Shown one piece after another: positions 1 to 64,000 of a stretch of 64,000 nt of DNA. Numbering within the stretch: the first letter of the stretch is position 1; each line of letters begins with the position of its first letter. Origin of the DNA: Polymorphobacter multimanifer (GTDB lineage: Bacteria > Pseudomonadota > Alphaproteobacteria > Sphingomonadales > Sphingomonadaceae); the NCBI RefSeq assembly GCF_014205635.1, contig NZ_JACIIV010000019.1, forward strand, positions 1 to 64,000, written 5' to 3'. The position numbers and the translations under genes are program-made. The notes under the pieces were generated by a model. The model searched no databases. It was not told the origin of the DNA and was given only the letters and a program-made list of their open reading frames with translations.

Positions 1-69
1 GTCGATACTGCGCGACTGTCCGGGGCCAATCCCTACAACACCATCCTCGGCGCTGTCTCCGCCGGATAG
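1..69 (+). CDS. C-terminal tail of an unidentified protein, possibly an IS66-type transposase remnant
   Basis: An open frame enters from the left edge and ends at TAG after 22 residues. The visible pattern, D-T-A-R-L-x-G-x-N-P followed by a hydrophobic helix, resembles the C-terminal stretch of IS66 TnpC proteins, but it stops earlier than those proteins normally do. The match is short and made from memory of the family, so the identity is weak. It lies beside an AT-rich, interrupted ATPase gene, which would suit a mobile-element context. The 220 bp between it and that gene show no gene or clear repeat. Confidence 0.3.
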   Translation, partial: VDTARLSGANPYNTILGAVSAG

Positions 70-290
70 CTCAACGCAGGGGGTGGGTAATTACGTCTTC
101 GATCTCCCATACGCGGCAGACACGATATCAGCCACAAGGTCGCAGAACTCTGTCCTAAGAATTCGCGAAAAATAACGTTGTTAAGTCCGCGCTTGCGCAG
201 CCAACCGATTGATAAGGGCTTAGCATGCCGACAGCCGGAATTAATCGCGGCTTGGTCGGGCAGATTCTCCTGAGATAACGGAAATCAAAC

Positions 291-1607
291 TTATATCCCG
301 TCGAGGTTTACAGCCGGCTCCTCAAACTGGAGCTCGGCCATGTCTTCGGCATACTCCGGTCGCTGCCAAGGCCAATCACTTCTAGTATATTTGCGAAAGA
401 ATAACAGCTCACGATCAACTAGTGCCACTTTTCTTGCAATGCTATTGTAGACAAGCACAGGGGGAGAAATTTTTCGTTCCGATTGAAGCCTATTTAGGCG
501 GCTCAAGGCAGCAGACAGCACGGATAAGTTAGCATCTTGCTCGTAATCTTGAATTCTTAAAAGCAGAACTTGCCGATCTAATCCCTTAAGTAACTCTTCA
601 TCGGAAGCCTCAACGCAAACACGTACTAAATGGTAATACATTTTCAGCTTTGTCCGCTCAGGATCCTTAAATCCTTTGCCCACGATCTCAACAAAGCCAT
701 GGTACCGATTTTCCTGTCCGGTACAAATCTTGTTCCTCGACTGTTCTACGATATCTAAATCCTCAATCTGAATCGTATTCAATTGCGTTTTGTAAACAGC
801 CGATATCAAACAAGCTTCCTCAAGCATCCGTTGCAGAAGGCCAACACTACCACTTGCGTCACCTAAAAGCGCTTCCTTCAAAGGCTCACCAAATTTAATA
901 TTTAATACTTCTTATCCGCGTTTAACAACCAGCGCTAAGTCATCTTTATTCCATTGAATATCGATCTCTTCAACCCTTCCGTCCAAGTCGTTATTATAAA
1001 GCGTAAGAAGATTGTGCTCGGCCCAAACGCCTATTACTATAAGGAACACGGACATGTCCCAAAACGCTTTCATATCGAAAGCCAAGCGTCTACGCTCATC
1101 TTCAGAAAGATAATGGAAATCTTCTATCACCACTCTCTTTCCAGACGCCTTGATAATATCTGATAAATAAACCAAAGAGTCTGAATTTGAACTAAGGCCA
1201 ACTTTGGTTTCCCATTCGTGACTAATACTGGCGTCCAAACTACCTCCCGCCTCAGCTTGAGAAAGTAATGGTATACCTACTTTCCCCTTTGCCTCAACTT
1301 GAGTCGATCCCTCTATTGTTCGCGTTGCAGTGTGCTCAAGTGGATCGCGCGCACCTAACTGACGACGGATCTCGTTATAGATACTTTCAATGGTAAAATC
1401 AGGATTGCACGGCACTATGATAGACTGGCTTTCTGGAAGCTGTTTCCTTCGAAGACTTGTCTTTCCCTGTTTCGATGAGCCGTAAATAACTATATGGCGA
1501 TCAGATTCGAGTAGGTATCGAAACTTACCGTCTAATCCCTGCCGATCGACGTATGTGTATGTTGGCACCGATGCCGAAATGCCAAAAACTTCTTTCAAAC
1601 TAACCAT
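291..1607 (-). pseudogene. P-loop ATPase gene interrupted by one in-frame TAA
   Basis: The first part (1607 down to a TAA at 914-912, 231 residues) has a Walker A motif GSSKQGKTSL near residue 45 and a Walker B-like VVIEDF near residue 160. After the TAA the same frame continues without any shift through ten codons (EVLNIKFGEP) and another 196 residues to 291. The joined product would be about 438 residues. The residues on either side of the stop read as one continuous helix-rich AAA/STAND-like region ending in a GSVGLLQR motif, so a single substitution such as GAA to TAA explains the break. An RBS-like GAGGG precedes the ATG at 1607. The base composition is much more AT-rich than the rest of the window, which suggests transfer. 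The function is unknown; such stand-alone ATPases are often found in variable islands. A sequencing error or two separately translated pieces remain possible. Confidence 0.7.
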
Positions 1608-1837
1608 TAGATGCCCTCACTAATCATTTGGCCCCCGATCTCGGTGCACCATGGCAAAGAAGGGGTCTGGGGTCGAGACCCAAGCCGCCGGAGGCTTTTA
1701 TCGCGGTTGAGACGTTGGTCCTTAGGCCCCGGGACAAGCCCGGGGCTACGGCGGGGCAGGCGAGTCGGGGGCGCGGGCGGTGCCCCCACCCTGCCGCTTC
1801 GCGGCTGTCCCTCCCCGCAAGGGGGAGGGCGTTGGGT
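1608..1837. other. Non-coding junction with two GC-rich hairpins
   Basis: No supported gene lies here. It marks the change from AT-rich to GC-rich DNA. Two perfect inverted repeats are visible: GCCCCGGG-acaag-CCCGGGGC at 1726-1746 and CCCTCCCC-gcaag-GGGGAGGG at 1809-1829. The second lies just past the thiC stop and could end thiC transcripts or be a dispersed sphingomonad repeat, since it has no T tract. Confidence 0.6.
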
Positions 1838-3842
<2,005 letters not shown>

Positions 3843-3870
3843 ACATTGGTGCGCTTGATGGCGCTGTGCG

Positions 3871-4614
3871 TCAACCTCGGAAATCGGTGACGATGCCGCG
3901 ATCGGTGCCGCAGCTCTGGTCCCAGAAGCGGAAGTAGAGGCCGTAGTTGCAGTTGTAATGGCGGTGGTGCGCCTCGTGGTGCGACGCGGAGATGAAGTGG
4001 CGGCCGAACCAGCCGTTGACCCAGGATTTGGGGAACATCTCCCAGCCCATGTGGTTGGTGACGCCCATGATGGTGGCGATGGTGAGGACGATGGCCATGG
4101 CGCCGACATGGATGGGGATGATGAAGGCGAGGGCGGGAAGCAGGACAGCGCCGGAGATGGCCTCCCAGGGGTGGAAGCTCATCGCGGCCCAGGCTGTTGG
4201 GGGTTTCGAAGCGTGGTGGACGGCGTGGACGGCTTTGAAGAGCTTGGGGCCGTGCATCCAGCGGTGGGTCCAGTAGAACCAGCTGTCGTGGAGGAAGAGG
4301 TAGAGGGCGACCGAGAGCGGAAACCAGAGCCATTCGAGCGGGGTGCTGAGGCTGGTTTGCAGCTGTGTCCAGCCGCGGGTTCGCCAGAGCTCGAGGTTTA
4401 GGCCGGCGGGGACGGCGTAGATGACGGCGGAAAGCAGCGACCAGCGGATTTCGGAGGCGATCTGCTTCTTGCGCTTGGCGGGGTTGGCGGGGCCGGCGGT
4501 GATGCCGCGGCGCGCGGTGAGCCAGGCGAAGCCGCCCGAGACGGCGAGATAGCGGATGGTGACGATGGCCACCATGCCGAGGATGCCGAGGAGGATGGTG
4601 GGAGCGCCGATCAC
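3871..4614 (-). CDS. Sterol desaturase / fatty acid hydroxylase family membrane protein
   Basis: This 247-residue membrane protein has the three histidine clusters of the di-iron fatty-acid-hydroxylase superfamily: H109-x7-H-x3-H around residues 109-121, HAVHH at 130-134, and HHEAHH at 212-217. Hydrophobic segments occur near residues 5-30, 60-75, 93-108 and 155-185. The family inserts oxygen or double bonds into lipids; in sphingomonads some members act on carotenoids or sphingolipid-type chains. The substrate cannot be read from this sequence. The gene lies just upstream of the thiC riboswitch on the same strand, but the riboswitch makes separate regulation likely. Confidence 0.85.
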   Translation of the reverse strand: MIGAPTILLGILGMVAIVTIRYLAVSGGFAWLTARRGITAGPANPAKRKKQIASEIRWSLLSAVIYAVPAGLNLELWRTRGWTQLQTSLSTPLEWLWFPLSVALYLFLHDSWFYWTHRWMHGPKLFKAVHAVHHASKPPTAWAAMSFHPWEAISGAVLLPALAFIIPIHVGAMAIVLTIATIMGVTNHMGWEMFPKSWVNGWFGRHFISASHHEAHHRHYNCNYGLYFRFWDQSCGTDRGIVTDFRG

Positions 4615-4710
4615 GCTGCAAGCCCTAGCCGCGCGGGGGCGCGGGGAGCAAGCGGCGTGAGGGTCGCACTTCTGGCCGCAATAGGGGCCGCTGTATTCGC
4701 CTTGGGGGCG

Positions 4711-4866
4711 TTACGCGATGCCGGCGAAGCGCAGGAGATAGATGATGACCGCAATCACGACCACGATGTTGACGATGGATTTGATCTTGCCGTCCATCGG
4801 AATGTAGGTGTTGATCAGCCAGAGGATGATGCCGACGACGACGAGAGTGATGAGAAGGTTGATCAT
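4711..4866 (-). CDS. Small Thivi_2564-type membrane protein
   Basis: The 51-residue product has two hydrophobic helices joined by a short polar loop (residues about 19-30, containing IPMDGKIK). This is the layout of the small membrane family I know as Thivi_2564. The start at 4866 was chosen because GGGAG lies a few bases upstream; the frame stays open further upstream, but that extension has no RBS and is not hydrophobic. The function is unknown, and it stands alone. Confidence 0.75.
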   Translation of the reverse strand: MINLLITLVVVGIILWLINTYIPMDGKIKSIVNIVVVIAVIIYLLRFAGIA

Positions 4867-5044
4867 GTTGGCTCCCAGCGTCTGAATGACGCACTGCGGT
4901 AAGGAAACTTGTTTCGACGGAATTGGTTCCAGCCAAATGTCGTGGCTGTTCATTTTTGCTGAATTCTGTTGGTCGGTGGACATCGGACCGGGGTCGTCGA
5001 TCTGACTGGCAGTCTGTTATTCTTCGTGTGGTTCGACCGCTGGC

Positions 5045-5668
5045 TCAAGGCTGCGCGCTGAGCGCCTGGGCAAACACCGCCGTCAGCATCTCGGGGGTCA
5101 ACCGGCCGGTGTTGGTGTTGAGTTGCGAGGGGTGGAAGCTGTCCAGCACCGTGTAGCCGGTGTAGAGGCGGTGGACGGCGCCATGCGCGAACGGGTGCTT
5201 GGGGAGCTTGCCGCCGCAAGCCTTGATGGCGGACTGGTGGGCGATCTGGCCGAGCGCCACGATGGTGCGGGCTGCGGGCAGGGCTTCGAGGGTGCCGAGC
5301 AGGAAGGGGCGGCAGGCGTGGACTTCGGCAGGGGTCGGCTTGTTGCCCGGCGGAGCGCAGCGGACGGCATTGGTGATGAAGGTGCGGTGGAGGTGAAGCG
5401 TGCCGTTCTCCTGCGGTGTGGCGAGTCCGGCGGCGATCAGGGTGGCTTCGAGGAGGCTGCCGGCGCTGTCTCCGGTGAAGGGGCGGCCGGTGCGGTTGGC
5501 GCCGGTGCGGCCGGGGGCGAGGCCGAGGATGAGGAGCCAGGCGGCGGGATCGCCGAAGCCCTGGACGGGGGCATTGTGCCACTCGGGGTTGCCGAGGCGG
5601 TTCGCGTGCCGATAGGTGACGAGCCGCGGGCAGAGCGGGCAGTCGGCTGGAGGTTCGGGCGCGTGCAT
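5045..5668 (-). CDS. Uracil-DNA glycosylase, family 5 (UdgB-like)
   Basis: Family 5 glycosylases remove uracil, and often hypoxanthine, from DNA in base-excision repair. The 207-residue product has four cysteines arranged as in iron-sulfur UDGs (about residues 10, 13, 104 and 119). It also has the motif GLAPGRTGANRTGRPFTGD at 49-67 and a C-terminal SFHPSQLNTNTGR motif. The substrate-loop form GLAPG, followed by A rather than an acidic residue, points to family 5 instead of family 4. The start at 5668 shares bases with the folK start on the other strand. A longer upstream open frame exists but has no family similarity. Confidence 0.9.
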   Translation of the reverse strand: MHAPEPPADCPLCPRLVTYRHANRLGNPEWHNAPVQGFGDPAAWLLILGLAPGRTGANRTGRPFTGDSAGSLLEATLIAAGLATPQENGTLHLHRTFITNAVRCAPPGNKPTPAEVHACRPFLLGTLEALPAARTIVALGQIAHQSAIKACGGKLPKHPFAHGAVHRLYTGYTVLDSFHPSQLNTNTGRLTPEMLTAVFAQALSAQP

Positions 5669-6173
5669 GGGTGAGGCTTTGGCGTTGATCGGGCTGGGGA
5701 GCAACCGCCGGCATGGGCTGTATGGCCGGCCCGAGGGCGTGCTGCGGGCGGCAGTGGCGGCATTGTTGGCGGCGGGGCTGCGGGTGGAGCGGGTTTCCAA
5801 AGTTCATGCGACGGCGCCGATGGGGCCGGGGGGGCGGCGCTTTGCCAATGCGGTGCTGGCGGCACGCTGGGGCGGCGATGCGCATGGGCTGCTGGCGCTG
5901 GTGAAGGCGGTGGAGCGCGATTTCGGGCGGCGGGGGGCGCAGCGCTGGGGGGACCGGGTGCTCGATCTGGATGTGCTGGCGCTGGGGGATGTTGTGGTCC
6001 GCGAGGCTGGTCTTGTGGTGCCGCATGCGGGGCTGGCGGTGCGGCGATTTGTGTTGGCGCCGCTGGTGGAGGTGGCGCCGGGATGGCGGCATCCGGTGCT
6101 GGGGTTGACGGCTCGGCAGTTGCATGTGCGGGCGTTGCGTCCTAAACGCGCGCCGTTGCGTGTGGGCCCTTAG
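5667..6173 (+). CDS. folK: 2-amino-4-hydroxy-6-hydroxymethyldihydropteridine diphosphokinase
   Basis: FolK transfers pyrophosphate from ATP to 6-hydroxymethyl-7,8-dihydropterin in folate synthesis. The 168-residue product begins with the typical IGLGSN and contains the HPPK signature RWGDRVLDLDVLALG, which holds the magnesium-binding aspartates. The ATG at 5667 overlaps the divergent uracil-DNA glycosylase start (bases CATG). At the other end the stop codon TAG (6171-6173) lies inside the tRNA-Lys gene. No other folate gene is adjacent; a FolM-like reductase and folB are at 26-27 kb. Confidence 0.93.
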   Translation: MGEALALIGLGSNRRHGLYGRPEGVLRAAVAALLAAGLRVERVSKVHATAPMGPGGRRFANAVLAARWGGDAHGLLALVKAVERDFGRRGAQRWGDRVLDLDVLALGDVVVREAGLVVPHAGLAVRRFVLAPLVEVAPGWRHPVLGLTARQLHVRALRPKRAPLRVGP

Positions 6174-6239
6174 CTCAATCGGTAGAGCGGACGCCTTTTA
6201 AGCGTTAGGTCGCGGGTTCAAATCCCGCAGGGCCCACCA
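6164..6239 (+). tRNA. tRNA-Lys (anticodon TTT)
   Basis: The 76-nt gene folds as a standard cloverleaf: acceptor GGGCCCT/AGGGCCC, D stem GCTC/GAGC, anticodon stem GACGC/GCGTT with loop CTTTTAA, and T arm GCGGG-TTCAAAT-CCCGC. CCA is encoded. The anticodon TTT reads lysine codons. The first ten bases overlap the end of folK. Confidence 0.98.
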
Positions 6240-6542
6240 ACGCGCAGCGCGGCAAGATTTTGCGAAGCAAAATCGCGACTCGCGCCAGCGCGGCCGGCGA
6301 GGCGGCTGGCCCTGCCAGCCGAACTCGTCCGACGGCGTGGCTTGGCCACGCGCTTTCTTTCTTCCTGCCTTTCTGCGCCCCTCGCAGCGTTCGCCGGCCT
6401 CCCCTCGGCGGCGGCTTCGCCGCGCCGCCGCACCGACCGCCCCGCAAAGGCCCTCACCCTCCCACGCGCTGAAGAAGCGCGCGGGCCCCTCCCTCTCCCG
6501 CGTTGCGGGAGAGGGTGTTAAGGGAGCGCAGGGGGGCACATC
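6240..6542. other. Hairpin-rich non-coding region after tRNA-Lys
   Basis: No gene is supported here. A run of perfect inverted repeats is visible: GATTTTGC-gaa-GCAAAATC at 6256-6274, CGGCTGGC-cct-GCCAGCCG at 6303-6321, GCGTGGC-ttg-GCCACGC at 6335-6351, and a two-hairpin dispersed repeat at 6451-6515. The first hairpin may terminate tRNA-Lys transcription, although no long T tract follows. Confidence 0.7.
6451..6518. repeat. Double-hairpin dispersed repeat, copy 1
   Basis: The element has two adjacent palindromes. The first is CCCACGCGCT-gaaga-AGCGCGCGGG, with one A-C mismatch. The second is CCCTCTCCCGC-gtt-GCGGGAGAGGG, which is perfect. Almost the same sequence recurs at 17658-17725, and a half copy at 9780-9825. 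It resembles REP/BIME elements of GC-rich proteobacteria and lies between tRNA-Lys and the following hydrolase gene. Confidence 0.8.
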
Positions 6543-7319
6543 ATGGCATTATCGGACTGGGCGCTGAGCGACTTCACCGGCGGCGGCTTCACGCGGCCTG
6601 TCTATCGGCGCGGGCAGGGGCCGGCGGTGATCGTGATCCATGAGATTCCGGGGCTGCATCCGCAGGTGATCGACTTCGGCGAGCGGCTAGTGGATGCGGG
6701 GATGAGCGTGTTCATGCCGAGCCTGTTCGGGACGCCGGGCAAGGCGGTGACCAAGGGCTATGCGATCCGCTCGATGCTGGGGAATATCTGCATTCGCCGC
6801 GAGTTCAGCGTGTGGAAGGATGGGCGGTCGAGCCCGATTGTCGACTGGCTGCGGGCGCTGGCGCGGCATGCGCATGGGACGTGCGGCGGGCCGGGGGTGG
6901 GGGCGGTGGGGATGTGCTTCACCGGCGGCTTTGCGCTGGCGATGATGACCGAGCCGGCGGTGGTGGCACCTGTGCTGGCGCAGCCTTCGATGCCCATTCG
7001 GGGTGCAAAAGCTGGATCGATCGATGTGTCGCCGGCCGAGATGGCGTGTGCGAAGCGGCGGCTGGTCGATGAGGATCTGACCGTGCTCGGGCTGCGCTAC
7101 AAGGGTGATCCGTTTGTGCCCGATGCGCGGTTTGCGCGATTGTCGGCGGAGCTGGAGGACAGGTTCGAAGCGGTGGCGCTTGAGCCCGAGGACGCAAAGC
7201 CCGATACGGGGATGACGCCGCACAGCGTGCTGACGATCCACCTGCCGACGAGCGGGCCTGGGAAGGATGCCGAGGTGCGGACGATCGGCTTCTTCAGGAA
7301 AAGGTTGGGATTGGCGTGA
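6543..7319 (+). CDS. Dienelactone hydrolase family protein
   Basis: The 258-residue product has the alpha/beta-hydrolase layout of dienelactone hydrolases. The early motif VIHEIPGLHP lies at 31-40, and the nucleophile elbow GMCFTGG at about residue 123 has cysteine (C125) where most hydrolases have serine, as in DLH. A late PHSVLTIH stretch may supply the histidine. Such enzymes open lactone rings in aromatic degradation, but many relatives have other ester substrates, so the substrate is open. A GGGGGG run lies before the ATG. The stop overlaps the start of the FKBP gene as TGATG, which suggests translational coupling. Confidence 0.85.
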   Translation: MALSDWALSDFTGGGFTRPVYRRGQGPAVIVIHEIPGLHPQVIDFGERLVDAGMSVFMPSLFGTPGKAVTKGYAIRSMLGNICIRREFSVWKDGRSSPIVDWLRALARHAHGTCGGPGVGAVGMCFTGGFALAMMTEPAVVAPVLAQPSMPIRGAKAGSIDVSPAEMACAKRRLVDEDLTVLGLRYKGDPFVPDARFARLSAELEDRFEAVALEPEDAKPDTGMTPHSVLTIHLPTSGPGKDAEVRTIGFFRKRLGLA

Positions 7320-7723
7320 TGCGCGTGTTGGGATTGGGTGTGGCGGCGGTGATGCTGGTGGCGGCGGTCGGGGTGCCGGTGGTGCTGCCTGGCGGCACGC
7401 GGGCGACTGACACCAAGGAGGGCACCGGGCAGGTGGCCGAGCCGGGGCAGCAGGTGGCGGTGCATTACACCGGCTGGACGTGGAGCCAGGGGCTGAAGGG
7501 CAAGCAGTTCGACAGCTCGAAGGGCGGGCCGCCGTTCGTGTTCACGCTGGGCATCGGCGAGGTCATCCTGGGGTGGGACGAGGGTGTGGCGGGGATGCGC
7601 GTGGGCGGAAAGCGGACGTTGATCGTGCCTGCCGGGGCCGCTTATGGCGATGCCGGGGCAGGGCCGGATATTCCGCCGGGTGCGACACTGCTGTTCGAGG
7701 TGGAGTTGCTTGGCGTCCGCTAG
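7319..7723 (+). CDS. FKBP-type peptidyl-prolyl isomerase, exported
   Basis: After an N-terminal hydrophobic segment (residues about 3-24, likely a signal peptide or anchor) comes one FKBP domain with the typical VHYTGW, FDSS, FTLG-x-GEVILGWDEGV and IPPGATLLFEVELL motifs. It should catalyse proline isomerisation of proteins in the periplasm. At 134 residues it is a minimal FKBP. The ATG at 7319 overlaps the preceding stop. The next gene starts 40 bp later, so the three genes may share a transcript. Confidence 0.92.
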   Translation: MRVLGLGVAAVMLVAAVGVPVVLPGGTRATDTKEGTGQVAEPGQQVAVHYTGWTWSQGLKGKQFDSSKGGPPFVFTLGIGEVILGWDEGVAGMRVGGKRTLIVPAGAAYGDAGAGPDIPPGATLLFEVELLGVR

Positions 7724-7763
7724 CCGATTATGCTGCAAGTGCGAAGAAGAGGACGAAGGCTTA

Positions 7764-8906
7764 ATGAGCTGGTGTGAAATCAAGGAAGCGGGGGCGCCGA
7801 CGCGCGTGCTCGTGCTGCAGGGCGGGGGCGCGCTCGGAAGTTATCAGGCAGGCGTTTTCGAGGCGCTCGATGGGGCGTGCTTCCTGCCCGATTGGGTGGC
7901 GGGAACATCGATCGGCGCGATCAATGGTGCGATCATTGCCGGCAACCGGCCGGACGACCGGCTGGCGGCGCTGCGCGGCTTCTGGGAGACGGTGACCGGG
8001 GGGCTTCCGATCGAGGGTGAGGGGCTGGGGCGTGGATTGACCGCAGCCTGGCACCAGTGGGCGAGCAGCTGGGCGATGTTCAATGGCGCGCCGGGGTTTT
8101 TTCGCCCGCAATGGCCGCCGGTGGTGCCGTGGCTGGCGGGACCGCTGGGGATGTATGACACGCGGCCGCTGCTGGAGACGCTCGACCGGCTGGTGGACTG
8201 GGACCTGCTCAACTCGGGCGCGGTGCGGCTGAGTGTGGGGGCGGTGAATGTGGAGACCGGCAACTTCCGTTACTTCGACACCGAGACCGAGCGGCTCGAT
8301 GCGCGGCACATCATGGCCTCGGGCGCGTTGCCGCCGGGGTTTGCGCCGGTGCAGATCGACGATTGCTGGTGGTGGGACGGCGGGCTGGTGTCGAACACCC
8401 CGCTCGAACATGTGCTCGAGCATTGCGGCGCGCGCGATGCGGTGGTGGTCCAGGTCGATCTGTTCCCGTCGCGGGGGCCGCTGCCCGACTCTGTTGCCGA
8501 GGCCGAGGAGCGGGTGGCGGACATCCGCTTTTCCAGCCGCACCCGGCTGGTGACCGATGCCGGGGTGAAGCTCGAAGCGGTACGAGCGAGTGCGCGCAAG
8601 CTGCTGGCAATGCTGCCGGCGGAGCTGCGCGACAGCCGCGAGGGGCGGTCGCTTGCGCGCCAGTCCCAGGCCGGCGGGCGGGTGGCGATCGGGCAGCTGG
8701 TGTACAAGGAGCAGCCGGTGCGCGGGGCGGCGCGGGGCCGCGAGTTCAGCCGGGTGACGATGCGCGCGCATTGGGCATCGGGGCTGCACGACATGACCGC
8801 GGGGCTGGGCTGTGCCGTCCGGCTGGCGCACGACATGCCCGAGGGCGTTTCGAGCCATGACCTGACGGCCCCCGGCAACATCGGCATGGCGATGGCGGCC
8901 GAGTGA
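7764..8906 (+). CDS. Patatin-like phospholipase with DUF3734-type C-terminal region
   Basis: The 380-residue product has the patatin Ser-Asp dyad. The oxyanion loop GGGALGSYQAG lies at 20-30, the nucleophile elbow GTSIG has S49, and the acid is in DGG at about D205. The C-terminal third matches the extension seen in DUF3734 proteins. The next gene is 3-hydroxybutyrate dehydrogenase, a pairing I know from many alphaproteobacteria, which suggests a role in PHB or lipid turnover. The start at 7764 follows a GAGGACGAAGG purine run; the frame is open further upstream but overlaps the FKBP gene. Confidence 0.9.
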   Translation: MSWCEIKEAGAPTRVLVLQGGGALGSYQAGVFEALDGACFLPDWVAGTSIGAINGAIIAGNRPDDRLAALRGFWETVTGGLPIEGEGLGRGLTAAWHQWASSWAMFNGAPGFFRPQWPPVVPWLAGPLGMYDTRPLLETLDRLVDWDLLNSGAVRLSVGAVNVETGNFRYFDTETERLDARHIMASGALPPGFAPVQIDDCWWWDGGLVSNTPLEHVLEHCGARDAVVVQVDLFPSRGPLPDSVAEAEERVADIRFSSRTRLVTDAGVKLEAVRASARKLLAMLPAELRDSREGRSLARQSQAGGRVAIGQLVYKEQPVRGAARGREFSRVTMRAHWASGLHDMTAGLGCAVRLAHDMPEGVSSHDLTAPGNIGMAMAAE

Positions 8907-8982
8907 ATTTCGTTTTGTTGTCGAGGGTTCTCTGTCGGAAAACCGGGTTCCGCTTTTCCGCAACACATTTCAGGAGTGGCGT

Positions 8983-9774
8983 ATGAGCAAGTTTCTGAGC
9001 GGCAAGGTGGCGCTGGTGACCGGGGCCACGAGCGGCATCGGGCTGGCGGTGGCGGATGCCCTGGGGGCTGCGGGTGCAGACCTGGTGATCGGCGGCTTCG
9101 GCGAGGCCGATGCGGTTGCGGCGACGGTGAAGGATCTCGCCGACCGTCATGGGGTGCGGGTGGCGCATGATGGCTCGGACCTGACCGATGGGGCGGCGGT
9201 GCGGGCGATGGTGGCCAGGGTTGAATCCGATTTCGGGCGGGTGGATGTGCTGGTGAACAATGCCGGCATGCAGCATGTGGCGCCGGTGGAGGAATTTCCG
9301 CCCGAGCGCTGGGACCTGATCATGGCGCTCAACCTGTCGGCGGCCTTTCATGGCATGGCAGCGGTGGTTCCGGGGATGAAGGCGCGCGGATGGGGGCGGA
9401 TCATCTCGACGGCGAGTGCGCACTCGCTGGTCGCGAGCCCGTTCAAGAGTGCCTATGTGGCGGCCAAGCACGGCCTGCTCGGCCTGAGCAAGACGGTGGC
9501 GCTGGAAACGGCCGAGCATGGCATCACCGTCAACACGATTTCGCCGGGCTATGTGTGGACGCCGCTGGTGGAGAAGCAGATTCCCGACACGATGAAGGCG
9601 CGGGGGCTGACGCGCGAGCAGGTGATCGACGATGTGCTGCTGAAGGCACAGCCGACCAAGGCGTTCGTGACGGTGGAACAGGTGGCGGCGATGGCGCTGC
9701 ATTTGTGCTCGGATGCTTCGGCGCCGATTACCGGGGCCAACCTTGTCATGGACGGGGGTTGGTCGGCGGCTTGA
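8983..9774 (+). CDS. bdhA: 3-hydroxybutyrate dehydrogenase
   Basis: This classical SDR of 263 residues oxidises D-3-hydroxybutyrate to acetoacetate with NAD, the last step in use of PHB monomers. It has the nucleotide-binding GATSGIG at 14-20, NNAG at 92-95, catalytic S near 145, and Y158-x3-K162 in SAYVAAKHG. The regions around NNAGMQHV and the C terminus fit the 3-hydroxybutyrate dehydrogenase subgroup. AGGAG lies before the ATG. It follows the patatin-like gene by 76 bp, and phaZ is elsewhere in the window at 33 kb. Confidence 0.93.
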   Translation: MSKFLSGKVALVTGATSGIGLAVADALGAAGADLVIGGFGEADAVAATVKDLADRHGVRVAHDGSDLTDGAAVRAMVARVESDFGRVDVLVNNAGMQHVAPVEEFPPERWDLIMALNLSAAFHGMAAVVPGMKARGWGRIISTASAHSLVASPFKSAYVAAKHGLLGLSKTVALETAEHGITVNTISPGYVWTPLVEKQIPDTMKARGLTREQVIDDVLLKAQPTKAFVTVEQVAAMALHLCSDASAPITGANLVMDGGWSAA

Positions 9775-9779
9775 GCCCG

Positions 9780-9825
9780 TCACCCTCCCTCTCCCGCGCG
9801 CTGGGAGAAGGGCTTGTCACTCCGA
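9780..9825. repeat. Half copy of the dispersed hairpin repeat
   Basis: The sequence CACCCTCCCTCTCCCGCG-cgct-GGGAGAAGGG matches the second hairpin of the repeat at 6451 and 17658 with a changed loop and one mismatch. It lies right after the 3-hydroxybutyrate dehydrogenase stop and could act as a transcript 3' end. Confidence 0.6.
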
Positions 9826-9916
9826 ATGAACGCGCCGACACTCTTTCGAGTGGTGGCGATTCGCCGCGGACGGCCTCGGGGACATGAGGCGCTGCGGGCA
9901 CATTCAGGGGGAACTT

Positions 9917-11275
9917 ATGGCCGTATCCGAGCATGTCGATCTGCCGCGCTTCATCGAGGGAGTGAAGAAGCGCAATCCGGGACAGGATGAATTCGTGCAG
10001 GCGGTCACCGAGGTGGCCGAGGACATTTTCGGCTTCATGGCCGACAAGGTGAAATACCACGAGGCGCAGATCCTGCGGCGCATCGCCGAGCCCGACCGGG
10101 TGATCAGCTTTCGCGTGTGCTGGGAGGACGACAAGGGCAATATTCGCGTGCAGCGCGGCTGGCGGGTGCAGAACAACAATTCGATCGGGCCGTACAAGGG
10201 TGGCATCCGCTTCCACCCGAGCGTGACCGAGAGCGTGCTGAAGTTCCTGGCGTTCGAGCAGACCTTCAAGAACGCGCTGACCGGGCTTCCGATGGGCGGC
10301 GGCAAGGGCGGATCGAACTTCAACCCCAAGGGCAAGAGCGTGAACGAAATCATGCGCTTCTGCCAGAGTTTCATGACCGAGCTTTATCGCCACATCGGCG
10401 CCGATGTGGATGTGCCGGCGGGTGATATCGGCGTGGGCGGCCGCGAGATCGGTTTCATGTTCGGCCAGTACAAGCGGATCACCAACAATTTCACCGGCGT
10501 GCTGACCGGCAAGGGGCTGGAATGGGGCGGCTCGCTGATCCGCACCGAGGCGACCGGATATGGTGCCGTATATTTCCTGCAGAACATGCTGAAAACCAAG
10601 GGCGATTCGCTTGAGGGCAAGACTGCGGTGATCTCGGGATCGGGCAATGTGGCGACGCATGCGGCCGAGAAGATCGTGGCGCTGGGCGGCAAGGTGCTGA
10701 CGCTCTCCGATTCCGAAGGCTTTGTGCATGATCCCGATGGCATCACCCAGGAGAAGATCGACTGGGTGAAGGAGCACAAGACCCATCGGCGCGGCCGGAT
10801 TTCGGACTATGCCAAGGAGTTCAAGGGTGCGTCTTTCCATGGTGGCGGGGCGCGGCCCTGGGGGGTGGCGTGCGACGTGGCGCTGCCCTGCGCCACGCAG
10901 AACGAACTGAATGGCGAAGAGGCGAAGACGCTGCTCAAGAACGGCTGCATCGCGGTATCGGAAGGGGCGAACATGCCGACCGATCTCGATGGCGTGCACA
11001 TCTTCAAGGCGGCGAAGATCCTCTATGCGCCGGGCAAGGCTTCGAATGCCGGCGGGGTTGCGGTGTCGGGGCTGGAGATGAGCCAGAATTCGGCGCGGAT
11101 CAGCTGGAAGGAAGCCGATCTGCAGCAGCAACTGCTCGACATCATGGAAGGCATCCATTCGCGGTGCCTCGAATATGGATCCGACGGGAAGGGCTATACC
11201 GATTATGTGAAGGGGGCGAACATCGCCGGCTTCAAGAAGGTGGCCGATTCCATGCTGGCCTATGGGGTGGTCTGA
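9917..11275 (+). CDS. gdhA: NADP-specific glutamate dehydrogenase
   Basis: The enzyme makes glutamate from 2-oxoglutarate and ammonia with NADPH. The 452-residue product has the length and motifs of hexameric class I enzymes: PYKGGIRFHPSV, the catalytic-lysine motif PMGGGKGGSNF, the DVPAGDIGVGGREIG stretch, and a Rossmann region with GSGNVATHAAEK. The start at 9917 was chosen because AGGGGGA lies just upstream and the protein then begins at the usual family N terminus. It appears to be a single-gene unit after a hairpin repeat. Confidence 0.97.
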   Translation: MAVSEHVDLPRFIEGVKKRNPGQDEFVQAVTEVAEDIFGFMADKVKYHEAQILRRIAEPDRVISFRVCWEDDKGNIRVQRGWRVQNNNSIGPYKGGIRFHPSVTESVLKFLAFEQTFKNALTGLPMGGGKGGSNFNPKGKSVNEIMRFCQSFMTELYRHIGADVDVPAGDIGVGGREIGFMFGQYKRITNNFTGVLTGKGLEWGGSLIRTEATGYGAVYFLQNMLKTKGDSLEGKTAVISGSGNVATHAAEKIVALGGKVLTLSDSEGFVHDPDGITQEKIDWVKEHKTHRRGRISDYAKEFKGASFHGGGARPWGVACDVALPCATQNELNGEEAKTLLKNGCIAVSEGANMPTDLDGVHIFKAAKILYAPGKASNAGGVAVSGLEMSQNSARISWKEADLQQQLLDIMEGIHSRCLEYGSDGKGYTDYVKGANIAGFKKVADSMLAYGVV

Positions 11276-11351
11276 GGCTTGCCTGCATGTCGCTGCGCGG
11301 GAACGCGCGGGCCTGGTCGCCGTTGATCGGTGAAGGGGCCGGGAGAGTGAT

Positions 11352-11570
11352 GTGGCGAAGGGCAAGGCAAAGGATCTGAAGGCCGGCGATGCGGTGGAAT
11401 GGGAGTCTTCGGGCGGCCATTCGACTGGCAAGGTCGTCAAGAAGATCATCCGCGAGACGAAGCTGAAGGGTCATGTTGCCAAGGCTTCCCCCGACGAGCC
11501 GCAGTTCAAGGTGAAATCCGAGACGGGCGGCGAGGCGATCCATCGGCCCGAAGCGCTGAAAAAGGTCTGA
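11352..11570 (+). CDS. DUF2945 (HVA1 TUDOR-like) small protein
   Basis: This 72-residue, lysine-rich protein has the DUF2945 pattern: an early G-D-x-V-E-W block, SGGHSTGKVVKK in the middle, and a C-terminal HRPEALKK ending. The family is widespread in sphingomonads and also occurs in fungi; the molecular function is not established. The start is GTG with GGGAGAG about 5 nt upstream. It ends one base before the next gene, so the two are probably co-transcribed. Confidence 0.88.
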   Translation: MAKGKAKDLKAGDAVEWESSGGHSTGKVVKKIIRETKLKGHVAKASPDEPQFKVKSETGGEAIHRPEALKKV

Positions 11571-11571
11571 G

Positions 11572-12423
11572 ATGATGTCCGGGATGGTCGAGGCGGCCAG
11601 GCGCCCGGCGCGCGTTTGGCTGGTGGCCAATCCGGCGTCGGGTTCGACCGATGCGGGGCAGGTGGCGGCGGTGCGTGCGCAGCTTGGCGCGGCTGGGGCG
11701 GATATCCTGGGCGAGACGCGATTTTCGGACGAAGACCTGCCGCTGGCCGCGGCGCTGGAGGCCGGTGCGATCGACACGCTGATCATCTTCGGTGGCGATG
11801 GCACGATCAACGCCGTGGTGGCGGCGGTGGGTGACTGGGCCGGGCAATGCCTGGTGCTGCCCGGTGGCACGATGAACAAGCTTGCTCTTGCGCTGCACGG
11901 CGAGACGGCGCGCGAGACTATTCTGGGACGGATCGCCACTGCGCGGCTGGTGCGGCTGCCGGCTGCCGACGCCGGGGGGCACAGGGCGCTGGTGGGTATT
12001 ATTCTGGGGCCTGCGGCTGCTTGGGTTCATGCCCGCGAGGGGGTGCGCAAGCGGCGCTTCTGGCGCGCGGTGCGGGCAGCACAGGTGGCGCTGGCGCGGA
12101 GCTTCGGCGGCGGGATTTCGGTGGTCGGCACGCCCGGCCGCCACCGTGCGGTGGTGGTGACCCCCGATGCAGACGGCCTCGAAGTGGCGATGATCGACGC
12201 GGCCGGGGTGGGGGATGCGATGCGGATCGGCTGGAGCTGGCTGAGCGGGGACTGGCGGGACAGCCAGCTGGTGGAGGCCGGCCGTGCCGCCGAGGTGACG
12301 CTTGCCGGACGGCGACGGGTGCGGGCGTTGTTCGATGGCGAGCCGGCCATGCTGGCGAGCCCGGTGACGGTGCGGCACAGCATGACGTCGCTGCACTTCG
12401 TGGCGACGGCAGGTGCTGCATGA
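11572..12423 (+). CDS. Diacylglycerol/sphingosine kinase-like protein (DAGK catalytic domain)
   Basis: The 283-residue product has the N-terminal DAGK domain: VANPASGS at 18-25, the nucleotide-binding IIFGGDGTIN at 71-80, and LPGGTMNKLA near 104. It also has the C-terminal beta-rich half typical of lipid kinases such as YegS or LCB5. It probably phosphorylates a lipid head group or long-chain base, but the substrate cannot be assigned. The start may be at either of the tandem ATGs (11572 or 11575). The stop overlaps the next gene as ATGA. Confidence 0.85.
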   Translation: MMSGMVEAARRPARVWLVANPASGSTDAGQVAAVRAQLGAAGADILGETRFSDEDLPLAAALEAGAIDTLIIFGGDGTINAVVAAVGDWAGQCLVLPGGTMNKLALALHGETARETILGRIATARLVRLPAADAGGHRALVGIILGPAAAWVHAREGVRKRRFWRAVRAAQVALARSFGGGISVVGTPGRHRAVVVTPDADGLEVAMIDAAGVGDAMRIGWSWLSGDWRDSQLVEAGRAAEVTLAGRRRVRALFDGEPAMLASPVTVRHSMTSLHFVATAGAA

Positions 12424-13163
12424 CGCGGATCTTCCATGTGTCCGACGTGCATTTCGGGACCGAGGACCGCGATGCGCTGGCTTGGTTTGCGGCCGAAGTG
12501 AAGGCAGCATCGCCCGACCTGGTGCTGGTGACGGGCGACCTGACCGCCGCGGCGCGGACCAGCGAGTTTGCGGCGGCGGGCGATTGGCTGGCGGGGCTGG
12601 CAGCGCCGGTGCGGATCGAACCCGGGAACCATGATTTGCCGGTGTACAACCCCGTGCTGCGGTTGACGCGACCCTATGCGCGGCTGGCGCGGCTGGTTGC
12701 GCGGGTCGGACGGCCGGCGGTGCTCGACGATGTGAGCCTGGTGTCGCTGAAGACGACGGCACGCGCGCAATGGCGCACCAACTGGTCGCTCGGCCATGTC
12801 GGGCGATCGGCGCTGGCGCGCACCTTGGCCGAGGTGCGGGCAGCGCCGGCATCGCGCCCGATCATTGCCGCCTGCCACCATCCGCTGGTGGACATGGGCA
12901 CGCGCACCAAGGGGTCGACGCGGGGCGGGGCAGCCGCGTTGGCGGCGCTGGCTGAGGCCGGGGTGACGGCAGTGGTGAGCGGCCATACGCATGATCCGTT
13001 CGACCGGATGTGGCCGCATGGTGATGGCGCGGTGCGGCTGATCGGAGCGGGCACGCTCTCGGAGCGGGTGCGCGAAACGATGCCCTCCTACAACCGGATC
13101 ACGGTGGTGGATGGCGAGATCGACAACTTCGTGGTTTCTCATGGTGAGGGCAGCGGCCGATAA
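12420..13163 (+). CDS. Calcineurin-like metallophosphoesterase
   Basis: All metal-binding blocks of the family are present in order in this 247-residue protein: SDVHFG near the N terminus, GDLT near residue 40, GNHD near 64, CHHPLVDMG near 158, and GHTHDPFDR near 186. It belongs with the cytoplasmic phosphodiesterase/phosphatase type and has no signal peptide. It is translationally coupled to the lipid-kinase-like gene through the ATGA overlap, so both may act on the same phospholipid intermediate; that link is inference. Confidence 0.88.
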   Translation: MTRIFHVSDVHFGTEDRDALAWFAAEVKAASPDLVLVTGDLTAAARTSEFAAAGDWLAGLAAPVRIEPGNHDLPVYNPVLRLTRPYARLARLVARVGRPAVLDDVSLVSLKTTARAQWRTNWSLGHVGRSALARTLAEVRAAPASRPIIAACHHPLVDMGTRTKGSTRGGAAALAALAEAGVTAVVSGHTHDPFDRMWPHGDGAVRLIGAGTLSERVRETMPSYNRITVVDGEIDNFVVSHGEGSGR

Positions 13164-13231
13164 TAGCTTTCCATCACTGGTGGCCCGCGTCAGTATGCAC
13201 CAGGTTCAAGTATATCCGGGGGGAAAAGCGC

Positions 13232-14878
13232 ATGACCAAGGCATCCGATCTGCTGGTGCAATGCCTTGAGGGCGAGGGCGTCGAGTATGTGTTCGGGGTG
13301 CCGGGGGAGGAGAATTTGGATTTTCTGGATTCGCTTTCGCGCTCGACGAAGATCCGGCTGATCCTGACGCGGCATGAGCAGGGGGCGGGGTTCATGGCGT
13401 CCACCTATGGCCGGCATACCGGCAAGGCGGGGGTTTGCGTGGCGACGCTGGGGCCGGGTGCCACCAACCTCGTGACCGCGGCGGCCTATGCGTTTCTGGG
13501 CGGGATGCCGATGCTGATGATCACTGGGCAGAAGCCGATCAAGAAATCCAAGCAGGGGCGCTTCCAGATTCTCGACGTGGTCGACATGATGCGGCCGATC
13601 ACCAAATATACCCATCAGCTGGCAAGTGCCGACAATATTCCGGCGCGTACGCGCGAGGCGTTCCGGCTGGCGCAGGAGGAGAAGCCGGGTGCAACGCACC
13701 TCGAGCTGCCCGAGGATATTGCCCATGACCCGACCGATGCGACGCCGATCCCGCCGAGCTATGCGCGGCGGCCGCTGGCAGATGGCAAGGCCATTCTGGC
13801 GGCGGTGCGCGCGATCGAGGCGGCCAAGGCGCCGATCCTGGTGGTGGGCGCCGGTGCCAACCGCACGATGACATCGAAGATGTTGCTCGAACTCGTTGAA
13901 AAGACAGGAATTCCGTTTTTGACGACGCAGCTCGGCAAGGGTGTGATCGATGAGCGGCACCCGAAGTTCCTCGGCTGTGCGGCTCTTTCGGCGGGGGATT
14001 TTGTCCATGCCGCGGTGCGCAAGGCCGATGTGATCGTCAATATTGGCCATGATGTAATTGAAAAGCCACCGTTCTTCATGGGCCATGATGGGACGACGGT
14101 GATCCATATGAGCTTCCGCTCGGCGGAGGTCGATCCTGTGTATTTTCCGCAGATCGAGGTGGTGGGCGATATTGCCAATGCCGTGTGGCAGCTGAAGGAA
14201 GCGATCAGGGTGCAGCCGCACTGGGCGTTCGACGGGATGCTGGCGGCGCGCGCGCAGGAGGTGCTGCACCGCGATGCCGCGATCGGTGACATGCGCTTTC
14301 CCATCTACCCGCAGCATCTTGTCGACCAGGTGCGCAAGGTGATGCCCGAGGACGGGATCATCGCGCTCGACAATGGCGTGTACAAGATCTGGTTCGCGCG
14401 CAACTATACAGCCTATCGTCCCAACACGGTGCTGCTCGACAATGCGCTGGCGACGATGGGCGCCGGGCTGCCGAGCGCCATGGCCTCGAACATGGTGTAC
14501 CCGGACCGGAAGGTGATGGCGGTGTGCGGCGATGGCGGCTTCATGATGAACAGCCAGGAGATGGAGACCGCAGTGCGGCTCGGGCTCAACATCACCGTGC
14601 TGATCCTCAACGACAACAGCTATGGCATGATCCGCTGGAAGCAGGCGAACATGGGCTTCAAGGATTGGGGGCTGACCTATGGCAACCCCGATTTCGTGGC
14701 CTATGCCGAGAGCTATGGCGCGCATGGGCACCGGGTGACGAGCGCCGAGATGCTGCCGGGGCTGTTCAAGCACTGTCTCGACACGCCGGGGGTGCATCTG
14801 ATCGATTGCCCGGTGGATTATTGCGACAATGATCGAATCCTGAACAAGGAGATCAAGGAGCTGTCGGCAAAGCTCTGA
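13232..14878 (+). CDS. Acetolactate synthase large-subunit-like ThDP enzyme
   Basis: The 548-residue protein has the three domains of ThDP-dependent acetolactate-synthase-type enzymes. The N-terminal PYR domain has the cofactor-activating glutamate in TRHEQGAG (E49), the central domain carries a GAGANR motif, and the C-terminal PP domain has GDGGFMMN followed by NDNSYGM about 30 residues later for ThDP-magnesium binding. No regulatory small-subunit gene (ilvN/ilvH) is next to it, so a catabolic or special-purpose enzyme is more likely than the branched-chain amino-acid enzyme. The substrate is not proven. The ATG has GGGGGGAAA upstream. Confidence 0.88.
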   Translation: MTKASDLLVQCLEGEGVEYVFGVPGEENLDFLDSLSRSTKIRLILTRHEQGAGFMASTYGRHTGKAGVCVATLGPGATNLVTAAAYAFLGGMPMLMITGQKPIKKSKQGRFQILDVVDMMRPITKYTHQLASADNIPARTREAFRLAQEEKPGATHLELPEDIAHDPTDATPIPPSYARRPLADGKAILAAVRAIEAAKAPILVVGAGANRTMTSKMLLELVEKTGIPFLTTQLGKGVIDERHPKFLGCAALSAGDFVHAAVRKADVIVNIGHDVIEKPPFFMGHDGTTVIHMSFRSAEVDPVYFPQIEVVGDIANAVWQLKEAIRVQPHWAFDGMLAARAQEVLHRDAAIGDMRFPIYPQHLVDQVRKVMPEDGIIALDNGVYKIWFARNYTAYRPNTVLLDNALATMGAGLPSAMASNMVYPDRKVMAVCGDGGFMMNSQEMETAVRLGLNITVLILNDNSYGMIRWKQANMGFKDWGLTYGNPDFVAYAESYGAHGHRVTSAEMLPGLFKHCLDTPGVHLIDCPVDYCDNDRILNKEIKELSAKL

Positions 14879-15047
14879 TCCAGCACGGGTTTTGCCGGGC
14901 GGCGCGAATTGCATCGCTTGACCGCGACGGAACCATCAACGGCAAAGTGAAGGAATTGTTCGAAGATTGTTGATGCCTGCGTTCCAGGGGGCGCAACTTT
15001 GCCTTGGACGTGCCGTCAATAATGGTCCTGTTTCGGGGACGTTTTGC

Positions 15048-16275
15048 ATGGACCAGCCTGATGTGAGCCAGTTTGCCGGTGCAAAACCGCTCGCCGATGG
15101 TTTGCTGGCGGGTGTGCTGGCGGGTGTGCTGGCAGCGCCGGAGCAGCGCGATGTGGGGCCGTCCGAGGACATCATCGACAGCTTCCTGCGGGCGGCACGG
15201 ACGCATCTGGGACTGCAGGTGGCCTATGTTTCGGAATTCTGCGGCAATGATGCGCTCTACCGGCATGTCGATGCGCCGGGGCTGGAGGCGCTGATCAAGC
15301 CGGGGGACCGCCGATCGCTCGATGATGTGTATTGCCGGCATATTCTTTCGGGGGCGCTGCCCGAGCTGATTCCCGATACGGCGGCGGAACCGCTGGCGGT
15401 GGCGATGCCGATCACCAGTGCGGTGCCGATCGGCGCGCATGTGAGCGTGCCGTTGCGGCTGGAGGGGGGCGAGCTGTTCGGGATGTTCTGCTGCCTGGGG
15501 CCGGCGGCGGACACGAGCCTGACGATGCGCGACCTCGGGATTGTCCGGGTTTTTGCCCAGATGGCCGCGGCGGAGCTGCAGCGGCGGCAGGCAACGGCCG
15601 TGGCGCTGGCGGCGAAGCGGGCGCCGGTGGCGCGGATGATCGACGGTGGTGGGCCGGACATGGTGTACCAGCCGATCTATCGCATTGGTGCTGCGCGGGC
15701 CGGACCTGTGGTTTGCCGATGCCCTTGACGTCGGCCTGGCGGAGCCGCTCGAACTCGCCGCGGTGGCGCAGGCGCTGGCTGGGCTCCCGATGCTGCCGAC
15801 GGACTGCTATCTGGCGGTGAATGTGTCTCCGGCCACGGCGTGTTCCCCGGCGCTGGCGGGGCTGCTGGCGGGGACAGACCTGCGTCGGCTGGTGCTGGAG
15901 ATCACCGAGCAGCAGGCGACGGCGGATGTGGCAACGTTGCTGGTGATGCTGGCGCCGTTGCGGGCGGCCGGGTTGCGGCTGGCGATCGATGATGCCGGCG
16001 TGGGGTATAGCGGGTTGCAGAAGATCCTCGAACTGCGGCCCGACATCATCAAGCTCGACCGGTTTTTCGTGACCGGGATCGATGCCGATCCGTCTCGGCG
16101 GGCGCTGGCAGCGGCGCTTGCCGACTTTGCCGGGGTGATGGGGGCGGAACTGGTGGCGGAAGGCGTGGAGACCGAGGCGGAACTGGCGGCGATCGCGCTG
16201 CTGGGCTTCGCCAAGGTGCAGGGCTGGCTGCTTGGGCGGCCGATGACACTGGCGGCGCTGGCTGAAGGGCAGTGA
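15048..16275 (+). pseudogene. GAF-EAL c-di-GMP phosphodiesterase-like gene with a frameshift and lost EAL motif
   Basis: The first frame (15048-15728) encodes a GAF-like sensor domain and then enters the EAL domain at MVYQPIYRIGA. It then runs into TGA. The rest of the EAL domain is open in another frame from about 15700 to 16275. That part contains NVSP, LEITE, IDDAGVGYSGL, IKLDRFFV and LVAEGVETE, all conserved EAL-domain blocks. Comparing the two parts with the family, about 20 residues that should hold the E-A-L signature itself are missing at the join, so an out-of-frame deletion near 15692-15712 is the simplest explanation. An intact relative would degrade cyclic di-GMP. A 12-bp tandem duplication (GVLAGVLA) lies near 15108. 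The loss could also be an assembly error. Confidence 0.8.
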
Positions 16276-16341
16276 AAGTCGTTTGAGCCGCGCTCAAGTT
16301 CGGATACAAGACTGATCCGGACTTTTGAGAGGTTTGCGCTG

Positions 16342-17058
16342 GTGCAGAGCGTGGCGATCGTGGGGGCAGGGGACTTCATCGGGGCGGCCATTGCGCGGCG
16401 CTTTGCGGCGGGTGGTTATGCCGTGCATGGCGGGCGACGCGGGGGCGAGAAGCTGGCGCCGCTGGCGGCCGGGATTGCGGCGGCGGGGGGGCGTTTTACC
16501 GGGCACAGCCTCGATGCGCGCAGCGAGGAGTCGGTGGCGGGGTTTCTGGATGCCGCCGAGGCCGAGGCGCCGCTGGCGGTCGTGATCTTCAATGTTGGCG
16601 CCAATGTGCAGTTTCCGCTGACCGAGACGAGCGAGCGGGTGTTTCGCAAGGTGTGGGAAATGGCGTGCTATGGCGGCTTCCTGACCGGGCGCGAGGCGGC
16701 GCGGCGGATGCTGCCGCGCGGGGCAGGGTCGATCTTCTTCACGGGTGCGACGGCGTCGATGCGCGGCGGGGCGGGCTTTGCGGCGTTCGCTTCGGCCAAG
16801 GCCGGCTTGCGCGCGGTGGCGCAATCGATGGCACGCGAGCTGGGGCCGCAGGGGCTGCATGTGGCGCATCTGGTGATCGATGCCGGGGTGGACACCGAAT
16901 GGGTGCGGGCGCGGATGGCCGAGCGCGGCGTGGTGCCGGGCGAGGGCGCGCTGATGAACCCGGCGTCGATTGCCGAGGCCTATTGGCAGCTCCATGCGCA
17001 ACCGCGCGATGCCTGGACGCACGAGATGGACCTGCGGCCTTTCGGGGAGAGCTTTTGA
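16342..17058 (+). CDS. SDR family oxidoreductase with Phe in place of the catalytic Tyr
   Basis: The 238-residue product has a Rossmann start, AIVGAGDFIG, and the usual SDR core. At the active site it reads FASAK where classical SDRs have YxxxK. I recall this F-A-x-A-K form as usual in a subgroup of actinobacterial and proteobacterial SDRs with the downstream MARELGPQGLHVAH motif, so it is probably not a damaged gene. The reaction is unknown. The GTG start follows a GAGAGG purine run. The stop overlaps the next gene as TGATG, so the two proteins are probably made together. Confidence 0.8.
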   Translation: MQSVAIVGAGDFIGAAIARRFAAGGYAVHGGRRGGEKLAPLAAGIAAAGGRFTGHSLDARSEESVAGFLDAAEAEAPLAVVIFNVGANVQFPLTETSERVFRKVWEMACYGGFLTGREAARRMLPRGAGSIFFTGATASMRGGAGFAAFASAKAGLRAVAQSMARELGPQGLHVAHLVIDAGVDTEWVRARMAERGVVPGEGALMNPASIAEAYWQLHAQPRDAWTHEMDLRPFGESF

Positions 17059-17654
17059 TGGACGCGCAGTTTCTGTTCGATGTGGGTGGGCCGAATGCCT
17101 ATTTCGCCTGGGCCGTGCTGCCGGCGCTGGAGGCGCGGACGGGGGTGCGCTTCGCCCAGGTGCCGGTGCTGCTTGGCGGACTTTTCAAGCTGACCGGCAA
17201 CCAGTCGCCGATGATGGCCTTTGCCGGGGTGCCGGCGAAGCTGGCTTATGCGGAACTGGAGACGAAGCGGTTCATGGCGCGGCACGGGCTCGAGGCGTTC
17301 CGGATGAACCCGCATTTTCCGGTGAATTCGATGCTGGTGATGCGCGGGGCGGTGGCGGCGGGCCGGCTGGGGGTGATGGATGATTATGTGGCGGCGATGA
17401 TGCGGGGCATGTGGGAGCAGGGGCTGGCGTTGGGTGATGCCGCGGTGTGGGAGGCGGCGATGGTGGCGGCTGGGCTGCCGGCGGCGGAGATTGCGGCGCT
17501 GGTGGGTGAGCCTGACGTGAAGGCCGAGCTGGTGGCGAATACGGAAGGGGCGGCGGCGGCGGGGGCGTTCGGGGTGCCTTCGTTTCTGCTCGATGGGGAA
17601 CTGTATTTCGGGAAGGACCGGATGGACGAGGTGGAGCGGGTGCTGGCGGGGTAG
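17058..17654 (+). CDS. 2-hydroxychromene-2-carboxylate isomerase/DsbA-fold family protein
   Basis: The 198-residue protein matches the DsbA-like HCCA isomerase family in length and layout: an N-terminal thioredoxin-fold strand, a helical insertion, and the C-terminal GVPSFLLDGELYFGKDRMDEV signature. Typical members have Ser in an SPYAY motif; here the equivalent stretch reads GGPNAYF, so the usual nucleophile-binding Ser is absent. No CxxC is present. It is coupled to the upstream SDR. A glutathione-dependent isomerase role in aromatic or fatty-acid metabolism is possible but not shown. Confidence 0.8.
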   Translation: MDAQFLFDVGGPNAYFAWAVLPALEARTGVRFAQVPVLLGGLFKLTGNQSPMMAFAGVPAKLAYAELETKRFMARHGLEAFRMNPHFPVNSMLVMRGAVAAGRLGVMDDYVAAMMRGMWEQGLALGDAAVWEAAMVAAGLPAAEIAALVGEPDVKAELVANTEGAAAAGAFGVPSFLLDGELYFGKDRMDEVERVLAG

Positions 17655-17657
17655 GTG

Positions 17658-17725
17658 CCCTCACCCTCCCACGCGCTGAAGAAGCGCGTGGGCCCCTCCC
17701 TCTCCCGCGATGCGGGAGAGGGGGT
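17658..17725. repeat. Double-hairpin dispersed repeat, copy 2
   Basis: Two perfect adjacent palindromes occur: CCCACGCGCT-gaaga-AGCGCGTGGG and CCCTCTCCCGC-gat-GCGGGAGAGGG. It differs from the copy at 6451 by a few bases, mainly in loops. It lies between the convergent isomerase and moaE genes, 3 bp past one stop and abutting the other, where it may serve as a two-way terminator. Confidence 0.85.
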
Positions 17726-18163
17726 TTACCAGCGTTGTGCGGCTTGGTCGTCGGTCGCTTTGGCCCGGACCCAACGGGTGCCCCAGGGGCCCTCTTCGGC
17801 TTTCCAGAAGGGGGCTTTGGTCTTGAGCCAGTCCATGAGGAAGCTGCAGGCTTCGAAGGCGGCGGCGCGGTGGGGGCTGGCGATGGCGACGAGGACGATG
17901 GCGTCCCCAGGCACGAGGCGGCCGTGGCGATGGATGACGGTGCCGGCGAGGACGGGCCAGCGGGCTTCGGCCTTTGCGGCGATGGCGGCGAGCTGGCGTT
18001 CGGTCATGCCCGGATAATGTTCGAGGGTGAGGGCTGTCAGGCCATCGTCGGCGCGGACGAGGCCGGTGAAGCTGGCGATGGCGCCGACGTCGCTGCGGTT
18101 TGCGGACAGGGCGGCGAGCTCGGCGGCGGTGTCGAACGGCTCGGGCTGGACGCGAACCTGCAC
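17726..18163 (-). CDS. moaE: Molybdopterin synthase catalytic subunit MoaE
   Basis: MoaE, with MoaD, adds the dithiolene sulfurs to precursor Z in molybdenum cofactor synthesis. The 145-residue product has the family core: GAIASFTGLVR, ALTLEHYPGM, VIHRHGRLVPGDAIVLVAIASPHR, and a C-terminal LKTKAPFWKAEE motif with the catalytic lysines. The GTG start at 18163 lies a few bases after the moaD stop; the longer upstream frame overlaps moaD and is not MoaE-like. It is the last gene of the pgsA-moaD-moaE operon. Confidence 0.93.
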   Translation of the reverse strand: MQVRVQPEPFDTAAELAALSANRSDVGAIASFTGLVRADDGLTALTLEHYPGMTERQLAAIAAKAEARWPVLAGTVIHRHGRLVPGDAIVLVAIASPHRAAAFEACSFLMDWLKTKAPFWKAEEGPWGTRWVRAKATDDQAAQRW

Positions 18164-18167
18164 GGCG

Positions 18168-18416
18168 TCAGCCGCCGGTGATGGGGGGGAAGATCGCGAC
18201 TTCCTGCGCGGTGCCGATGGGGGTGTCGGCTTGCGCGAAATCCTGATCGAGGGCGACGCGGATGGCGGTGCGGTCTGCCAGGGCGGCGGCGTGGTTCGGG
18301 CTGCGGGCGGCGAGCCAATCGAGCAGGTCGGCAACGGTTTCGACCGTTGGCGGCGGGGTGAGCGTCTCCTGGTCGGCGCCGATCGCCTCGCGAACCCAGG
18401 CGAAATAAAGCATCAT
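18168..18416 (-). CDS. moaD: Molybdopterin synthase sulfur carrier subunit MoaD
   Basis: This 82-residue ubiquitin-fold protein begins with the MLYFAWVREAIG strand and ends in the required Gly-Gly, where the thiocarboxylate forms. The last block VAIFPPITGG is diagnostic for MoaD. The ATG at 18416 overlaps the pgsA stop as TGATG. It pairs with MoaE directly downstream. The cofactor would serve the molybdenum hydroxylase encoded at 43.7-47.4 kb, among others. Confidence 0.94.
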   Translation of the reverse strand: MMLYFAWVREAIGADQETLTPPPTVETVADLLDWLAARSPNHAAALADRTAIRVALDQDFAQADTPIGTAQEVAIFPPITGG

Positions 18417-18973
18417 CAGTTCATGTGCTTCATGCCGGCGCGGAGATAATCATAGCCTGTCACCAGCGTGAGGGCGGCGGCGAGCCAGAGGGAAACTAGG
18501 CCGATTTCGAGGGCGGGGAGCCAGGGGAGCAGGCGATCGGCGGCGCCATCGAGCACCAGCGCGCCGAGCGCCACCATCTGTGCGGCGGTCTTCCATTTGG
18601 CGAGCTGGCTGACGGGGACCGAGACTTGCAGCGTGGCGAGGAACTCGCGCAGGCCCGAGACGATGATCTCGCGGAGCAGGATGATGAGGGCGGCGATGGT
18701 GGCGATGCCGTGGATGGCGCCCGAGTGGATGAGCATGATGATGACCGCGGCGACCATGATCTTGTCGGCGATCGGATCGAGAAACTGGCCGAGCTTGGAG
18801 ACGGTGCCCTGGGCGCGGGCGAGATAGCCATCGAGATAATCGGTGAGGCCGGCAACGCTGTAGAGCGCGAAGGCGGCAAGCCACTCCCATGGGTTGCGGC
18901 CCCACATGAGCAGGACGAGCAGCGGCACCGCGAGGATGCGGCTGAGCGTGAGCAGATTTGGCAGGCTGGACAC
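18416..18973 (-). CDS. pgsA: CDP-diacylglycerol-glycerol-3-phosphate 3-phosphatidyltransferase
   Basis: PgsA makes phosphatidylglycerol phosphate at the inner membrane. The 185-residue product has several hydrophobic helices and the CDP-alcohol phosphotransferase signature D-G-x2-A-R-x8-G-x3-D-x3-D in DGYLARAQG...GQFLDPIAD. The GTG start at 18973 is preceded by TAGGAG. It is the first gene of an operon with moaD and moaE, a pairing I recall from other sphingomonads, where uvrC is often also adjacent; here uvrC is 4 kb away. Confidence 0.94.
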   Translation of the reverse strand: MSSLPNLLTLSRILAVPLLVLLMWGRNPWEWLAAFALYSVAGLTDYLDGYLARAQGTVSKLGQFLDPIADKIMVAAVIIMLIHSGAIHGIATIAALIILLREIIVSGLREFLATLQVSVPVSQLAKWKTAAQMVALGALVLDGAADRLLPWLPALEIGLVSLWLAAALTLVTGYDYLRAGMKHMN

Positions 18974-19023
18974 CCGGCTACTCCTAGGCAATCCGGGGTG
19001 GATAGGAAAGCGGGAGATGCAGG

Positions 19024-19695
19024 GTGCAGGTGAGCGAAGCGGTATTGTCGCGGCGAAGCGTGCGGGGTTTCCTGCCTGACGTGGTCGATGGGGCGGTGAT
19101 CCGGCGGGTGGTGGAAGCGGCGGGGCGCGCGGCTTCGGGGGGCAATCTGCAGCCGTGGAGCATCGATGTGCTGGCGGGCGAGCCGTTGGAGCGGCTGAAG
19201 GCGATAATGCGCGAGCGGATGATGGCGGCACCCAAGGGCGAGCCGACCGAGTATGACATCTACCCCAGGGAGCTGCCCGAGCCGCACCGGAGCTACCGGT
19301 TTGCGGTGGGGGAGGAGCTTTATGGGCGGATCGGCATTCCGCGCGAGGACAAGATGGGGCGGATGATGTGGTTTGCCCGCAACTTCCAGTTCTTCGGCGC
19401 GCCGGTGGCGCTGTTCTGCTCGGTGGACAAGCGGATGGGGCCGCCGCAGTGGAGCGACCTCGGCATGTATCTGGCGACGCTGATGCTGCTGCTGCGCGAA
19501 GAAGGGCTCGATTCGTGCGCGCAGGAGTGTTGGGCGATTTATCCCGAGACGATCCGTGGCTTTATCGGGATACCTGAGGAGCGGATGCTGTTTTGCGGCA
19601 TGGCGATCGGCTACAAGGATGCAACCGACCCCGCCAATGCGGCGGAGCCGGCGCGCGCGCCCTTGCAGGATTGGGCGCGGTTCCAGGGATTGTGA
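19024..19695 (+). CDS. Nitroreductase family protein
   Basis: The 223-residue FMN-dependent NAD(P)H oxidoreductase has the N-terminal RRSVRGF motif that binds FMN phosphate, SGGNLQPW near residue 38, and the C-terminal stretch QECWAIYPETI typical of the group. These enzymes reduce nitro groups, quinones or enones. The start is GTG at 19024, 50 bp from the divergent pgsA start. The stop overlaps the next gene as TGATG. Confidence 0.9.
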   Translation: MQVSEAVLSRRSVRGFLPDVVDGAVIRRVVEAAGRAASGGNLQPWSIDVLAGEPLERLKAIMRERMMAAPKGEPTEYDIYPRELPEPHRSYRFAVGEELYGRIGIPREDKMGRMMWFARNFQFFGAPVALFCSVDKRMGPPQWSDLGMYLATLMLLLREEGLDSCAQECWAIYPETIRGFIGIPEERMLFCGMAIGYKDATDPANAAEPARAPLQDWARFQGL

Positions 19696-20276
19696 TGCAC
19701 CGAAGATTGTTTCTTGGCGGGTTGATCGGGTTGGCGGCAGTGCCGGCGCGCGCCGCACTTCCCGATGGGGTCAATCCGCCGTTGCGGGCGCGGGCGCTGG
19801 CGGCGCTGCAGAAGCACCGCCGGCATGTTGCGCATGCCGATGTGATGGGCATTGTCGATTATGCCCGGGCATCGCGCGAGCCGCGCTTCCATCTGCTCGA
19901 CCTGGAGTCGGGCGCGGTGACGACGCTGCTGGTGGCGCATGGCAAGGGCTCCGACCCGGCGCACACCGGCTGGCTGGCACGGTTTTCCAACAATGAAGGC
20001 TCGAATGCCTCGTCGTCCGGCGCGTTTCTGACCGCCGAGGCTTATGTGGGGGCGCATGGCCGCTCGATGCGGCTGGAGGGTCTCGAGCCGTGCAACGATG
20101 CGGCGCGGCCGCGCGCGATCGTGGTGCATTCGGCGAGCTATGTGACGCGCGCGATGGTGCGCGACACCGGCAAATTGGGGCGGAGCCTGGGGTGCTTCAC
20201 GGTGACGGCGGAAGACCTGCCGCAGGTGATGACGCGGCTGGGGGCCGGGCGGCTGCTTTATTCGGACAAGGTCTGA
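19695..20276 (+). CDS. Murein L,D-transpeptidase catalytic-domain family protein, exported
   Basis: An N-terminal signal peptide (RRLFLGGLIGLAAVPARA) is followed by a domain with the PF13645-type pattern. This includes a central HSASYV with the likely catalytic histidine and GRSLGCFTV with the likely catalytic cysteine, in S-x-G-C-F form. Members probably cleave or exchange D-amino acids in peptidoglycan stem peptides in the periplasm. The 193-residue length is normal. It is coupled to the nitroreductase gene by overlapping codons, though no shared task is obvious. Confidence 0.85.
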   Translation: MHRRLFLGGLIGLAAVPARAALPDGVNPPLRARALAALQKHRRHVAHADVMGIVDYARASREPRFHLLDLESGAVTTLLVAHGKGSDPAHTGWLARFSNNEGSNASSSGAFLTAEAYVGAHGRSMRLEGLEPCNDAARPRAIVVHSASYVTRAMVRDTGKLGRSLGCFTVTAEDLPQVMTRLGAGRLLYSDKV

Positions 20277-20299
20277 CCTGCCGGGCTGTAGTCAACCAG

Positions 20300-22198
20300 T
20301 CAGGCGGGACCGCGACACATCAACTCCCAGATCATGGCGGGTTTGTCGATTGCGAGGCTCGTGCAGCGCTGTTCGGCAAGCTGTATCCTCGACAGGTTCA
20401 GCCATCGGCCGGTCGAGCCCCCCGCGATTTTCCCGGTGACGACCAGTTCGTCGGGATCGGAATCGGCATCAGGCAGCACGTCCTGGCCGCGGCCCAAACG
20501 ATTGGATGCGTCAGGGGTGCCGCCGGTCTGGACTGCAACGACCTTGAACGATAGCGGCCCGATGACGAGAGGCTTTGCCAATACGAGGCGGCGAACGGGT
20601 CTCCGCAGTCGATAGCCGAGTGTCTCCAGCCATGGCCGCCCTTCAAGGCGCCCGCCCAGGACCCTTGCCAGATCGGCTGCCAGCGATTTGGACACCAGAG
20701 GCAGCTGCCACCGCTTCTGCAGCCCGGCGTTGACTTCGAAGCGTGCAATGCCAGGCAGTTCAGTGGTGCCTCGCGCCGACTTGGGACGAGGCAAGGACAG
20801 CTTCAGTCGCACCGGTCGCGCGTCGGGTTCCTCTGGCGACAGGCGAAGGCGCAGCCGGTCGTGCGGGAGCGAGCTCAGCTCGATACTGCCGCTGAACTGT
20901 TCCTGATTATATCCCCCGAGCCATATGATGTTTGTGGCTGCAGCGCGCTCCATTGCAACGACCGTTTCGCGGGCAACGTTCGTTTCGGTAATCTTGCGGC
21001 CTCCATAGGTGATTGCCGACTGCTGCGCTCGTCCTCCCAGCTCGAGGCGCATAGCCGCAACCTCGTTCAACAGAATGCCCGGAAGATCGCCAGTGTTCAG
21101 CGCCAGCTCGACAGGTATCCCAGCGATTGTGACATGCACTGACTGATCGACTTGCAGATTAATGAAGCCATCGGGCGCCATTGCCGGCCCGGGGACCCCA
21201 GGCAGGGGGACCGCAGCAAGCCCTTCAAGTTGGTGGGTGGCGACAAGCGTTTGCGACGAGTTGCTCGGACTGGCCTCCGCAGGGGCGCTCGCCGCGCCCG
21301 CGACCTTGGCGTGTGAGAGCGATCCGGGTCCTGTGCAGTGAAGTGCCATGGACATCTGCTGCTTGTCGACAACGAGGGAGCTGCAACCCTGCTCATCGAA
21401 CTGGGTGCGCGACAAGGTCAGCACGACGAGCGGCTTGCCCCGGGGCTTGGGCCCGGAGCGTCGAGCCTGGGCGGCGTCGAAACGCGCGGCGAGCGCGCCG
21501 AACGACAGGCGGCCGAGTTGCAATGGCGTATCCAGCACCAGGCGACGCACGGTGTGGCGCACGCCGGGCATGACCACCACGTCCCAGGGTTCGCCTTCGA
21601 AGCGTCCCTGCATGACTGACGCGAGGTCGAAGCCCGTAGTGGATGCGATGAGGGGCACCGATGTCCTGATCGATGGGTTCAACGTGACAGCAAGCTGTGC
21701 GTCCGCCACGTTGACGAGGCCATAGGCAGTGCTGTCGACATCGCCGGCCAGTGGCATGCGCAGTGCCAGCGGCGCGCCGGGGCTTCCGGTCTGAAGCCTG
21801 ACGAGCTGATGCGGTACCGCCATGATGCCGATGCTGCCGTCGAGCGGCCGAACCGATTGCCCCGGAAACCAGTACAATTGCTGTTCGCGTCGCAAGCCGG
21901 CGATCTCGAGCATCGCGCCGCTGCGTTTGCCGTCAACTTTGGACTTGCTGTCGAGAAACATGTCAGCCTTGCGACTGCTGCCAAGCAGCGGTCCAAGGCG
22001 CTGCACGAGCGGGTCGTTCAGAATGAGGTGGTCGACGGTGCCGACTACAAATGCGAGGCTTGCAGGCTGACCGGCGATCGTGACCTGCAATGGCTCATCG
22101 AGCATGATCTCGAGTGCCGGCGGCTCCAGGGCATTTGCTCCGGCAGTATCCGTGCCGTGCCACAGCAGGAACAGTATCAGAAGGCGGGTGAAGACCAT
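20300..22198 (-). CDS. Secreted protein with two degenerate aspartyl-protease-like repeats
   Basis: I do not recognise a named family. After a signal peptide (about residues 1-23) the 632-residue protein consists of two similar halves. Each begins with V-T-I-A-G-x-P-x-x-L-A, has a long beta-rich middle, and ends in L-x-L-S-R-x-Q-x-x-E-Q-x-C-x-S-L-x-(V/I)-D-K...C. The position of a retropepsin DTG reads VGT in the first half and NTG in the second, so catalytic Asp is missing from both. Two cysteines close each half and could form a disulfide. A TonB-box-like string DELVVTGK lies at about 583-590. Composition is less GC-rich than its neighbours. It is convergent with the L,D-transpeptidase gene. 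A binding or structural role in the periplasm is more likely than proteolysis, but that is inference. Confidence 0.75.
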   Translation of the reverse strand: MVFTRLLILFLLWHGTDTAGANALEPPALEIMLDEPLQVTIAGQPASLAFVVGTVDHLILNDPLVQRLGPLLGSSRKADMFLDSKSKVDGKRSGAMLEIAGLRREQQLYWFPGQSVRPLDGSIGIMAVPHQLVRLQTGSPGAPLALRMPLAGDVDSTAYGLVNVADAQLAVTLNPSIRTSVPLIASTTGFDLASVMQGRFEGEPWDVVVMPGVRHTVRRLVLDTPLQLGRLSFGALAARFDAAQARRSGPKPRGKPLVVLTLSRTQFDEQGCSSLVVDKQQMSMALHCTGPGSLSHAKVAGAASAPAEASPSNSSQTLVATHQLEGLAAVPLPGVPGPAMAPDGFINLQVDQSVHVTIAGIPVELALNTGDLPGILLNEVAAMRLELGGRAQQSAITYGGRKITETNVARETVVAMERAAATNIIWLGGYNQEQFSGSIELSSLPHDRLRLRLSPEEPDARPVRLKLSLPRPKSARGTTELPGIARFEVNAGLQKRWQLPLVSKSLAADLARVLGGRLEGRPWLETLGYRLRRPVRRLVLAKPLVIGPLSFKVVAVQTGGTPDASNRLGRGQDVLPDADSDPDELVVTGKIAGGSTGRWLNLSRIQLAEQRCTSLAIDKPAMIWELMCRGPA

Positions 22199-22304
22199 TC
22201 ACTGTCTGCGCGGAAAAAGCAGATCTTTGGCATCAGGACTGCATTTTGGCCTGCTCATGCCGGGAATTATTTCCCAAACGCGGGAAAATTGAAAGAGAAG
22301 GATA

Positions 22305-22991
22305 TCAGGCCTCGCGCTTCACGCCTTCCGGACGGCCGCGCAGCACGAGATCGGCGCGGGCGGCATCGTCTTCGGCGGTGAGGCGGGTGGTTTCGAGGGC
22401 ATCGATCCCGCGCTGGGCGGCGGGGCGGGCGGCGATGCTGGCCTTCCAGCGCAGCAGGTTGGTGAGGCCTTCGGTGGGGATTCCCGACCATTTGGCGGTG
22501 CGGACCCAGCACCAGCTGGCGATATCGGCGATGCTGTAGTCGCCGGCGAGAAATTCGGATTCGCCGAGGCGGGCATCGAGGACTTCGAAAAGCCGGCGGC
22601 CTTCGCCCTGGTAGCGCGCGATGGCGGCGGGGATTTTTTCGGGGAAATGCCGGTAGAAGACATTGGCCTGGCCCATGATCGGGCCGATGCCGCTCATCTG
22701 GAACATCAGCCATTGCAGCACGCGGCTGCGCCCATGCGTGTCGAGCGGCATCAGCTTGCCGGTCTTTTCGGCGAGATGGATGAGGATGGCGCCCGATTCG
22801 AAGATCGCGAACCCGTCGTCGATGAGCAGCGGCACCCGGCCATTGGGGTTGAGGGCGACGAACTCGGGGGCCTTTTGCTCGCCCTTGAGGAGATCGACCT
22901 TGACCACCTCATAGGGAAGGGCGAGCTCTTCGAGCGCCACCGACACCTTGTAGCAGTTGGGCGTCGCCGCAGTGTGGAGGATGAGGCTCAT
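22305..22991 (-). CDS. Glutathione S-transferase family protein
   Basis: The 228-residue protein has the N-terminal thioredoxin-like GST domain with NPNGRVPLL and the glutathione-binding [11 protein letters not shown] motif, then an all-helical C-terminal domain with the conserved [12 protein letters not shown] (N-capping box). The TPNCYKV start is typical of YfcG/Nu-type proteobacterial GSTs, where Asn or Thr rather than Ser or Tyr activates glutathione. It is the first gene downstream of uvrC on the same strand, 20 bp away. The substrate is unknown. Confidence 0.9.
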
Positions 22992-23011
22992 GACCGGGCC
23001 ACGGTAGCCTT

Positions 23012-24922
23012 TCAGGCCGGTGGGTGGAAGTGCTGGTGGATGGCCTGCGCCATGGCCTTGTTGATGCCGGGCGTGCGCTCGAGATCGGACAGGCTGGCGC
23101 CGCGGACGGCGCGGGCGGTGCCAAAGTGCATGAGAAGCGCCTTTTTTCGCGCCGGGCCGATGCCGGGAACATCATCGAGCGGGCTGGCGGTGAGCGCCTT
23201 GCTGCGCTTGTCGCGGTGGGCGCCGATGGCGAATCGGTGGGCTTCGTCGCGCAGGCGCTGGAGGAAGAACAGCACCGGGTTGTTCGGTGGCAGGGTGAGC
23301 TCGCGGCCCGAGGGGAGGTGGAAGGTCTCGCGGCCGGCGTTGCGGTCCGGACCCTTGGCGACGCCGACGATGGCGACATCGTCGATGCCGAGATCGGCGA
23401 GGCTTTCGATGACGCTGGAAAGCTGGCCCTTGCCGCCATCGATGAGCAGGAGATCGGGCCAGTTCTCGCGATCGTCGGGGTTTTCGCTCTGCAGCCGGGC
23501 GAAGCGGCGGTGGAGCATGGCGCGCATCATGCCGAAATCATCGCCGGGGGTGATGTCGGGCGCCTTCATGTTGAACTTGCGATACTGGCTCTTCATAAAG
23601 CCTTCGGGGCCGGCGACGACCATGGCGCCGAGCGCGTTGGTGCCCATGATGTGGCTGTTGTCGTAGATCTCGATGCGGCGCGGCGGGGCGTCGAGCTCGA
23701 ACAGCTCGGCAAGCTCGGCGAGGAGGCGGCCCTGGGTGGTGGCTTCGGCGGCGCGGCGCTGCAGGGCTTCGCGGGCGTTGCGGCTGGCCTGCTCGACGAG
23801 CTTGCGGTTGGGGCCGCGCTGCGGGACCTTGAGGCTGACGCGGTGGCCGGCGGATTCGCACAGCGCCTCGGCCAGCAGCTCGGCCTCGGGCAGCGCGCGA
23901 TCGAGCAGGATTTCGCGCGCCGGCGGGATTTCGGCGTAGAGCTGCGGGAGGAAGCTTTGCAGCACCTCGGCTTCGTCCAGCTCCTGGGTGTGGGCGGGGA
24001 ACCAGGCGCGGTGGCCCCAGTTCTGGCCGCCGCGGATGAAGAAAACCTGGATGCACATGATGCCGTCCTGGGCGGCGATGGCGACGATGTCGGCATCGGT
24101 GAGGCTGCCCTCGGCGTTGATCGACTGCGACCCCTGGATGAAGGTGAGCGCCTTGAGCCGATCCCGCAGCACGGCGGCGATTTCGAAATCCTTGCTGGCT
24201 GCGGCGGCCTGCATGGCGGCGGCGAGCTTGGCCTGTGCTTCCACGGTCTTGCCGGCGAGGAAGGCCTTGGCGTCGGACACCTGCTCGGCATAGCTTTCGG
24301 GGCTGATGCGATCGACGCAGGGAGCCGAGCATCGGCGGATCTGGTGGAGCAGGCAGGGGCGACTGCGATTGTTGAAGAAGCTGTCGTTGCACGAGCGCAG
24401 CAGGAACACCTTCTGCAGCGCGTTGAGGGTGGCGCCCACGGCGCCGGCGCTGGCAAAGGGGCCGTAGAAGACGCCCTTGCCGACGCGCGCACCGCGATGC
24501 TTGGAGATGCGCGGGTAGGTGTGATCCTCGCGGAGGTAGATGAAGGGGAAGCTCTTGTCGTCGCGGAGGAGGACATTATAGGGCGGCCGCCAGCGCTTGA
24601 TGAGCTGGGCTTCGAGCAGCAGCGCTTCGGATTCGGTGTTGGTGGTGACGATCACCATGTCGCGGGTCTGGCTGACCATGCGCTGGAGGCGGCGCGGCAG
24701 GCGGGCGACCTGGGTGTAGTTGCCGACGCGGTTTTTCAGCGCGCGCGCCTTGCCGACATAGAGCACGCTGCCGGCGGCATCGATCATGCGATAGACGCCG
24801 GGGCGGGCGGGCAGGGTGCGCAGGACGTTGCGGATCGCCTCCACGCCGCGATCGAGATCGGGCGTGTCGATGCCCTTGACGGCGAAGGTGGCGCTGTCTT
24901 CCGAGAATCGATCGACTGTCAT
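23012..24922 (-). CDS. uvrC: UvrABC system protein C
   Basis: UvrC makes both incisions in nucleotide excision repair. The 636-residue product has the N-terminal GIY-YIG nuclease domain ([22 protein letters not shown]) and a four-Cys iron-sulfur region ([21 protein letters not shown]). It also has a UVR motif, the RNase H-like endonuclease domain with EIYDNSHI and [10 protein letters not shown], and a C-terminal helix-hairpin-helix [15 protein letters not shown]. It is full length. It is divergent from the lipoprotein gene at 24967. Confidence 0.97.
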
Positions 24923-24966
24923 ATCGGGGGTTTAGGCGCGTCCTGTCGATCCAGAAAGAGGTGTAC

Positions 24967-26247
24967 ATGATGCTGCCCAAGATCGTGTGGAGCTTGAGCA
25001 GCCTTGCTGTTGCGGCGTTGCTCGCATTGGCCGGCTGCGCCACGTCGCCGCCGGTGGCAGTGGTGCCGGCTTCGGTGGCGGTTGTCAGCAGGGCGCCGGT
25101 GATCCTGGTGTCGGTCGATGGCATGCGGCCCGATTATCTGGGGCGGGGCAACACGCCGGTGCTCGATGCGCTGGCGGCGCGGGGAGCGAGTGCTTCGATG
25201 CGGCCGAGCTTTCCGTCGCTCACCTTTCTCAACCATTATACGATCGTGACCGGGTTGCGGCCCGATCGCCATGGCATTGTGAACAACACGATGGAGGACC
25301 CGGCGATTCGCGGCGTGCGCTTCGGCATGTCCAACCGCGATGCGGTGGAGGACAGCCGCTGGTGGGACCAGGCCGAGCCGATCTGGGTGACCGCCGAGAA
25401 GGCCGGGCTGGCGACGGCGACGATGTTCTGGCCGGGATCGGAGACCGCGGTGCGCGGCGTGCGGCCGCGGCAGTGGATGCGCTTCGATGGCGCGATGCCC
25501 GAGGCGAAGCGGGTGGACCAGCTGCTGGCGTGGCTCGACCAGCCGGCGCGGCCGGCGTTCCTGACGCTGTATTTCGACTCGGTGGACCATGACGGGCATG
25601 AATTCGGCCCGGCCGCAGCCGAGACGGCGAAGGCAGTGGCGGCGGTGGATGCGCAGATCGGCCGGGTGATCGAGGGGCTGCGGGTGCGGGGCATCGCCGC
25701 CAACCTCGTGGTGGTGGCGGACCATGGCATGGCGGCGGTGACGCCCGAGCGGACGATCCGGCTCGATACGCTGCTGCCGGCGGGCAGTTTTCGACTGGTG
25801 ACGGGGGGTGCGGTGGCGGGGCTGCATGCGGTGGAAGGCCGGGCGGCCGCACTGGAGGCGGCATTGCTGCGGCCGCATCCGCATATGCGCTGCTGGCGGC
25901 GCGAGGCGATTCCGGCGGCGCTGCATTATGGCCGCAACCCGCGCGTGCCGCCCTATGTGTGTGCGGCGGAGAGCGGCTGGATGATCGGCACCGAGGCGCC
26001 GCGGACCGACCGCAGGCTGGGCGGGATGCATGGTTATGACCCGGCCGACCCGGCGATGGCGGCGATGTTCGTGGCAGCGGGGCCGGGCATCGAGAGCGGG
26101 GTGCGGCTGCCGGCGTTCGACAATGTCGATGTGCATCCTTTGCTGCTGGGCCTGCTCGGATTGCCGCAGCGCGACACTGACGGCAGCCTTGAAACGCTGG
26201 GGGCGGCGTTGCGCGGGGGAGGCGGAGCCGCTAACGCGCCTGAATGA
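24967..26247 (+). CDS. Nucleotide pyrophosphatase/phosphodiesterase (ENPP-type) lipoprotein
   Basis: A lipoprotein signal with lipobox LAGC near residue 25 leads into an alkaline-phosphatase-superfamily domain. ILVSVDGMRPDYL holds a metal-binding Asp, SFPSLTFLNHYTIVTG holds the Thr nucleophile, and later stretches DSVDHDGHEFGP, VVVADHGM and GMHGYDP supply the remaining metal ligands. This is the ENPP pattern. It should hydrolyse nucleotide or lipid phosphodiesters in the periplasm. AGAGG lies before the ATG at 24967; a GTG six bases earlier is an alternative. The stop overlaps the next gene as ATGA. Confidence 0.9.
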   Translation: MMLPKIVWSLSSLAVAALLALAGCATSPPVAVVPASVAVVSRAPVILVSVDGMRPDYLGRGNTPVLDALAARGASASMRPSFPSLTFLNHYTIVTGLRPDRHGIVNNTMEDPAIRGVRFGMSNRDAVEDSRWWDQAEPIWVTAEKAGLATATMFWPGSETAVRGVRPRQWMRFDGAMPEAKRVDQLLAWLDQPARPAFLTLYFDSVDHDGHEFGPAAAETAKAVAAVDAQIGRVIEGLRVRGIAANLVVVADHGMAAVTPERTIRLDTLLPAGSFRLVTGGAVAGLHAVEGRAAALEAALLRPHPHMRCWRREAIPAALHYGRNPRVPPYVCAAESGWMIGTEAPRTDRRLGGMHGYDPADPAMAAMFVAAGPGIESGVRLPAFDNVDVHPLLLGLLGLPQRDTDGSLETLGAALRGGGGAANAPE

Positions 26248-27038
26248 GCGAACCTGAACGACGCGGCGAGACCGCGATCATCACCGGCGGCGCCAAGCGG
26301 ATCGGCGAGGCCTTTGTACGGGCGCTGGCCGAAGACGGCTGGGATGTGGTGATCCATTGCAACAGCTCGCGCGACGACGCGGATGCGTTGGCGGACGAGC
26401 TTCGCGGGCAGGGGACCGGCGTGGCGGTGGTGGCGGCCGATCTCGCCGACCCGGCGGCGGCGGCAGCGATCGTGGCGGCGGCGGCGGGGCTGGCGCCGCT
26501 CGGGCTGCTGGTGAATTGTGCGTCGCGCTTTGTCTATGACCGGTTGGAGGACTTTTCGGCCGACGATTTCGACACGCACATGGCGATCAACCTGCGGGCA
26601 CCGGCCCTTCTGGTGCAGGCCTTTGCGCGGGCGCTCGACCCGGCGCGCGGGCAGGAGGGCGGGCCGGACGCGGCGCTGGTGGTGAACCTGCTCGATGCCA
26701 AGCTGGCGAGCCTCAACCCCGACCATTTCACCTACACGCTGGCGAAGATCGGACTGGAGGGGATGACCGAGATGGTGGCGCGCAGCCTGGCGCCGGCGAT
26801 TCGCGCTTGTGCCATTGCGCCGGCGGTGACTTTGGTGTGGGGGCCGCACAGCCGCGAGGATTTCGAGGCGGTGCATGGCATGAACCCGCTGCGGCGCGGT
26901 GTCGCGGTGGAGGAACTGGTGGCGGCGCTGCGGTTCATCATTGCCACGCCGACCTACAATGCCCAGACGATCGTGCTCGACGGCGGGCAGAGGTTTCTCG
27001 GCCTGCAACGCGATGTGTCCTTCATGGTGAACCGATGA
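26244..27038 (+). CDS. SDR oxidoreductase, FolM/pteridine reductase-like
   Basis: The 264-residue SDR begins TAIITGGAKRIG, whose GGAKRIG form is typical of pteridine and dihydromonapterin reductases. It has catalytic YTLAK near residue 165 and ends with DGGQRFLGLQRDV, also usual for FolM-like proteins. It overlaps folB by ATGA, which supports a role in reduced pterin or folate metabolism. The catalytic Ser position appears replaced within NLLDAKLASL, which I recall as usual for this subgroup. The enzyme activity itself is not proven. Confidence 0.85.
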   Translation: MSEPERRGETAIITGGAKRIGEAFVRALAEDGWDVVIHCNSSRDDADALADELRGQGTGVAVVAADLADPAAAAAIVAAAAGLAPLGLLVNCASRFVYDRLEDFSADDFDTHMAINLRAPALLVQAFARALDPARGQEGGPDAALVVNLLDAKLASLNPDHFTYTLAKIGLEGMTEMVARSLAPAIRACAIAPAVTLVWGPHSREDFEAVHGMNPLRRGVAVEELVAALRFIIATPTYNAQTIVLDGGQRFLGLQRDVSFMVNR

Positions 27039-27484
27039 CGATGATGATCGACGAGATGCCGCTGGTGGCGCTTGCCGCCATCGACGGGCTGGTGCCCGAG
27101 GCGCTGCGGCCGCGGAGCCGCAAGATCATGATCGAGGGGCTCGAACTCGAGCTCGACATCGGGTTTCATGCGGCCGAGATCGGGGTGCCGCAGCGGCTTT
27201 TGATCACCATCGAGGTGTGGGTGACGGCGAGCGCTTTTGCCAGCCATGACGTTGTGAGCGACGCCTGGGACTATCATGTGCTGCGCGATGCGGTGACGGC
27301 GCTGGCCCATGCACGGCGGTTCAACCTGCAGGAGACGCTGGCGCAGGCGATCTACGATCTGGTGGCAGCGCGGCAGGGCGTGCTGGCGCTGCGGGTGAGC
27401 ACGCGCAAGCCCGATGTGTACCCGGATTGTGAAGCGGCCGGGGTGGAGATCGCCAGTTTTGCCACGGTGCCGACGCGCGGCTGA
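27035..27484 (+). CDS. folB: Dihydroneopterin aldolase-like protein
   Basis: The 149-residue protein has the FolB fold signature: an early strand IMIEGLELELDIGFHAAEIGVPQRL with the conserved G-x-x-x-x-E, a central DAWDYHVLRDAV in place of the usual (D)-Y-x-x-(L/V), and a late LALRVSTRKPDVYPDCEAAGVEI ending. The family converts dihydroneopterin to 6-hydroxymethyl-dihydropterin plus glycolaldehyde, the substrate step before FolK. About 30 extra residues precede the domain. The start overlaps the upstream SDR stop. FolB and FolK are 21 kb apart in this window. Confidence 0.85.
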   Translation: MTMMIDEMPLVALAAIDGLVPEALRPRSRKIMIEGLELELDIGFHAAEIGVPQRLLITIEVWVTASAFASHDVVSDAWDYHVLRDAVTALAHARRFNLQETLAQAIYDLVAARQGVLALRVSTRKPDVYPDCEAAGVEIASFATVPTRG

Positions 27485-27503
27485 TCGCGGCGCAAGCGCT
27501 GTT

Positions 27504-28316
27504 TCAGGGCCGGGTGCATGGCCCGAGGCTGGCGATGGCGCTGGCCCAGGCGGCGGCAAGCGCGGGATCGCTGCCGCCGGCGCTAGCGGGCAGGCGGCCG
27601 GGCAGCGCGCAGGCGAGGCGATACCAGAGCAGCGTCTCCGGCGCGACCGAAGTTGCTGATTCATCGATGATGTCCGAACTTGCGACCTGGATCTGGCGGC
27701 GCTGGCCGGGGCGATCGAGCACCACCATGGTGAGCGGCTTTCCTCCCTTTGTGGTGAGGAAGAACTGGCTCTCGGCTTCGCCCGGCACGGTGCCGGGGAC
27801 GCGGAAGCCGTTGGAGACTCCGGTGACGATGGGCACGGTGCCGCTCACTGCCTGGGTGGCGATGGCACGGACAGTGGCTTCGAGCGGCGCGCTCCAGGGT
27901 TGCATCGACGGGCCGGGCATCAGGACAGTCTTGCCCTCGGCGTCGGGGGGCTGCAACCAGGCCAGCACCTGCTGGCCGCGCTGATCGGGTGCGCGGCCGC
28001 GCTCAGGCTGCGGGACATCGTGGAGCCAGACGAGCTCGGGCGGCACGGCGGCGGTTGCAGTGAGCGCGCCATCGACGCGCGCGGTGAGCAATTGCCGGGC
28101 CATGCCGGGCGCCAGGCCGGCGGCGTCACTCGGGTTGATGCGCTGGCTGCGGGTGATGGTGGCGCGCACGATCACGGGTGCAGCCAGCGTGAGATCGGCG
28201 AGCGTGACGTAGGTCGGCGGCGCGGCGCCCGGCGCTGGCTGGGCGGTGGCGCTTGTCGCACCGAGCAGGGCGAGAGCCACGGAAGCTGCACGAAAAACGG
28301 GGGACACACAGGACAT
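27504..28316 (-). CDS. Exported protein of unknown function
   Basis: A signal peptide (residues about 1-25, ending ATAQ) is followed by about 245 residues with no motif I recognise. The domain starts with YVTLADLTLAAPVIVRATI and contains several beta-strand-like stretches, then a short C-terminal helical part that includes two cysteines. The start at 28316 was chosen for the signal peptide; the upstream extension has no export signal. It is convergent with folB and divergent from tonB, with a 240-bp intergenic region before tonB. Confidence 0.7.
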   Translation of the reverse strand: MSCVSPVFRAASVALALLGATSATAQPAPGAAPPTYVTLADLTLAAPVIVRATITRSQRINPSDAAGLAPGMARQLLTARVDGALTATAAVPPELVWLHDVPQPERGRAPDQRGQQVLAWLQPPDAEGKTVLMPGPSMQPWSAPLEATVRAIATQAVSGTVPIVTGVSNGFRVPGTVPGEAESQFFLTTKGGKPLTMVVLDRPGQRRQIQVASSDIIDESATSVAPETLLWYRLACALPGRLPASAGGSDPALAAAWASAIASLGPCTRP

Positions 28317-28558
28317 GAGCCCGGTTCTAGGCGTGGCCGGCGCGTGCCGCAACCTCGGGTGATTGCGGGCCTGATGAACGGCCGGGAACCAAAAGGCTTC
28401 ATCGCTTGTGTCGATCTTGAAACATAATTGCCGCGATAAAGCGGTTGCGGGCTGCGCAGCGATGGAGTTAAGACTGCGCTGAGGGATGCCGGGGAGGGAC
28501 GGGAAGCCACAGCTTCCGGCATTGATCATATCATGGGTCAGGGAGATCGGCATCAGTC

Positions 28559-29218
28559 ATGGCATATGCTGACCAGGGAATGAGCAAGAACCGCATGATG
28601 GCCTTCGGGGCTGTCGCCTTGCTACACGTGTTTTTGGGATATGCGTTCATCACGGGGCTTGCGCTAAAGGCGGTCAAGGCGATCGTCCAGCCGCTCGAAA
28701 CAGTGAACGTCAAGGAAGAGGCACCACCACCGGATGAGCCGCCGCCACCACCACCGGTCGAGCTCGAGATTCCGCCGTTCGTGCCGCCTCCGGAGGTGAC
28801 GATCCAGTCGGATTCGCCGCCGCCTGTGACAATCCAGACGCAGAGCACGGTCCAGCAGGTGGCACCGCCGGTGTTCGCACCGCCGGCTCCGCCCGCGCCG
28901 CCGGCTCCTGCGCCGACAGTGGCGCCGACACGGGCTACGGATCGTGGCCGCGGCAATACCATCGGCGAGGATGATTATCCGGATGCTTCGCTGCGTGCGG
29001 GTGAAGAGGGCGTGACCCGTGTGCGGTTCGTCGTCGGGACCGATGGCAAGGTTGGAAGTTGCGAAGTGGTCGCTTCGAGCGGCTCGGCGCGACTGGATGA
29101 TGCGACGTGCAAGATCATCATCCGGCGGTTCCGTTACAACCCGGCAACCAGCAATGGGGCGCCGGTGACGGAAACGAAAACCGTTCCAATCCGTTGGCAG
29201 ATCCGGGACAGGCGTTAA
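28559..29218 (+). CDS. tonB: Energy transducer TonB
   Basis: The 219-residue protein has an N-terminal membrane anchor (about residues 14-36), a proline-rich periplasmic linker (about 50-125, with PPPPPP and PAPPAP tracts), and a C-terminal TonB domain with EEGVTRVRFVVGTDG and the RFRYNPAT block. It couples the ExbBD proton motor to outer-membrane receptors. It is the first gene of the tonB-exbB-exbD-exbD operon, and a TonB-dependent receptor lies at the right end of the window. Confidence 0.93.
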   Translation: MAYADQGMSKNRMMAFGAVALLHVFLGYAFITGLALKAVKAIVQPLETVNVKEEAPPPDEPPPPPPVELEIPPFVPPPEVTIQSDSPPPVTIQTQSTVQQVAPPVFAPPAPPAPPAPAPTVAPTRATDRGRGNTIGEDDYPDASLRAGEEGVTRVRFVVGTDGKVGSCEVVASSGSARLDDATCKIIIRRFRYNPATSNGAPVTETKTVPIRWQIRDRR

Positions 29219-29224
29219 GGGGTT

Positions 29225-29249
29225 GAGGGCGGCGGCAATCGCCGTCCTC
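29225..29249 (+). other. Hairpin between tonB and exbB
   Basis: A 10-bp stem GAGGGCGGCG/CGCCGTCCTC (one G-T pair) with loop gcaat lies six bases after the tonB stop. It has no T tract. It may stabilise the tonB transcript end or cause partial termination inside the operon. Confidence 0.6.
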
Positions 29250-29293
29250 GCAGAGTTGAACAACAAAAACATCCAGTTCGAGGGAAATTCAGC

Positions 29294-30019
29294 ATGGAAA
29301 CCGTCGCAGTAGAAAACCCATATGGCCTGGCAGCAGCGCTCGAGCAGGGCGGCATCATCGCCCAATCGGTGTTCGGCATTCTCGTGTTCATGTCGCTGGC
29401 CAGCTGGTTCATCATCATCACCAAGTATCTCGACCAGCGGAAGGTGCTGACCGAAGCCAACGACCTCGAGAAGAAGTTCTGGACCGCGCCCGACCTCAAG
29501 ACCGGCGCCTCCAAGCTCGACAAGAGTTCGCCGTTTCGCCAGATCGTCGATGACGGCCTGCGCGCTGCCGATCACCATGAAGGTCGCCTGACCGATAAGA
29601 TCGACCAGCACGAGTGGGTGACGATGGCGCTCAACCGTTCGAATGCCGGCATTTCGGGCAAGCTGCAGAGCGGCCTGTCGTTCCTCGCCTCGGTCGGTTC
29701 GACCTCGCCGTTCATCGGTCTGTTCGGCACCGTGGTCGGCATCTATCGCGCACTGATCAACATCGGCCTCGCCGGCCAGGCGTCGATCGACAAGGTTGCA
29801 GGCCCGGTGGGTGAAGCACTGATTATGACCGCACTCGGCCTCGCGGTCGCCGTGCCGGCCGTGCTCGGCTACAACTGGCTGATCAAGCGTAACAAGACCG
29901 TAACCGAGAAGCTCAACAACTTCATGTCGGACGTGCATGGTGCCCTGGTTTCCGGTGCACGCGTGGCCCCAGCGGTGTCGGCTGCCCCCGTGGTTGCCCC
30001 CAAGCCGGTGGTCAAGTAA
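29294..30019 (+). CDS. exbB: MotA/TolQ/ExbB proton channel protein
   Basis: The 241-residue protein has three hydrophobic segments in the ExbB layout. The first lies at about residues 22-42. The second and third lie near 130-155 and 175-200 and contain the conserved FIGLFGTVVGIYRALINI and AVPAVLGYN stretches. It forms the stator pentamer that uses the proton gradient to drive TonB. A Val/Ala/Pro-rich cytoplasmic tail follows. It lies between tonB and two exbD genes. Confidence 0.95.
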   Translation: METVAVENPYGLAAALEQGGIIAQSVFGILVFMSLASWFIIITKYLDQRKVLTEANDLEKKFWTAPDLKTGASKLDKSSPFRQIVDDGLRAADHHEGRLTDKIDQHEWVTMALNRSNAGISGKLQSGLSFLASVGSTSPFIGLFGTVVGIYRALINIGLAGQASIDKVAGPVGEALIMTALGLAVAVPAVLGYNWLIKRNKTVTEKLNNFMSDVHGALVSGARVAPAVSAAPVVAPKPVVK

Positions 30020-30048
30020 GCGCCGGTCGGTAGAGAAAGGGTCAGCCC

Positions 30049-30525
30049 ATGTCCATGAGTGTTGGCGATCCATCGGCGGACGCCGAAGACGGTCCGATGA
30101 CCGAGATCAACACGACGCCGCTCGTCGACGTCATGCTGGTTCTGCTCATCATCTTCCTCATCACGGTGCCGGTGGCGATCCAGGTCGTCCCGCTCACGCT
30201 CCCCAAGGTGTCCAACATTCCGACGTCGACAAAGCCGGAGAATGTGAACATCTCGGTCGATGCAAACTGCGACACCTATTGGGGGCAGACCCTGGTGGAA
30301 TCGAAGCAGGAACTGCTCGACCGGGGCGTGAAGGCGCTCAAGGACGATATTGCCCGCCAGGAAGCGCTTGGCGGCAAGATCGAACTGCCCGAGGTGCATA
30401 TCCGCGGTGACAGCAACATGGAGTATCGGTGCGTTGGCGGCGTGGTGTTCACCATGCAGCGTGCCGGCTTCCTGAAGATCGCGTTCGTTTCAGAGCCCTC
30501 CGCGGGTTTCGTGCCGACGCGCTAG
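30049..30525 (+). CDS. exbD: Biopolymer transport protein ExbD (first copy)
   Basis: This 158-residue protein has a short cytoplasmic N terminus with the EINTTPLVDVMLVLLIIFLI motif, whose Asp in the single membrane helix carries protons, and a periplasmic domain of about 110 residues. It has two cysteines (around residues 75 and 126) that the second copy lacks. Paired exbD genes after exbB are common in sphingomonads and xanthomonads; the two copies often differ in which receptors they support. Confidence 0.93.
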   Translation: MSMSVGDPSADAEDGPMTEINTTPLVDVMLVLLIIFLITVPVAIQVVPLTLPKVSNIPTSTKPENVNISVDANCDTYWGQTLVESKQELLDRGVKALKDDIARQEALGGKIELPEVHIRGDSNMEYRCVGGVVFTMQRAGFLKIAFVSEPSAGFVPTR

Positions 30526-30536
30526 ACTGATGGTTT

Positions 30537-30560
30537 CGGGAGCGGCCGGTGCCGCTCCCG
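30537..30560 (+). other. Strong hairpin between the two exbD genes
   Basis: A perfect 10-bp stem CGGGAGCGGC/GCCGCTCCCG with loop cggt lies 11 bp after the first exbD stop and ahead of the second exbD RBS. No T tract follows, so partial termination, RNA processing or mRNA protection is more likely than full termination. Confidence 0.65.
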
Positions 30561-30593
30561 ATGCCGAATTGCACGATTACAGGAGACGTTTCG

Positions 30594-31013
30594 ATGTCAA
30601 TGGCAGTGGGTGATGGCGGCCACGACGGCGCCATGGTGGACATGAATACCACGCCGCTTATCGACGTGATGCTCGTGCTTCTCATCATGTTCATCATCAC
30701 CATCCCGATCCAGACGCACGCGGTGAAGCTCGATCTGCCGGCGCCGAACAATGAGCCGAGCAATGTCGACCCGGTGTTCAATCAGGTGGACATCGACTTC
30801 CTCTCGAACATTTACTGGAACAAGCAGGAAGTCGATCTTGCGACGCTGCGCACCTACATGCGCCAGGCCGCTGCGTTGCCGACCGAGCCGGAGCTGCGGC
30901 TTCGTCCGGAAGCGCTGGCCAAGTATGAAGTGGTCGATTCCGTGATGGCCGAGGCCCAGCAGGCCGGTATCACCAAGATGGGCTTTGTGGGCAACGAGGC
31001 CTACGCGAACTGA
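30594..31013 (+). CDS. exbD: Biopolymer transport protein ExbD (second copy)
   Basis: The 139-residue second ExbD has the same membrane motif, DMNTTPLIDVMLVLLIMFIIT, and a shorter periplasmic domain. The ATG at 30594 follows AGGAGA. It is preceded by a strong hairpin and followed by a clear rho-independent terminator, so it closes the operon. Sequence identity with the first copy is mostly limited to the membrane region, so it is an old duplication. Confidence 0.93.
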   Translation: MSMAVGDGGHDGAMVDMNTTPLIDVMLVLLIMFIITIPIQTHAVKLDLPAPNNEPSNVDPVFNQVDIDFLSNIYWNKQEVDLATLRTYMRQAAALPTEPELRLRPEALAKYEVVDSVMAEAQQAGITKMGFVGNEAYAN

Positions 31014-31038
31014 GAACAGCCTCCGGGCTGGACAATCG

Positions 31039-31067
31039 AGCGGCGTCCTTCGGGGCGCCGCTTTTTT
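31039..31067 (+). terminator. Rho-independent terminator of the ton operon
   Basis: The stem AGCGGCGTCC/GGGCGCCGCT (one T-G pair) with a TTCG tetraloop is directly followed by TTTTT. It lies 25 bp after the second exbD stop. This is the clearest intrinsic terminator in the window. Confidence 0.92.
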
Positions 31068-31249
31068 GTGTGGTCAGGCCATTGGTCCTGAGTTGGTGTG
31101 GCAAGAAGTGGCTCTCCGGCATGAACCGGCAGCGTACGATGCTGGCGCACATTCGGTCTGGAGCTTTGATCTTCCGCCCCAACGAGCGCAGGTGCAGCGG
31201 TGGCCTTCGGCGGCTGCGGCCTGAGGCCCCGGCCGCCGAAGGCCATCCT

Positions 31250-33037
<1,788 letters not shown>

Positions 33038-33180
33038 GTGCGCTGATAGCAGGCGGGAGGGCTTGTCTCAATGTGGCGTATCAGGCCATGCTGCACTGCG
33101 AAAAGTGGTTTGAGCGGCATCGGCTTTGTGGCAAGAAACTGACGAGCCGGCGAAGCGACCGGCGCTGGTGGACGAACATC

Positions 33181-34500
33181 ATGCTTTATACCGCCTATGA
33201 GATGCAGCGTGCCTGGCTGGCCGGCGTCGGGCAGATGGCCCAGACGAGTTCCAGATGGTTGCTGAGCCCGGCCAACCCCATGTCGTACATCGCATCGAGC
33301 CCGATCATCGCGCGTGGGCTTGAGGTCTTTGCGCATGCGGCTGCGCCGCGTGGCAAGCCGGACTTCGGGCTGAACGAGACGCTGGTCGGCGGCGTTTCGG
33401 TGCCGGTGACCGAGGAGATCGTGCTGCGCAAGCCGTTCGGGCAGCTGAAGCATTTCGTGCGCGATTCCGGCCATCCGGCGATGGCGGGGCGGCGCGACCC
33501 CAAGCTGCTGATCGTGGCGCCGATGAGCGGCCATTATGCGACGCTGCTGCGCGGCACGGTGGAGCGGATGCTGCCCGACCATGAGGTCTATATCACCGAT
33601 TGGCGCGATGCCCGGTCGGTGCCGGTGTCGGACGGGCGCTTCGATCTCAATGATTATGTGGATTATGTGATCGGTTATCTCGAGCATCTGGGGCCGGGGG
33701 CGCACATGCTCGCGGTGTGCCAGCCGGCGGTGCCGTGCTTTGCCGCGGTGGCGCATATGAGCCGCCATGCCAATCCGGCGGTGCCGCTGACGCTGACGAT
33801 GATGGGCGGGCCGATCGACACGCGCAAGGCGCCGACGTCGGTCGATGATCTGGCGACCGAGCGGCCGTTTGCCTGGTTCGAGCAGAATGTGATCGCGACC
33901 GTGCCGCAAGGCTATCCGGGTGCGGGGCGCAAGGTCTATCCGGGCTTTCTGCAGCTTTCGGGGTTCCTGTCGATGAACCTGGCCAACCACATGAAATCGC
34001 ACTGGGAGATGTTCAAGCATCTGGTGGCGGGCGACCAGGAAAGTGCGGACGGGACCAAGGCGTTCTACGACGAGTATCGCTCGGTGTGCGACATGACGGC
34101 CGAATTCTACCTGCAGACGATCGACTATGTGTTCCAGCGGCAGGCGCTGGCGACGGGGCAGTTCTGGCACCGTGGCGAGCTGGTGGACCCGGCCGCTATC
34201 GACCGCACGGCGCTGCTGGCGATCGAAGGCGAGCGCGACGATATCTCGGGGATCGGGCAGACGAGGGCAGCGCTGACGCTGGCGACCGGGCTCGACGAGG
34301 CGAAGAAGGCCTATCATCTGGCCGAGGGGGCGGGGCATTACGGCATCTTCAATGGCCGGCGCTGGCGCGACAGCATTGCGCCGGTGGTGGAGCGGTTCAT
34401 TCGCGCGCATGATCCGGCCGAGTTGACGGCGCTGCCGGCGCATGTCGATGTGCCCGAGCATGTGGAGCTGGATGTGGTGCCGGGGGTCGAGGTGGCCTGA
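33181..34500 (+). CDS. phaZ: Intracellular poly(3-hydroxybutyrate) depolymerase
   Basis: PhaZ mobilises stored PHB granules in the cytoplasm. The 439-residue product has the family N terminus (MLYTAYEMQR) and the nucleophile region AVCQPAVP, where Cys replaces Ser of the lipase box. The acid region follows in GERDDISGIGQT, and the histidine in GAGHYGIFNGRRW. The C-terminal half matches the PHA depolymerase C domain. The start at 33181 gives the family N terminus; the frame upstream is open but unlike the family. Its product feeds the 3-hydroxybutyrate dehydrogenase encoded at 9 kb. Confidence 0.93.
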   Translation: MLYTAYEMQRAWLAGVGQMAQTSSRWLLSPANPMSYIASSPIIARGLEVFAHAAAPRGKPDFGLNETLVGGVSVPVTEEIVLRKPFGQLKHFVRDSGHPAMAGRRDPKLLIVAPMSGHYATLLRGTVERMLPDHEVYITDWRDARSVPVSDGRFDLNDYVDYVIGYLEHLGPGAHMLAVCQPAVPCFAAVAHMSRHANPAVPLTLTMMGGPIDTRKAPTSVDDLATERPFAWFEQNVIATVPQGYPGAGRKVYPGFLQLSGFLSMNLANHMKSHWEMFKHLVAGDQESADGTKAFYDEYRSVCDMTAEFYLQTIDYVFQRQALATGQFWHRGELVDPAAIDRTALLAIEGERDDISGIGQTRAALTLATGLDEAKKAYHLAEGAGHYGIFNGRRWRDSIAPVVERFIRAHDPAELTALPAHVDVPEHVELDVVPGVEVA

Positions 34501-34534
34501 GGCCAGGTGATCGCCGGCGGTTCTATCGTGCCCG

Positions 34535-34816
34535 TCATTGCCATTCGCTCCAGAGATAGAGATCTGTGATGAGCTGGATGGCTGAAAACCTGTCGCCGGG
34601 CTTGAGTTCGGGGATCATCAACGTCGCTGTGATGGTGTCTCTCGCCTTCAGCGATATGGCACGCCGCATGAGTTTCGGGGCCTGGAATTCATCCCAGCCA
34701 AGCTTGTTTTCCTCGGCAGAATAGTTGCCGTCGATCTCCAGCCGACACACGCTGCCCCATCGAAAATGCCTGTCGATCGAAACAACAGTGAAGGATGGTG
34801 CGTCATCCATTCGCAT
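34535..34816 (-). CDS. Small hypothetical protein
   Basis: An open frame of about 93 residues begins at one of two nearby ATGs (34816 or 34810). The sequence looks like a folded beta-rich protein (SIDRHFRWGSVCRLEIDG, AISLKARDTITATLMIPE, ITDLYLWSEWQ) rather than random coding. Composition is lower in GC than its neighbours. I recognise no domain. It ends convergently 34 bp from phaZ and lies downstream of the membrane protein at 34841 on the same strand. It is moderately likely to be real. Confidence 0.5.
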   Translation of the reverse strand: MRMDDAPSFTVVSIDRHFRWGSVCRLEIDGNYSAEENKLGWDEFQAPKLMRRAISLKARDTITATLMIPELKPGDRFSAIQLITDLYLWSEWQ

Positions 34817-34840
34817 GCTCTTCAACGTGAAATGCGGACA

Positions 34841-35284
34841 TCAGCCAAGCCTTGGTCGCTGGCCGGGCCGGCGTTCGTCCGCGCTTTTCCAGGCGATGCG
34901 GGCTGTGGCCAGCACGAAGAGCATGAAACCGATCTGGCTGAGCAAGTAGGAATTGGTGGCGCGGGTGAGGAACTCGCCCGGTGGTGCGTCATGTGCCGTC
35001 TTGGCGAGATTGTGGATCACGTTTGTGACGATGAGGAGGATCGTGGCTGGTATCCCGATCTTCGGACGAAGGAACAGGAGTGCGGCGACGAGTGGATCGA
35101 GAATGGTGAGGCTTGTCCAATAGGCAGCGCTTGGCCAGGCAACGCCGCCATAATCCCACAGGAGGCCATGCTGGAGGAGCGTGCGGGCGTGGTTTGCTCC
35201 GCCTGTGAGCAGGCAGGCTGCCCAGATCGAGCGGACAATGGTGCTGCCTCGGTCCGGACGCGCCTTCGGTCCAGGGGCGCTCAC
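34841..35284 (-). CDS. Membrane protein of unknown function
   Basis: The 147-residue product has about four hydrophobic segments (near residues 15-35, 55-72, 76-95 and 117-135) and a short basic tail. The GTG start overlaps the stop of the upstream gene as GTGA, so the two are probably translated together. No family is recognised. A longer open frame through the upstream gene exists but is a shadow. Confidence 0.65.
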   Translation of the reverse strand: MSAPGPKARPDRGSTIVRSIWAACLLTGGANHARTLLQHGLLWDYGGVAWPSAAYWTSLTILDPLVAALLFLRPKIGIPATILLIVTNVIHNLAKTAHDAPPGEFLTRATNSYLLSQIGFMLFVLATARIAWKSADERRPGQRPRLG

Positions 35285-36066
35285 TTCGTGATCGGCATGC
35301 CCGGTGGCGCCGGGAAACCGTGTGGGGCCACCGCGGCGCCGGGCGTGCCATCGGTGATCGCAGTGTAGAGGCTGGTGCCGAGCGGGCTGTAGGTGATCGC
35401 TTCGATGATGATGGTCGAGCCGAGGATGGCGACGAGGCCCCAGGTCCAGGCGGGATGGATGCTGCCGGAGCGGCGCTGGTCGGCGATGATGCCGGCGACG
35501 GGAAAGGCAAGGACACCGAGCAAGGTTGCCTCGAAGGCGAGGGGCGAGAGCAGCGGCAGGGGAATGAGCCGGCCGATCGCCGGGCCCATGAGGATTGCCA
35601 TGCCGCTGAAGTGCAGGCGGCGGTGCCAGCCGGTGTGACGCCGCAGCACGATTGCGGCGGTGGAGAGGGCAGCGAAGGTGAAGAGGGTAAGGGGATCGAA
35701 GACGAGGAACTGCAGCGGCGTGAAGAAGAAGGGCACCTGGCCGCGCTGGACGATCGCCACGGTGACCATGCAGCCGAGCACGAGCATGGCGGGGATCCAC
35801 AGGGCAGCGAGCCAGCCGAGTCGGCGATGGAGGGCGATGCTGCCGGTGGTGGCGAGCACGGACTGGGCGAGATAAAGGCCGACCCAGCCCATGAAGACAA
35901 TGGCATGGGCATGGACGAGCGGCGGCGATGCGAAGCTCGACCGGCCCAGTGCCACCTGGGTCGAGAAGCCGAGGATGATGAGCGCGGTCATCACATAGGC
36001 CGACCAGCGGAAGAAGCGGTTGTCGGTGGCGACAGCGATGCTTTGGTGTGAGGCCAGTGTCGCCAT
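35281..36066 (-). CDS. Multi-pass membrane protein of unknown function
   Basis: The 261-residue protein has seven or so hydrophobic helices. Histidines lie near membrane borders (LVHAHAIVFMGWVGLYLAQS, ALHRRLGWLAALW, GWHRRLHFSGMA), as in small haem- or lipid-linked membrane families, but I cannot name the family. The ATG at 36066 has GGGGGAGA about six bases upstream; an ATG two codons earlier is too close to that site. It is coupled to the 147-residue membrane protein downstream. Confidence 0.7.
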   Translation of the reverse strand: MATLASHQSIAVATDNRFFRWSAYVMTALIILGFSTQVALGRSSFASPPLVHAHAIVFMGWVGLYLAQSVLATTGSIALHRRLGWLAALWIPAMLVLGCMVTVAIVQRGQVPFFFTPLQFLVFDPLTLFTFAALSTAAIVLRRHTGWHRRLHFSGMAILMGPAIGRLIPLPLLSPLAFEATLLGVLAFPVAGIIADQRRSGSIHPAWTWGLVAILGSTIIIEAITYSPLGTSLYTAITDGTPGAAVAPHGFPAPPGMPITK

Positions 36067-36381
36067 GCGCATTCTCCCCCGCCGCGAGCGGAGGATACCG
36101 CGCGCCAGTTGTGCGGGCAAGGCTGTCCACCTTCGGCGGCGGTGCTGTCGCCGGGGGTGGCCGCCCGAGGCTGGGTTGCGGCTTTGTGGCAAGCTGTCAG
36201 GATGAACTGGACTGAAAATGCGTCCCGGAAATGTGGCCATCGGCACGGGTTTAAAAGGACATGCGAACAGGCATTTCGATCTGCAATTCCGGATGCTCGA
36301 AATGCAGCGGGCTTCGTGGCGAATAATAGCGATGCGACCGATTCGGCATAACGCCGTTGTGAGGTCATCGCTCCTGTTTGC
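36067..36381. other. Intergenic region between divergent membrane-protein genes
   Basis: No gene is supported in these 315 bases. It must hold the promoters of both flanking genes. One notable inverted repeat, GCATTTCGA and TCGAAATGC separated by 17 bases, lies at 36271-36305 and could be an operator. The right part is more AT-rich, as expected for promoter DNA. Confidence 0.5.
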
Positions 36382-37488
36382 ATGAAGGTATCTGTTTCAG
36401 TGATAGAGCTATTGCTCGGCTTTCTGGTGCTCTCCATCGTCGCATCGTTCATGTGTTCGTTGTGGGAGGCGGTGCTGCTGAGCATTTCGCCATCCTACAT
36501 GCAGCTGCAGCTGAACGAAGGCACCCGGATCGGGAAGCGCATGGCAGAGTTCAAGGACAATATCGACAAGCCGCTGGCAGCGATATTGTCGCTCAATACC
36601 ATCGCGCACACGGCGGGTGCCATCGGCGTCGGGGCACAGGCGACGAAGATCTGGGGCGATACCAACCCGGTGATCACCGGGGCGATCGTGCCGATCCTGA
36701 TGACATTGGCGATTTTGCTGGTGTCGGAGATTCTGCCCAAGACGATGGGTGCCAACAATTGGCGGGCCCTGGCACCGTTCACGGTACGGTGTCTCGATGT
36801 GCTGGTGAAGCTGCTTGCCCCGCTGATATGGCTTTGCCAGCTGGTGACGCGCGTGTTCAACAAGGGCAAGAAGAACAACATCTTCACACGGTCCGACTTC
36901 CTTGCGATGGCGCAGATCGGAACCGAGGAAGGCGCGCTCGACGAGCGCGAGTCCGCGTTCATCAACAGCCTGATGAACTTCAGGAAAGTTCGGGCACGCG
37001 ACGTGATGACGCCGCGCACGGTGGTGGTGAGCGCGCCCGGCCACGCGACGTTCCGGGAGTTGTATGACATGCAGGACGAGCTGATCTTCTCGCGGATACC
37101 GGTTCGCGGCACGGATACGGCGGAATTGCTGGGCTATGTTCTGAAAGATGAAGTTCTGGAACATATCGTTGACGGGGAAGAACAGCGCCAGCTGTCGAGC
37201 ATCTTGCGACCGATCATGTCGGTGCTGGAATCGAAGAGCATCCTGGCGCTGTTTGATGATCTGATGAAATCGCGGGAGCACATCGCAAATGTGCTGGACG
37301 AATATGGTTCGACCGTCGGTATCGTGACGATGGAGGATATTGTCGAAACCTTGCTCGGCGCAGAGATCATGGACGAAAGCGACCGGATTGCGGACATGCA
37401 GGTTCTGGCGAGGCGCAAGTATACGGCGCGGGTCGGCAGTGCGGGATCGCGATCGAGTTCTGCACGGAAAGACAGCGAACAGGAATAA
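36382..37488 (+). CDS. CNNM-type (DUF21) membrane protein with CBS domains
   Basis: The 368-residue protein has an N-terminal DUF21/CNNM membrane domain of about 165 residues, with several helices and the SEILPKTMGA motif. A CBS pair follows: VRARDVMTPRTVVV starts the first CBS and EYGSTVGIVTMEDIVETLLG ends the second. This is the HlyC/CorC class linked to magnesium or cobalt efflux. The usual C-terminal CorC_HlyC domain is missing; a short Ser/Arg-rich tail takes its place. It is a single gene, convergent with the ABC-F gene. Confidence 0.9.
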   Translation: MKVSVSVIELLLGFLVLSIVASFMCSLWEAVLLSISPSYMQLQLNEGTRIGKRMAEFKDNIDKPLAAILSLNTIAHTAGAIGVGAQATKIWGDTNPVITGAIVPILMTLAILLVSEILPKTMGANNWRALAPFTVRCLDVLVKLLAPLIWLCQLVTRVFNKGKKNNIFTRSDFLAMAQIGTEEGALDERESAFINSLMNFRKVRARDVMTPRTVVVSAPGHATFRELYDMQDELIFSRIPVRGTDTAELLGYVLKDEVLEHIVDGEEQRQLSSILRPIMSVLESKSILALFDDLMKSREHIANVLDEYGSTVGIVTMEDIVETLLGAEIMDESDRIADMQVLARRKYTARVGSAGSRSSSARKDSEQE

Positions 37489-37522
37489 TTCGGGGCGCGG
37501 TGCCCCGGCAGCCCGGGACAGT

Positions 37523-39340
<1,818 letters not shown>

Positions 39341-39470
39341 GCGCGCCCAAGTGGCGGTTTGACGGGCGCTTCGCAAGCGTCGTGACCGATTGCAGCGGAT
39401 ATGCGGCAATGTTCATGGACTATTCAGTGCCTTTGCGGCATCCCGGTCAGGAGATGAGGTTGATAGTCTG

Positions 39471-39773
39471 ATGATCGCAAAGCACAGTTTGAAGGTGCTC
39501 GCACTTTCATTGCTCCTGCTGCTTCCGGCCGTGCCGTCTGCGGCGGGCGGTGTGGAACGTCGTGTGCGGGATCTGGTTGAGGCTGGCGAGATTGTATCGT
39601 TTGACATGGTGAAGGCGCGCGTGGCCAGCCAGGTGCGGGGGACCTATGTTGGTGTGGAATTCGATGAGCCGACTTTGACATACCGGCTGAGGTTTCTGGT
39701 CGATGGCGAGGTCGTCAACGTCGAAGTGGATGCGCGGACCGGCCAGCGCAAGCGGCAAACCCGCAGTTATTGA
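39471..39773 (+). CDS. Small exported PepSY-like protein
   Basis: A signal peptide (about residues 1-25) is followed by a single PepSY-type domain of about 75 residues, recognisable from the pattern E-x-x-x-x-L-x-Y-R-(L/F)-x-x-L-x-x-G-x-V-x-x-V-x-V-D-A-x-T-G. It lies nine bases before a response regulator gene. A PepSY protein beside a PhoPQ-type pair suggests that it modulates the sensor in the periplasm, which is inference. Confidence 0.85.
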   Translation: MIAKHSLKVLALSLLLLLPAVPSAAGGVERRVRDLVEAGEIVSFDMVKARVASQVRGTYVGVEFDEPTLTYRLRFLVDGEVVNVEVDARTGQRKRQTRSY

Positions 39774-39782
39774 GGATTTTCG

Positions 39783-40442
39783 ATGCGTGTGCTGATTGTC
39801 GAGGACGAGCCGAACTTGCAGCGGCAGCTGCGGGATGCGCTCGAGGGTGCCGGCTATGCCGTTGATGCGGCTAGCGATGGCGAGGACGGGCATTTTCTGG
39901 GCGCGACCGAAAGCTATGATGCCGTGGTGCTCGACCTGGGGCTTCCGGAGATCGACGGACTGACGGTGCTCGAGCGCTGGCGTGGTGAAGGCCATGCGAT
40001 GCCGGTGCTGGTGCTGACGGCACGCGACCGCTGGAGCGACAAGGTGGCAGGGCTCGATGCCGGGGCCGATGACTATCTGGCAAAGCCGTTCCAGACCGAA
40101 GAGCTGGTCGCCCGGCTGCGGGCGCTGATCCGCCGGGCAGCTGGCCAGGCAAGCTCCGAGCTGAGCGCGGGCCCGGTGCGGCTCGATGCGCGATCGGGTC
40201 GGGTGACGCTGGAAGGCGAACCCGTGAAGATGACGGCGCAGGAGTTCAAGCTGCTCTCCTATCTGATGCACCACAAGGGCAAGGTTGTGAGCCGCACCGA
40301 GCTGATCGAACATATCTATGACCAGGATTTCGACCGCGATTCGAACACGATCGAAGTGTTCATCACCAGGATTCGCAAGAAGCTGGGCGCAGACCTGATC
40401 AGCACGACGCGTGGCCTTGGCTACAGCCTCAACGACAGCTGA
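39783..40442 (+). CDS. OmpR/PhoP-type response regulator
   Basis: The 219-residue protein has a receiver domain with the acidic pair ED at 8-9, phospho-acceptor Asp near 51 in VVLDLGLPEIDG, Thr in VLTARD, and Lys in AKPF. A winged-helix DNA-binding domain ends with VFITRIRKKLGADLISTTRGLGYSL. It is the middle gene of a PepSY-regulator-kinase set. Target genes cannot be seen. Confidence 0.95.
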   Translation: MRVLIVEDEPNLQRQLRDALEGAGYAVDAASDGEDGHFLGATESYDAVVLDLGLPEIDGLTVLERWRGEGHAMPVLVLTARDRWSDKVAGLDAGADDYLAKPFQTEELVARLRALIRRAAGQASSELSAGPVRLDARSGRVTLEGEPVKMTAQEFKLLSYLMHHKGKVVSRTELIEHIYDQDFDRDSNTIEVFITRIRKKLGADLISTTRGLGYSLNDS

Positions 40443-41850
40443 GCCTGCCGCCGAGGGGGTGACAGCCGAGCCGCCGCTGAGGCCGGCACGCTTCTGGCTT
40501 TCCGGATCACTGCGACTGCGGATGATTGCGCTGGCGGCGGCGTGGATCCTTCCGCTTCTGGGCTTGGGCGGCTTTGTGCTCGACAGGGTGCTGGTGAACG
40601 CCATCACCCAGAATTTTGATGGGCAGCTGGACTTTGCGCTGACGGCCATGGTCTCGGCAGCCGACATCGATGAGCAGGGCGATGTGCGGTTTTTGCGACC
40701 GCTGGGGGACCAGAGGTTCTTCGAACCGTATTCGGGGCTTTACTGGCAGGTTTCGGCGCCGGTGCGCGAGCCGTTCCGGTCAAGGTCGTTGTGGGACCGG
40801 ATCCTGGAGGCTGCACCTGCCGATGATTGCCGCGAGCCGTGCCGCTATGCGAGCCGGCGCTTTCCGGGTGAGTCGCTTCGCGTGGTGGGGCGGCATCTGA
40901 AGCTGCCGGGATCTTCGACGGTGTTCTACTTCCAGGTGGCGCAATCGACGCGCGACCTCGACCTGCAGATCGGCCAGCTGCGGGCGTTCCTGTTCTGGTT
41001 TCTGGCGTTGCTTGCCCTGGGGCTGCTGGCGCTTTCGGCGCTGCAATCGACCTATGGGCTTTCGCCGCTGCGGCGGGTGAGCCAGGCGATCGTCGCGATC
41101 CGCAGCGGCACGGCGAGCCGCGTGCAGGAGAATTTTCCGGTCGAGATTGCGCCTTTGGTGAGCGAAATCAATGAACTGCTGGAGCATGGCGAGCGACAGG
41201 CGGAGGCAGCGCAGCGCCATGCCGGCAATTTGGCGCATGCGTTGAAGACGCCGATGAGCGTGCTGGTGGGCGCGGCGCATGGCCGTCAGGACCCGCTGGC
41301 GGACACGGTCGAAGCGCAGGTGAACATCATGCGCCGGCATGTCGACCACCAGCTGGCGCGGGCACGAGCGATGGGGCGGCGTGGCGAATCGAGTGCGCGC
41401 ACGCCGGTGTGGCCGAGCTTGCAGGCAATCGTGCGGACGGTGGGGCGGATCAATGCGATACGCGGCGTGACGATCGACATGGCCGGCGACAAGGGGGCCG
41501 TGTTCCGGGGTGAGCGGCAGGACCTGGAGGAGATGCTCGGCAACCTCATCGACAATGCCGCCTTGCACGGTGGTGGCCGGGTTTTCGTGACGGTGGAGGC
41601 CGGTGACGGCTTTCTGGACATTCTGATCGAGGATGACGGGCGCGGCATCGCGCCTGCGGACCGCGAGCGCATTTTTGCGCGTGGCGAGCGGCTGGATACC
41701 GACAAGCCGGGCACCGGGCTCGGGCTGGCGATCGTGCGCGATGTGGCCGAGATCTATGGCGGGCAGGTGATGCTCGACGAAAGCGAGGACCTTGGTGGCC
41801 TGCTGGTCCGGCTGAGGCTGCCTGCGGCGGTGGCAGCCGGATTGGCCTAG
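40411..41850 (+). CDS. Sensor histidine kinase (PhoQ-like)
   Basis: The 479-residue kinase has a membrane helix near 38-58, a periplasmic sensor region of about 130 residues, and a second helix near 190-210. These are followed by a HAMP-like linker, the H-box AHALKTPM with the phosphorylated His near 275, and the ATPase domain with NLIDNAALHG, DDGRGI and GTGLGLAIV. The H-box form is that of PhoQ-type kinases. The start is uncertain: GTG at 40411 overlaps the regulator by 32 bp; a GTG at 40459 with a GAGGGG nearby is an alternative. Its TAG stop shares the bases CTAG with the convergent chorismate mutase stop. Confidence 0.93.
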   Translation: MALATASTTAEPAAEGVTAEPPLRPARFWLSGSLRLRMIALAAAWILPLLGLGGFVLDRVLVNAITQNFDGQLDFALTAMVSAADIDEQGDVRFLRPLGDQRFFEPYSGLYWQVSAPVREPFRSRSLWDRILEAAPADDCREPCRYASRRFPGESLRVVGRHLKLPGSSTVFYFQVAQSTRDLDLQIGQLRAFLFWFLALLALGLLALSALQSTYGLSPLRRVSQAIVAIRSGTASRVQENFPVEIAPLVSEINELLEHGERQAEAAQRHAGNLAHALKTPMSVLVGAAHGRQDPLADTVEAQVNIMRRHVDHQLARARAMGRRGESSARTPVWPSLQAIVRTVGRINAIRGVTIDMAGDKGAVFRGERQDLEEMLGNLIDNAALHGGGRVFVTVEAGDGFLDILIEDDGRGIAPADRERIFARGERLDTDKPGTGLGLAIVRDVAEIYGGQVMLDESEDLGGLLVRLRLPAAVAAGLA

Positions 41851-42158
41851 CTTGTTGCCGCGCTCGCTTGGTGGTGGCGGATCACCTCGTCGATGACGAA
41901 TCGCAGGAATTTCTCCGAGAATTCAGGGTCGAGACGCGCTGATTCGGCGAGGGCGCGCAACCTTGCGACCTGCTCGGCCTCGCGACCCGGATCGGCCGGG
42001 GGCATACCGGTCTCGGCCTTGTAGCGGCCGACGGCCTGGGTGATCTTGAACCGCTCGGCGAGCATGAAAATGAGGGCAGCATCGATGTTGTCGATGCTTT
42101 CCCGGTATCTTTTGAGGGTTTCGTCGGCCACGCAGTGCTCCGATTGGTTGCTGGCCAT
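41847..42158 (-). CDS. Chorismate mutase (AroQ class)
   Basis: The 103-residue all-helical protein has the AroQ pattern: an early RYRESIDNIDAALIFMLAERFKIT stretch with the catalytic Arg, then VGRYKAETG with the catalytic Lys, and a late R-L-x-P-E-F-x-x-x-(F/L) block. It converts chorismate to prephenate for Phe and Tyr synthesis. No prephenate dehydratase domain is attached. The start at 42158 was chosen because the preceding 15 residues are basic and unlike the family. Confidence 0.9.
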   Translation of the reverse strand: MASNQSEHCVADETLKRYRESIDNIDAALIFMLAERFKITQAVGRYKAETGMPPADPGREAEQVARLRALAESARLDPEFSEKFLRFVIDEVIRHHQASAATS

Positions 42159-42232
42159 CACTTTTGCGGCGGATGCGCGCGGACGCAAGCGGCAGACTTG
42201 CACGCGCCTCGCCTTGGGGTAAGGAAGATCGC

Positions 42233-43246
42233 GTGACTGCCAAGGTTCTTTCGCTTCGCCCGCGGGGCACGCCCTCGCTTTCCGGCCTGATGGTGCTGGC
42301 AGGCCCGGGTCTGACCGCGGTCAACCATGTCATCATCGACCGGATGCAATCGCCGGTGGCGCTGATTCCCGAGCTTGCCGGGCATTTGATTGCCGGTGGC
42401 GGCAAGCGGCTGCGGCCGATGCTGACGCTTGGTTGTGCGGCCTTGCTCGATTATGGCGGCACGCGCCACCACAAGCTCGCGGCGGCCGTGGAGTTCATCC
42501 ATACCGCGACGCTGCTGCACGACGATGTTGTCGATGCCTCGGGGCTGCGGCGCGGCAAGGCGACTGCCAACCGGCTCTGGGGCAACCCGGCGAGCGTGCT
42601 GGTGGGGGATTTCCTGTTCAGCCGCGCGTTCGAGCTGATGGTGGAGGATGGCTCGCTGCGGGTGCTGAAGATCCTGAGTTCGGCGTCGGCGATCATTGCC
42701 GAGGGCGAGGTGGCGCAGTTGACCGCACAGCGCGAGGTGGAAACCAGCGAGGATCGGTATCTGGAGATCATCACCGCCAAGACGGCGGCGTTGTTCTCGG
42801 CAGCGTGCCAGATTTCCGGCGTGGTCGCCGAGCGCGGGCCGGATGTGGAAAATGCGCTCGAATCCTATGGCCGCAATCTCGGGATCGCCTTCCAGCTGGT
42901 CGATGATGCGATCGATTTCGTGTCCGACGCCGACACCATGGGCAAGGATGTGGGCGATGATTTCCGCGATGGCAAGGTGACGTTGCCGATCATCCTCGCC
43001 TATGCGCGCGGCTCGGAGGATGAACGCCAGTTCTGGCGCGACGCGATGCGCGGCAAGCGTGTGGGGCCGGAAGATCTGATCGAGGCGCAGCGGCTGCTGG
43101 GCACGAGCAATGCCATTTCCGACACGATGGCGCGCGCCCGCCATTATGGCGCGCGGGCCATGGATGCGCTTTCGGGTTTCCCCAATGGGCCGGCGCGGCG
43201 GGCGCTGACGGAAACAGTGGAATTTGCCATCGCGCGGGCGTATTGA
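42233..43246 (+). CDS. Polyprenyl diphosphate synthase (octaprenyl/decaprenyl type)
   Basis: The 337-residue enzyme extends isoprenoid chains for ubiquinone side chains. It has the first Asp-rich motif LLHDDVVDAS near residue 97, preceded by GGGKRLRPML, and the second, QLVDDAIDF, near 223, followed by GKDVGDDFRDGKVTLP. The residues before the first motif lack bulky chain-stopping side chains close by, which suits a long-chain product. The GTG start follows AAGGAAG. The next gene starts 7 bp downstream. Confidence 0.93.
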   Translation: MTAKVLSLRPRGTPSLSGLMVLAGPGLTAVNHVIIDRMQSPVALIPELAGHLIAGGGKRLRPMLTLGCAALLDYGGTRHHKLAAAVEFIHTATLLHDDVVDASGLRRGKATANRLWGNPASVLVGDFLFSRAFELMVEDGSLRVLKILSSASAIIAEGEVAQLTAQREVETSEDRYLEIITAKTAALFSAACQISGVVAERGPDVENALESYGRNLGIAFQLVDDAIDFVSDADTMGKDVGDDFRDGKVTLPIILAYARGSEDERQFWRDAMRGKRVGPEDLIEAQRLLGTSNAISDTMARARHYGARAMDALSGFPNGPARRALTETVEFAIARAY

Positions 43247-43253
43247 GCCGATC

Positions 43254-43535
43254 ATGCCTGACGCCCGCCTCTACCAGCGCCCCAAGAGCGCCATGCAAAG
43301 TGGCCGGGCGCGCACGGGGGAATGGCTGCTGGAATGGGAGCGCGACGAGCCGCAGCGCCCCGATCCGCTGACGGGCTGGGCGGGATCGGGGGACACCGAG
43401 ACGCAGATCCAGCTTCGGTTTCCGTCCCGCGAGGCGGCCCTTGCCTATGCGGTTGCGCAGGGCCTGACGGTAGAAATCTTGCCGCTAGGGCCCAGACATT
43501 TGAAATTGCAGGCATATTCCGACAATTTCAGATAG
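43254..43535 (+). CDS. NDUFS4-like ETC complex I subunit family protein
   Basis: The 93-residue protein has the NDUFS4/ETC_C1 pattern: an N-terminal YQRPKSAMQSGRARTGEW, a central DPLTGWAGSGDTETQIQLRFPSREAALAYA, and a basic C terminus. In alphaproteobacteria this is an accessory subunit of NADH dehydrogenase at the membrane, encoded away from the nuo operon. It probably shares a transcript with the polyprenyl synthase, which fits a respiratory-chain theme (quinone plus complex I). A tRNA follows after 6 bp. Confidence 0.92.
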   Translation: MPDARLYQRPKSAMQSGRARTGEWLLEWERDEPQRPDPLTGWAGSGDTETQIQLRFPSREAALAYAVAQGLTVEILPLGPRHLKLQAYSDNFR

Positions 43536-43541
43536 GGTTCA

Positions 43542-43618
43542 GCACCCGTAGCTCAGCCGGATAGAGCACGTGCCTTCTAAGCTCGGGGTCGCAGGTTCAA
43601 GTCCTGCCGGGTGCGCCA
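43542..43618 (+). tRNA. tRNA-Arg (anticodon TCT)
   Basis: The 77-nt gene has acceptor GCACCCG/CGGGTGC, D stem GCTC/GAGC, anticodon stem CGTGC/GCTCG with loop CTTCTAA, T stem GCAGG/CCTGC, and encoded CCA. The anticodon TCT reads AGA/AGG. The middle pair of the anticodon stem is T-T rather than a Watson-Crick pair. All other stems pair. Confidence 0.93.
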
Positions 43619-43644
43619 ACTACCATGCCGGAGACTGTCGATCG

Positions 43645-43703
43645 CCACGGGCAAGGGCAGGGTAGCCTTGACGGGCGCGCTGCCGCCGAACGCTTGCCCG
43701 TGG
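43645..43703. other. Long inverted repeat between tRNA-Arg and the molybdenum hydroxylase operon
   Basis: Arms CCACGGGCAAG and CTTGCCCGTGG (11 bp, perfect) flank 37 bases that can also pair through GGCAG/CTGCC. It lies between the tRNA 3' end and the stop of the convergent molybdenum-subunit gene and could terminate both. There is no T tract. Confidence 0.6.
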
Positions 43704-43743
43704 GATCAACGGGTGCCGCGTCGCAGATCGTGCAGGCGGAACG

Positions 43744-45948
43744 TCATGGTGCTTCCAGCTCGGCGATGATTTTGTCGGGCGTGAACGGGAAGCTGCGAAG
43801 GCGAACCCCGCAAGCATCATGGATAGCGTTGCCGATCGCCCCGGCTGCGCCGCAAATGCCGAGTTCGCCGACCCCCTTGGCTTGCAGCGGACTGGCGGCC
43901 GGATCGCGCTCGTCCACCAGCACCACGTCGAGGTGCGGCACGTCGAGGCTGACGGGGATGTGGTATTCGGCCAGGTCGGGATTGACGATATGGCCGTGGC
44001 GCTTGTCGAAGATATTTTCTTCGGTGAGCGCACTGCCAATGCCCCATACCATCCCGCCCATGCACTGCGAGATGGCGGTCTTCTCGTTGAGAACGCGGCC
44101 GCAAACGAACGCGCCGGTGAAGCGCCGGACGCGCACCTCTCCGCTATAGGCGTTGACCGCGACTTCGGTGAAGAAGGCGCCGTACATCGCCGACGAGAAC
44201 GAGTCCGATATCGCGCCGTCCTTGAAATGCCCGACCTCCTCGATCTCGTCGCCCTTGAGCAGATCGGGAAGGGCGATGCTTTGGCCGCGCACGGTGGCGA
44301 AGCCATCCTTCAGGGTGAGCTCTTCGTCGGTGCAGTCGAGCCGCTTCGCCAGGCGCTCGCGAATGCCCTCGCAGGCGAGGAACACGGCCGAGCCTGTCGA
44401 CGGCGCACCCCAGCTGCCGCCGGAGCCTGACCCTGGCGGAAAGGATGAATCCCCGAGCCGCACAAGGACGTCCTTGATGTCCAGCCCGAGCATCTCGGCG
44501 GCGATCTGGCCGAGGATGGTGTAGGTGCCGGTGCCGATGTCAGTCATGTCGCTTGCGACGGCAGCAGTGCCATCCGGGTAGAGCGTCACGCGCGCTTCGG
44601 CTTCGTTCAAATTGTGGACCCGTGTGGCTGTCGCCATGCCTGTGCCGATCCACCACTCGCCTTCGCGGGTGTGGCATGGCCGACGCGGCCCGACGTCCCA
44701 TCCGAACCGCTCGGCGCCGGTCTTCAGGCACTCGGCGAGCGGGCGCGAGCTGTAGGGGATGTCCTTGGCGGGGTGGCGATCGGGAATGTTGCGCAGCCGC
44801 AATTCGACCGGATCGATACCGATGATGACGGCAAGTTCGTCCATCGCACCTTCGAGCGCCTGCATGCCGACCGCTTCACCGGGCGCCCGGACCGATCCTG
44901 CGGTCAACAGGTTCAACCGCGCCACGTCGATCCGGAGGGTGCGGTTCTCGCCCGGATAGAGGTATTCGCTCGCTTGGGTGACAGGCTCGGCGAAACTCTC
45001 GCCCGGCAGGTTCGAAACGCGCCCTTCGTGCCCGAAGCCGGTGAGGCGGCCTTCGGAGTCGGCCGCCAGGCGCAGTCGTTGCGTGGTTTCCGATCGCCGC
45101 ATCACGGACTGGAAGACTTGCTGGCGCGAGAGCACGACGCGAACCGGCCGCCCCAGCTCGATGGCGGCGACCGAGGCAGCGGCCACATCGGCGCTGATGC
45201 CGAGCTTGGAGCCGAAGCCGCCGCCGACATAGGGCGAGAGCAGGCGCACATTCTCGGGCGCCAGCCCCATGGAATCGGCAAGCTCCTTCACATTGTACTT
45301 GAGCATCTGCAGGCTGGCGTGGACCGTCAGCGTGGTGCCGTCCCATTGCGCGATGCTGGCGTGCGGCTCCATCGGAGCGCTGTTGTGGCATTCGGTCGTG
45401 TAGGTCACGTCGACTGCATGCGCGGCTTCGCTTATCGCCCGGTCGAGATTGCCCTGGATCGTCGGCTCGCCGGAGGTCTCGGTGGGCAGCGCGCGGGCAT
45501 GCTGGTCGATCACGGCATCATCGTCTTCCCGGTATGTGATCTGCAATCGCTTCGCCGCTTCCCGCGCCTGCTCGAATGTTTCTGCGACGACCAATGCGAT
45601 CGGCTGGCCCCGGTAGGCGACTTGCCGCACCTTGCGAACGGGCGACTCGCCGGCACCGCCTTGCGCCGCCCGCGCCGTCATCCGGTCGTTCGAGATGACC
45701 GCGATCACGCCCGGCATGTTCAAAACCGACGCTTCGTCGATCGCGGTGACCTCCCCCTTGGCGATGGTGGCGGTCACCAGCACGCCTTCGGCACAGTTGT
45801 CTATGGCGTACTCGGCCGCGTAGAGCGCGCTCCCCGTGACCTTTGCCGGTCCGTCAAGCCGGTCGAGCGGCTTGCCGATCACGCCTTGCACCATGGCATC
45901 GAGGCGGTTGCGATCGTCCGGCTGATCCATGCTGAGGGTGCGGGTCAT
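43744..45948 (-). CDS. paoC: Aldehyde oxidoreductase molybdenum-binding subunit (PaoC/XdhA type)
   Basis: The 734-residue subunit carries the molybdopterin site of a xanthine-oxidase-family enzyme. It begins with the usual GKPLDRLDGPAKVTG and has the a/b hammerhead region. It also has VGGGFGSKLG, RAPGEAVGMQALEGAMDELA, the GSGSGGS cofactor loop, and GVGELGICGAAGAIGNAIHDACG near the C terminus, where the catalytic Glu lies. It ends a three-gene operon in the order 2Fe-2S, FAD, Mo, as in E. coli paoABC, and matches PaoC better than xanthine dehydrogenase. The substrate is probably an aromatic aldehyde, by analogy only. Confidence 0.9.
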   Translation of the reverse strand: MTRTLSMDQPDDRNRLDAMVQGVIGKPLDRLDGPAKVTGSALYAAEYAIDNCAEGVLVTATIAKGEVTAIDEASVLNMPGVIAVISNDRMTARAAQGGAGESPVRKVRQVAYRGQPIALVVAETFEQAREAAKRLQITYREDDDAVIDQHARALPTETSGEPTIQGNLDRAISEAAHAVDVTYTTECHNSAPMEPHASIAQWDGTTLTVHASLQMLKYNVKELADSMGLAPENVRLLSPYVGGGFGSKLGISADVAAASVAAIELGRPVRVVLSRQQVFQSVMRRSETTQRLRLAADSEGRLTGFGHEGRVSNLPGESFAEPVTQASEYLYPGENRTLRIDVARLNLLTAGSVRAPGEAVGMQALEGAMDELAVIIGIDPVELRLRNIPDRHPAKDIPYSSRPLAECLKTGAERFGWDVGPRRPCHTREGEWWIGTGMATATRVHNLNEAEARVTLYPDGTAAVASDMTDIGTGTYTILGQIAAEMLGLDIKDVLVRLGDSSFPPGSGSGGSWGAPSTGSAVFLACEGIRERLAKRLDCTDEELTLKDGFATVRGQSIALPDLLKGDEIEEVGHFKDGAISDSFSSAMYGAFFTEVAVNAYSGEVRVRRFTGAFVCGRVLNEKTAISQCMGGMVWGIGSALTEENIFDKRHGHIVNPDLAEYHIPVSLDVPHLDVVLVDERDPAASPLQAKGVGELGICGAAGAIGNAIHDACGVRLRSFPFTPDKIIAELEAP

Positions 45949-46925
45949 GTGGCGTCTCCGGTGGCTTCGCGCAGCACGGCCTTCAGGATTCGCCGCGCCA
46001 TCGGGATCTTGAAATCATTGGCACCCTGGCCGGTGGCACCCTCCAACAGGCGATCGGCCGCGGCATCGAACAGCGCGTCGGACGGGGCCTGGCCGGTGAG
46101 CAGGTCATCTATGCGGGTGTCGTGCCATGGCTTGTGTGCCAGCGCGCCGAACGCCAGCGATGCCGATGCGATGGCACCGCGGTCCATCCGCACCACCGCC
46201 GCGATGGAGACGAGCGCGAAGGCATAGGACGATCGGTCCCGCACCTTGCGGTAGATGTGCTTTCCGCCCGGCGGCGCCGGCAGCATGACCGCGGTGATGA
46301 CTTCGCCCGGTTCGAGGATGTTGTCGCGTTCGGGGGCGTCACCCGGAAGCCGATGGAATGCGCGAACGGGCACGCTGCGTGCCTGTCCGTCTCGACCCGC
46401 GATCTCGACGGTGGCATCGAGCGCGCAAAGGGCAACGGCCATGTCACCCGGATAGGTCGCGATGCAGGCATCGCTGGCGCCGAGGATCGCGTGGATGCGG
46501 TTGAAGCCGCCGATGGCCGAGCAGCCGCTGCCGGGGGCGCGCTTGTTGCAGGGCATGTCAGTATTGTAGAAATAGTAGCAGCGGGTACGCTGGCACAGGT
46601 TGCCGGCGGTGGTTGCCATGTTGCGCAACTGGAAGGTGGCGCCGGCAAGGATCGCCCGCGCCAGGACCGGGTAATCGCGCCGGATCCGCTCGTCGGCAGC
46701 GCAGGCGCTGTTGGAGACGAGTGCTCCGATCCGCAGGCCATCGCCATGGGTTTCGATGCCGCCGAGCGGCAGGCGGTTGATATCGACGAGAGCGTCGGGC
46801 GTTTCCACTTCAAGCTTCATCAGGTCGAGCAGATTTGTCCCGCCTGCGATCGGGCGCGCGCCATCGCCGGCCAGCCGGGCGGCGTGGTCGAGATCGGTGG
46901 CGCGGCTGTATGCGAATGGTCTCAT
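45945..46925 (-). CDS. paoB: Aldehyde oxidoreductase FAD-binding subunit (PaoB type)
   Basis: The 326-residue subunit has the FAD-binding ARPIAGGTNLLDLMKLEV motif early and LRNMATTAGNLCQRTRC in the middle. The cysteines in this stretch and in PCNKRAPGSGCSAIGG fit the extra [4Fe-4S] cluster known in PaoB. It passes electrons from the 2Fe-2S subunit to FAD. It overlaps both neighbours by four bases (ATGA), so the three subunits are translationally coupled. Confidence 0.9.
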   Translation of the reverse strand: MRPFAYSRATDLDHAARLAGDGARPIAGGTNLLDLMKLEVETPDALVDINRLPLGGIETHGDGLRIGALVSNSACAADERIRRDYPVLARAILAGATFQLRNMATTAGNLCQRTRCYYFYNTDMPCNKRAPGSGCSAIGGFNRIHAILGASDACIATYPGDMAVALCALDATVEIAGRDGQARSVPVRAFHRLPGDAPERDNILEPGEVITAVMLPAPPGGKHIYRKVRDRSSYAFALVSIAAVVRMDRGAIASASLAFGALAHKPWHDTRIDDLLTGQAPSDALFDAAADRLLEGATGQGANDFKIPMARRILKAVLREATGDAT

Positions 46926-47422
46926 TGCTCGCGCTCCATCACGTCGACGATGGCATCCACGATGTTCGAATAGGCGCCGCAGCGGCAGAGGTTACCGCTC
47001 ATCCGCTCGCGGATTTCCTCGCGTGTCAGCCGGACCGCACCGGACAGGTCCTCGCTCACGAAGCTCGGCCAGTTGCTGGCCGCTTCGGCGAGCATGGCCT
47101 TGGCCGAACAGATCTGCCCCGGGGTGCAATAGCCGCACTGGTAACCGTCGTGCCTGACGAATGCTGCCTGGATCGGATCGAGATTGTCGGGGGTGCCGAG
47201 CCCTTCGATTGTGGTAATGCTTTCGCCATCATGCATGATCGCGAGCGTGAGACATGCGTTGATGCGCTGGCCATTCACCAGCACGGTGCAGGCGCCGCAC
47301 TGGCCGTGATCGCAGCCTTTCTTCGTTCCCGTGAGATTGCAATCGCGGCGCAGGAAATCGAGCAGAGTGGTGCGGGGGTCTCCCGCGAAATCATGATCAT
47401 GGCCGTTTATCGTCAGAGGCAT
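46922..47422 (-). CDS. paoA: Aldehyde oxidoreductase 2Fe-2S subunit (PaoA type)
   Basis: The 166-residue subunit has the plant-ferredoxin-type cluster motif GCDHGQCGACTV and the second cluster in QCGYCTPGQI with GNLCRCGAYSNI. It carries electrons out of the molybdenum site. The ATG at 47422 follows GGGAGA. E. coli PaoA has a Tat signal; none is present here, so this complex probably stays in the cytoplasm. It is the first gene of the operon. Confidence 0.9.
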   Translation of the reverse strand: MPLTINGHDHDFAGDPRTTLLDFLRRDCNLTGTKKGCDHGQCGACTVLVNGQRINACLTLAIMHDGESITTIEGLGTPDNLDPIQAAFVRHDGYQCGYCTPGQICSAKAMLAEAASNWPSFVSEDLSGAVRLTREEIRERMSGNLCRCGAYSNIVDAIVDVMEREQ

Positions 47423-47655
47423 CGGGCTCTCCCTTGCTTCGGGAACAACGGGGCCGCCGGCAATTCGATCCACCTGCACCGCCAAACATGCCGCAACGCG
47501 GGTGTGGGTTCCATTTGGCCGGCTATGGGAAATTTCGCCCGAGGTTCATTGCCGGGTGATCGAAATTCGATCGGTCATCGCTACAAAGCCTTTGCCGCAA
47601 TGCCGGTGGTTCGCGCCCTGCGCGCCTGATCCGGCCGCTGAGCAGCACCATTGTC

Positions 47656-47970
47656 TCAGGTCGCGGAGCCATCCTTGCTTTCGTATCGCTCGCGCTCATA
47701 GGGCTCCAGCCCGGAGTCCGGCGCAGCTTCGGGGAGGGCGTCGCCGGTGCGGCCACGCGCCGGGTTCGCTTCCGCCGGGCCGTCCGGCATTTCAGGCTCC
47801 TCACCAGCCGACGGTCCTGCATATTGCGGCACCATGCTCGGGCTCGGAGCTTCGTTCTGCCCGTGCGTCAGGCTGTGACCCATTTTGGCGCCAACCTCGC
47901 GCTGATCGGCCGCTGCCGCGGCGGCGTCCTCAACGGCCTTGCGGTCGGCTTTTGCGGGTTCATGGTCCAT
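47656..47970 (-). CDS. Small hydrophilic, probably disordered protein
   Basis: The 104-residue frame is rich in Ala, Glu, Pro, Gly and Asp, with no hydrophobic core. It begins MDHEPAKADRK and ends in a charged ERYESKDG tail. Such low-complexity acidic proteins occur as stress proteins in sphingomonads, but no family is recognised. AAGGA lies eight bases before the ATG at 47970. It stands alone between the paoABC promoter region and the spermidine-synthase-like gene. Confidence 0.5.
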   Translation of the reverse strand: MDHEPAKADRKAVEDAAAAAADQREVGAKMGHSLTHGQNEAPSPSMVPQYAGPSAGEEPEMPDGPAEANPARGRTGDALPEAAPDSGLEPYERERYESKDGSAT

Positions 47971-48075
47971 GTCAAGGTCCTTCCGACCGCGCGGGGCGGC
48001 GTGTTTCACTTGAAGCCAAAGCCTGGCGGGCTGACTGGTTCCCGCAGTGGCGGCTTCTTGCCACCCGGCGCTGGC

Positions 48076-48747
48076 TCAGCGCTTCGTGGCGAACCAGATG
48101 ACGTGCATGGCGCCCTTGCCATTCTCGCGCGCCCGGACGCGTACCGTCTCGACCGCAAAGCCTGCGCGTTGCAGCTGCCGCGCGAACGCGGGGTCGGACG
48201 ACGCCGACCAGACAGCGAGCACGCCGCCGGGGCGCAGTGCCTTGCGCGCATCGGCCAGCCCCTGATTGCCATAGAGCCCGTTGTTGGCGGGGCGCGTGAG
48301 ACCGTCCGGCCCGTTGTCGACGTCGAGCAGGATCGCATCGAACGTCGCTGTCGCCCGCCCGATCGTGGCAGCGACATCGCCCATTTCGACCGTCACGCGC
48401 GGATCGTCCAGACACCCGTCGGTGACCGCCGCCATCGGCCCGCGCGCCCAGGCGATGATGCCCGGCACCAGCTCGACGACGGTCACGCGCGCGTCCGCCC
48501 CCAGCCGACCGAGCACGGCGCGCAGCGTGAAGCCCATGCCATAGCCGCCGATGAGCAGATGCGCCGCCGGTCGGCCCGCGAGCCGATCGCATGCCATGGT
48601 GCCGAGCGCGACCTCGGAGCCGTGCATCCGTGTGCTCATCAGCTCGTTGCGCTCGAGCACGATCATGAAATCGCCGCCGCGCCGGAACAGCCGCAACGGT
48701 GGGCCGCCCGGCACATCGGCCACGTCGATGAGTTCACGCGGCGTCAT
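48076..48747 (-). CDS. Spermidine-synthase-like SAM-fold protein
   Basis: The 223-residue protein has the Rossmann methyltransferase fold with the spermidine-synthase arrangement: HLLIGGYGMGFTLRAVL for cofactor binding, VTVVELVPGIIAWA with the acidic residue, and DAILLDVDNGPDGLT after strand 4. The N-terminal beta-domain of true spermidine synthases is short here. It may be a polyamine aminopropyltransferase or a related methyltransferase. The ATG at 48747 starts the recognisable domain. Confidence 0.8.
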   Translation of the reverse strand: MTPRELIDVADVPGGPPLRLFRRGGDFMIVLERNELMSTRMHGSEVALGTMACDRLAGRPAAHLLIGGYGMGFTLRAVLGRLGADARVTVVELVPGIIAWARGPMAAVTDGCLDDPRVTVEMGDVAATIGRATATFDAILLDVDNGPDGLTRPANNGLYGNQGLADARKALRPGGVLAVWSASSDPAFARQLQRAGFAVETVRVRARENGKGAMHVIWFATKR

Positions 48748-48853
48748 CGGCTGGCGCCCGCCGGATGTCGCATGATCCGTCCTCCTGCTAATCCGCATGT
48801 CAGAAGCGGCGCCGGGCTACAAGCCAAAGGCCTTCTGCCGACCGAACTGGTGA

Positions 48854-50587
48854 TCAGCGGCGCCAGCGGCGGTATGCGACGGTTGCGAGGACCAGCAGGC
48901 TGCCCAGCACGGCGGCGATGGCGGGCAGTGCAGCGCGGAGGCGGGGCATGAGGAGATCGGCACGCGCGTTGGCCTGGATCTGATCGGGGGCGCTGTAGCC
49001 CGGTGGCATCGGCAGCACCCGGTCGGTGGCGGCGTAGCGGGCGTAATCGGCTTGCATGGCGGTGAAGCGCTGCGGCTCGTCAGCGGCGCGATCGGTGGTT
49101 TCGCCCGGGTCGGCAACGATGTCGTAGAGGTGCCAGGCGCCATCGCCATAGGGGGGGAGGTTGCGGACCAGCTTCCAGGCGCCCTTGAAGAGCACGGCAT
49201 TTCCCGAAAGCTCATAGCCGATCGGCAGGTCGTCCGGATGCACGGCGTCGCTGGCGCCGGTGAGCAGCGGTGCCAGGCTGCGGCCATTGATGGCCTCCTG
49301 CACCGGCTGGGGTGCGACACCGGCGAGATCGAGCAGGGTTGGGGTGATGTCGGTGACCATCGAGAAGCCGTGCGCGATGTGGCCGGCGGCGATGGCAGGA
49401 TTGCCGGGCCAGGCGATGATGAGCGGCACGCGGAGCCCGCCTTCCGACGCGCTGAACTTGTAGCCGCGCAAGGGCGCTGCGGCGGCGCTGGCGAAGCTGG
49501 TGCCGATGGCGGTGAGGCTGCCGGGGCGGCCCTGCTGGTCGGCTGCCAGGTCGTAGTAATAGTCGGCGATCCAGCGGTTGAAGCGAGGCCCGAGGTTGAG
49601 GGGGTCGGTGGCTTCGGGGCCGTTGTCGGAGAGGAAGACGAAGATGGTGTTCTCGTACTGGCCGCTCGTCTTCAGGTGGGTGACGAGGCGGCCGATCTCG
49701 CGGTCCATGGCGGTGGCCATGCCGGCATAGGCTGCCATGGCACCGGCGCGTTGCGCCTGTTGGGCGGGGGTCAGGGACGCCCAGTCGTCGGTGGTGTCCA
49801 TCGTGACCATGGCGATGCCGGGGGGGACGAGGCCTTGCGCGATCGTGCGCTGGCGGCGTTCTTCGCGGAGCACGCCCCAGCCGGCGGTGTAGCGGCGCTG
49901 GTAGCGGGCAATGTCGGCGGCGGGGGCCTGCACCGGGATATGGTTGGCGAGGAAGTTGACCGAGGCGAGGAAGGGACGGCTGCTGCCGCTGCCGGAATCG
50001 ATGTAGGCGATGGTCTTGTCGACAAGGAAGGTGGAGGAATAGCCGCCGAGTTTTGCGGGCTTGCCGTCCTCGGTCCAGTCGGCTGCATCGTAAAGCAGCA
50101 AGTTGGGCTTGTTCTCGAAATTGTCGGCACCCGATTGGCTGAGGGCGAAGGCGCGGTCGTAGCCGTGCGCGCGGGGAAGGGTTTCGGGTGTTTTGCCGAG
50201 ATGCCATTTGCCAGTGAAATAGGTGCGGTAACCCGCTGCTTTGAGATGGCTGGCGATGGTGGTGACGCGGCTGTTCAGCACCGTTTCATAGCCCGGCTTG
50301 CCGCGGTGCTGGGGCGGGATCGTTTCGGGCATGTTGCCGAGGCCGGCGCGGTGGTGGCGTACGCCGGTCTGCAGCATGGCGCGGGTGGGCGAGCATGAGC
50401 CGGCCACGTGGAAGTTGGAGAAGCGCACGCCGCGCGCTGCCAGCGCATCGATGTTGGGGGTGGCGATCTCGCTGCCATAGGCGCCGACATCGCTGAAGCC
50501 CCAATCATCGGCGAGCAGGATGACGATGTTGGGTGGGGCTGCCGCGGCTGGCGTCGCGATGAGCAGGGCGGCCAGCAGCGCGCGCAT
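48854..50587 (-). CDS. Arylsulfatase-type sulfatase, exported, with C-terminal membrane anchor
   Basis: A signal peptide (1-16) leads into a sulfatase domain: NIVILLADDWGFSDVGAYG with metal-binding Asp pair, then CSPTR near residue 64, whose Cys is converted to formylglycine, TGKWHLGK, and FVFLSDNGPEA with the second metal site. At the end (about 550-572) a hydrophobic helix plus RRWRR forms a likely membrane anchor. At 577 residues it is full length. The start overlaps the stop of the nitronate-monooxygenase-like gene (TGATG). It belongs to the left arm of the TetR-centred cluster and would need the formylglycine-generating enzyme for activity. Confidence 0.93.
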   Translation of the reverse strand: MRALLAALLIATPAAAAPPNIVILLADDWGFSDVGAYGSEIATPNIDALAARGVRFSNFHVAGSCSPTRAMLQTGVRHHRAGLGNMPETIPPQHRGKPGYETVLNSRVTTIASHLKAAGYRTYFTGKWHLGKTPETLPRAHGYDRAFALSQSGADNFENKPNLLLYDAADWTEDGKPAKLGGYSSTFLVDKTIAYIDSGSGSSRPFLASVNFLANHIPVQAPAADIARYQRRYTAGWGVLREERRQRTIAQGLVPPGIAMVTMDTTDDWASLTPAQQAQRAGAMAAYAGMATAMDREIGRLVTHLKTSGQYENTIFVFLSDNGPEATDPLNLGPRFNRWIADYYYDLAADQQGRPGSLTAIGTSFASAAAAPLRGYKFSASEGGLRVPLIIAWPGNPAIAAGHIAHGFSMVTDITPTLLDLAGVAPQPVQEAINGRSLAPLLTGASDAVHPDDLPIGYELSGNAVLFKGAWKLVRNLPPYGDGAWHLYDIVADPGETTDRAADEPQRFTAMQADYARYAATDRVLPMPPGYSAPDQIQANARADLLMPRLRAALPAIAAVLGSLLVLATVAYRRWRR

Positions 50588-51525
50588 CAGAAGGATTTGG
50601 TGGCGGAAAGTGCGCCGAGGCGGCCGGTGATGGCGTGGAACTCGGCGATGGTCTCCTCGATGATCTGCGCGACAGGCTTCACCTCGTCGATGAGACCGGC
50701 GGACTGGCCGGCGAGGCCGACCGCGGCTTCCATGTCCCCGCCGAAATAGAGATCGAGGATGCGTGCGAAGGTATCGGGCGGCATCAGCCCGGCTTCGTGG
50801 ATGGCGGTGGTGCGTGCGGTTTTCAGTGCCCGAATACAGGGGCTTGCGCGTTTGTTGAGGACGAAGGTTCCGGTCTCGCGCGCATCGAGGATCGCCTGCT
50901 TGTAATTGGCGTGGACCGGGCTTTCGGCGGCCGAGACGAAGCGGGTACCCATCTGCACGGCTTCGGCCCCCAGCGCGAAGGCGGCAGCCATGCCCTTGCC
51001 ATCGGCGATGCCGCCGGCGGCGATGAGCGGCACATCGGTGATGCGGCGGATGGCTTGGAGCAGGACGAGGGTGGAGACTTCCTCGGGGTTCTTGAAGCCG
51101 CCGCCTTCGGCACCTTCGACGACAAGGCCGTCGACGCCGGCCTCGACCGATTTGCGTGCGGCATCGACAGTGGGAACGGCGTGATAGACGATGATCCCGG
51201 CGGCCTTGAGGGGGGCCAGGAATTTGGCGGGGCTGCCGGCGGAGGTGGTGACGAACTTGACGCCGCTTTCGCAGATGAAGCGCAGCATCGCTTCGTCTTT
51301 CAGGAATAATATCGGCAGGTTGACGCCGAAGGGAGCGGAGGTGAGATCCTTCATCCTGAGGATTTCGGCCTGGCAGTTGGCGGTCTCGCCCGAGCTGGTT
51401 TCGATGATGCCGAGGCCGCCGGCGTTGCAGACGGCGGAGGCGAGCTGGCTGCGCGCGATCCAGCCCATGGGGGCCTGGACGATGGGATAGCGGGCGCCGG
51501 TGTGGGCGAGAATGCGGTTGCTCAT
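50587..51525 (-). CDS. Nitronate monooxygenase-like FMN enzyme
   Basis: The 312-residue TIM-barrel protein has the family pattern: PIVQAPMGWIA at the N terminus, AGGLGIIE, GVNLPIL, VDGLVVEGAEGGGF, and the FMN-phosphate site VPLIAAGGIADGKGMAAAFALGAEAVQMGTRF. It is close in layout to 2-nitropropane dioxygenases and enoyl-reductase-like FabK proteins; the substrate is not clear. It overlaps the MBL gene upstream (ATGA) and the sulfatase downstream, so all three are coupled. Confidence 0.88.
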   Translation of the reverse strand: MSNRILAHTGARYPIVQAPMGWIARSQLASAVCNAGGLGIIETSSGETANCQAEILRMKDLTSAPFGVNLPILFLKDEAMLRFICESGVKFVTTSAGSPAKFLAPLKAAGIIVYHAVPTVDAARKSVEAGVDGLVVEGAEGGGFKNPEEVSTLVLLQAIRRITDVPLIAAGGIADGKGMAAAFALGAEAVQMGTRFVSAAESPVHANYKQAILDARETGTFVLNKRASPCIRALKTARTTAIHEAGLMPPDTFARILDLYFGGDMEAAVGLAGQSAGLIDEVKPVAQIIEETIAEFHAITGRLGALSATKSF

Positions 51526-52604
51526 GAAAGGTCCCTCACGTCGATGGCCGTCGATCCTGCCGGGAGGCTGAGCATGAGTCCATCGGTGCCGACGGTGATG
51601 GGGCCGTTGAAGCGGCTTGCCGCATCCCCCAGAAAAGCCTTGTGAAAAATGCGAGCCGGGATCGGCGGGACGATATGGGTGAGGACGAGGGCGCGGACGC
51701 CGGCGGCAGCGGCAACCTCGGCGGCGTCTTCGGGCGAGCTGTGATAATCGAGGATATCGCGCATGATCTGCGCGGTGTTGGGCCGGCCGCGATCGGCGAG
51801 GGCGTTGGTGAGGATGGCGACAAGCTTTGGCTGCAAGGCTTCGTGGATGAGCAGGTCTGCACCGCGCGCGGCCGTGGCGACCCGGGCGGACTTTGCGGTG
51901 TCGCCGCTGATAACGAGGCTGCGGCCCTTGTAGGTGAAGCGATAGCCGATAGCGGGGTGGACGGGGCTGTGGTCGACGGCGAAGGCGGTGATGGTCAGAC
52001 CATCTTTTTCAAGGACATTTCGGGGTGCTGAAGGGACAGCGAAGGGTCGCGCAAGGGCGCCGGCGCCCGCTGGAGGGGCGATTTTGGGGCCGTGATGGGC
52101 GGTCCGGTAGCCATTGTCGGCCGTGTAGGCGAAGTTGAAGCCCTGGACGATGCGTTCGACCCCGGCGGGGCCATGGACCGGCAGCGGGCTGGTAGCGGCA
52201 CGGCCGACCCAGCGCTGCAGCAGGAGCGGGCCGAGGCCATCGAAATGGTCCGAATGGAAATGGGTGAGGAACAGCGCGTCGATTCCGCCGGCGGGGACGC
52301 CGAGGGTGGCGAGGCTGCGGGCACTGCCTTCGCCGGCATCGACGAGGATCTGCTGGCGGCCGGCGATGACGAGGGTGCAGGGGCCGGCGCGCGACGGATC
52401 GGGGAGCGGCGATCCGGTGCCGCAGAGGATGACGTGAAGACCATCGGGCAGGGTGGCGGTGATATCACGGCCGATACGGTCGGCCGCGATGCGGGCGAGC
52501 AGCAGGGTGGTGAGAGGCACTTGCAGCGCCCATGCGGTGCCGGCGGCCAGCAAGAATGCGGCGGCGACGGCGATTGCGGCTCTTTTCCCCATCGGCGAAA
52601 CCAT
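51522..52604 (-). CDS. MBL-fold metallo-hydrolase, exported
   Basis: The 360-residue protein starts with a signal peptide or anchor (about 8-27) and has the metallo-beta-lactamase metal site HFHSDHFDG near residue 114. An early CGTGSPLPDPSRAGP block, GDTAKSARV near 232, and LTHIVPP near 308 complete the RNase Z/arylsulfatase-like pattern. It probably hydrolyses an ester or sulfate ester in the periplasm. The ATG at 52604 is used; a second ATG four codons in is possible. A palindrome, TGGCA-N7-TGCCA, lies 12-28 bases upstream of the start. Confidence 0.88.
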   Translation of the reverse strand: MVSPMGKRAAIAVAAAFLLAAGTAWALQVPLTTLLLARIAADRIGRDITATLPDGLHVILCGTGSPLPDPSRAGPCTLVIAGRQQILVDAGEGSARSLATLGVPAGGIDALFLTHFHSDHFDGLGPLLLQRWVGRAATSPLPVHGPAGVERIVQGFNFAYTADNGYRTAHHGPKIAPPAGAGALARPFAVPSAPRNVLEKDGLTITAFAVDHSPVHPAIGYRFTYKGRSLVISGDTAKSARVATAARGADLLIHEALQPKLVAILTNALADRGRPNTAQIMRDILDYHSSPEDAAEVAAAAGVRALVLTHIVPPIPARIFHKAFLGDAASRFNGPITVGTDGLMLSLPAGSTAIDVRDLS

Positions 52605-52615
52605 AGGCCAGGTAA

Positions 52616-52632
52616 TGGCATTATCAATGCCA
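52616..52632. promoter_or_regulatory. Putative TetR operator 1 (TGGCA-N7-TGCCA)
   Basis: The sequence TGGCATTATCAATGCCA is a perfect palindrome with 7-base arms around a 3-base centre. It lies in the 96-bp gap between the divergent MBL-hydrolase and DUF4345 genes, close to the start of the former. The same outer arms, spacing and inner AA recur upstream of the haloalkane dehalogenase gene, with a TetR gene between the two sites. Confidence 0.65.
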
Positions 52633-52700
52633 AATCTTGCGCATCACGCGAAATGGTGTCAGACCTGTTAAAAATAGGGGAGAGTGGAATGTGACAGGCC

Positions 52701-53063
52701 ATGCGGATCATCATCGGGTTGCTGGGGGCGTTCAACCTGGCGATCGGGTTGGCGTTCATGTTCGCGCCGGCGGCGCCGGCGGCGGCGTTCTTCATCGAGC
52801 CGTTCGGGGTACAGGGGCTGGCGACGATCCGGGCGGATTTTCCGGGCTTCTTCATCGGGGCGGCGGTGTTTGCGCTGCTGGGGGCATGGCGCGCCGAGGC
52901 GGCGCCGCTGAACGTGCCGCTGCTGATGCTGGCCATTGCGTTTCTCGGGCGGTGCGTGAGCCTGGGTGTGGACGGGATGGCGCCGACCGCGGTGCAGCCG
53001 ATGGTGGTGGAGGCGGTGATGATGGGGCTGTTGCTGCTGGCGCGGCGGGCCTTTGCCAAATGA
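52701..53063 (+). CDS. DUF4345-type small membrane protein
   Basis: The 120-residue protein has four hydrophobic helices (about 3-22, 48-64, 72-88 and 98-116) and the spacing of DUF4345 proteins, including an early R-I-x-x-G-L-L-G-x-x-N-L and a central DFPGFFIG. Function is unknown. Its TGA overlaps the ATG of the second sulfatase (ATGA), so it is translated with it. It is the first gene of the central operon. Confidence 0.8.
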   Translation: MRIIIGLLGAFNLAIGLAFMFAPAAPAAAFFIEPFGVQGLATIRADFPGFFIGAAVFALLGAWRAEAAPLNVPLLMLAIAFLGRCVSLGVDGMAPTAVQPMVVEAVMMGLLLLARRAFAK

Positions 53064-54742
53064 AGGGGTGGGTGAAGGGGCTTGGCGCCGCGGTGCTCGT
53101 CGCCGGAGTGGGGCTCTGGGCCTCGGCGGACTGGCTCAAGCTGCACGCGCCGGGGCTGCTGGCGGGGCCGATTGCGCCCAACCGGCCGGTGGTGTGGGCG
53201 GCGGGGCCGGAAGCCGCTCCTGCGGCTGCGCGGCCGGCGAACATCATCCTGATCGTGGCGGATGACCTTGGCTGGAACGACATCAGCCTGACCGGCGAGG
53301 GGGTGGCGGGGACGGCGACGCCGAACATCGACCGGGTGGGGCTGGAAGGGGTGCAGTTCGACAATGGCTATGCCGGCAACGCGACCTGTGCGCCATCACG
53401 CGCGGCCTTGCTGAGCGGGCGCTATGCGACGCGCTTCGGCTATGAGTTCACCCCGACCGACACGCGGCTGCCCGACTGGTTTCCGACCGGCTTGTTCCGG
53501 CCCGATGCGATGTTTGCGCGCAACATTGCCCATGCCGATGGCGACTGGGACCAGAAGCCGGTGTTCAACGAGGCGGAGGCCGCGAAGGCGGCACCGCCGG
53601 GGGACAAGGGGATGCCGTCCAGCGAGATCACCATTGCCGAGCAGTTGCAGGGGCGCGGCTACCATACGATCCACCTCGGCAAATGGCATCTGGGGGAAGC
53701 CAGGGGGATGCGGCCCGAGGACCAGGGGTTTGATGAAAGCCTCGGCTTCATCATCGGCGGGCAACTGTTCCTGCCCGAGAATGACCCCAATGTGGTCAAT
53801 TCCAGACAGGACTTCGACCCGATCGACAAGTTCCTCTGGGCCAATCTGCCGTTCTCGGTGCAGTATAATGGCGGGCCGCGCTTCGCGCCCGACCGCTACA
53901 TGACCGATTATCTGACCGAGCAGGCGCTGGCGGGCATCCGCGCCAATCGCAACCGGCCGTTCTTCATGTATCTGGCGTATAATGCGCCGCACACGCCGTT
54001 GCAGGCGCTGAAGGCGGATTATGATGCGCTGTCGGAGATCAAGGATCATCGGCTGCGAGTGTATGCGGCGATGGTGCGTGCACTCGATCGCGGCGTGGGG
54101 CGCGTGCTCGACGAATTGAAGCGGCAGGGGCTCGACGAGAATACGCTGGTGGTGTTCACCTCGGACAATGGCGGCGCGCATTATGTGGGGCTGCCCGACC
54201 TGAACAAGCCGTATCGCGGCTGGAAGGCGACCTTCTACGAGGGAGGGACCAAGGTGCCTTTCATGATGCGCTGGCCGGGGCGGATTGCGCCGGCGACGCG
54301 GGTGGCGGCGCCGGTGAGCCACTTCGACATCTACGCGACCGCCAGTGCCGTGGCGGGGGCGGCCTTGCCCGATGACCGGCCGGTGGATGGCGTGGATTTG
54401 CTGCCGCATGTGCTGGGCACGGCGACGGGCCGGCCGCACGAGACGCTGTTCTGGCGATCGGGGGATTACCGGGTGGTGCGGCATGGCGACTGGAAGCTGC
54501 AGACGCTGCTCGATCCGGCCGAGCCGCTGCTGTTCGACCTGGCCGCCGACCCGACTGAGCGGCGCAACCTGGCGGCAGCGCGCCCGGACAAGCTGGCGGA
54601 GCTGCAGGGCTTGCTGGCAGCGCATGATGCGCGGCAGAAGAAGCCGGGCTGGGCCTCGCTGGTGCGGGCACCGATTGCGATCGACCGGCCGCTGGGGACG
54701 TTGCCGGTGAAAGGAGAGGATTATGTTTACTGGTCCAATTGA
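53060..54742 (+). CDS. Second sulfatase, exported
   Basis: After an N-terminal hydrophobic segment (about 6-22) the 560-residue protein has sulfatase motifs: NIILIVADDLGWNDI, the formylglycine site CAPSR near residue 113, HLGKWHLGE, and LVVFTSDNGGAH. It differs from the sulfatase at 48854 in length and in having GYRYATRFGYEFTP-type substrate-loop residues and no C-terminal anchor, so the two probably act on different esters. Its last 20 bp overlap the TetR gene. It needs formylglycine formation, for which a homologue is encoded at 59.4-60.3 kb. Confidence 0.93.
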   Translation: MKGWVKGLGAAVLVAGVGLWASADWLKLHAPGLLAGPIAPNRPVVWAAGPEAAPAAARPANIILIVADDLGWNDISLTGEGVAGTATPNIDRVGLEGVQFDNGYAGNATCAPSRAALLSGRYATRFGYEFTPTDTRLPDWFPTGLFRPDAMFARNIAHADGDWDQKPVFNEAEAAKAAPPGDKGMPSSEITIAEQLQGRGYHTIHLGKWHLGEARGMRPEDQGFDESLGFIIGGQLFLPENDPNVVNSRQDFDPIDKFLWANLPFSVQYNGGPRFAPDRYMTDYLTEQALAGIRANRNRPFFMYLAYNAPHTPLQALKADYDALSEIKDHRLRVYAAMVRALDRGVGRVLDELKRQGLDENTLVVFTSDNGGAHYVGLPDLNKPYRGWKATFYEGGTKVPFMMRWPGRIAPATRVAAPVSHFDIYATASAVAGAALPDDRPVDGVDLLPHVLGTATGRPHETLFWRSGDYRVVRHGDWKLQTLLDPAEPLLFDLAADPTERRNLAAARPDKLAELQGLLAAHDARQKKPGWASLVRAPIAIDRPLGTLPVKGEDYVYWSN

Positions 54743-55319
54743 GCACGCTGACGGGCCCCTTACAGATGGGAGGCGGCAGCGCAGCCATCGCAGCCGCGAT
54801 GCCATCGTGCAGGCGATGCTGGCGCTGGTGGGCGAGGGGCATGTGGCGCCGAGTGCCGAGGATGTGGCGGCGCGGGCCGGGGTGGGGCTGCGCACGGTCT
54901 TCCGGCTTTTCAAGGACATGGAGAGCCTTTACGCCGAGATGACGCTGGCGGTGGCGCGGCGCTTCGAGGCGATGGCAGCGCCTTTTGCGAGCCGCGAATG
55001 GCGGGAGCAGCTGGCCGAGATGACCGAGCGGCGGCTGACGACCTATGAAATGCTGATGCCGTTCAAGCGAGCCGGCGACGCGCACCGCCATGCCTCGGCG
55101 ACCTTGCAGGCGCACTATGCCAGCACGCTGGCGGTGATGCGCGCGCGGCTGCGGGGGCTGCTGCCGGCGGCGATTGCCGGGGACCCGCTGCGCTTCGAGG
55201 CGCTCGACCTGTGGTTGAGCTTCGATGCCTGGGAGCGGCTGCGCGGCGAGCAGGGCCTGGAGGCGGCGGCAGCGCGAGCCGTGGTGGAGGCGCAGATTGC
55301 GCGGCTGGCCGCCGATTGA
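54723..55319 (+). CDS. TetR family transcriptional regulator
   Basis: The 198-residue protein has an N-terminal helix-turn-helix (about residues 22-65) with VAPSAEDVAARAGVGLRTVFRLFKDMESLY, the TetR signature, and a helical ligand-binding domain with little family similarity. AAAGGAGAGG precedes the ATG. It overlaps the sulfatase end by 20 bp, so it is made with the operon it probably controls. The palindromes at 52616 and 55332 are its likely binding sites; the inducer is unknown. Confidence 0.93.
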   Translation: MFTGPIEHADGPLTDGRRQRSHRSRDAIVQAMLALVGEGHVAPSAEDVAARAGVGLRTVFRLFKDMESLYAEMTLAVARRFEAMAAPFASREWREQLAEMTERRLTTYEMLMPFKRAGDAHRHASATLQAHYASTLAVMRARLRGLLPAAIAGDPLRFEALDLWLSFDAWERLRGEQGLEAAAARAVVEAQIARLAAD

Positions 55320-55331
55320 CGGGGCCAGGGG

Positions 55332-55356
55332 ATTATGGCACGCTTAATGCCATAAT
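55332..55356. promoter_or_regulatory. Putative TetR operator 2 (ATTATGGCA-N7-TGCCATAAT)
   Basis: A perfect palindrome with 9-base arms and a 7-base centre lies just after the TetR stop and 16 bases before the haloalkane dehalogenase ATG. Its inner part, TGGCA-N7-TGCCA, matches operator 1 at 52616. That position would let a repressor block the promoter of the dehalogenase operon. Confidence 0.7.
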
Positions 55357-55371
55357 ATCGGGAGATGATCG

Positions 55372-56283
55372 ATGCAGGTTTTGCGGACACCGGATGCGCG
55401 GTTCGACGGGCTCGATGGCTATGAATTTCCGCCGCACTATGCCGAGCTGACCGATGCCGCGACGGGCACGGCGCTGCGGGTGCACTTCCTCGACGAGGGC
55501 CCGCGCGATGCAGCCCCTGTTCTGCTGATGCACGGCGAGCCGAGCTGGAGCTATCTGTACCGGAAGTTCGTGGGACCGCTGGTGGCGGCGGGACACCGGG
55601 TGGTGGCGCCCGACCTGATCGGCTTCGGCAAATCCGACAAGCCGGCCGACCGCGAGGATTACACCTATGAGCGGCATGTGGCGTGGATGAGCGAATGGCT
55701 TGTCGGGCAGGACCTGACCGGCATCACGCTGTTTTGCCAGGATTGGGGTGGGCTGATCGGACTGCGGCTGGTGGCAGCGTTTCCCGACCGGTTTGCGCGG
55801 CTGGTGATCGCCAACACCGGGATGCCGGTCGGCACGGGGTTTTCCGAAGGCTTCAATGCCTGGCTGAAATTCTCGCAGGAGGTGCCGGAGTTTCCGACCG
55901 GGTTCATCGTCAATGGCGGCACGACGCGCGACCTGACCGCGGCGGAGATGGCGGCGTATGATGCGCCCTATCCCGACGAGAGCTTCAAGGAAGGGGCGCG
56001 GCAATTTCCCAAGCTGGTGCCGATCACACCCGAGCATGGCAGCGTGGCCGAGAACAAGGCGGCGTGGGAGGTGCTCGGCAAGTTCGACAAGCCGGTGCTG
56101 ACCTGCTTTTCGGACAAGGATGCCGTGACTGCCGGCGGCGAGAAGGCGATCATCGACCGCTTTCCCGGGGCGAAGGGCCAGCCGCACACGATCATCAAGG
56201 GCGGCGGGCATTTCCTGCAGGAGGATGCGGCGCAAGAACTGACGGCGCTGATCATCGACTTCATCGCTGCCACGAAAGGCTGA
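55372..56283 (+). CDS. Haloalkane dehalogenase (DhlA-like, HLD-I)
   Basis: The 303-residue alpha/beta-hydrolase has [13 protein letters not shown] with the oxyanion-hole and halide-side residues. The nucleophile sits in FCQDWGG at D124, the same position as in DhlA, with W125 next to it for halide binding. The acid lies near 250 in SDKDAV, and the histidine near 282 in GGGHFLQED. It should cleave carbon-halogen bonds of alkyl halides. Some relatives hydrolyse other substrates, so activity is a strong guess. It is the first gene of the right arm, behind operator 2. Confidence 0.88.
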
Positions 56284-56287
56284 CGCC

Positions 56288-56707
56288 ATGCGCGTGGACA
56301 ATGCGGTGATGCCGACGCCCGAGCAGGCAGCGGCGTTTTTCGGGGCCGAGGACCAGGGGCCGCTGGTGATGGTCAATCTGCTGCGCTTTCGCGAGCATGC
56401 CGCTTATCCCGATGGCAGCGAGCCTGAGCTTTCGGGGCGCGACGCCTATTTGCGCTACGGGGCGGCGGTGGAAGCGTGCATCGGGCTGGTGGGGGGCCGG
56501 GCGCTGTTCTCGGGGCCGGTGACGGGGATGCTGCTCGGCGAGGTCGAGGCGCCCTGGGACATGGTGGCGCTGGTCTGGTATCCGAGCCCGAAGGCGATGC
56601 TGGAAATGGTGGGGCTGCCCGAATATCGCGGGATCGAGGTGCACCGGCTTGCCGGGCTCGAGGGGCAGCTCAACATTCGCACGGCACCGGGGCGGATGGC
56701 GCTGTGA
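56288..56707 (+). CDS. DUF1330-type protein
   Basis: The 139-residue protein has the DUF1330 ferredoxin-like-fold pattern: PLVMVNLLRFRE near the start, GRDAYLRYGAAV, a central GPVTGMLLGEVEAPWDMVALVWYPSPKAMLEMV, and an end containing H-R-x-A-G-L-E-G. Function is unknown; such proteins often accompany catabolic enzymes. It begins four bases after the dehalogenase stop and its own stop overlaps the next gene (GTGA). Confidence 0.85.
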   Translation: MRVDNAVMPTPEQAAAFFGAEDQGPLVMVNLLRFREHAAYPDGSEPELSGRDAYLRYGAAVEACIGLVGGRALFSGPVTGMLLGEVEAPWDMVALVWYPSPKAMLEMVGLPEYRGIEVHRLAGLEGQLNIRTAPGRMAL

Positions 56708-57354
56708 GCCTGTCGTTCGACCTGTTCTGGTCGTTTCGTTCGCCCTATTCCTATCTGGTGACGCCGCGGATTGCCGAGCTGGTGCGTGACTTCGACGTGA
56801 CGTGCAATGTGCGGATCGTCTATCCGATCGCGGTGCGGCAGGCGGACTTCTTCGCCAATGCCGATCCGCTGTGGGTGTTCTACCTGATGCGCGACACCTA
56901 TCGGACCGCGGAATTTCTGGGGCTGCCGTATCGCTGGCCCAACCCCGATCCGGTGTATCGTGACCCGGCAACGGGGACCTATCCGGCCGAGCAGCCGCAT
57001 ATCCACCGGTTGAGCCACCTCGGCGTGGCGGCGGCGGAGCGGGGCAGGGGGCTGGCGTTCATTGAGGCGGTGAGCGCGCTGATCTGGAACGGGGCGACCG
57101 ACAATTGGCATGAGGGCAGCCATCTGGCGGAGGCCGCGGCGCGCGCCGGGCTCGACCTGGCCGAGATGGATGCGGCGGTGGCGGCGGATACCGCACAGTT
57201 TGTGGCAGCGGTGGAGGCGAACCAGATCGACCAGCGCAAGGGCGGCCACTATGGGGTGCCGTTGATGGTGGTGGAGGGTGAGCCCTTCTTCGGGCAGGAC
57301 CGGTTCGACCAGCTGGTGTGGCGGCTGGAGAAGAAGGGGATGGTGCGGCGCTGA
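56704..57354 (+). CDS. DsbA-fold HCCA-isomerase-like protein
   Basis: The 216-residue protein begins FDLFWSFRSPYSYLV, so it keeps the SPYSY motif with the likely glutathione-activating Ser. It ends with HYGVPLMVVEGEPFFGQDRFD, the family C-terminal signature. It belongs to the 2-hydroxychromene-2-carboxylate isomerase/kappa-GST group and has no CxxC. As the last gene of the dehalogenase operon it may use glutathione on a pathway intermediate, which is inference. Confidence 0.82.
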   Translation: MSLSFDLFWSFRSPYSYLVTPRIAELVRDFDVTCNVRIVYPIAVRQADFFANADPLWVFYLMRDTYRTAEFLGLPYRWPNPDPVYRDPATGTYPAEQPHIHRLSHLGVAAAERGRGLAFIEAVSALIWNGATDNWHEGSHLAEAAARAGLDLAEMDAAVAADTAQFVAAVEANQIDQRKGGHYGVPLMVVEGEPFFGQDRFDQLVWRLEKKGMVRR

Positions 57355-57357
57355 CCC

Positions 57358-57651
57358 TCAGAAGGGGATCTTCAGCGTCGCCTTGACCTGGCCGTCGCCG
57401 AGCCGGCCGCGCTGGGTGTCGATGTCGGCACTGGCGCCGTCGCCGAGATCGAGCTTGAGGCGCGGCGGCTGGGGCATCAGATCGGGCAAAGGCTGGACGC
57501 GGCGGCGATCGGGGTCGCGGGTGCCGGTGACGATGATCTCGTCGCCGGCGTCGGCCCTGGCCCCGGAGAGAGGCCTGGTGGCGCCGAGGTCGAAGTCGAT
57601 ATCGGGCAGGGCGCCTGGCTGCTGGGCGAGGATGAGAAACAGGCTCAGCAC
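57358..57651 (-). CDS. Small exported protein with a TonB-box-like string
   Basis: A frame of about 97 residues starts at a GTG giving a short hydrophobic segment (LSLFLILA) that could be a signal peptide. It then contains DEIIVTGTRDPDRRR, which resembles the EIVVTG string near the N termini of sphingomonad TonB-dependent receptors, but no receptor domain follows. The rest is acidic and beta-like (LKLDLGDG, VKATLKIPF). I do not know the family. It ends convergently three bases from the isomerase-like gene. Confidence 0.55.
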   Translation of the reverse strand: MLSLFLILAQQPGALPDIDFDLGATRPLSGARADAGDEIIVTGTRDPDRRRVQPLPDLMPQPPRLKLDLGDGASADIDTQRGRLGDGQVKATLKIPF

Positions 57652-57829
57652 CACGCACTCCTGGTCAAGGCGCGCATGAAGCAGCGTTGGCCGGGAAAAA
57701 GCAACGATCCGGCTTTGCATCGCGCGGCAGGATCCTTGACCGTGGTTCAGCGGTTGTCCGGGCGCGGCTTGCGACTATGGTGCCGTTGCGTCGGCAGAAC
57801 CGGCGTGTTGTGCGAGTGGAGTATGTTGC

Positions 57830-58408
57830 GTGATCGAGCAAAGCGGGCTTCGTGCCATGGTGGTGGTGCTGTTGCTGGCAGGCGTATCGGCCTGCGGCGG
57901 CGGTGATGAGAAGACCGGCACTGCCGATGTGGCAACGCCGGTAGCGGCGCCGGCAGCCGATGGCGCTCCCGAGCCGGCGGCAGGCGGATCGGCCAGTCTG
58001 TGGAATGGCGGCGCGGTTGGGCCGCTCGATGTGCAGGTGGCGCATCCCTCGGGTGTGGTGCTGCAGCTGACGTCGATCCAGTCGCGTGCCACCGAGACGG
58101 CGATCGGCATGCGGGTGATCAACGGCCGCGAGCGGGACGTGCAGCTCAACCGCTTCAACACCAATCGCAACGGCTATCTGGTGCTCGATGGTGGCGAGCG
58201 GCTGTATCTGTCCCCGCCGGTCAACAATGCACGGCTGGTGATCGAGCCCGGGCAGACGATGGAGGGCGAGCTGGTGTTTCTGGGGCGGCTGTCCCCAGTG
58301 GGGAATGCCACGCTGGTGTTGAACGAGAACCAGTCGATGTCGAACGAGCATACGACGACTCCGGGATTCAGGATCGACTTGCCGCTGGCGGCGGGGGCGG
58401 CGCAGTGA
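57830..58408 (+). CDS. Lipoprotein with a repeat shared with its OmpA-type neighbour
   Basis: The lipobox VSAC near residue 22 and a Gly/Ala/Pro-rich linker precede a beta-rich domain of about 115 residues. This domain has LDVQVAHPSGVVLQLTSI, INGRERDVQLNRF, GERLYLSPPVNNARL and PGQTMEGELVFLG. The same order of motifs appears in the next protein, so the two are paralogues from a local duplication. I do not know the domain; it looks like an immunoglobulin-like fold. The GTG start could be replaced by an ATG nine codons downstream. The stop overlaps the next gene (GTGA). Confidence 0.8.
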   Translation: MIEQSGLRAMVVVLLLAGVSACGGGDEKTGTADVATPVAAPAADGAPEPAAGGSASLWNGGAVGPLDVQVAHPSGVVLQLTSIQSRATETAIGMRVINGRERDVQLNRFNTNRNGYLVLDGGERLYLSPPVNNARLVIEPGQTMEGELVFLGRLSPVGNATLVLNENQSMSNEHTTTPGFRIDLPLAAGAAQ

Positions 58409-59445
58409 CCGGTCGATGGCGGTGGCTGGCGCTCGCGCTGCTGGGCGGGGTGGCGGTTGCCGGCTGCGATGGCGGGATCGGCGGTGGTGAGGGTGCCAGG
58501 GTCGATGTGCAGCTGGCGCATCCGGGCGGTGTGGTGCTGCAGGTGCTGACGGTGCGGTCTTCGGGCGAGCGGACGCTCGTCGATGTGCTGGTGATGAACG
58601 GGCGCGAGCGCGATGTGCAGCTCGCTTCGGGGCGCGACACGGCCTACATCTTGAATGATGCCGGCGAGAAACTGCTGCTGGTGAAATCCTCGACCAATCC
58701 GACGCTGACGGTGGCACCCGGTCAGACGATGCAGGGGCAGCTGGTGTTTGAGGGCGGACTGCCGGGCTCGGGCAATGCAATGATGGTGCTCAACGGCCAG
58801 TCCGACGTGGGGAATGTGAATGCATCGAGCCCGCGCTTCGATGTGCCGCTGCCGACCGATGGCGTTCGCGGTGGGGGCGCTGTTCCGGAAGCTTCGGCGC
58901 TTTCGGGGATGCGCGCCAATCCGACATCGCGGATGGCTCCGGCGAGCGGGGGTGGATCGACGATGGCGGCGGGGCGCCAGGGCGGCAGCACGCTTCGCAC
59001 GGTGGAGGCGCTGCGCAGCGAGCTGGGGGCGGTGGAGACCGAGCGCGGCACGGTGATTTCGCTTTCGGGCGATGTGACGTTCGACTTCGACAAGGCGACG
59101 ATCCGGCCGGCGGCGCAGGCGACGCTGGAGCAGCTTGCCGAGCTCATCCAGGCCGGGGGGAGCGGGACGATCCGGATCGAGGGGCATACCGACTCGCGCG
59201 GGGACGATGATTACAACAAGCGATTGTCCGAAGCGCGGGCGGGTGCCGTGAAGAGCTTTTTGGTGGGCAAGGGCATCGACGCGGCGCGGCTGGAGACGAT
59301 CGGGCTGGGTGAAGCACGGCCGGTGGCGCCCAATGCCGGCGCCGATGGCGGCGATGACGAGGCGGGGCGGCAGCGCAACCGGCGGGTGGAGGTGATCCTG
59401 CCCAAGGACGGCGTCAGCCCGGGGCAGCGGCCGGCAGGCGCGTGA
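58405..59445 (+). CDS. Lipoprotein with N-terminal shared domain and C-terminal OmpA domain
   Basis: The 346-residue protein has lipobox VAGC near residue 20. An N-terminal domain parallels the upstream lipoprotein (VDVQLAHPGGVVLQVLTV, MNGRERDVQLAS, PGQTMQGQLVFEGG). After a Gly/Ser-rich linker comes a C-terminal OmpA-like peptidoglycan-binding domain with VTFDFDKATIRP, IRIEGHTDSRGDDDYNKRLSEARA and RQRNRRVEVILP. It probably tethers the outer membrane to peptidoglycan. Its 3' end overlaps the convergent FGE gene by 32 bp. Confidence 0.9.
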   Translation: MTGRWRWLALALLGGVAVAGCDGGIGGGEGARVDVQLAHPGGVVLQVLTVRSSGERTLVDVLVMNGRERDVQLASGRDTAYILNDAGEKLLLVKSSTNPTLTVAPGQTMQGQLVFEGGLPGSGNAMMVLNGQSDVGNVNASSPRFDVPLPTDGVRGGGAVPEASALSGMRANPTSRMAPASGGGSTMAAGRQGGSTLRTVEALRSELGAVETERGTVISLSGDVTFDFDKATIRPAAQATLEQLAELIQAGGSGTIRIEGHTDSRGDDDYNKRLSEARAGAVKSFLVGKGIDAARLETIGLGEARPVAPNAGADGGDDEAGRQRNRRVEVILPKDGVSPGQRPAGA

Positions 59446-60304
59446 TGGTGCGGAAGCCGATATGGTCGGTGGGCATTTCGGGATCGCCGGGCTGGCGGGC
59501 GGCGGGGCGGTAGCGGAGGCAGAAATTGTTGGCGCAGAGCCAGCTGCCGCCCTTGATGACGCTGCTGCCGCCGGGCGCATCGGGCCGGTCCCAGGCGGTT
59601 TCGGTGAGCTCCCAGACGTTGCCGGCCATGTCGTGGAGGCCATAGCCATTGGGCTTGAAGCAGCCGGCGGGGGCGATGCTCTTGAAGCCGTCGTCGCCGG
59701 TGTCCTTGATCGGGAAGATGCCTTGCCAGTGGTTGGCGTGGGTGGCGGCGGCCTTGCGGTCGTTGCCCCAGCTGTAGTCGGCATTTGCCAGGCCACCGCG
59801 GGCGGCGTGTTCCCATTCGGCTTCGGTGGGGAGCGCGCGGCCCGCCCAGCGGGCATAGGCGCGGGCATCTTCGAGGGTGACCTGGACGACGGGTCTGGCC
59901 GGGTCGGCAGTGCTGCCGGCGCCGTGCGGGTGGCGCCATTGGGCCTGGGGGTCGAGCTGCCACCACTGGGTGAGATCATCGAGGTTCACGACGCGCGCCG
60001 GGTGGCTGAAGACGGCGCCGCCGCCGAGGCGCTCGGCCGTGGTGACATGGCCGGTCGCGGCGACGAAGGCGGCGAACTGGGCGTTGGTGACTTCGGTGGC
60101 GTCGATGCCGAAGGCGGCGACTTGCGCGGTGCGGATGGGCGCTTCCTCGGCGTGGAAGTTTTCGGAGCCCATGGTGACGGTGCCGCCGGGGATGGCGATG
60201 CTGCGGGGGGTGATGGCGGGGCAGCGGGGTGTGGGGACTTCAGGAGCCGAGCCGCAGGCGGCGAGCAGCAGCAGCGATGCCAGCAATGAGGTGCGAATCT
60301 TCAC
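59414..60304 (-). CDS. Formylglycine-generating enzyme family lipoprotein
   Basis: The 296-residue protein begins with a lipoprotein signal (lipobox LAAC near residue 17) and contains the full SUMF1/FGE-sulfatase domain: IPGGTVTMGS early, PVVQVTLEDARAYARWAGRALPTEAEWEHAARGG, and NGYGLHDMAGNVWELT. The C-terminal SWLCANNFCLRYR has two cysteines (about 257 and 262) at the place of the copper-binding pair of active FGEs. Active FGE oxidises the CxPxR cysteine of sulfatases, and two such sulfatases are encoded 5-11 kb away. Export of an FGE is unusual, so it could act after secretion or be a non-catalytic relative. The GTG start at 60304 gives the signal peptide. Confidence 0.85.
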   Translation of the reverse strand: MKIRTSLLASLLLLAACGSAPEVPTPRCPAITPRSIAIPGGTVTMGSENFHAEEAPIRTAQVAAFGIDATEVTNAQFAAFVAATGHVTTAERLGGGAVFSHPARVVNLDDLTQWWQLDPQAQWRHPHGAGSTADPARPVVQVTLEDARAYARWAGRALPTEAEWEHAARGGLANADYSWGNDRKAAATHANHWQGIFPIKDTGDDGFKSIAPAGCFKPNGYGLHDMAGNVWELTETAWDRPDAPGGSSVIKGGSWLCANNFCLRYRPAARQPGDPEMPTDHIGFRTITRLPAAAPG

Positions 60305-60341
60305 GGTTTGACTTTGGCACTTTTCTGGCAAGGATGCGCCC

Positions 60342-61805
60342 ATGAGCGTGTTTCGGTGGCCCCTCGTCGGTGTGGCAAGTCTGGCGATGGCGCTGGCTGG
60401 CTGTGGCGGCGGTGATGGCGGGGGGGGAACGGGCGGCGGGACGCCAACTCCGACCCCGGCACCGACACCGACACCGACTCCGCCCCCTTCGGGGACGTGC
60501 AGCCTTGCGTCCCGCCAGGCCTGGGCGAATGCGGAGATCAGGGAGTTCTACCTGTTTCCCGAGCTGCTGCCGGCGAGTGTCGATGCCTCGGCGTTCGGGT
60601 CGGTCGGGGCGTATGTGGATGCGCTGACGGCGACGGCGCGGGCGGAAGGGAAGGACCGGTTCTTCACTTTCGTGACCTCGATTGCCGAGGAGAATGCGTT
60701 CTTTGCGACAGGCTCGACGGCGGCTTTTGGGATTCGCGTGATGACCGATGCGCCGGGACGGACTGTGATGGTGGCGGATGCCTTCGAGGGGGCGCCCGCA
60801 CTTGCGGCGGGGATCGACCGGGGGACGGCCATCCTGGCAATCGGCACCAATGATGCGACGCTGCGGCCGGTGGCCGACATCATTGCCGCCGAGGGTGCGG
60901 CGGGGGTGAGTGCGGCCTTCGGGCCGGCAACGGTGGGGCTGAGCCGGGCGCTGCGGGTGCGCGATGTGGCGGGGGCCGAGCGGGTGGTGACGATCACCAA
61001 GGCCGAATTCAATATCGCGCCGATCTCGCCGCGGTTCGGGACGCGGATCATCGAGGCGGACGGGCAGCGGACCGGCTATATCAACATGCGGACCTTCATC
61101 GATCCGTCCGATCCGGCGCTTCGCAGCGCCTTTGCGACGATGAGGGCGCAGGGGGTGCGGCAGTTCATCATCGATCTGCGCTACAATGGCGGCGGGCTGC
61201 TGCGGATTGCCGAGCTGATGGGGGACTTGCTGGGGGAGAACCGGCTGCCGTCGGACGTGTTCAATGTCGAGACGTTCCGGCCATCCAAATCGTCGCTCAA
61301 CGAGACGCGGCTGTTCCGCCGCCAGTTGCAATCGGTGGCGCCGCTGAAGATCGCCTTCATCGGCACCGGGGCGACGGCATCGGCGAGCGAACTGGTGATC
61401 AACGCCTTCACGCCCTATCTGGCCGCCAATAGCGCGCTCGTTGGAACCAACACCTTCGGCAAGCCGGTGGGGCAGATCGCGCGCGACCGGGCGGAGTGCG
61501 ATGACCGGCTGCGGATCACGGCGTTTGCCAACCGCAACGCCGCCGGACGCGGCGACTATTTCAATGGCCTGGTGAGCGAGGTGGCGGCGAGCTGCAGTGC
61601 GACCGATGGCCTTTCGCTGCAGATGGGAGACCCGCGCGAGGCCTCGACGGCGCGGGCGCTCGATTTTCTGGCGGGGCGGATTTGCGCGCCGATCACCCTT
61701 GGACCGGCGACGGCGTCCCGATCGGCGGCGGCTGCGCCGGCGCTGGAGATGCTGGTGCCGGCCGAGCCGACAGTGGTTTCCCGCGAGGTGCCGGGGACGT
61801 TCTGA
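60342..61805 (+). CDS. S41 family C-terminal processing peptidase, lipoprotein
   Basis: The 487-residue protein has lipobox LAGC near residue 21, then Gly-rich and Pro/Thr-repeat linkers (residues about 25-50). A PDZ-like region follows (about 135-215). The S41 protease domain has GYINMRTF, FIIDLRYNGGG, the Ser in ATASASEL near 346-348, and the Lys in TNTFGKPVGQ. It probably cleaves periplasmic or outer-membrane proteins. It is divergent from the FGE gene with 37 bp between, so their promoters overlap or are shared. Confidence 0.9.
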   Translation: MSVFRWPLVGVASLAMALAGCGGGDGGGGTGGGTPTPTPAPTPTPTPPPSGTCSLASRQAWANAEIREFYLFPELLPASVDASAFGSVGAYVDALTATARAEGKDRFFTFVTSIAEENAFFATGSTAAFGIRVMTDAPGRTVMVADAFEGAPALAAGIDRGTAILAIGTNDATLRPVADIIAAEGAAGVSAAFGPATVGLSRALRVRDVAGAERVVTITKAEFNIAPISPRFGTRIIEADGQRTGYINMRTFIDPSDPALRSAFATMRAQGVRQFIIDLRYNGGGLLRIAELMGDLLGENRLPSDVFNVETFRPSKSSLNETRLFRRQLQSVAPLKIAFIGTGATASASELVINAFTPYLAANSALVGTNTFGKPVGQIARDRAECDDRLRITAFANRNAAGRGDYFNGLVSEVAASCSATDGLSLQMGDPREASTARALDFLAGRICAPITLGPATASRSAAAAPALEMLVPAEPTVVSREVPGTF

Positions 61806-61981
61806 ACGGGCTGCCTTGCGGCGTCGGGACGAAGCGAGATGAGCGGGTGAGCCCGACACCATGGCGGGGCCATGGTGTCATGGTTCCGTCATTCATAAAT
61901 CATCAAAATCGACAAATTGTGTAAACCGCGTGTCATCGAGCCAGCCTAGCGCAGCTTCTGAACTGAAGAGGGGCAGGGGCG

Positions 61982-64000
61982 ATGTGGTTGGGCGACAGGA
62001 TGTTCTGGCGTTTGCTGGTGGGCGCCGCCGCTTTCGGCATTGCAGCGCCGGTGCTGGCGCAGGCAGTCCCCGAGGAAGGCGATGCGCTGTCTGACGACGA
62101 AATTCTGGTGTTGTCGCCGATCAAGGAAGCGCAGGCACTGGCTATCCAGGAGCAGCGCCGGGCGGACAATCTGGTTTCGGTGCTCGCTGCCGATTCCATC
62201 GGGCGGTTTCCCGACCAGAATGCGGCGGCGGCGCTCAGCCGGCTGCCGGCGATTGCCGTGCAGCGCGACCAGGGGCAGGAGCGCTACATTCAGGTGCGTG
62301 GCGCCCCGAATCGCTGGACGAGCGTGCTCGTCGATGGCGTGCCGATCATCGGCGTGGACGAAGGTGGTGCCAGCCGCGCGTTCCGTTTCGACGCCATTCC
62401 GAGCGTCATTCTTTCGAGCGTGACGGTCAACAAGTCTTTGACAGCAGATATTCCGGCCGAGGCCGTGGTGGCGCTGATCGACCTCAAGACCTTCTCGCCG
62501 ATGGACCGCAAGGGCTTCGATGTTGCGGGCGACCTCGGCTATGGCTGGATGGAGCTTGGTGGCGGCCAGCAGCGCCAGGCGAGCTTGCGCGTTTCCTGGT
62601 CCAACGACAAATTCGGGGTCCTGCTGGCGGGATCGCATTATCTGCGCGACCAGATTACCGACAATCGGGAATTTGCCTATGGGCCCGACAATTTGCCGAC
62701 GACGTTCGATTTTCGCAGTTACATCCTCACGCGCGAGAACAACGGGCTTTCGGCCGGGCTGGAATTTCGCCCCGCGGAGGGCCATCGGCTGTTCGTGAAA
62801 GGCATCTTCACCGAGTTCAACGATGACGAAGAGCGCAACCAGTATGTGTTCCAGAATTCGGGAGCCTTTTCGGGCACGCGAACAGCATCCAGCGGCGATC
62901 TGGTGGGCGTCTCGGTGCGCGGTACGCTTTCGGATTCGGATTATCGCAACCGCAATTATCTGCTGACCCTGGGCGGCGACCATGAGCTGGGAAGCGACTG
63001 GTCGGCGACGTGGCGCGGCAACTATACCAAGGTGATCAACACCAGCTACATCCCGCTTCTGCTGCAGAACCAGGCGCTCAATCCCTTCCTTCGTCCCAGC
63101 CTGACCTATGATCGCAGCAACCCCGATCTGCCGACGCTGTCGCTGTTCACCACGGTGCCGGGGCCTGGCACGCCGCCGACGCCGGCGCGGGTGCGGGGAA
63201 CCCCTTTGCAGGCATTCAACCAGGCGGGTTTCGATTTCAATGTGGCGCTGCCGCTGTTCTCCAGCATCCGCTCCGAAAGCTACACTGCCAAGGCTGATGT
63301 GACCGGAACGCTGGGCGACGCGGTCCTGAAATTCGGTGCGCAATATGATGACCGGGATATCGACGGTAACGTCTTCAGCCAGATTACCCGCAACGTGGCG
63401 GGGCTCCCCGCTGCGGATTATCTGACGGACCGGCCATGGGAGACGGGCTTTCCCAGCGGCACCAGCTTCCGCTATGTCGACAACAAGCGGCTGCGGCGCG
63501 ATCTGGAAGCTGCACTTGATGCCGCGATCCCTGGCGGGTTCGATCGTGAAGGCTTCATAAGCCCTACCGAGCGCTACGAGATCGGCGAGCAGCTGTTTGC
63601 GGCTTATGGCAGCGCAGCGTTCGAATTCGGGCGCGCCAAGGTTGTGGCTGGCGGGCGTATCGAGAATTTCGTGCAGGAGAGCAGCGGCTTCCTCCGCATC
63701 GGGACGACTTTCACGCCGCTGACGGTGCGCAACAGCTATTGGGACTTTTTTCCCAGCATCAACGCCAAGATCGATCTGACCGATGACCTTGTGTTGCGAC
63801 TGGCGGGGCAACGCAGCGTTTCACGCCCGGGCTTCGGCCAGGTCCGGCCGGGCGCCGCGATTTCGGACACATCGACACCCGGCACGGTTGCTGGCGGCAA
63901 TCCCAATCTGCGGCCTGAATATACCTGGGGGCTCGATACGGCGCTCGAATATTATATTCCGGGCGATGGACTGCTTTCGGCAAGCTTCTACTATCGCTGG
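61982..64000 (+). CDS. TonB-dependent receptor (cut by the window end)
   Basis: The open frame runs 673 codons to the edge. A signal peptide (about 1-26, ending VLAQ) is followed by a plug domain with SIGRFPDQNAAAALSRLPAI, VQRDQGQERYIQVRGAPNRW and SVLVDGVPI, then a long beta-barrel with repeated aromatic-ended strands. A string DDEILVLSP near residue 38 may be the TonB box, an unusual form for the group. The plug type is that of the sphingomonad family often linked to carbohydrates or other large organic ligands; the ligand is unknown. It would use the Ton motor encoded at 28.5-31 kb. Confidence 0.93.
   Translation, partial: MWLGDRMFWRLLVGAAAFGIAAPVLAQAVPEEGDALSDDEILVLSPIKEAQALAIQEQRRADNLVSVLAADSIGRFPDQNAAAALSRLPAIAVQRDQGQERYIQVRGAPNRWTSVLVDGVPIIGVDEGGASRAFRFDAIPSVILSSVTVNKSLTADIPAEAVVALIDLKTFSPMDRKGFDVAGDLGYGWMELGGGQQRQASLRVSWSNDKFGVLLAGSHYLRDQITDNREFAYGPDNLPTTFDFRSYILTRENNGLSAGLEFRPAEGHRLFVKGIFTEFNDDEERNQYVFQNSGAFSGTRTASSGDLVGVSVRGTLSDSDYRNRNYLLTLGGDHELGSDWSATWRGNYTKVINTSYIPLLLQNQALNPFLRPSLTYDRSNPDLPTLSLFTTVPGPGTPPTPARVRGTPLQAFNQAGFDFNVALPLFSSIRSESYTAKADVTGTLGDAVLKFGAQYDDRDIDGNVFSQITRNVAGLPAADYLTDRPWETGFPSGTSFRYVDNKRLRRDLEAALDAAIPGGFDREGFISPTERYEIGEQLFAAYGSAAFEFGRAKVVAGGRIENFVQESSGFLRIGTTFTPLTVRNSYWDFFPSINAKIDLTDDLVLRLAGQRSVSRPGFGQVRPGAAISDTSTPGTVAGGNPNLRPEYTWGLDTALEYYIPGDGLLSASFYYRW

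Follow-up and report, generated by a model that had tools for sequence, protein, structure and literature searches.

The protein encoded at positions 20300..22198 is very probably a tandem of two bilobal aspartic-protease-like folds, four lobes in a single chain, that is no longer catalytic. The gene lies on the minus strand of the window, as the whole stretch of 64,000 nucleotides of Polymorphobacter multimanifer DNA analysed here is called, and all window features given below lie on that strand. It is an open reading frame of 632 aa with an ATG start and no internal stop, and chance is excluded for its product because homologues are present in many other genomes. The N-terminus carries a hydrophobic stretch and an A-x-A-like site. 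A home-made hydrophobicity and A-x-A rule (not SignalP) places a probable signal peptide at about aa 1-22 (22133..22198, boundary estimated), and the protein is probably exported. Unit 1, the N-terminal half, occupies 21329..22144 (profile E 1.8e-86, fold matches within residues 24-291). An inter-unit linker of about aa 291-334 (21197..21328), with pLDDT below 50 at aa 292-336, leads to unit 2, the C-terminal half, at 20309..21196 (E 4.4e-103, unit model and fold searches). Both E values refer to a profile that contains the two window units as rows. Each unit shows the features by which the unit family is defined here: a length of about 300 aa, a C-terminal cysteine pair and no paired D-[ST]-G. 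The pairs are Cys272 (21383..21385) and Cys288 (21335..21337) in unit 1, and Cys612 (20363..20365) and Cys628 (20315..20317) in unit 2. Both cysteines are present in 100 of 102 related units, a set obtained from 110 matched units by dropping eight that were short or duplicate; three near-duplicate pairs (>97% identity) were kept.

The two halves are homologous. They align with 30% identity (87/288 columns, E 5e-22), which bears out the tandem duplication within one chain that had been proposed from the sequence at the outset. The motifs on which that proposal relied are also in place. V-T-I-A-G begins at aa 39 and again at aa 356, and L-S-R-x-Q begins at aa 262 and aa 602, followed each time by C...D-K...C, in which the cysteines are those named above.

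Structure prediction, fold search and profile comparison agree on an aspartic-protease-like fold, apparently with two lobes in each half. The AlphaFold2 model of unit 2, with 17 aligned units as input, has a mean pLDDT of 82.6 and a pTM of 0.79; the full-length model is weaker (pLDDT 70.7, pTM 0.47). In the Foldseek search, unit 2 is matched best by tethered two-lobe HIV-1 protease dimers (E 9.6e-7); a putative endopeptidase of Bacteroides fragilis and renin (renin E 1.8e-5) come next. These two-lobe matches have low TM-scores (about 0.33-0.42 relative to query length, rmsd 8-13), so the lobes match known structures better than their mutual packing does; the packing either differs from that in known enzymes or is poorly predicted. 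VIA comparison matches unit 2 to the B. fragilis structure 9iy9 (Z 12.0, rmsd 4.5, 223 residues), renin 2bkt (Z 11.5, rmsd 4.7, 227 residues) and Bla g 2 (Z 11.2). Lobe 1 of unit 2 on its own matches Ddi1 domains with Z 11.1 and an rmsd of 1.8 over 84 residues. The first half, taken within residues 24-291 of the full-length model, matches progastricsin (Z 12.5, rmsd 4.7, 219 residues) and renin (Z 12.5, rmsd 4.4, 222 residues). A comparison of profiles gives the same picture: the 102 units align with 19 intact bilobal proteins at E 1.6e-10 (probability 96.9) over 241 columns that cover both lobes. With the 25 units of a smaller set (A1) in place of the 102, the values are E 1e-5 and probability 82. 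The profile comparison of lobe 1 with lobe 2 of the unit is unconvincing (probability 4.4), and the two-lobe assignment therefore draws its support from the predicted structures and from the match to intact bilobal proteins. When the Protein Data Bank is searched by sequence with the 25-unit profile the matches are weak, the best being HIV-2 protease at E 0.43 with unrelated chains intermixed.

The original prediction had each half as one lobe, so that the two together would mimic a single pepsin. The halves are indeed homologous and in tandem, and a lobe-like motif stands near the start of each, as a pair of single retropepsin lobes packed into one pseudo-pepsin would require. Each half alone, however, spans whole two-lobe enzymes in the structure comparison and both lobes of the intact bilobal proteins by profile; a half is thus best taken as bilobal and the chain as four-lobed. 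Stand-alone single-unit proteins also exist, most of them in open frames of 310-380 aa. The one-lobe reading is hardly credible on this evidence, and the tandem of two complete bilobal units is retained. By prediction, each half has the two-lobe beta fold in one chain that characterizes pepsin family A1, with the low whole-unit TM-scores noted above. Neither predicted unit is the single-lobe chain, acting as a homodimer, that characterizes retropepsin family A2.

The catalytic motif is missing throughout the window protein. No D-[ST]-G stands at the aligned sites of any of the four lobes, which departs from the pepsin A1 pattern, and the lobe-1 sites read V-V-G and N-T-G, which departs from the retropepsin A2 pattern. 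In unit 1, V51-V52-G53 (22040..22048) replaces D-T-G in lobe 1, and N174-P-S (21671..21679) is aligned to the second catalytic Asp in the HMM alignment, in an approximate register. In unit 2, N368-T369-G370 (21089..21097) replaces D-T-G in lobe 1, where the paralogue of the window protein retains D-T-G. The strand-loop of lobe 2 of this unit, V-N-A-G with its neighbours (20717..20731), has no D-[ST]-G nearby; its register is N-A-G or G-L-Q, the MAFFT and HMM alignments being two residues apart. Val, Asn and Asn thus occupy three of the four aligned catalytic sites. The replacements had originally been read as VGT and NTG. The second of these holds, and the first is corrected to V-V-G. A uniform change of all four Asp to Asn was considered and set aside, given the Val in lobe 1 of unit 1 and the differing MAFFT and HMM registers in lobe 2 of unit 2.

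Loss of the motif extends across the family. Of 102 units, a single one, unit 2 of the paralogue (L002), has D-[ST]-G at the lobe-1 site; no unit has it at the lobe-2 site or close by. Elsewhere, away from both sites, it is found in nine further units. Taking Asp alone, the HMM alignment places it at lobe 1 in 23/102 units, at lobe 2 in 13/102 and at both in 0/102. The MAFFT alignment places Asp at both sites in one unit, unit 2 of L002, which then reads D-T-G and D-A-A; in the HMM alignment its lobe 2 reads A-I-Q, and the lobe-2 register of this unit, like that of unit 2 of the window protein, is uncertain by two residues. Homology to the intact bilobal proteins, together with D-T-G at the same site of the paralogue, supports the view that catalytic Asp was once present and then lost, as had been suspected for the window protein. 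Since Asp survives scattered over lobe-1 and lobe-2 sites, it was probably ancestral and eroded unevenly across units.

Some members could nevertheless be cryptic proteases. The paralogue L002, with its D-T-G, or a single-unit protein of the same genome (L003, G000:C2:104039), for example, would then hydrolyse peptides by means of an unusual dyad, the window copy being dead or altered. In L003, lobe 1 reads D-P-G and a D-T-S is found in the vicinity of the lobe-2 site; its gene is followed by one for an M16 peptidase. The MAFFT reading of unit 2 of L002 and the lobe-1 Asp of the 23 units point the same way, and, according to the accessible part of the source, HAP is proteolytically active though one of its two Asp is missing (PMC11313796). 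Against this stand the residues of the window protein itself, the lack of any unit with Asp at both sites in the HMM alignment, and the A-I-Q that this alignment gives for L002. Residual activity of this kind is considered very unlikely, and a non-catalytic fold is preferred for the window protein.

No named family was recognized in the protein originally, and the databases agree. Pfam yields nothing for it at E up to 10, and NCBIfam returns no family at E up to 1 for the window protein, its second unit or the paralogue. Related units match aspartic-protease models weakly. In the set of 25 units, 11 match PF13650 (Asp_protease_2) at E up to 1 (best 5e-5) and seven match PF13975 (best 2.6e-4); L003 scores 19.1 bits against PF13650, below the cut-off of 24.3. 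The best aspartic-protease model in NCBIfam for the 25 units is TIGR02281, with two members and E 0.031. The own genome encodes the full-length paralogue, 67% identical, and weaker single-unit relatives. Among 24 genomes of the genus, 13 match the window protein, the own genome included, so that relatives are present in 12 others. The 25-unit profile matches 68/298 genomes of the same bacterial family, 16/196 of an order sample (one of them, a partial match, outside that bacterial family) and 1/289 of a class sample, namely the own genome. These counts are lower bounds, since the initial scan scores no more than a part of the candidates in each genome. Within the genomes searched, the unit family is almost confined to one alphaproteobacterial family. 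The ten named contigs that carry relatives comprise two of Sandarakinorhabdus, the rest being labelled Sphingomonadales or Alphaproteobacteria bacterium. One relative, the L072 protein on the S. cyanobacteriorum contig, has exactly the same sequence as the protein found in G001, which belongs to the genus of the window. Two others, L006 and L012, appear single or partial because their contigs stop there. A first scan of contigs with the window protein as query yielded no relative, and a plasmid collection searched with a related unit yielded no match. The literature searched, which lies largely outside subscription journals, contained no description of the unit family in the parts available. 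As far as these searches show, the unit family, the near-complete loss of its catalytic motif and the four-lobe tandem are new, and the fold is known.

Despite the loss of its motif, the protein is under constraint. Window gene and paralogue differ by dN 0.24 and dS 0.78 over 631 codons, and the resulting dN/dS of about 0.31 indicates purifying selection. For six further pairs the ratio lies at about 0.21 to 0.51. All are simple Nei-Gojobori estimates that leave codon bias out of the model. The history of the tandem was followed in a tree of 39 units picked from the 102, in which the C units of two-unit proteins group together (support 96/93) and the N units group weakly (83/42). Because the C-unit group is supported, a single internal duplication before the genus radiated is the probable course of events; the tree fits it without proving it. 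A second tree of 77 rows, which leaves aside other two-unit proteins and two fragmentary matches, places the four units of window protein and paralogue together (SH-aLRT 95), which does not tell the two possible histories apart.

Where the constraint falls bears on function. In 12-column windows over the 102 units, the cysteine hairpin lies at percentile 100, the first psi motif at 95 and an R-P-V-R strand at 93; the old catalytic loops 1 and 2 lie at 47 and 21, and the flap at 46. In 17 units of the wider clade of the window gene the ranking is unchanged, with 66 for loop 1, 17 for loop 2, 99 for the psi motif, 94 for R-P-V-R and 95 for the cysteine hairpin. Six N-type units of the genus deviate: loop 1 climbs to percentile 83 there and R-P-V-R drops to 33, which means that the proposed surface is not uniformly conserved. 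An inactive protease could have turned receptor, with a peptide or other ligand bound in the old catalytic cleft. The predicted fold is kept; Bla g 2, which is termed an inactive aspartic protease in the accessible part of PMC9541408, is among the structural neighbours; and the N-type units of the genus do conserve loop 1. Across the 102 units, however, both loops and the flap are of average conservation or lower. The overall pattern favours a kept scaffold with a binding surface off the old active site, and the cleft receptor appears unlikely.

The surroundings of the gene differ from member to member. In the window, the gene is faced on one side by a convergent gene for a YkuD_2 L,D-transpeptidase; upstream of it lie GST and uvrC genes. 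The convergent gene in four relatives from the genus, recognized by eye, is presumably mutS. No genomic partner common to window, paralogue and genus relatives was found, and two-unit genes have no shared same-strand peptidase neighbour. Separately, an HtrA-like trypsin/PDZ protease gene (L002:4018-4902) is convergent on the paralogue at a distance of about 616 bases. The first 2000 positions of the window have a G+C content of 0.495, compared with 0.61-0.70 in its remaining 2-kb blocks.

Among single-unit members, peptidase genes recur downstream in two clades, one linked to S41 and the other to tldD. Neighbours were compared at 74 loci, which represent 77 of 92 profile match rows; the 15 omitted include fragments, short contigs and other two-unit genes. 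Downstream and on the same strand, an S41 peptidase gene follows at 18/74 loci (L188, L195, L197, L198, L204-L206, L219, L221, L228, L231, L233, L235, L238-L241 and L246) and a tldD metallopeptidase gene at 12/74 (L189, L192, L193, L200-L203, L209-L211, L214 and L253). Their identity was established by Pfam on one representative each; that of S41 (L050:297-1442) matches Peptidase_S41, Tricorn_C1 and PDZ. The gap is below 120 bases in 25 of these 30 cases (S41 17/18, tldD 8/12). The other five measure about 438, 451, 493, 616 and 1482 bases, and the longest, at L253 in the own genome, holds another predicted ORF. The remaining members have unrelated, different or convergent neighbours, as judged by eye. 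In another group of single-unit members, L074-L076 (L254 being the same gene as L076), lobe 1 reads A-T-G and a glycerophosphodiester phosphodiesterase gene follows.

Such linkage raises the possibility that the units are regulatory or chaperone-like partners of envelope peptidases such as S41 and TldD, the two-unit version of the genus serving another client. The frequency of the two neighbours and the short gaps speak for a partnership. On the 77-row tree, however, S41 and TldD linkage each require one change among the linked rows; with the 47 unlinked rows included, nine changes are required for the three labels (S41, TldD, other). The 30 linked loci accordingly go back to two events in evolution, with some change afterwards. 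The tldD gene may be adjacent by coincidence, the other members show no such pattern, and the window gene itself lacks a peptidase gene of this kind. As an account of the window protein, the partnership is judged rather unlikely. A broader version, in which the whole-pepsin pseudoproteases of this bacterial family of proteins are non-catalytic partners of envelope peptidases (S41, TldD or others) and the four-lobe form of the genus could bridge two clients or peptidases, is a conjecture judged distinctly unlikely. Partnership aside, the unit family as read here would be a sizeable bacterial one that keeps complete pepsin folds under selection without their catalytic motifs. Its erosion would run in steps from relatives with intact motifs to copies that are wholly dead, with a four-lobe tandem form besides, and would offer a natural series for asking why a protease fold persists once catalysis is gone. 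The peptidase-linked clades would make the partner hypothesis directly testable.

A periplasmic or surface protein with a binding or scaffold role is the tentatively favoured function of the window protein. The history and mechanism proposed have six parts. (i) Intact bilobal proteases of retropepsin type, present in the same bacterial family, are probably either the source of the unit or derived with it from one ancestor. (ii) Both catalytic Asp-Thr/Ser-Gly motifs of the pair have probably eroded in this lineage. (iii) The predicted fold, the psi motif and the C-terminal cysteine hairpin have probably stayed under purifying selection. (iv) The two-unit version would have arisen when the unit was duplicated internally, probably ahead of the radiation of the genus. 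(v) The protein may be a scaffold or adaptor in the periplasm or at the surface that binds a partner protein or peptide, and would do so more likely via conserved surfaces (the cysteine hairpin and the R-P-V-R strand) than via the old catalytic site. (vi) Some single-unit relatives may cooperate with the S41 or TldD peptidase encoded downstream.

The systems compared include the intact bilobal proteins of retropepsin type that occur in the same bacterial family. Like the unit, they have two lobes in the same order, and the profile match at E 1.6e-10 extends over both. They were selected for D-[ST]-G in both lobes: of 20 loci fetched, 19 encoded both motifs within one frame (20 ORFs in all), and L127, which is cut short, was omitted. 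One intact bilobal relative lies in the own genome (G000:C11:65708-66415) and has two PF13650 Asp_protease_2 matches. Unlike window-type units, 14 of the 19 lack cysteine in the compared part. Pepsin family A1, which has bacterial members according to the accessible part of PMC2761423, is resembled by each predicted half in its bilobal fold (renin and progastricsin, Z up to 12.5). The window protein differs from it in lacking paired D-[ST]-G, in an identity of 3-14% in the rows shown, and in carrying two folds per chain. Among retropepsins, Ddi1 domains resemble lobe 1 of unit 2, and tethered HIV-1 protease dimers resemble the whole unit. Retropepsins act as homodimers, as stated in the accessible part of PMC12239564, whereas the window units have two fused lobes without D-T-G. 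The same part of that source describes secreted retropepsin-like proteins of Pseudomonas aeruginosa, which are exported and bear retropepsin hallmarks. Compared by description, they are presented there as enzymes (PMC12239564), unlike the window protein in its non-catalytic reading. The remaining comparison is with pepsin folds that have lost catalysis. Bla g 2, wheat xylanase inhibitor, basic 7S globulin and EDGP are eukaryotic, and each consists of one bilobal unit. The last three have the pepsin fold and are inactive through loss of a catalytic Asp (PMC11313796, accessible part), so that non-catalytic pepsin folds are already known in animals and plants, as far as the accessible text of PMC11313796 and PMC9541408 extends. 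Within that scope, these inactive plant and animal pepsin-like proteins are the nearest in kind to the window protein, which is likened to them by fold and not by sequence.
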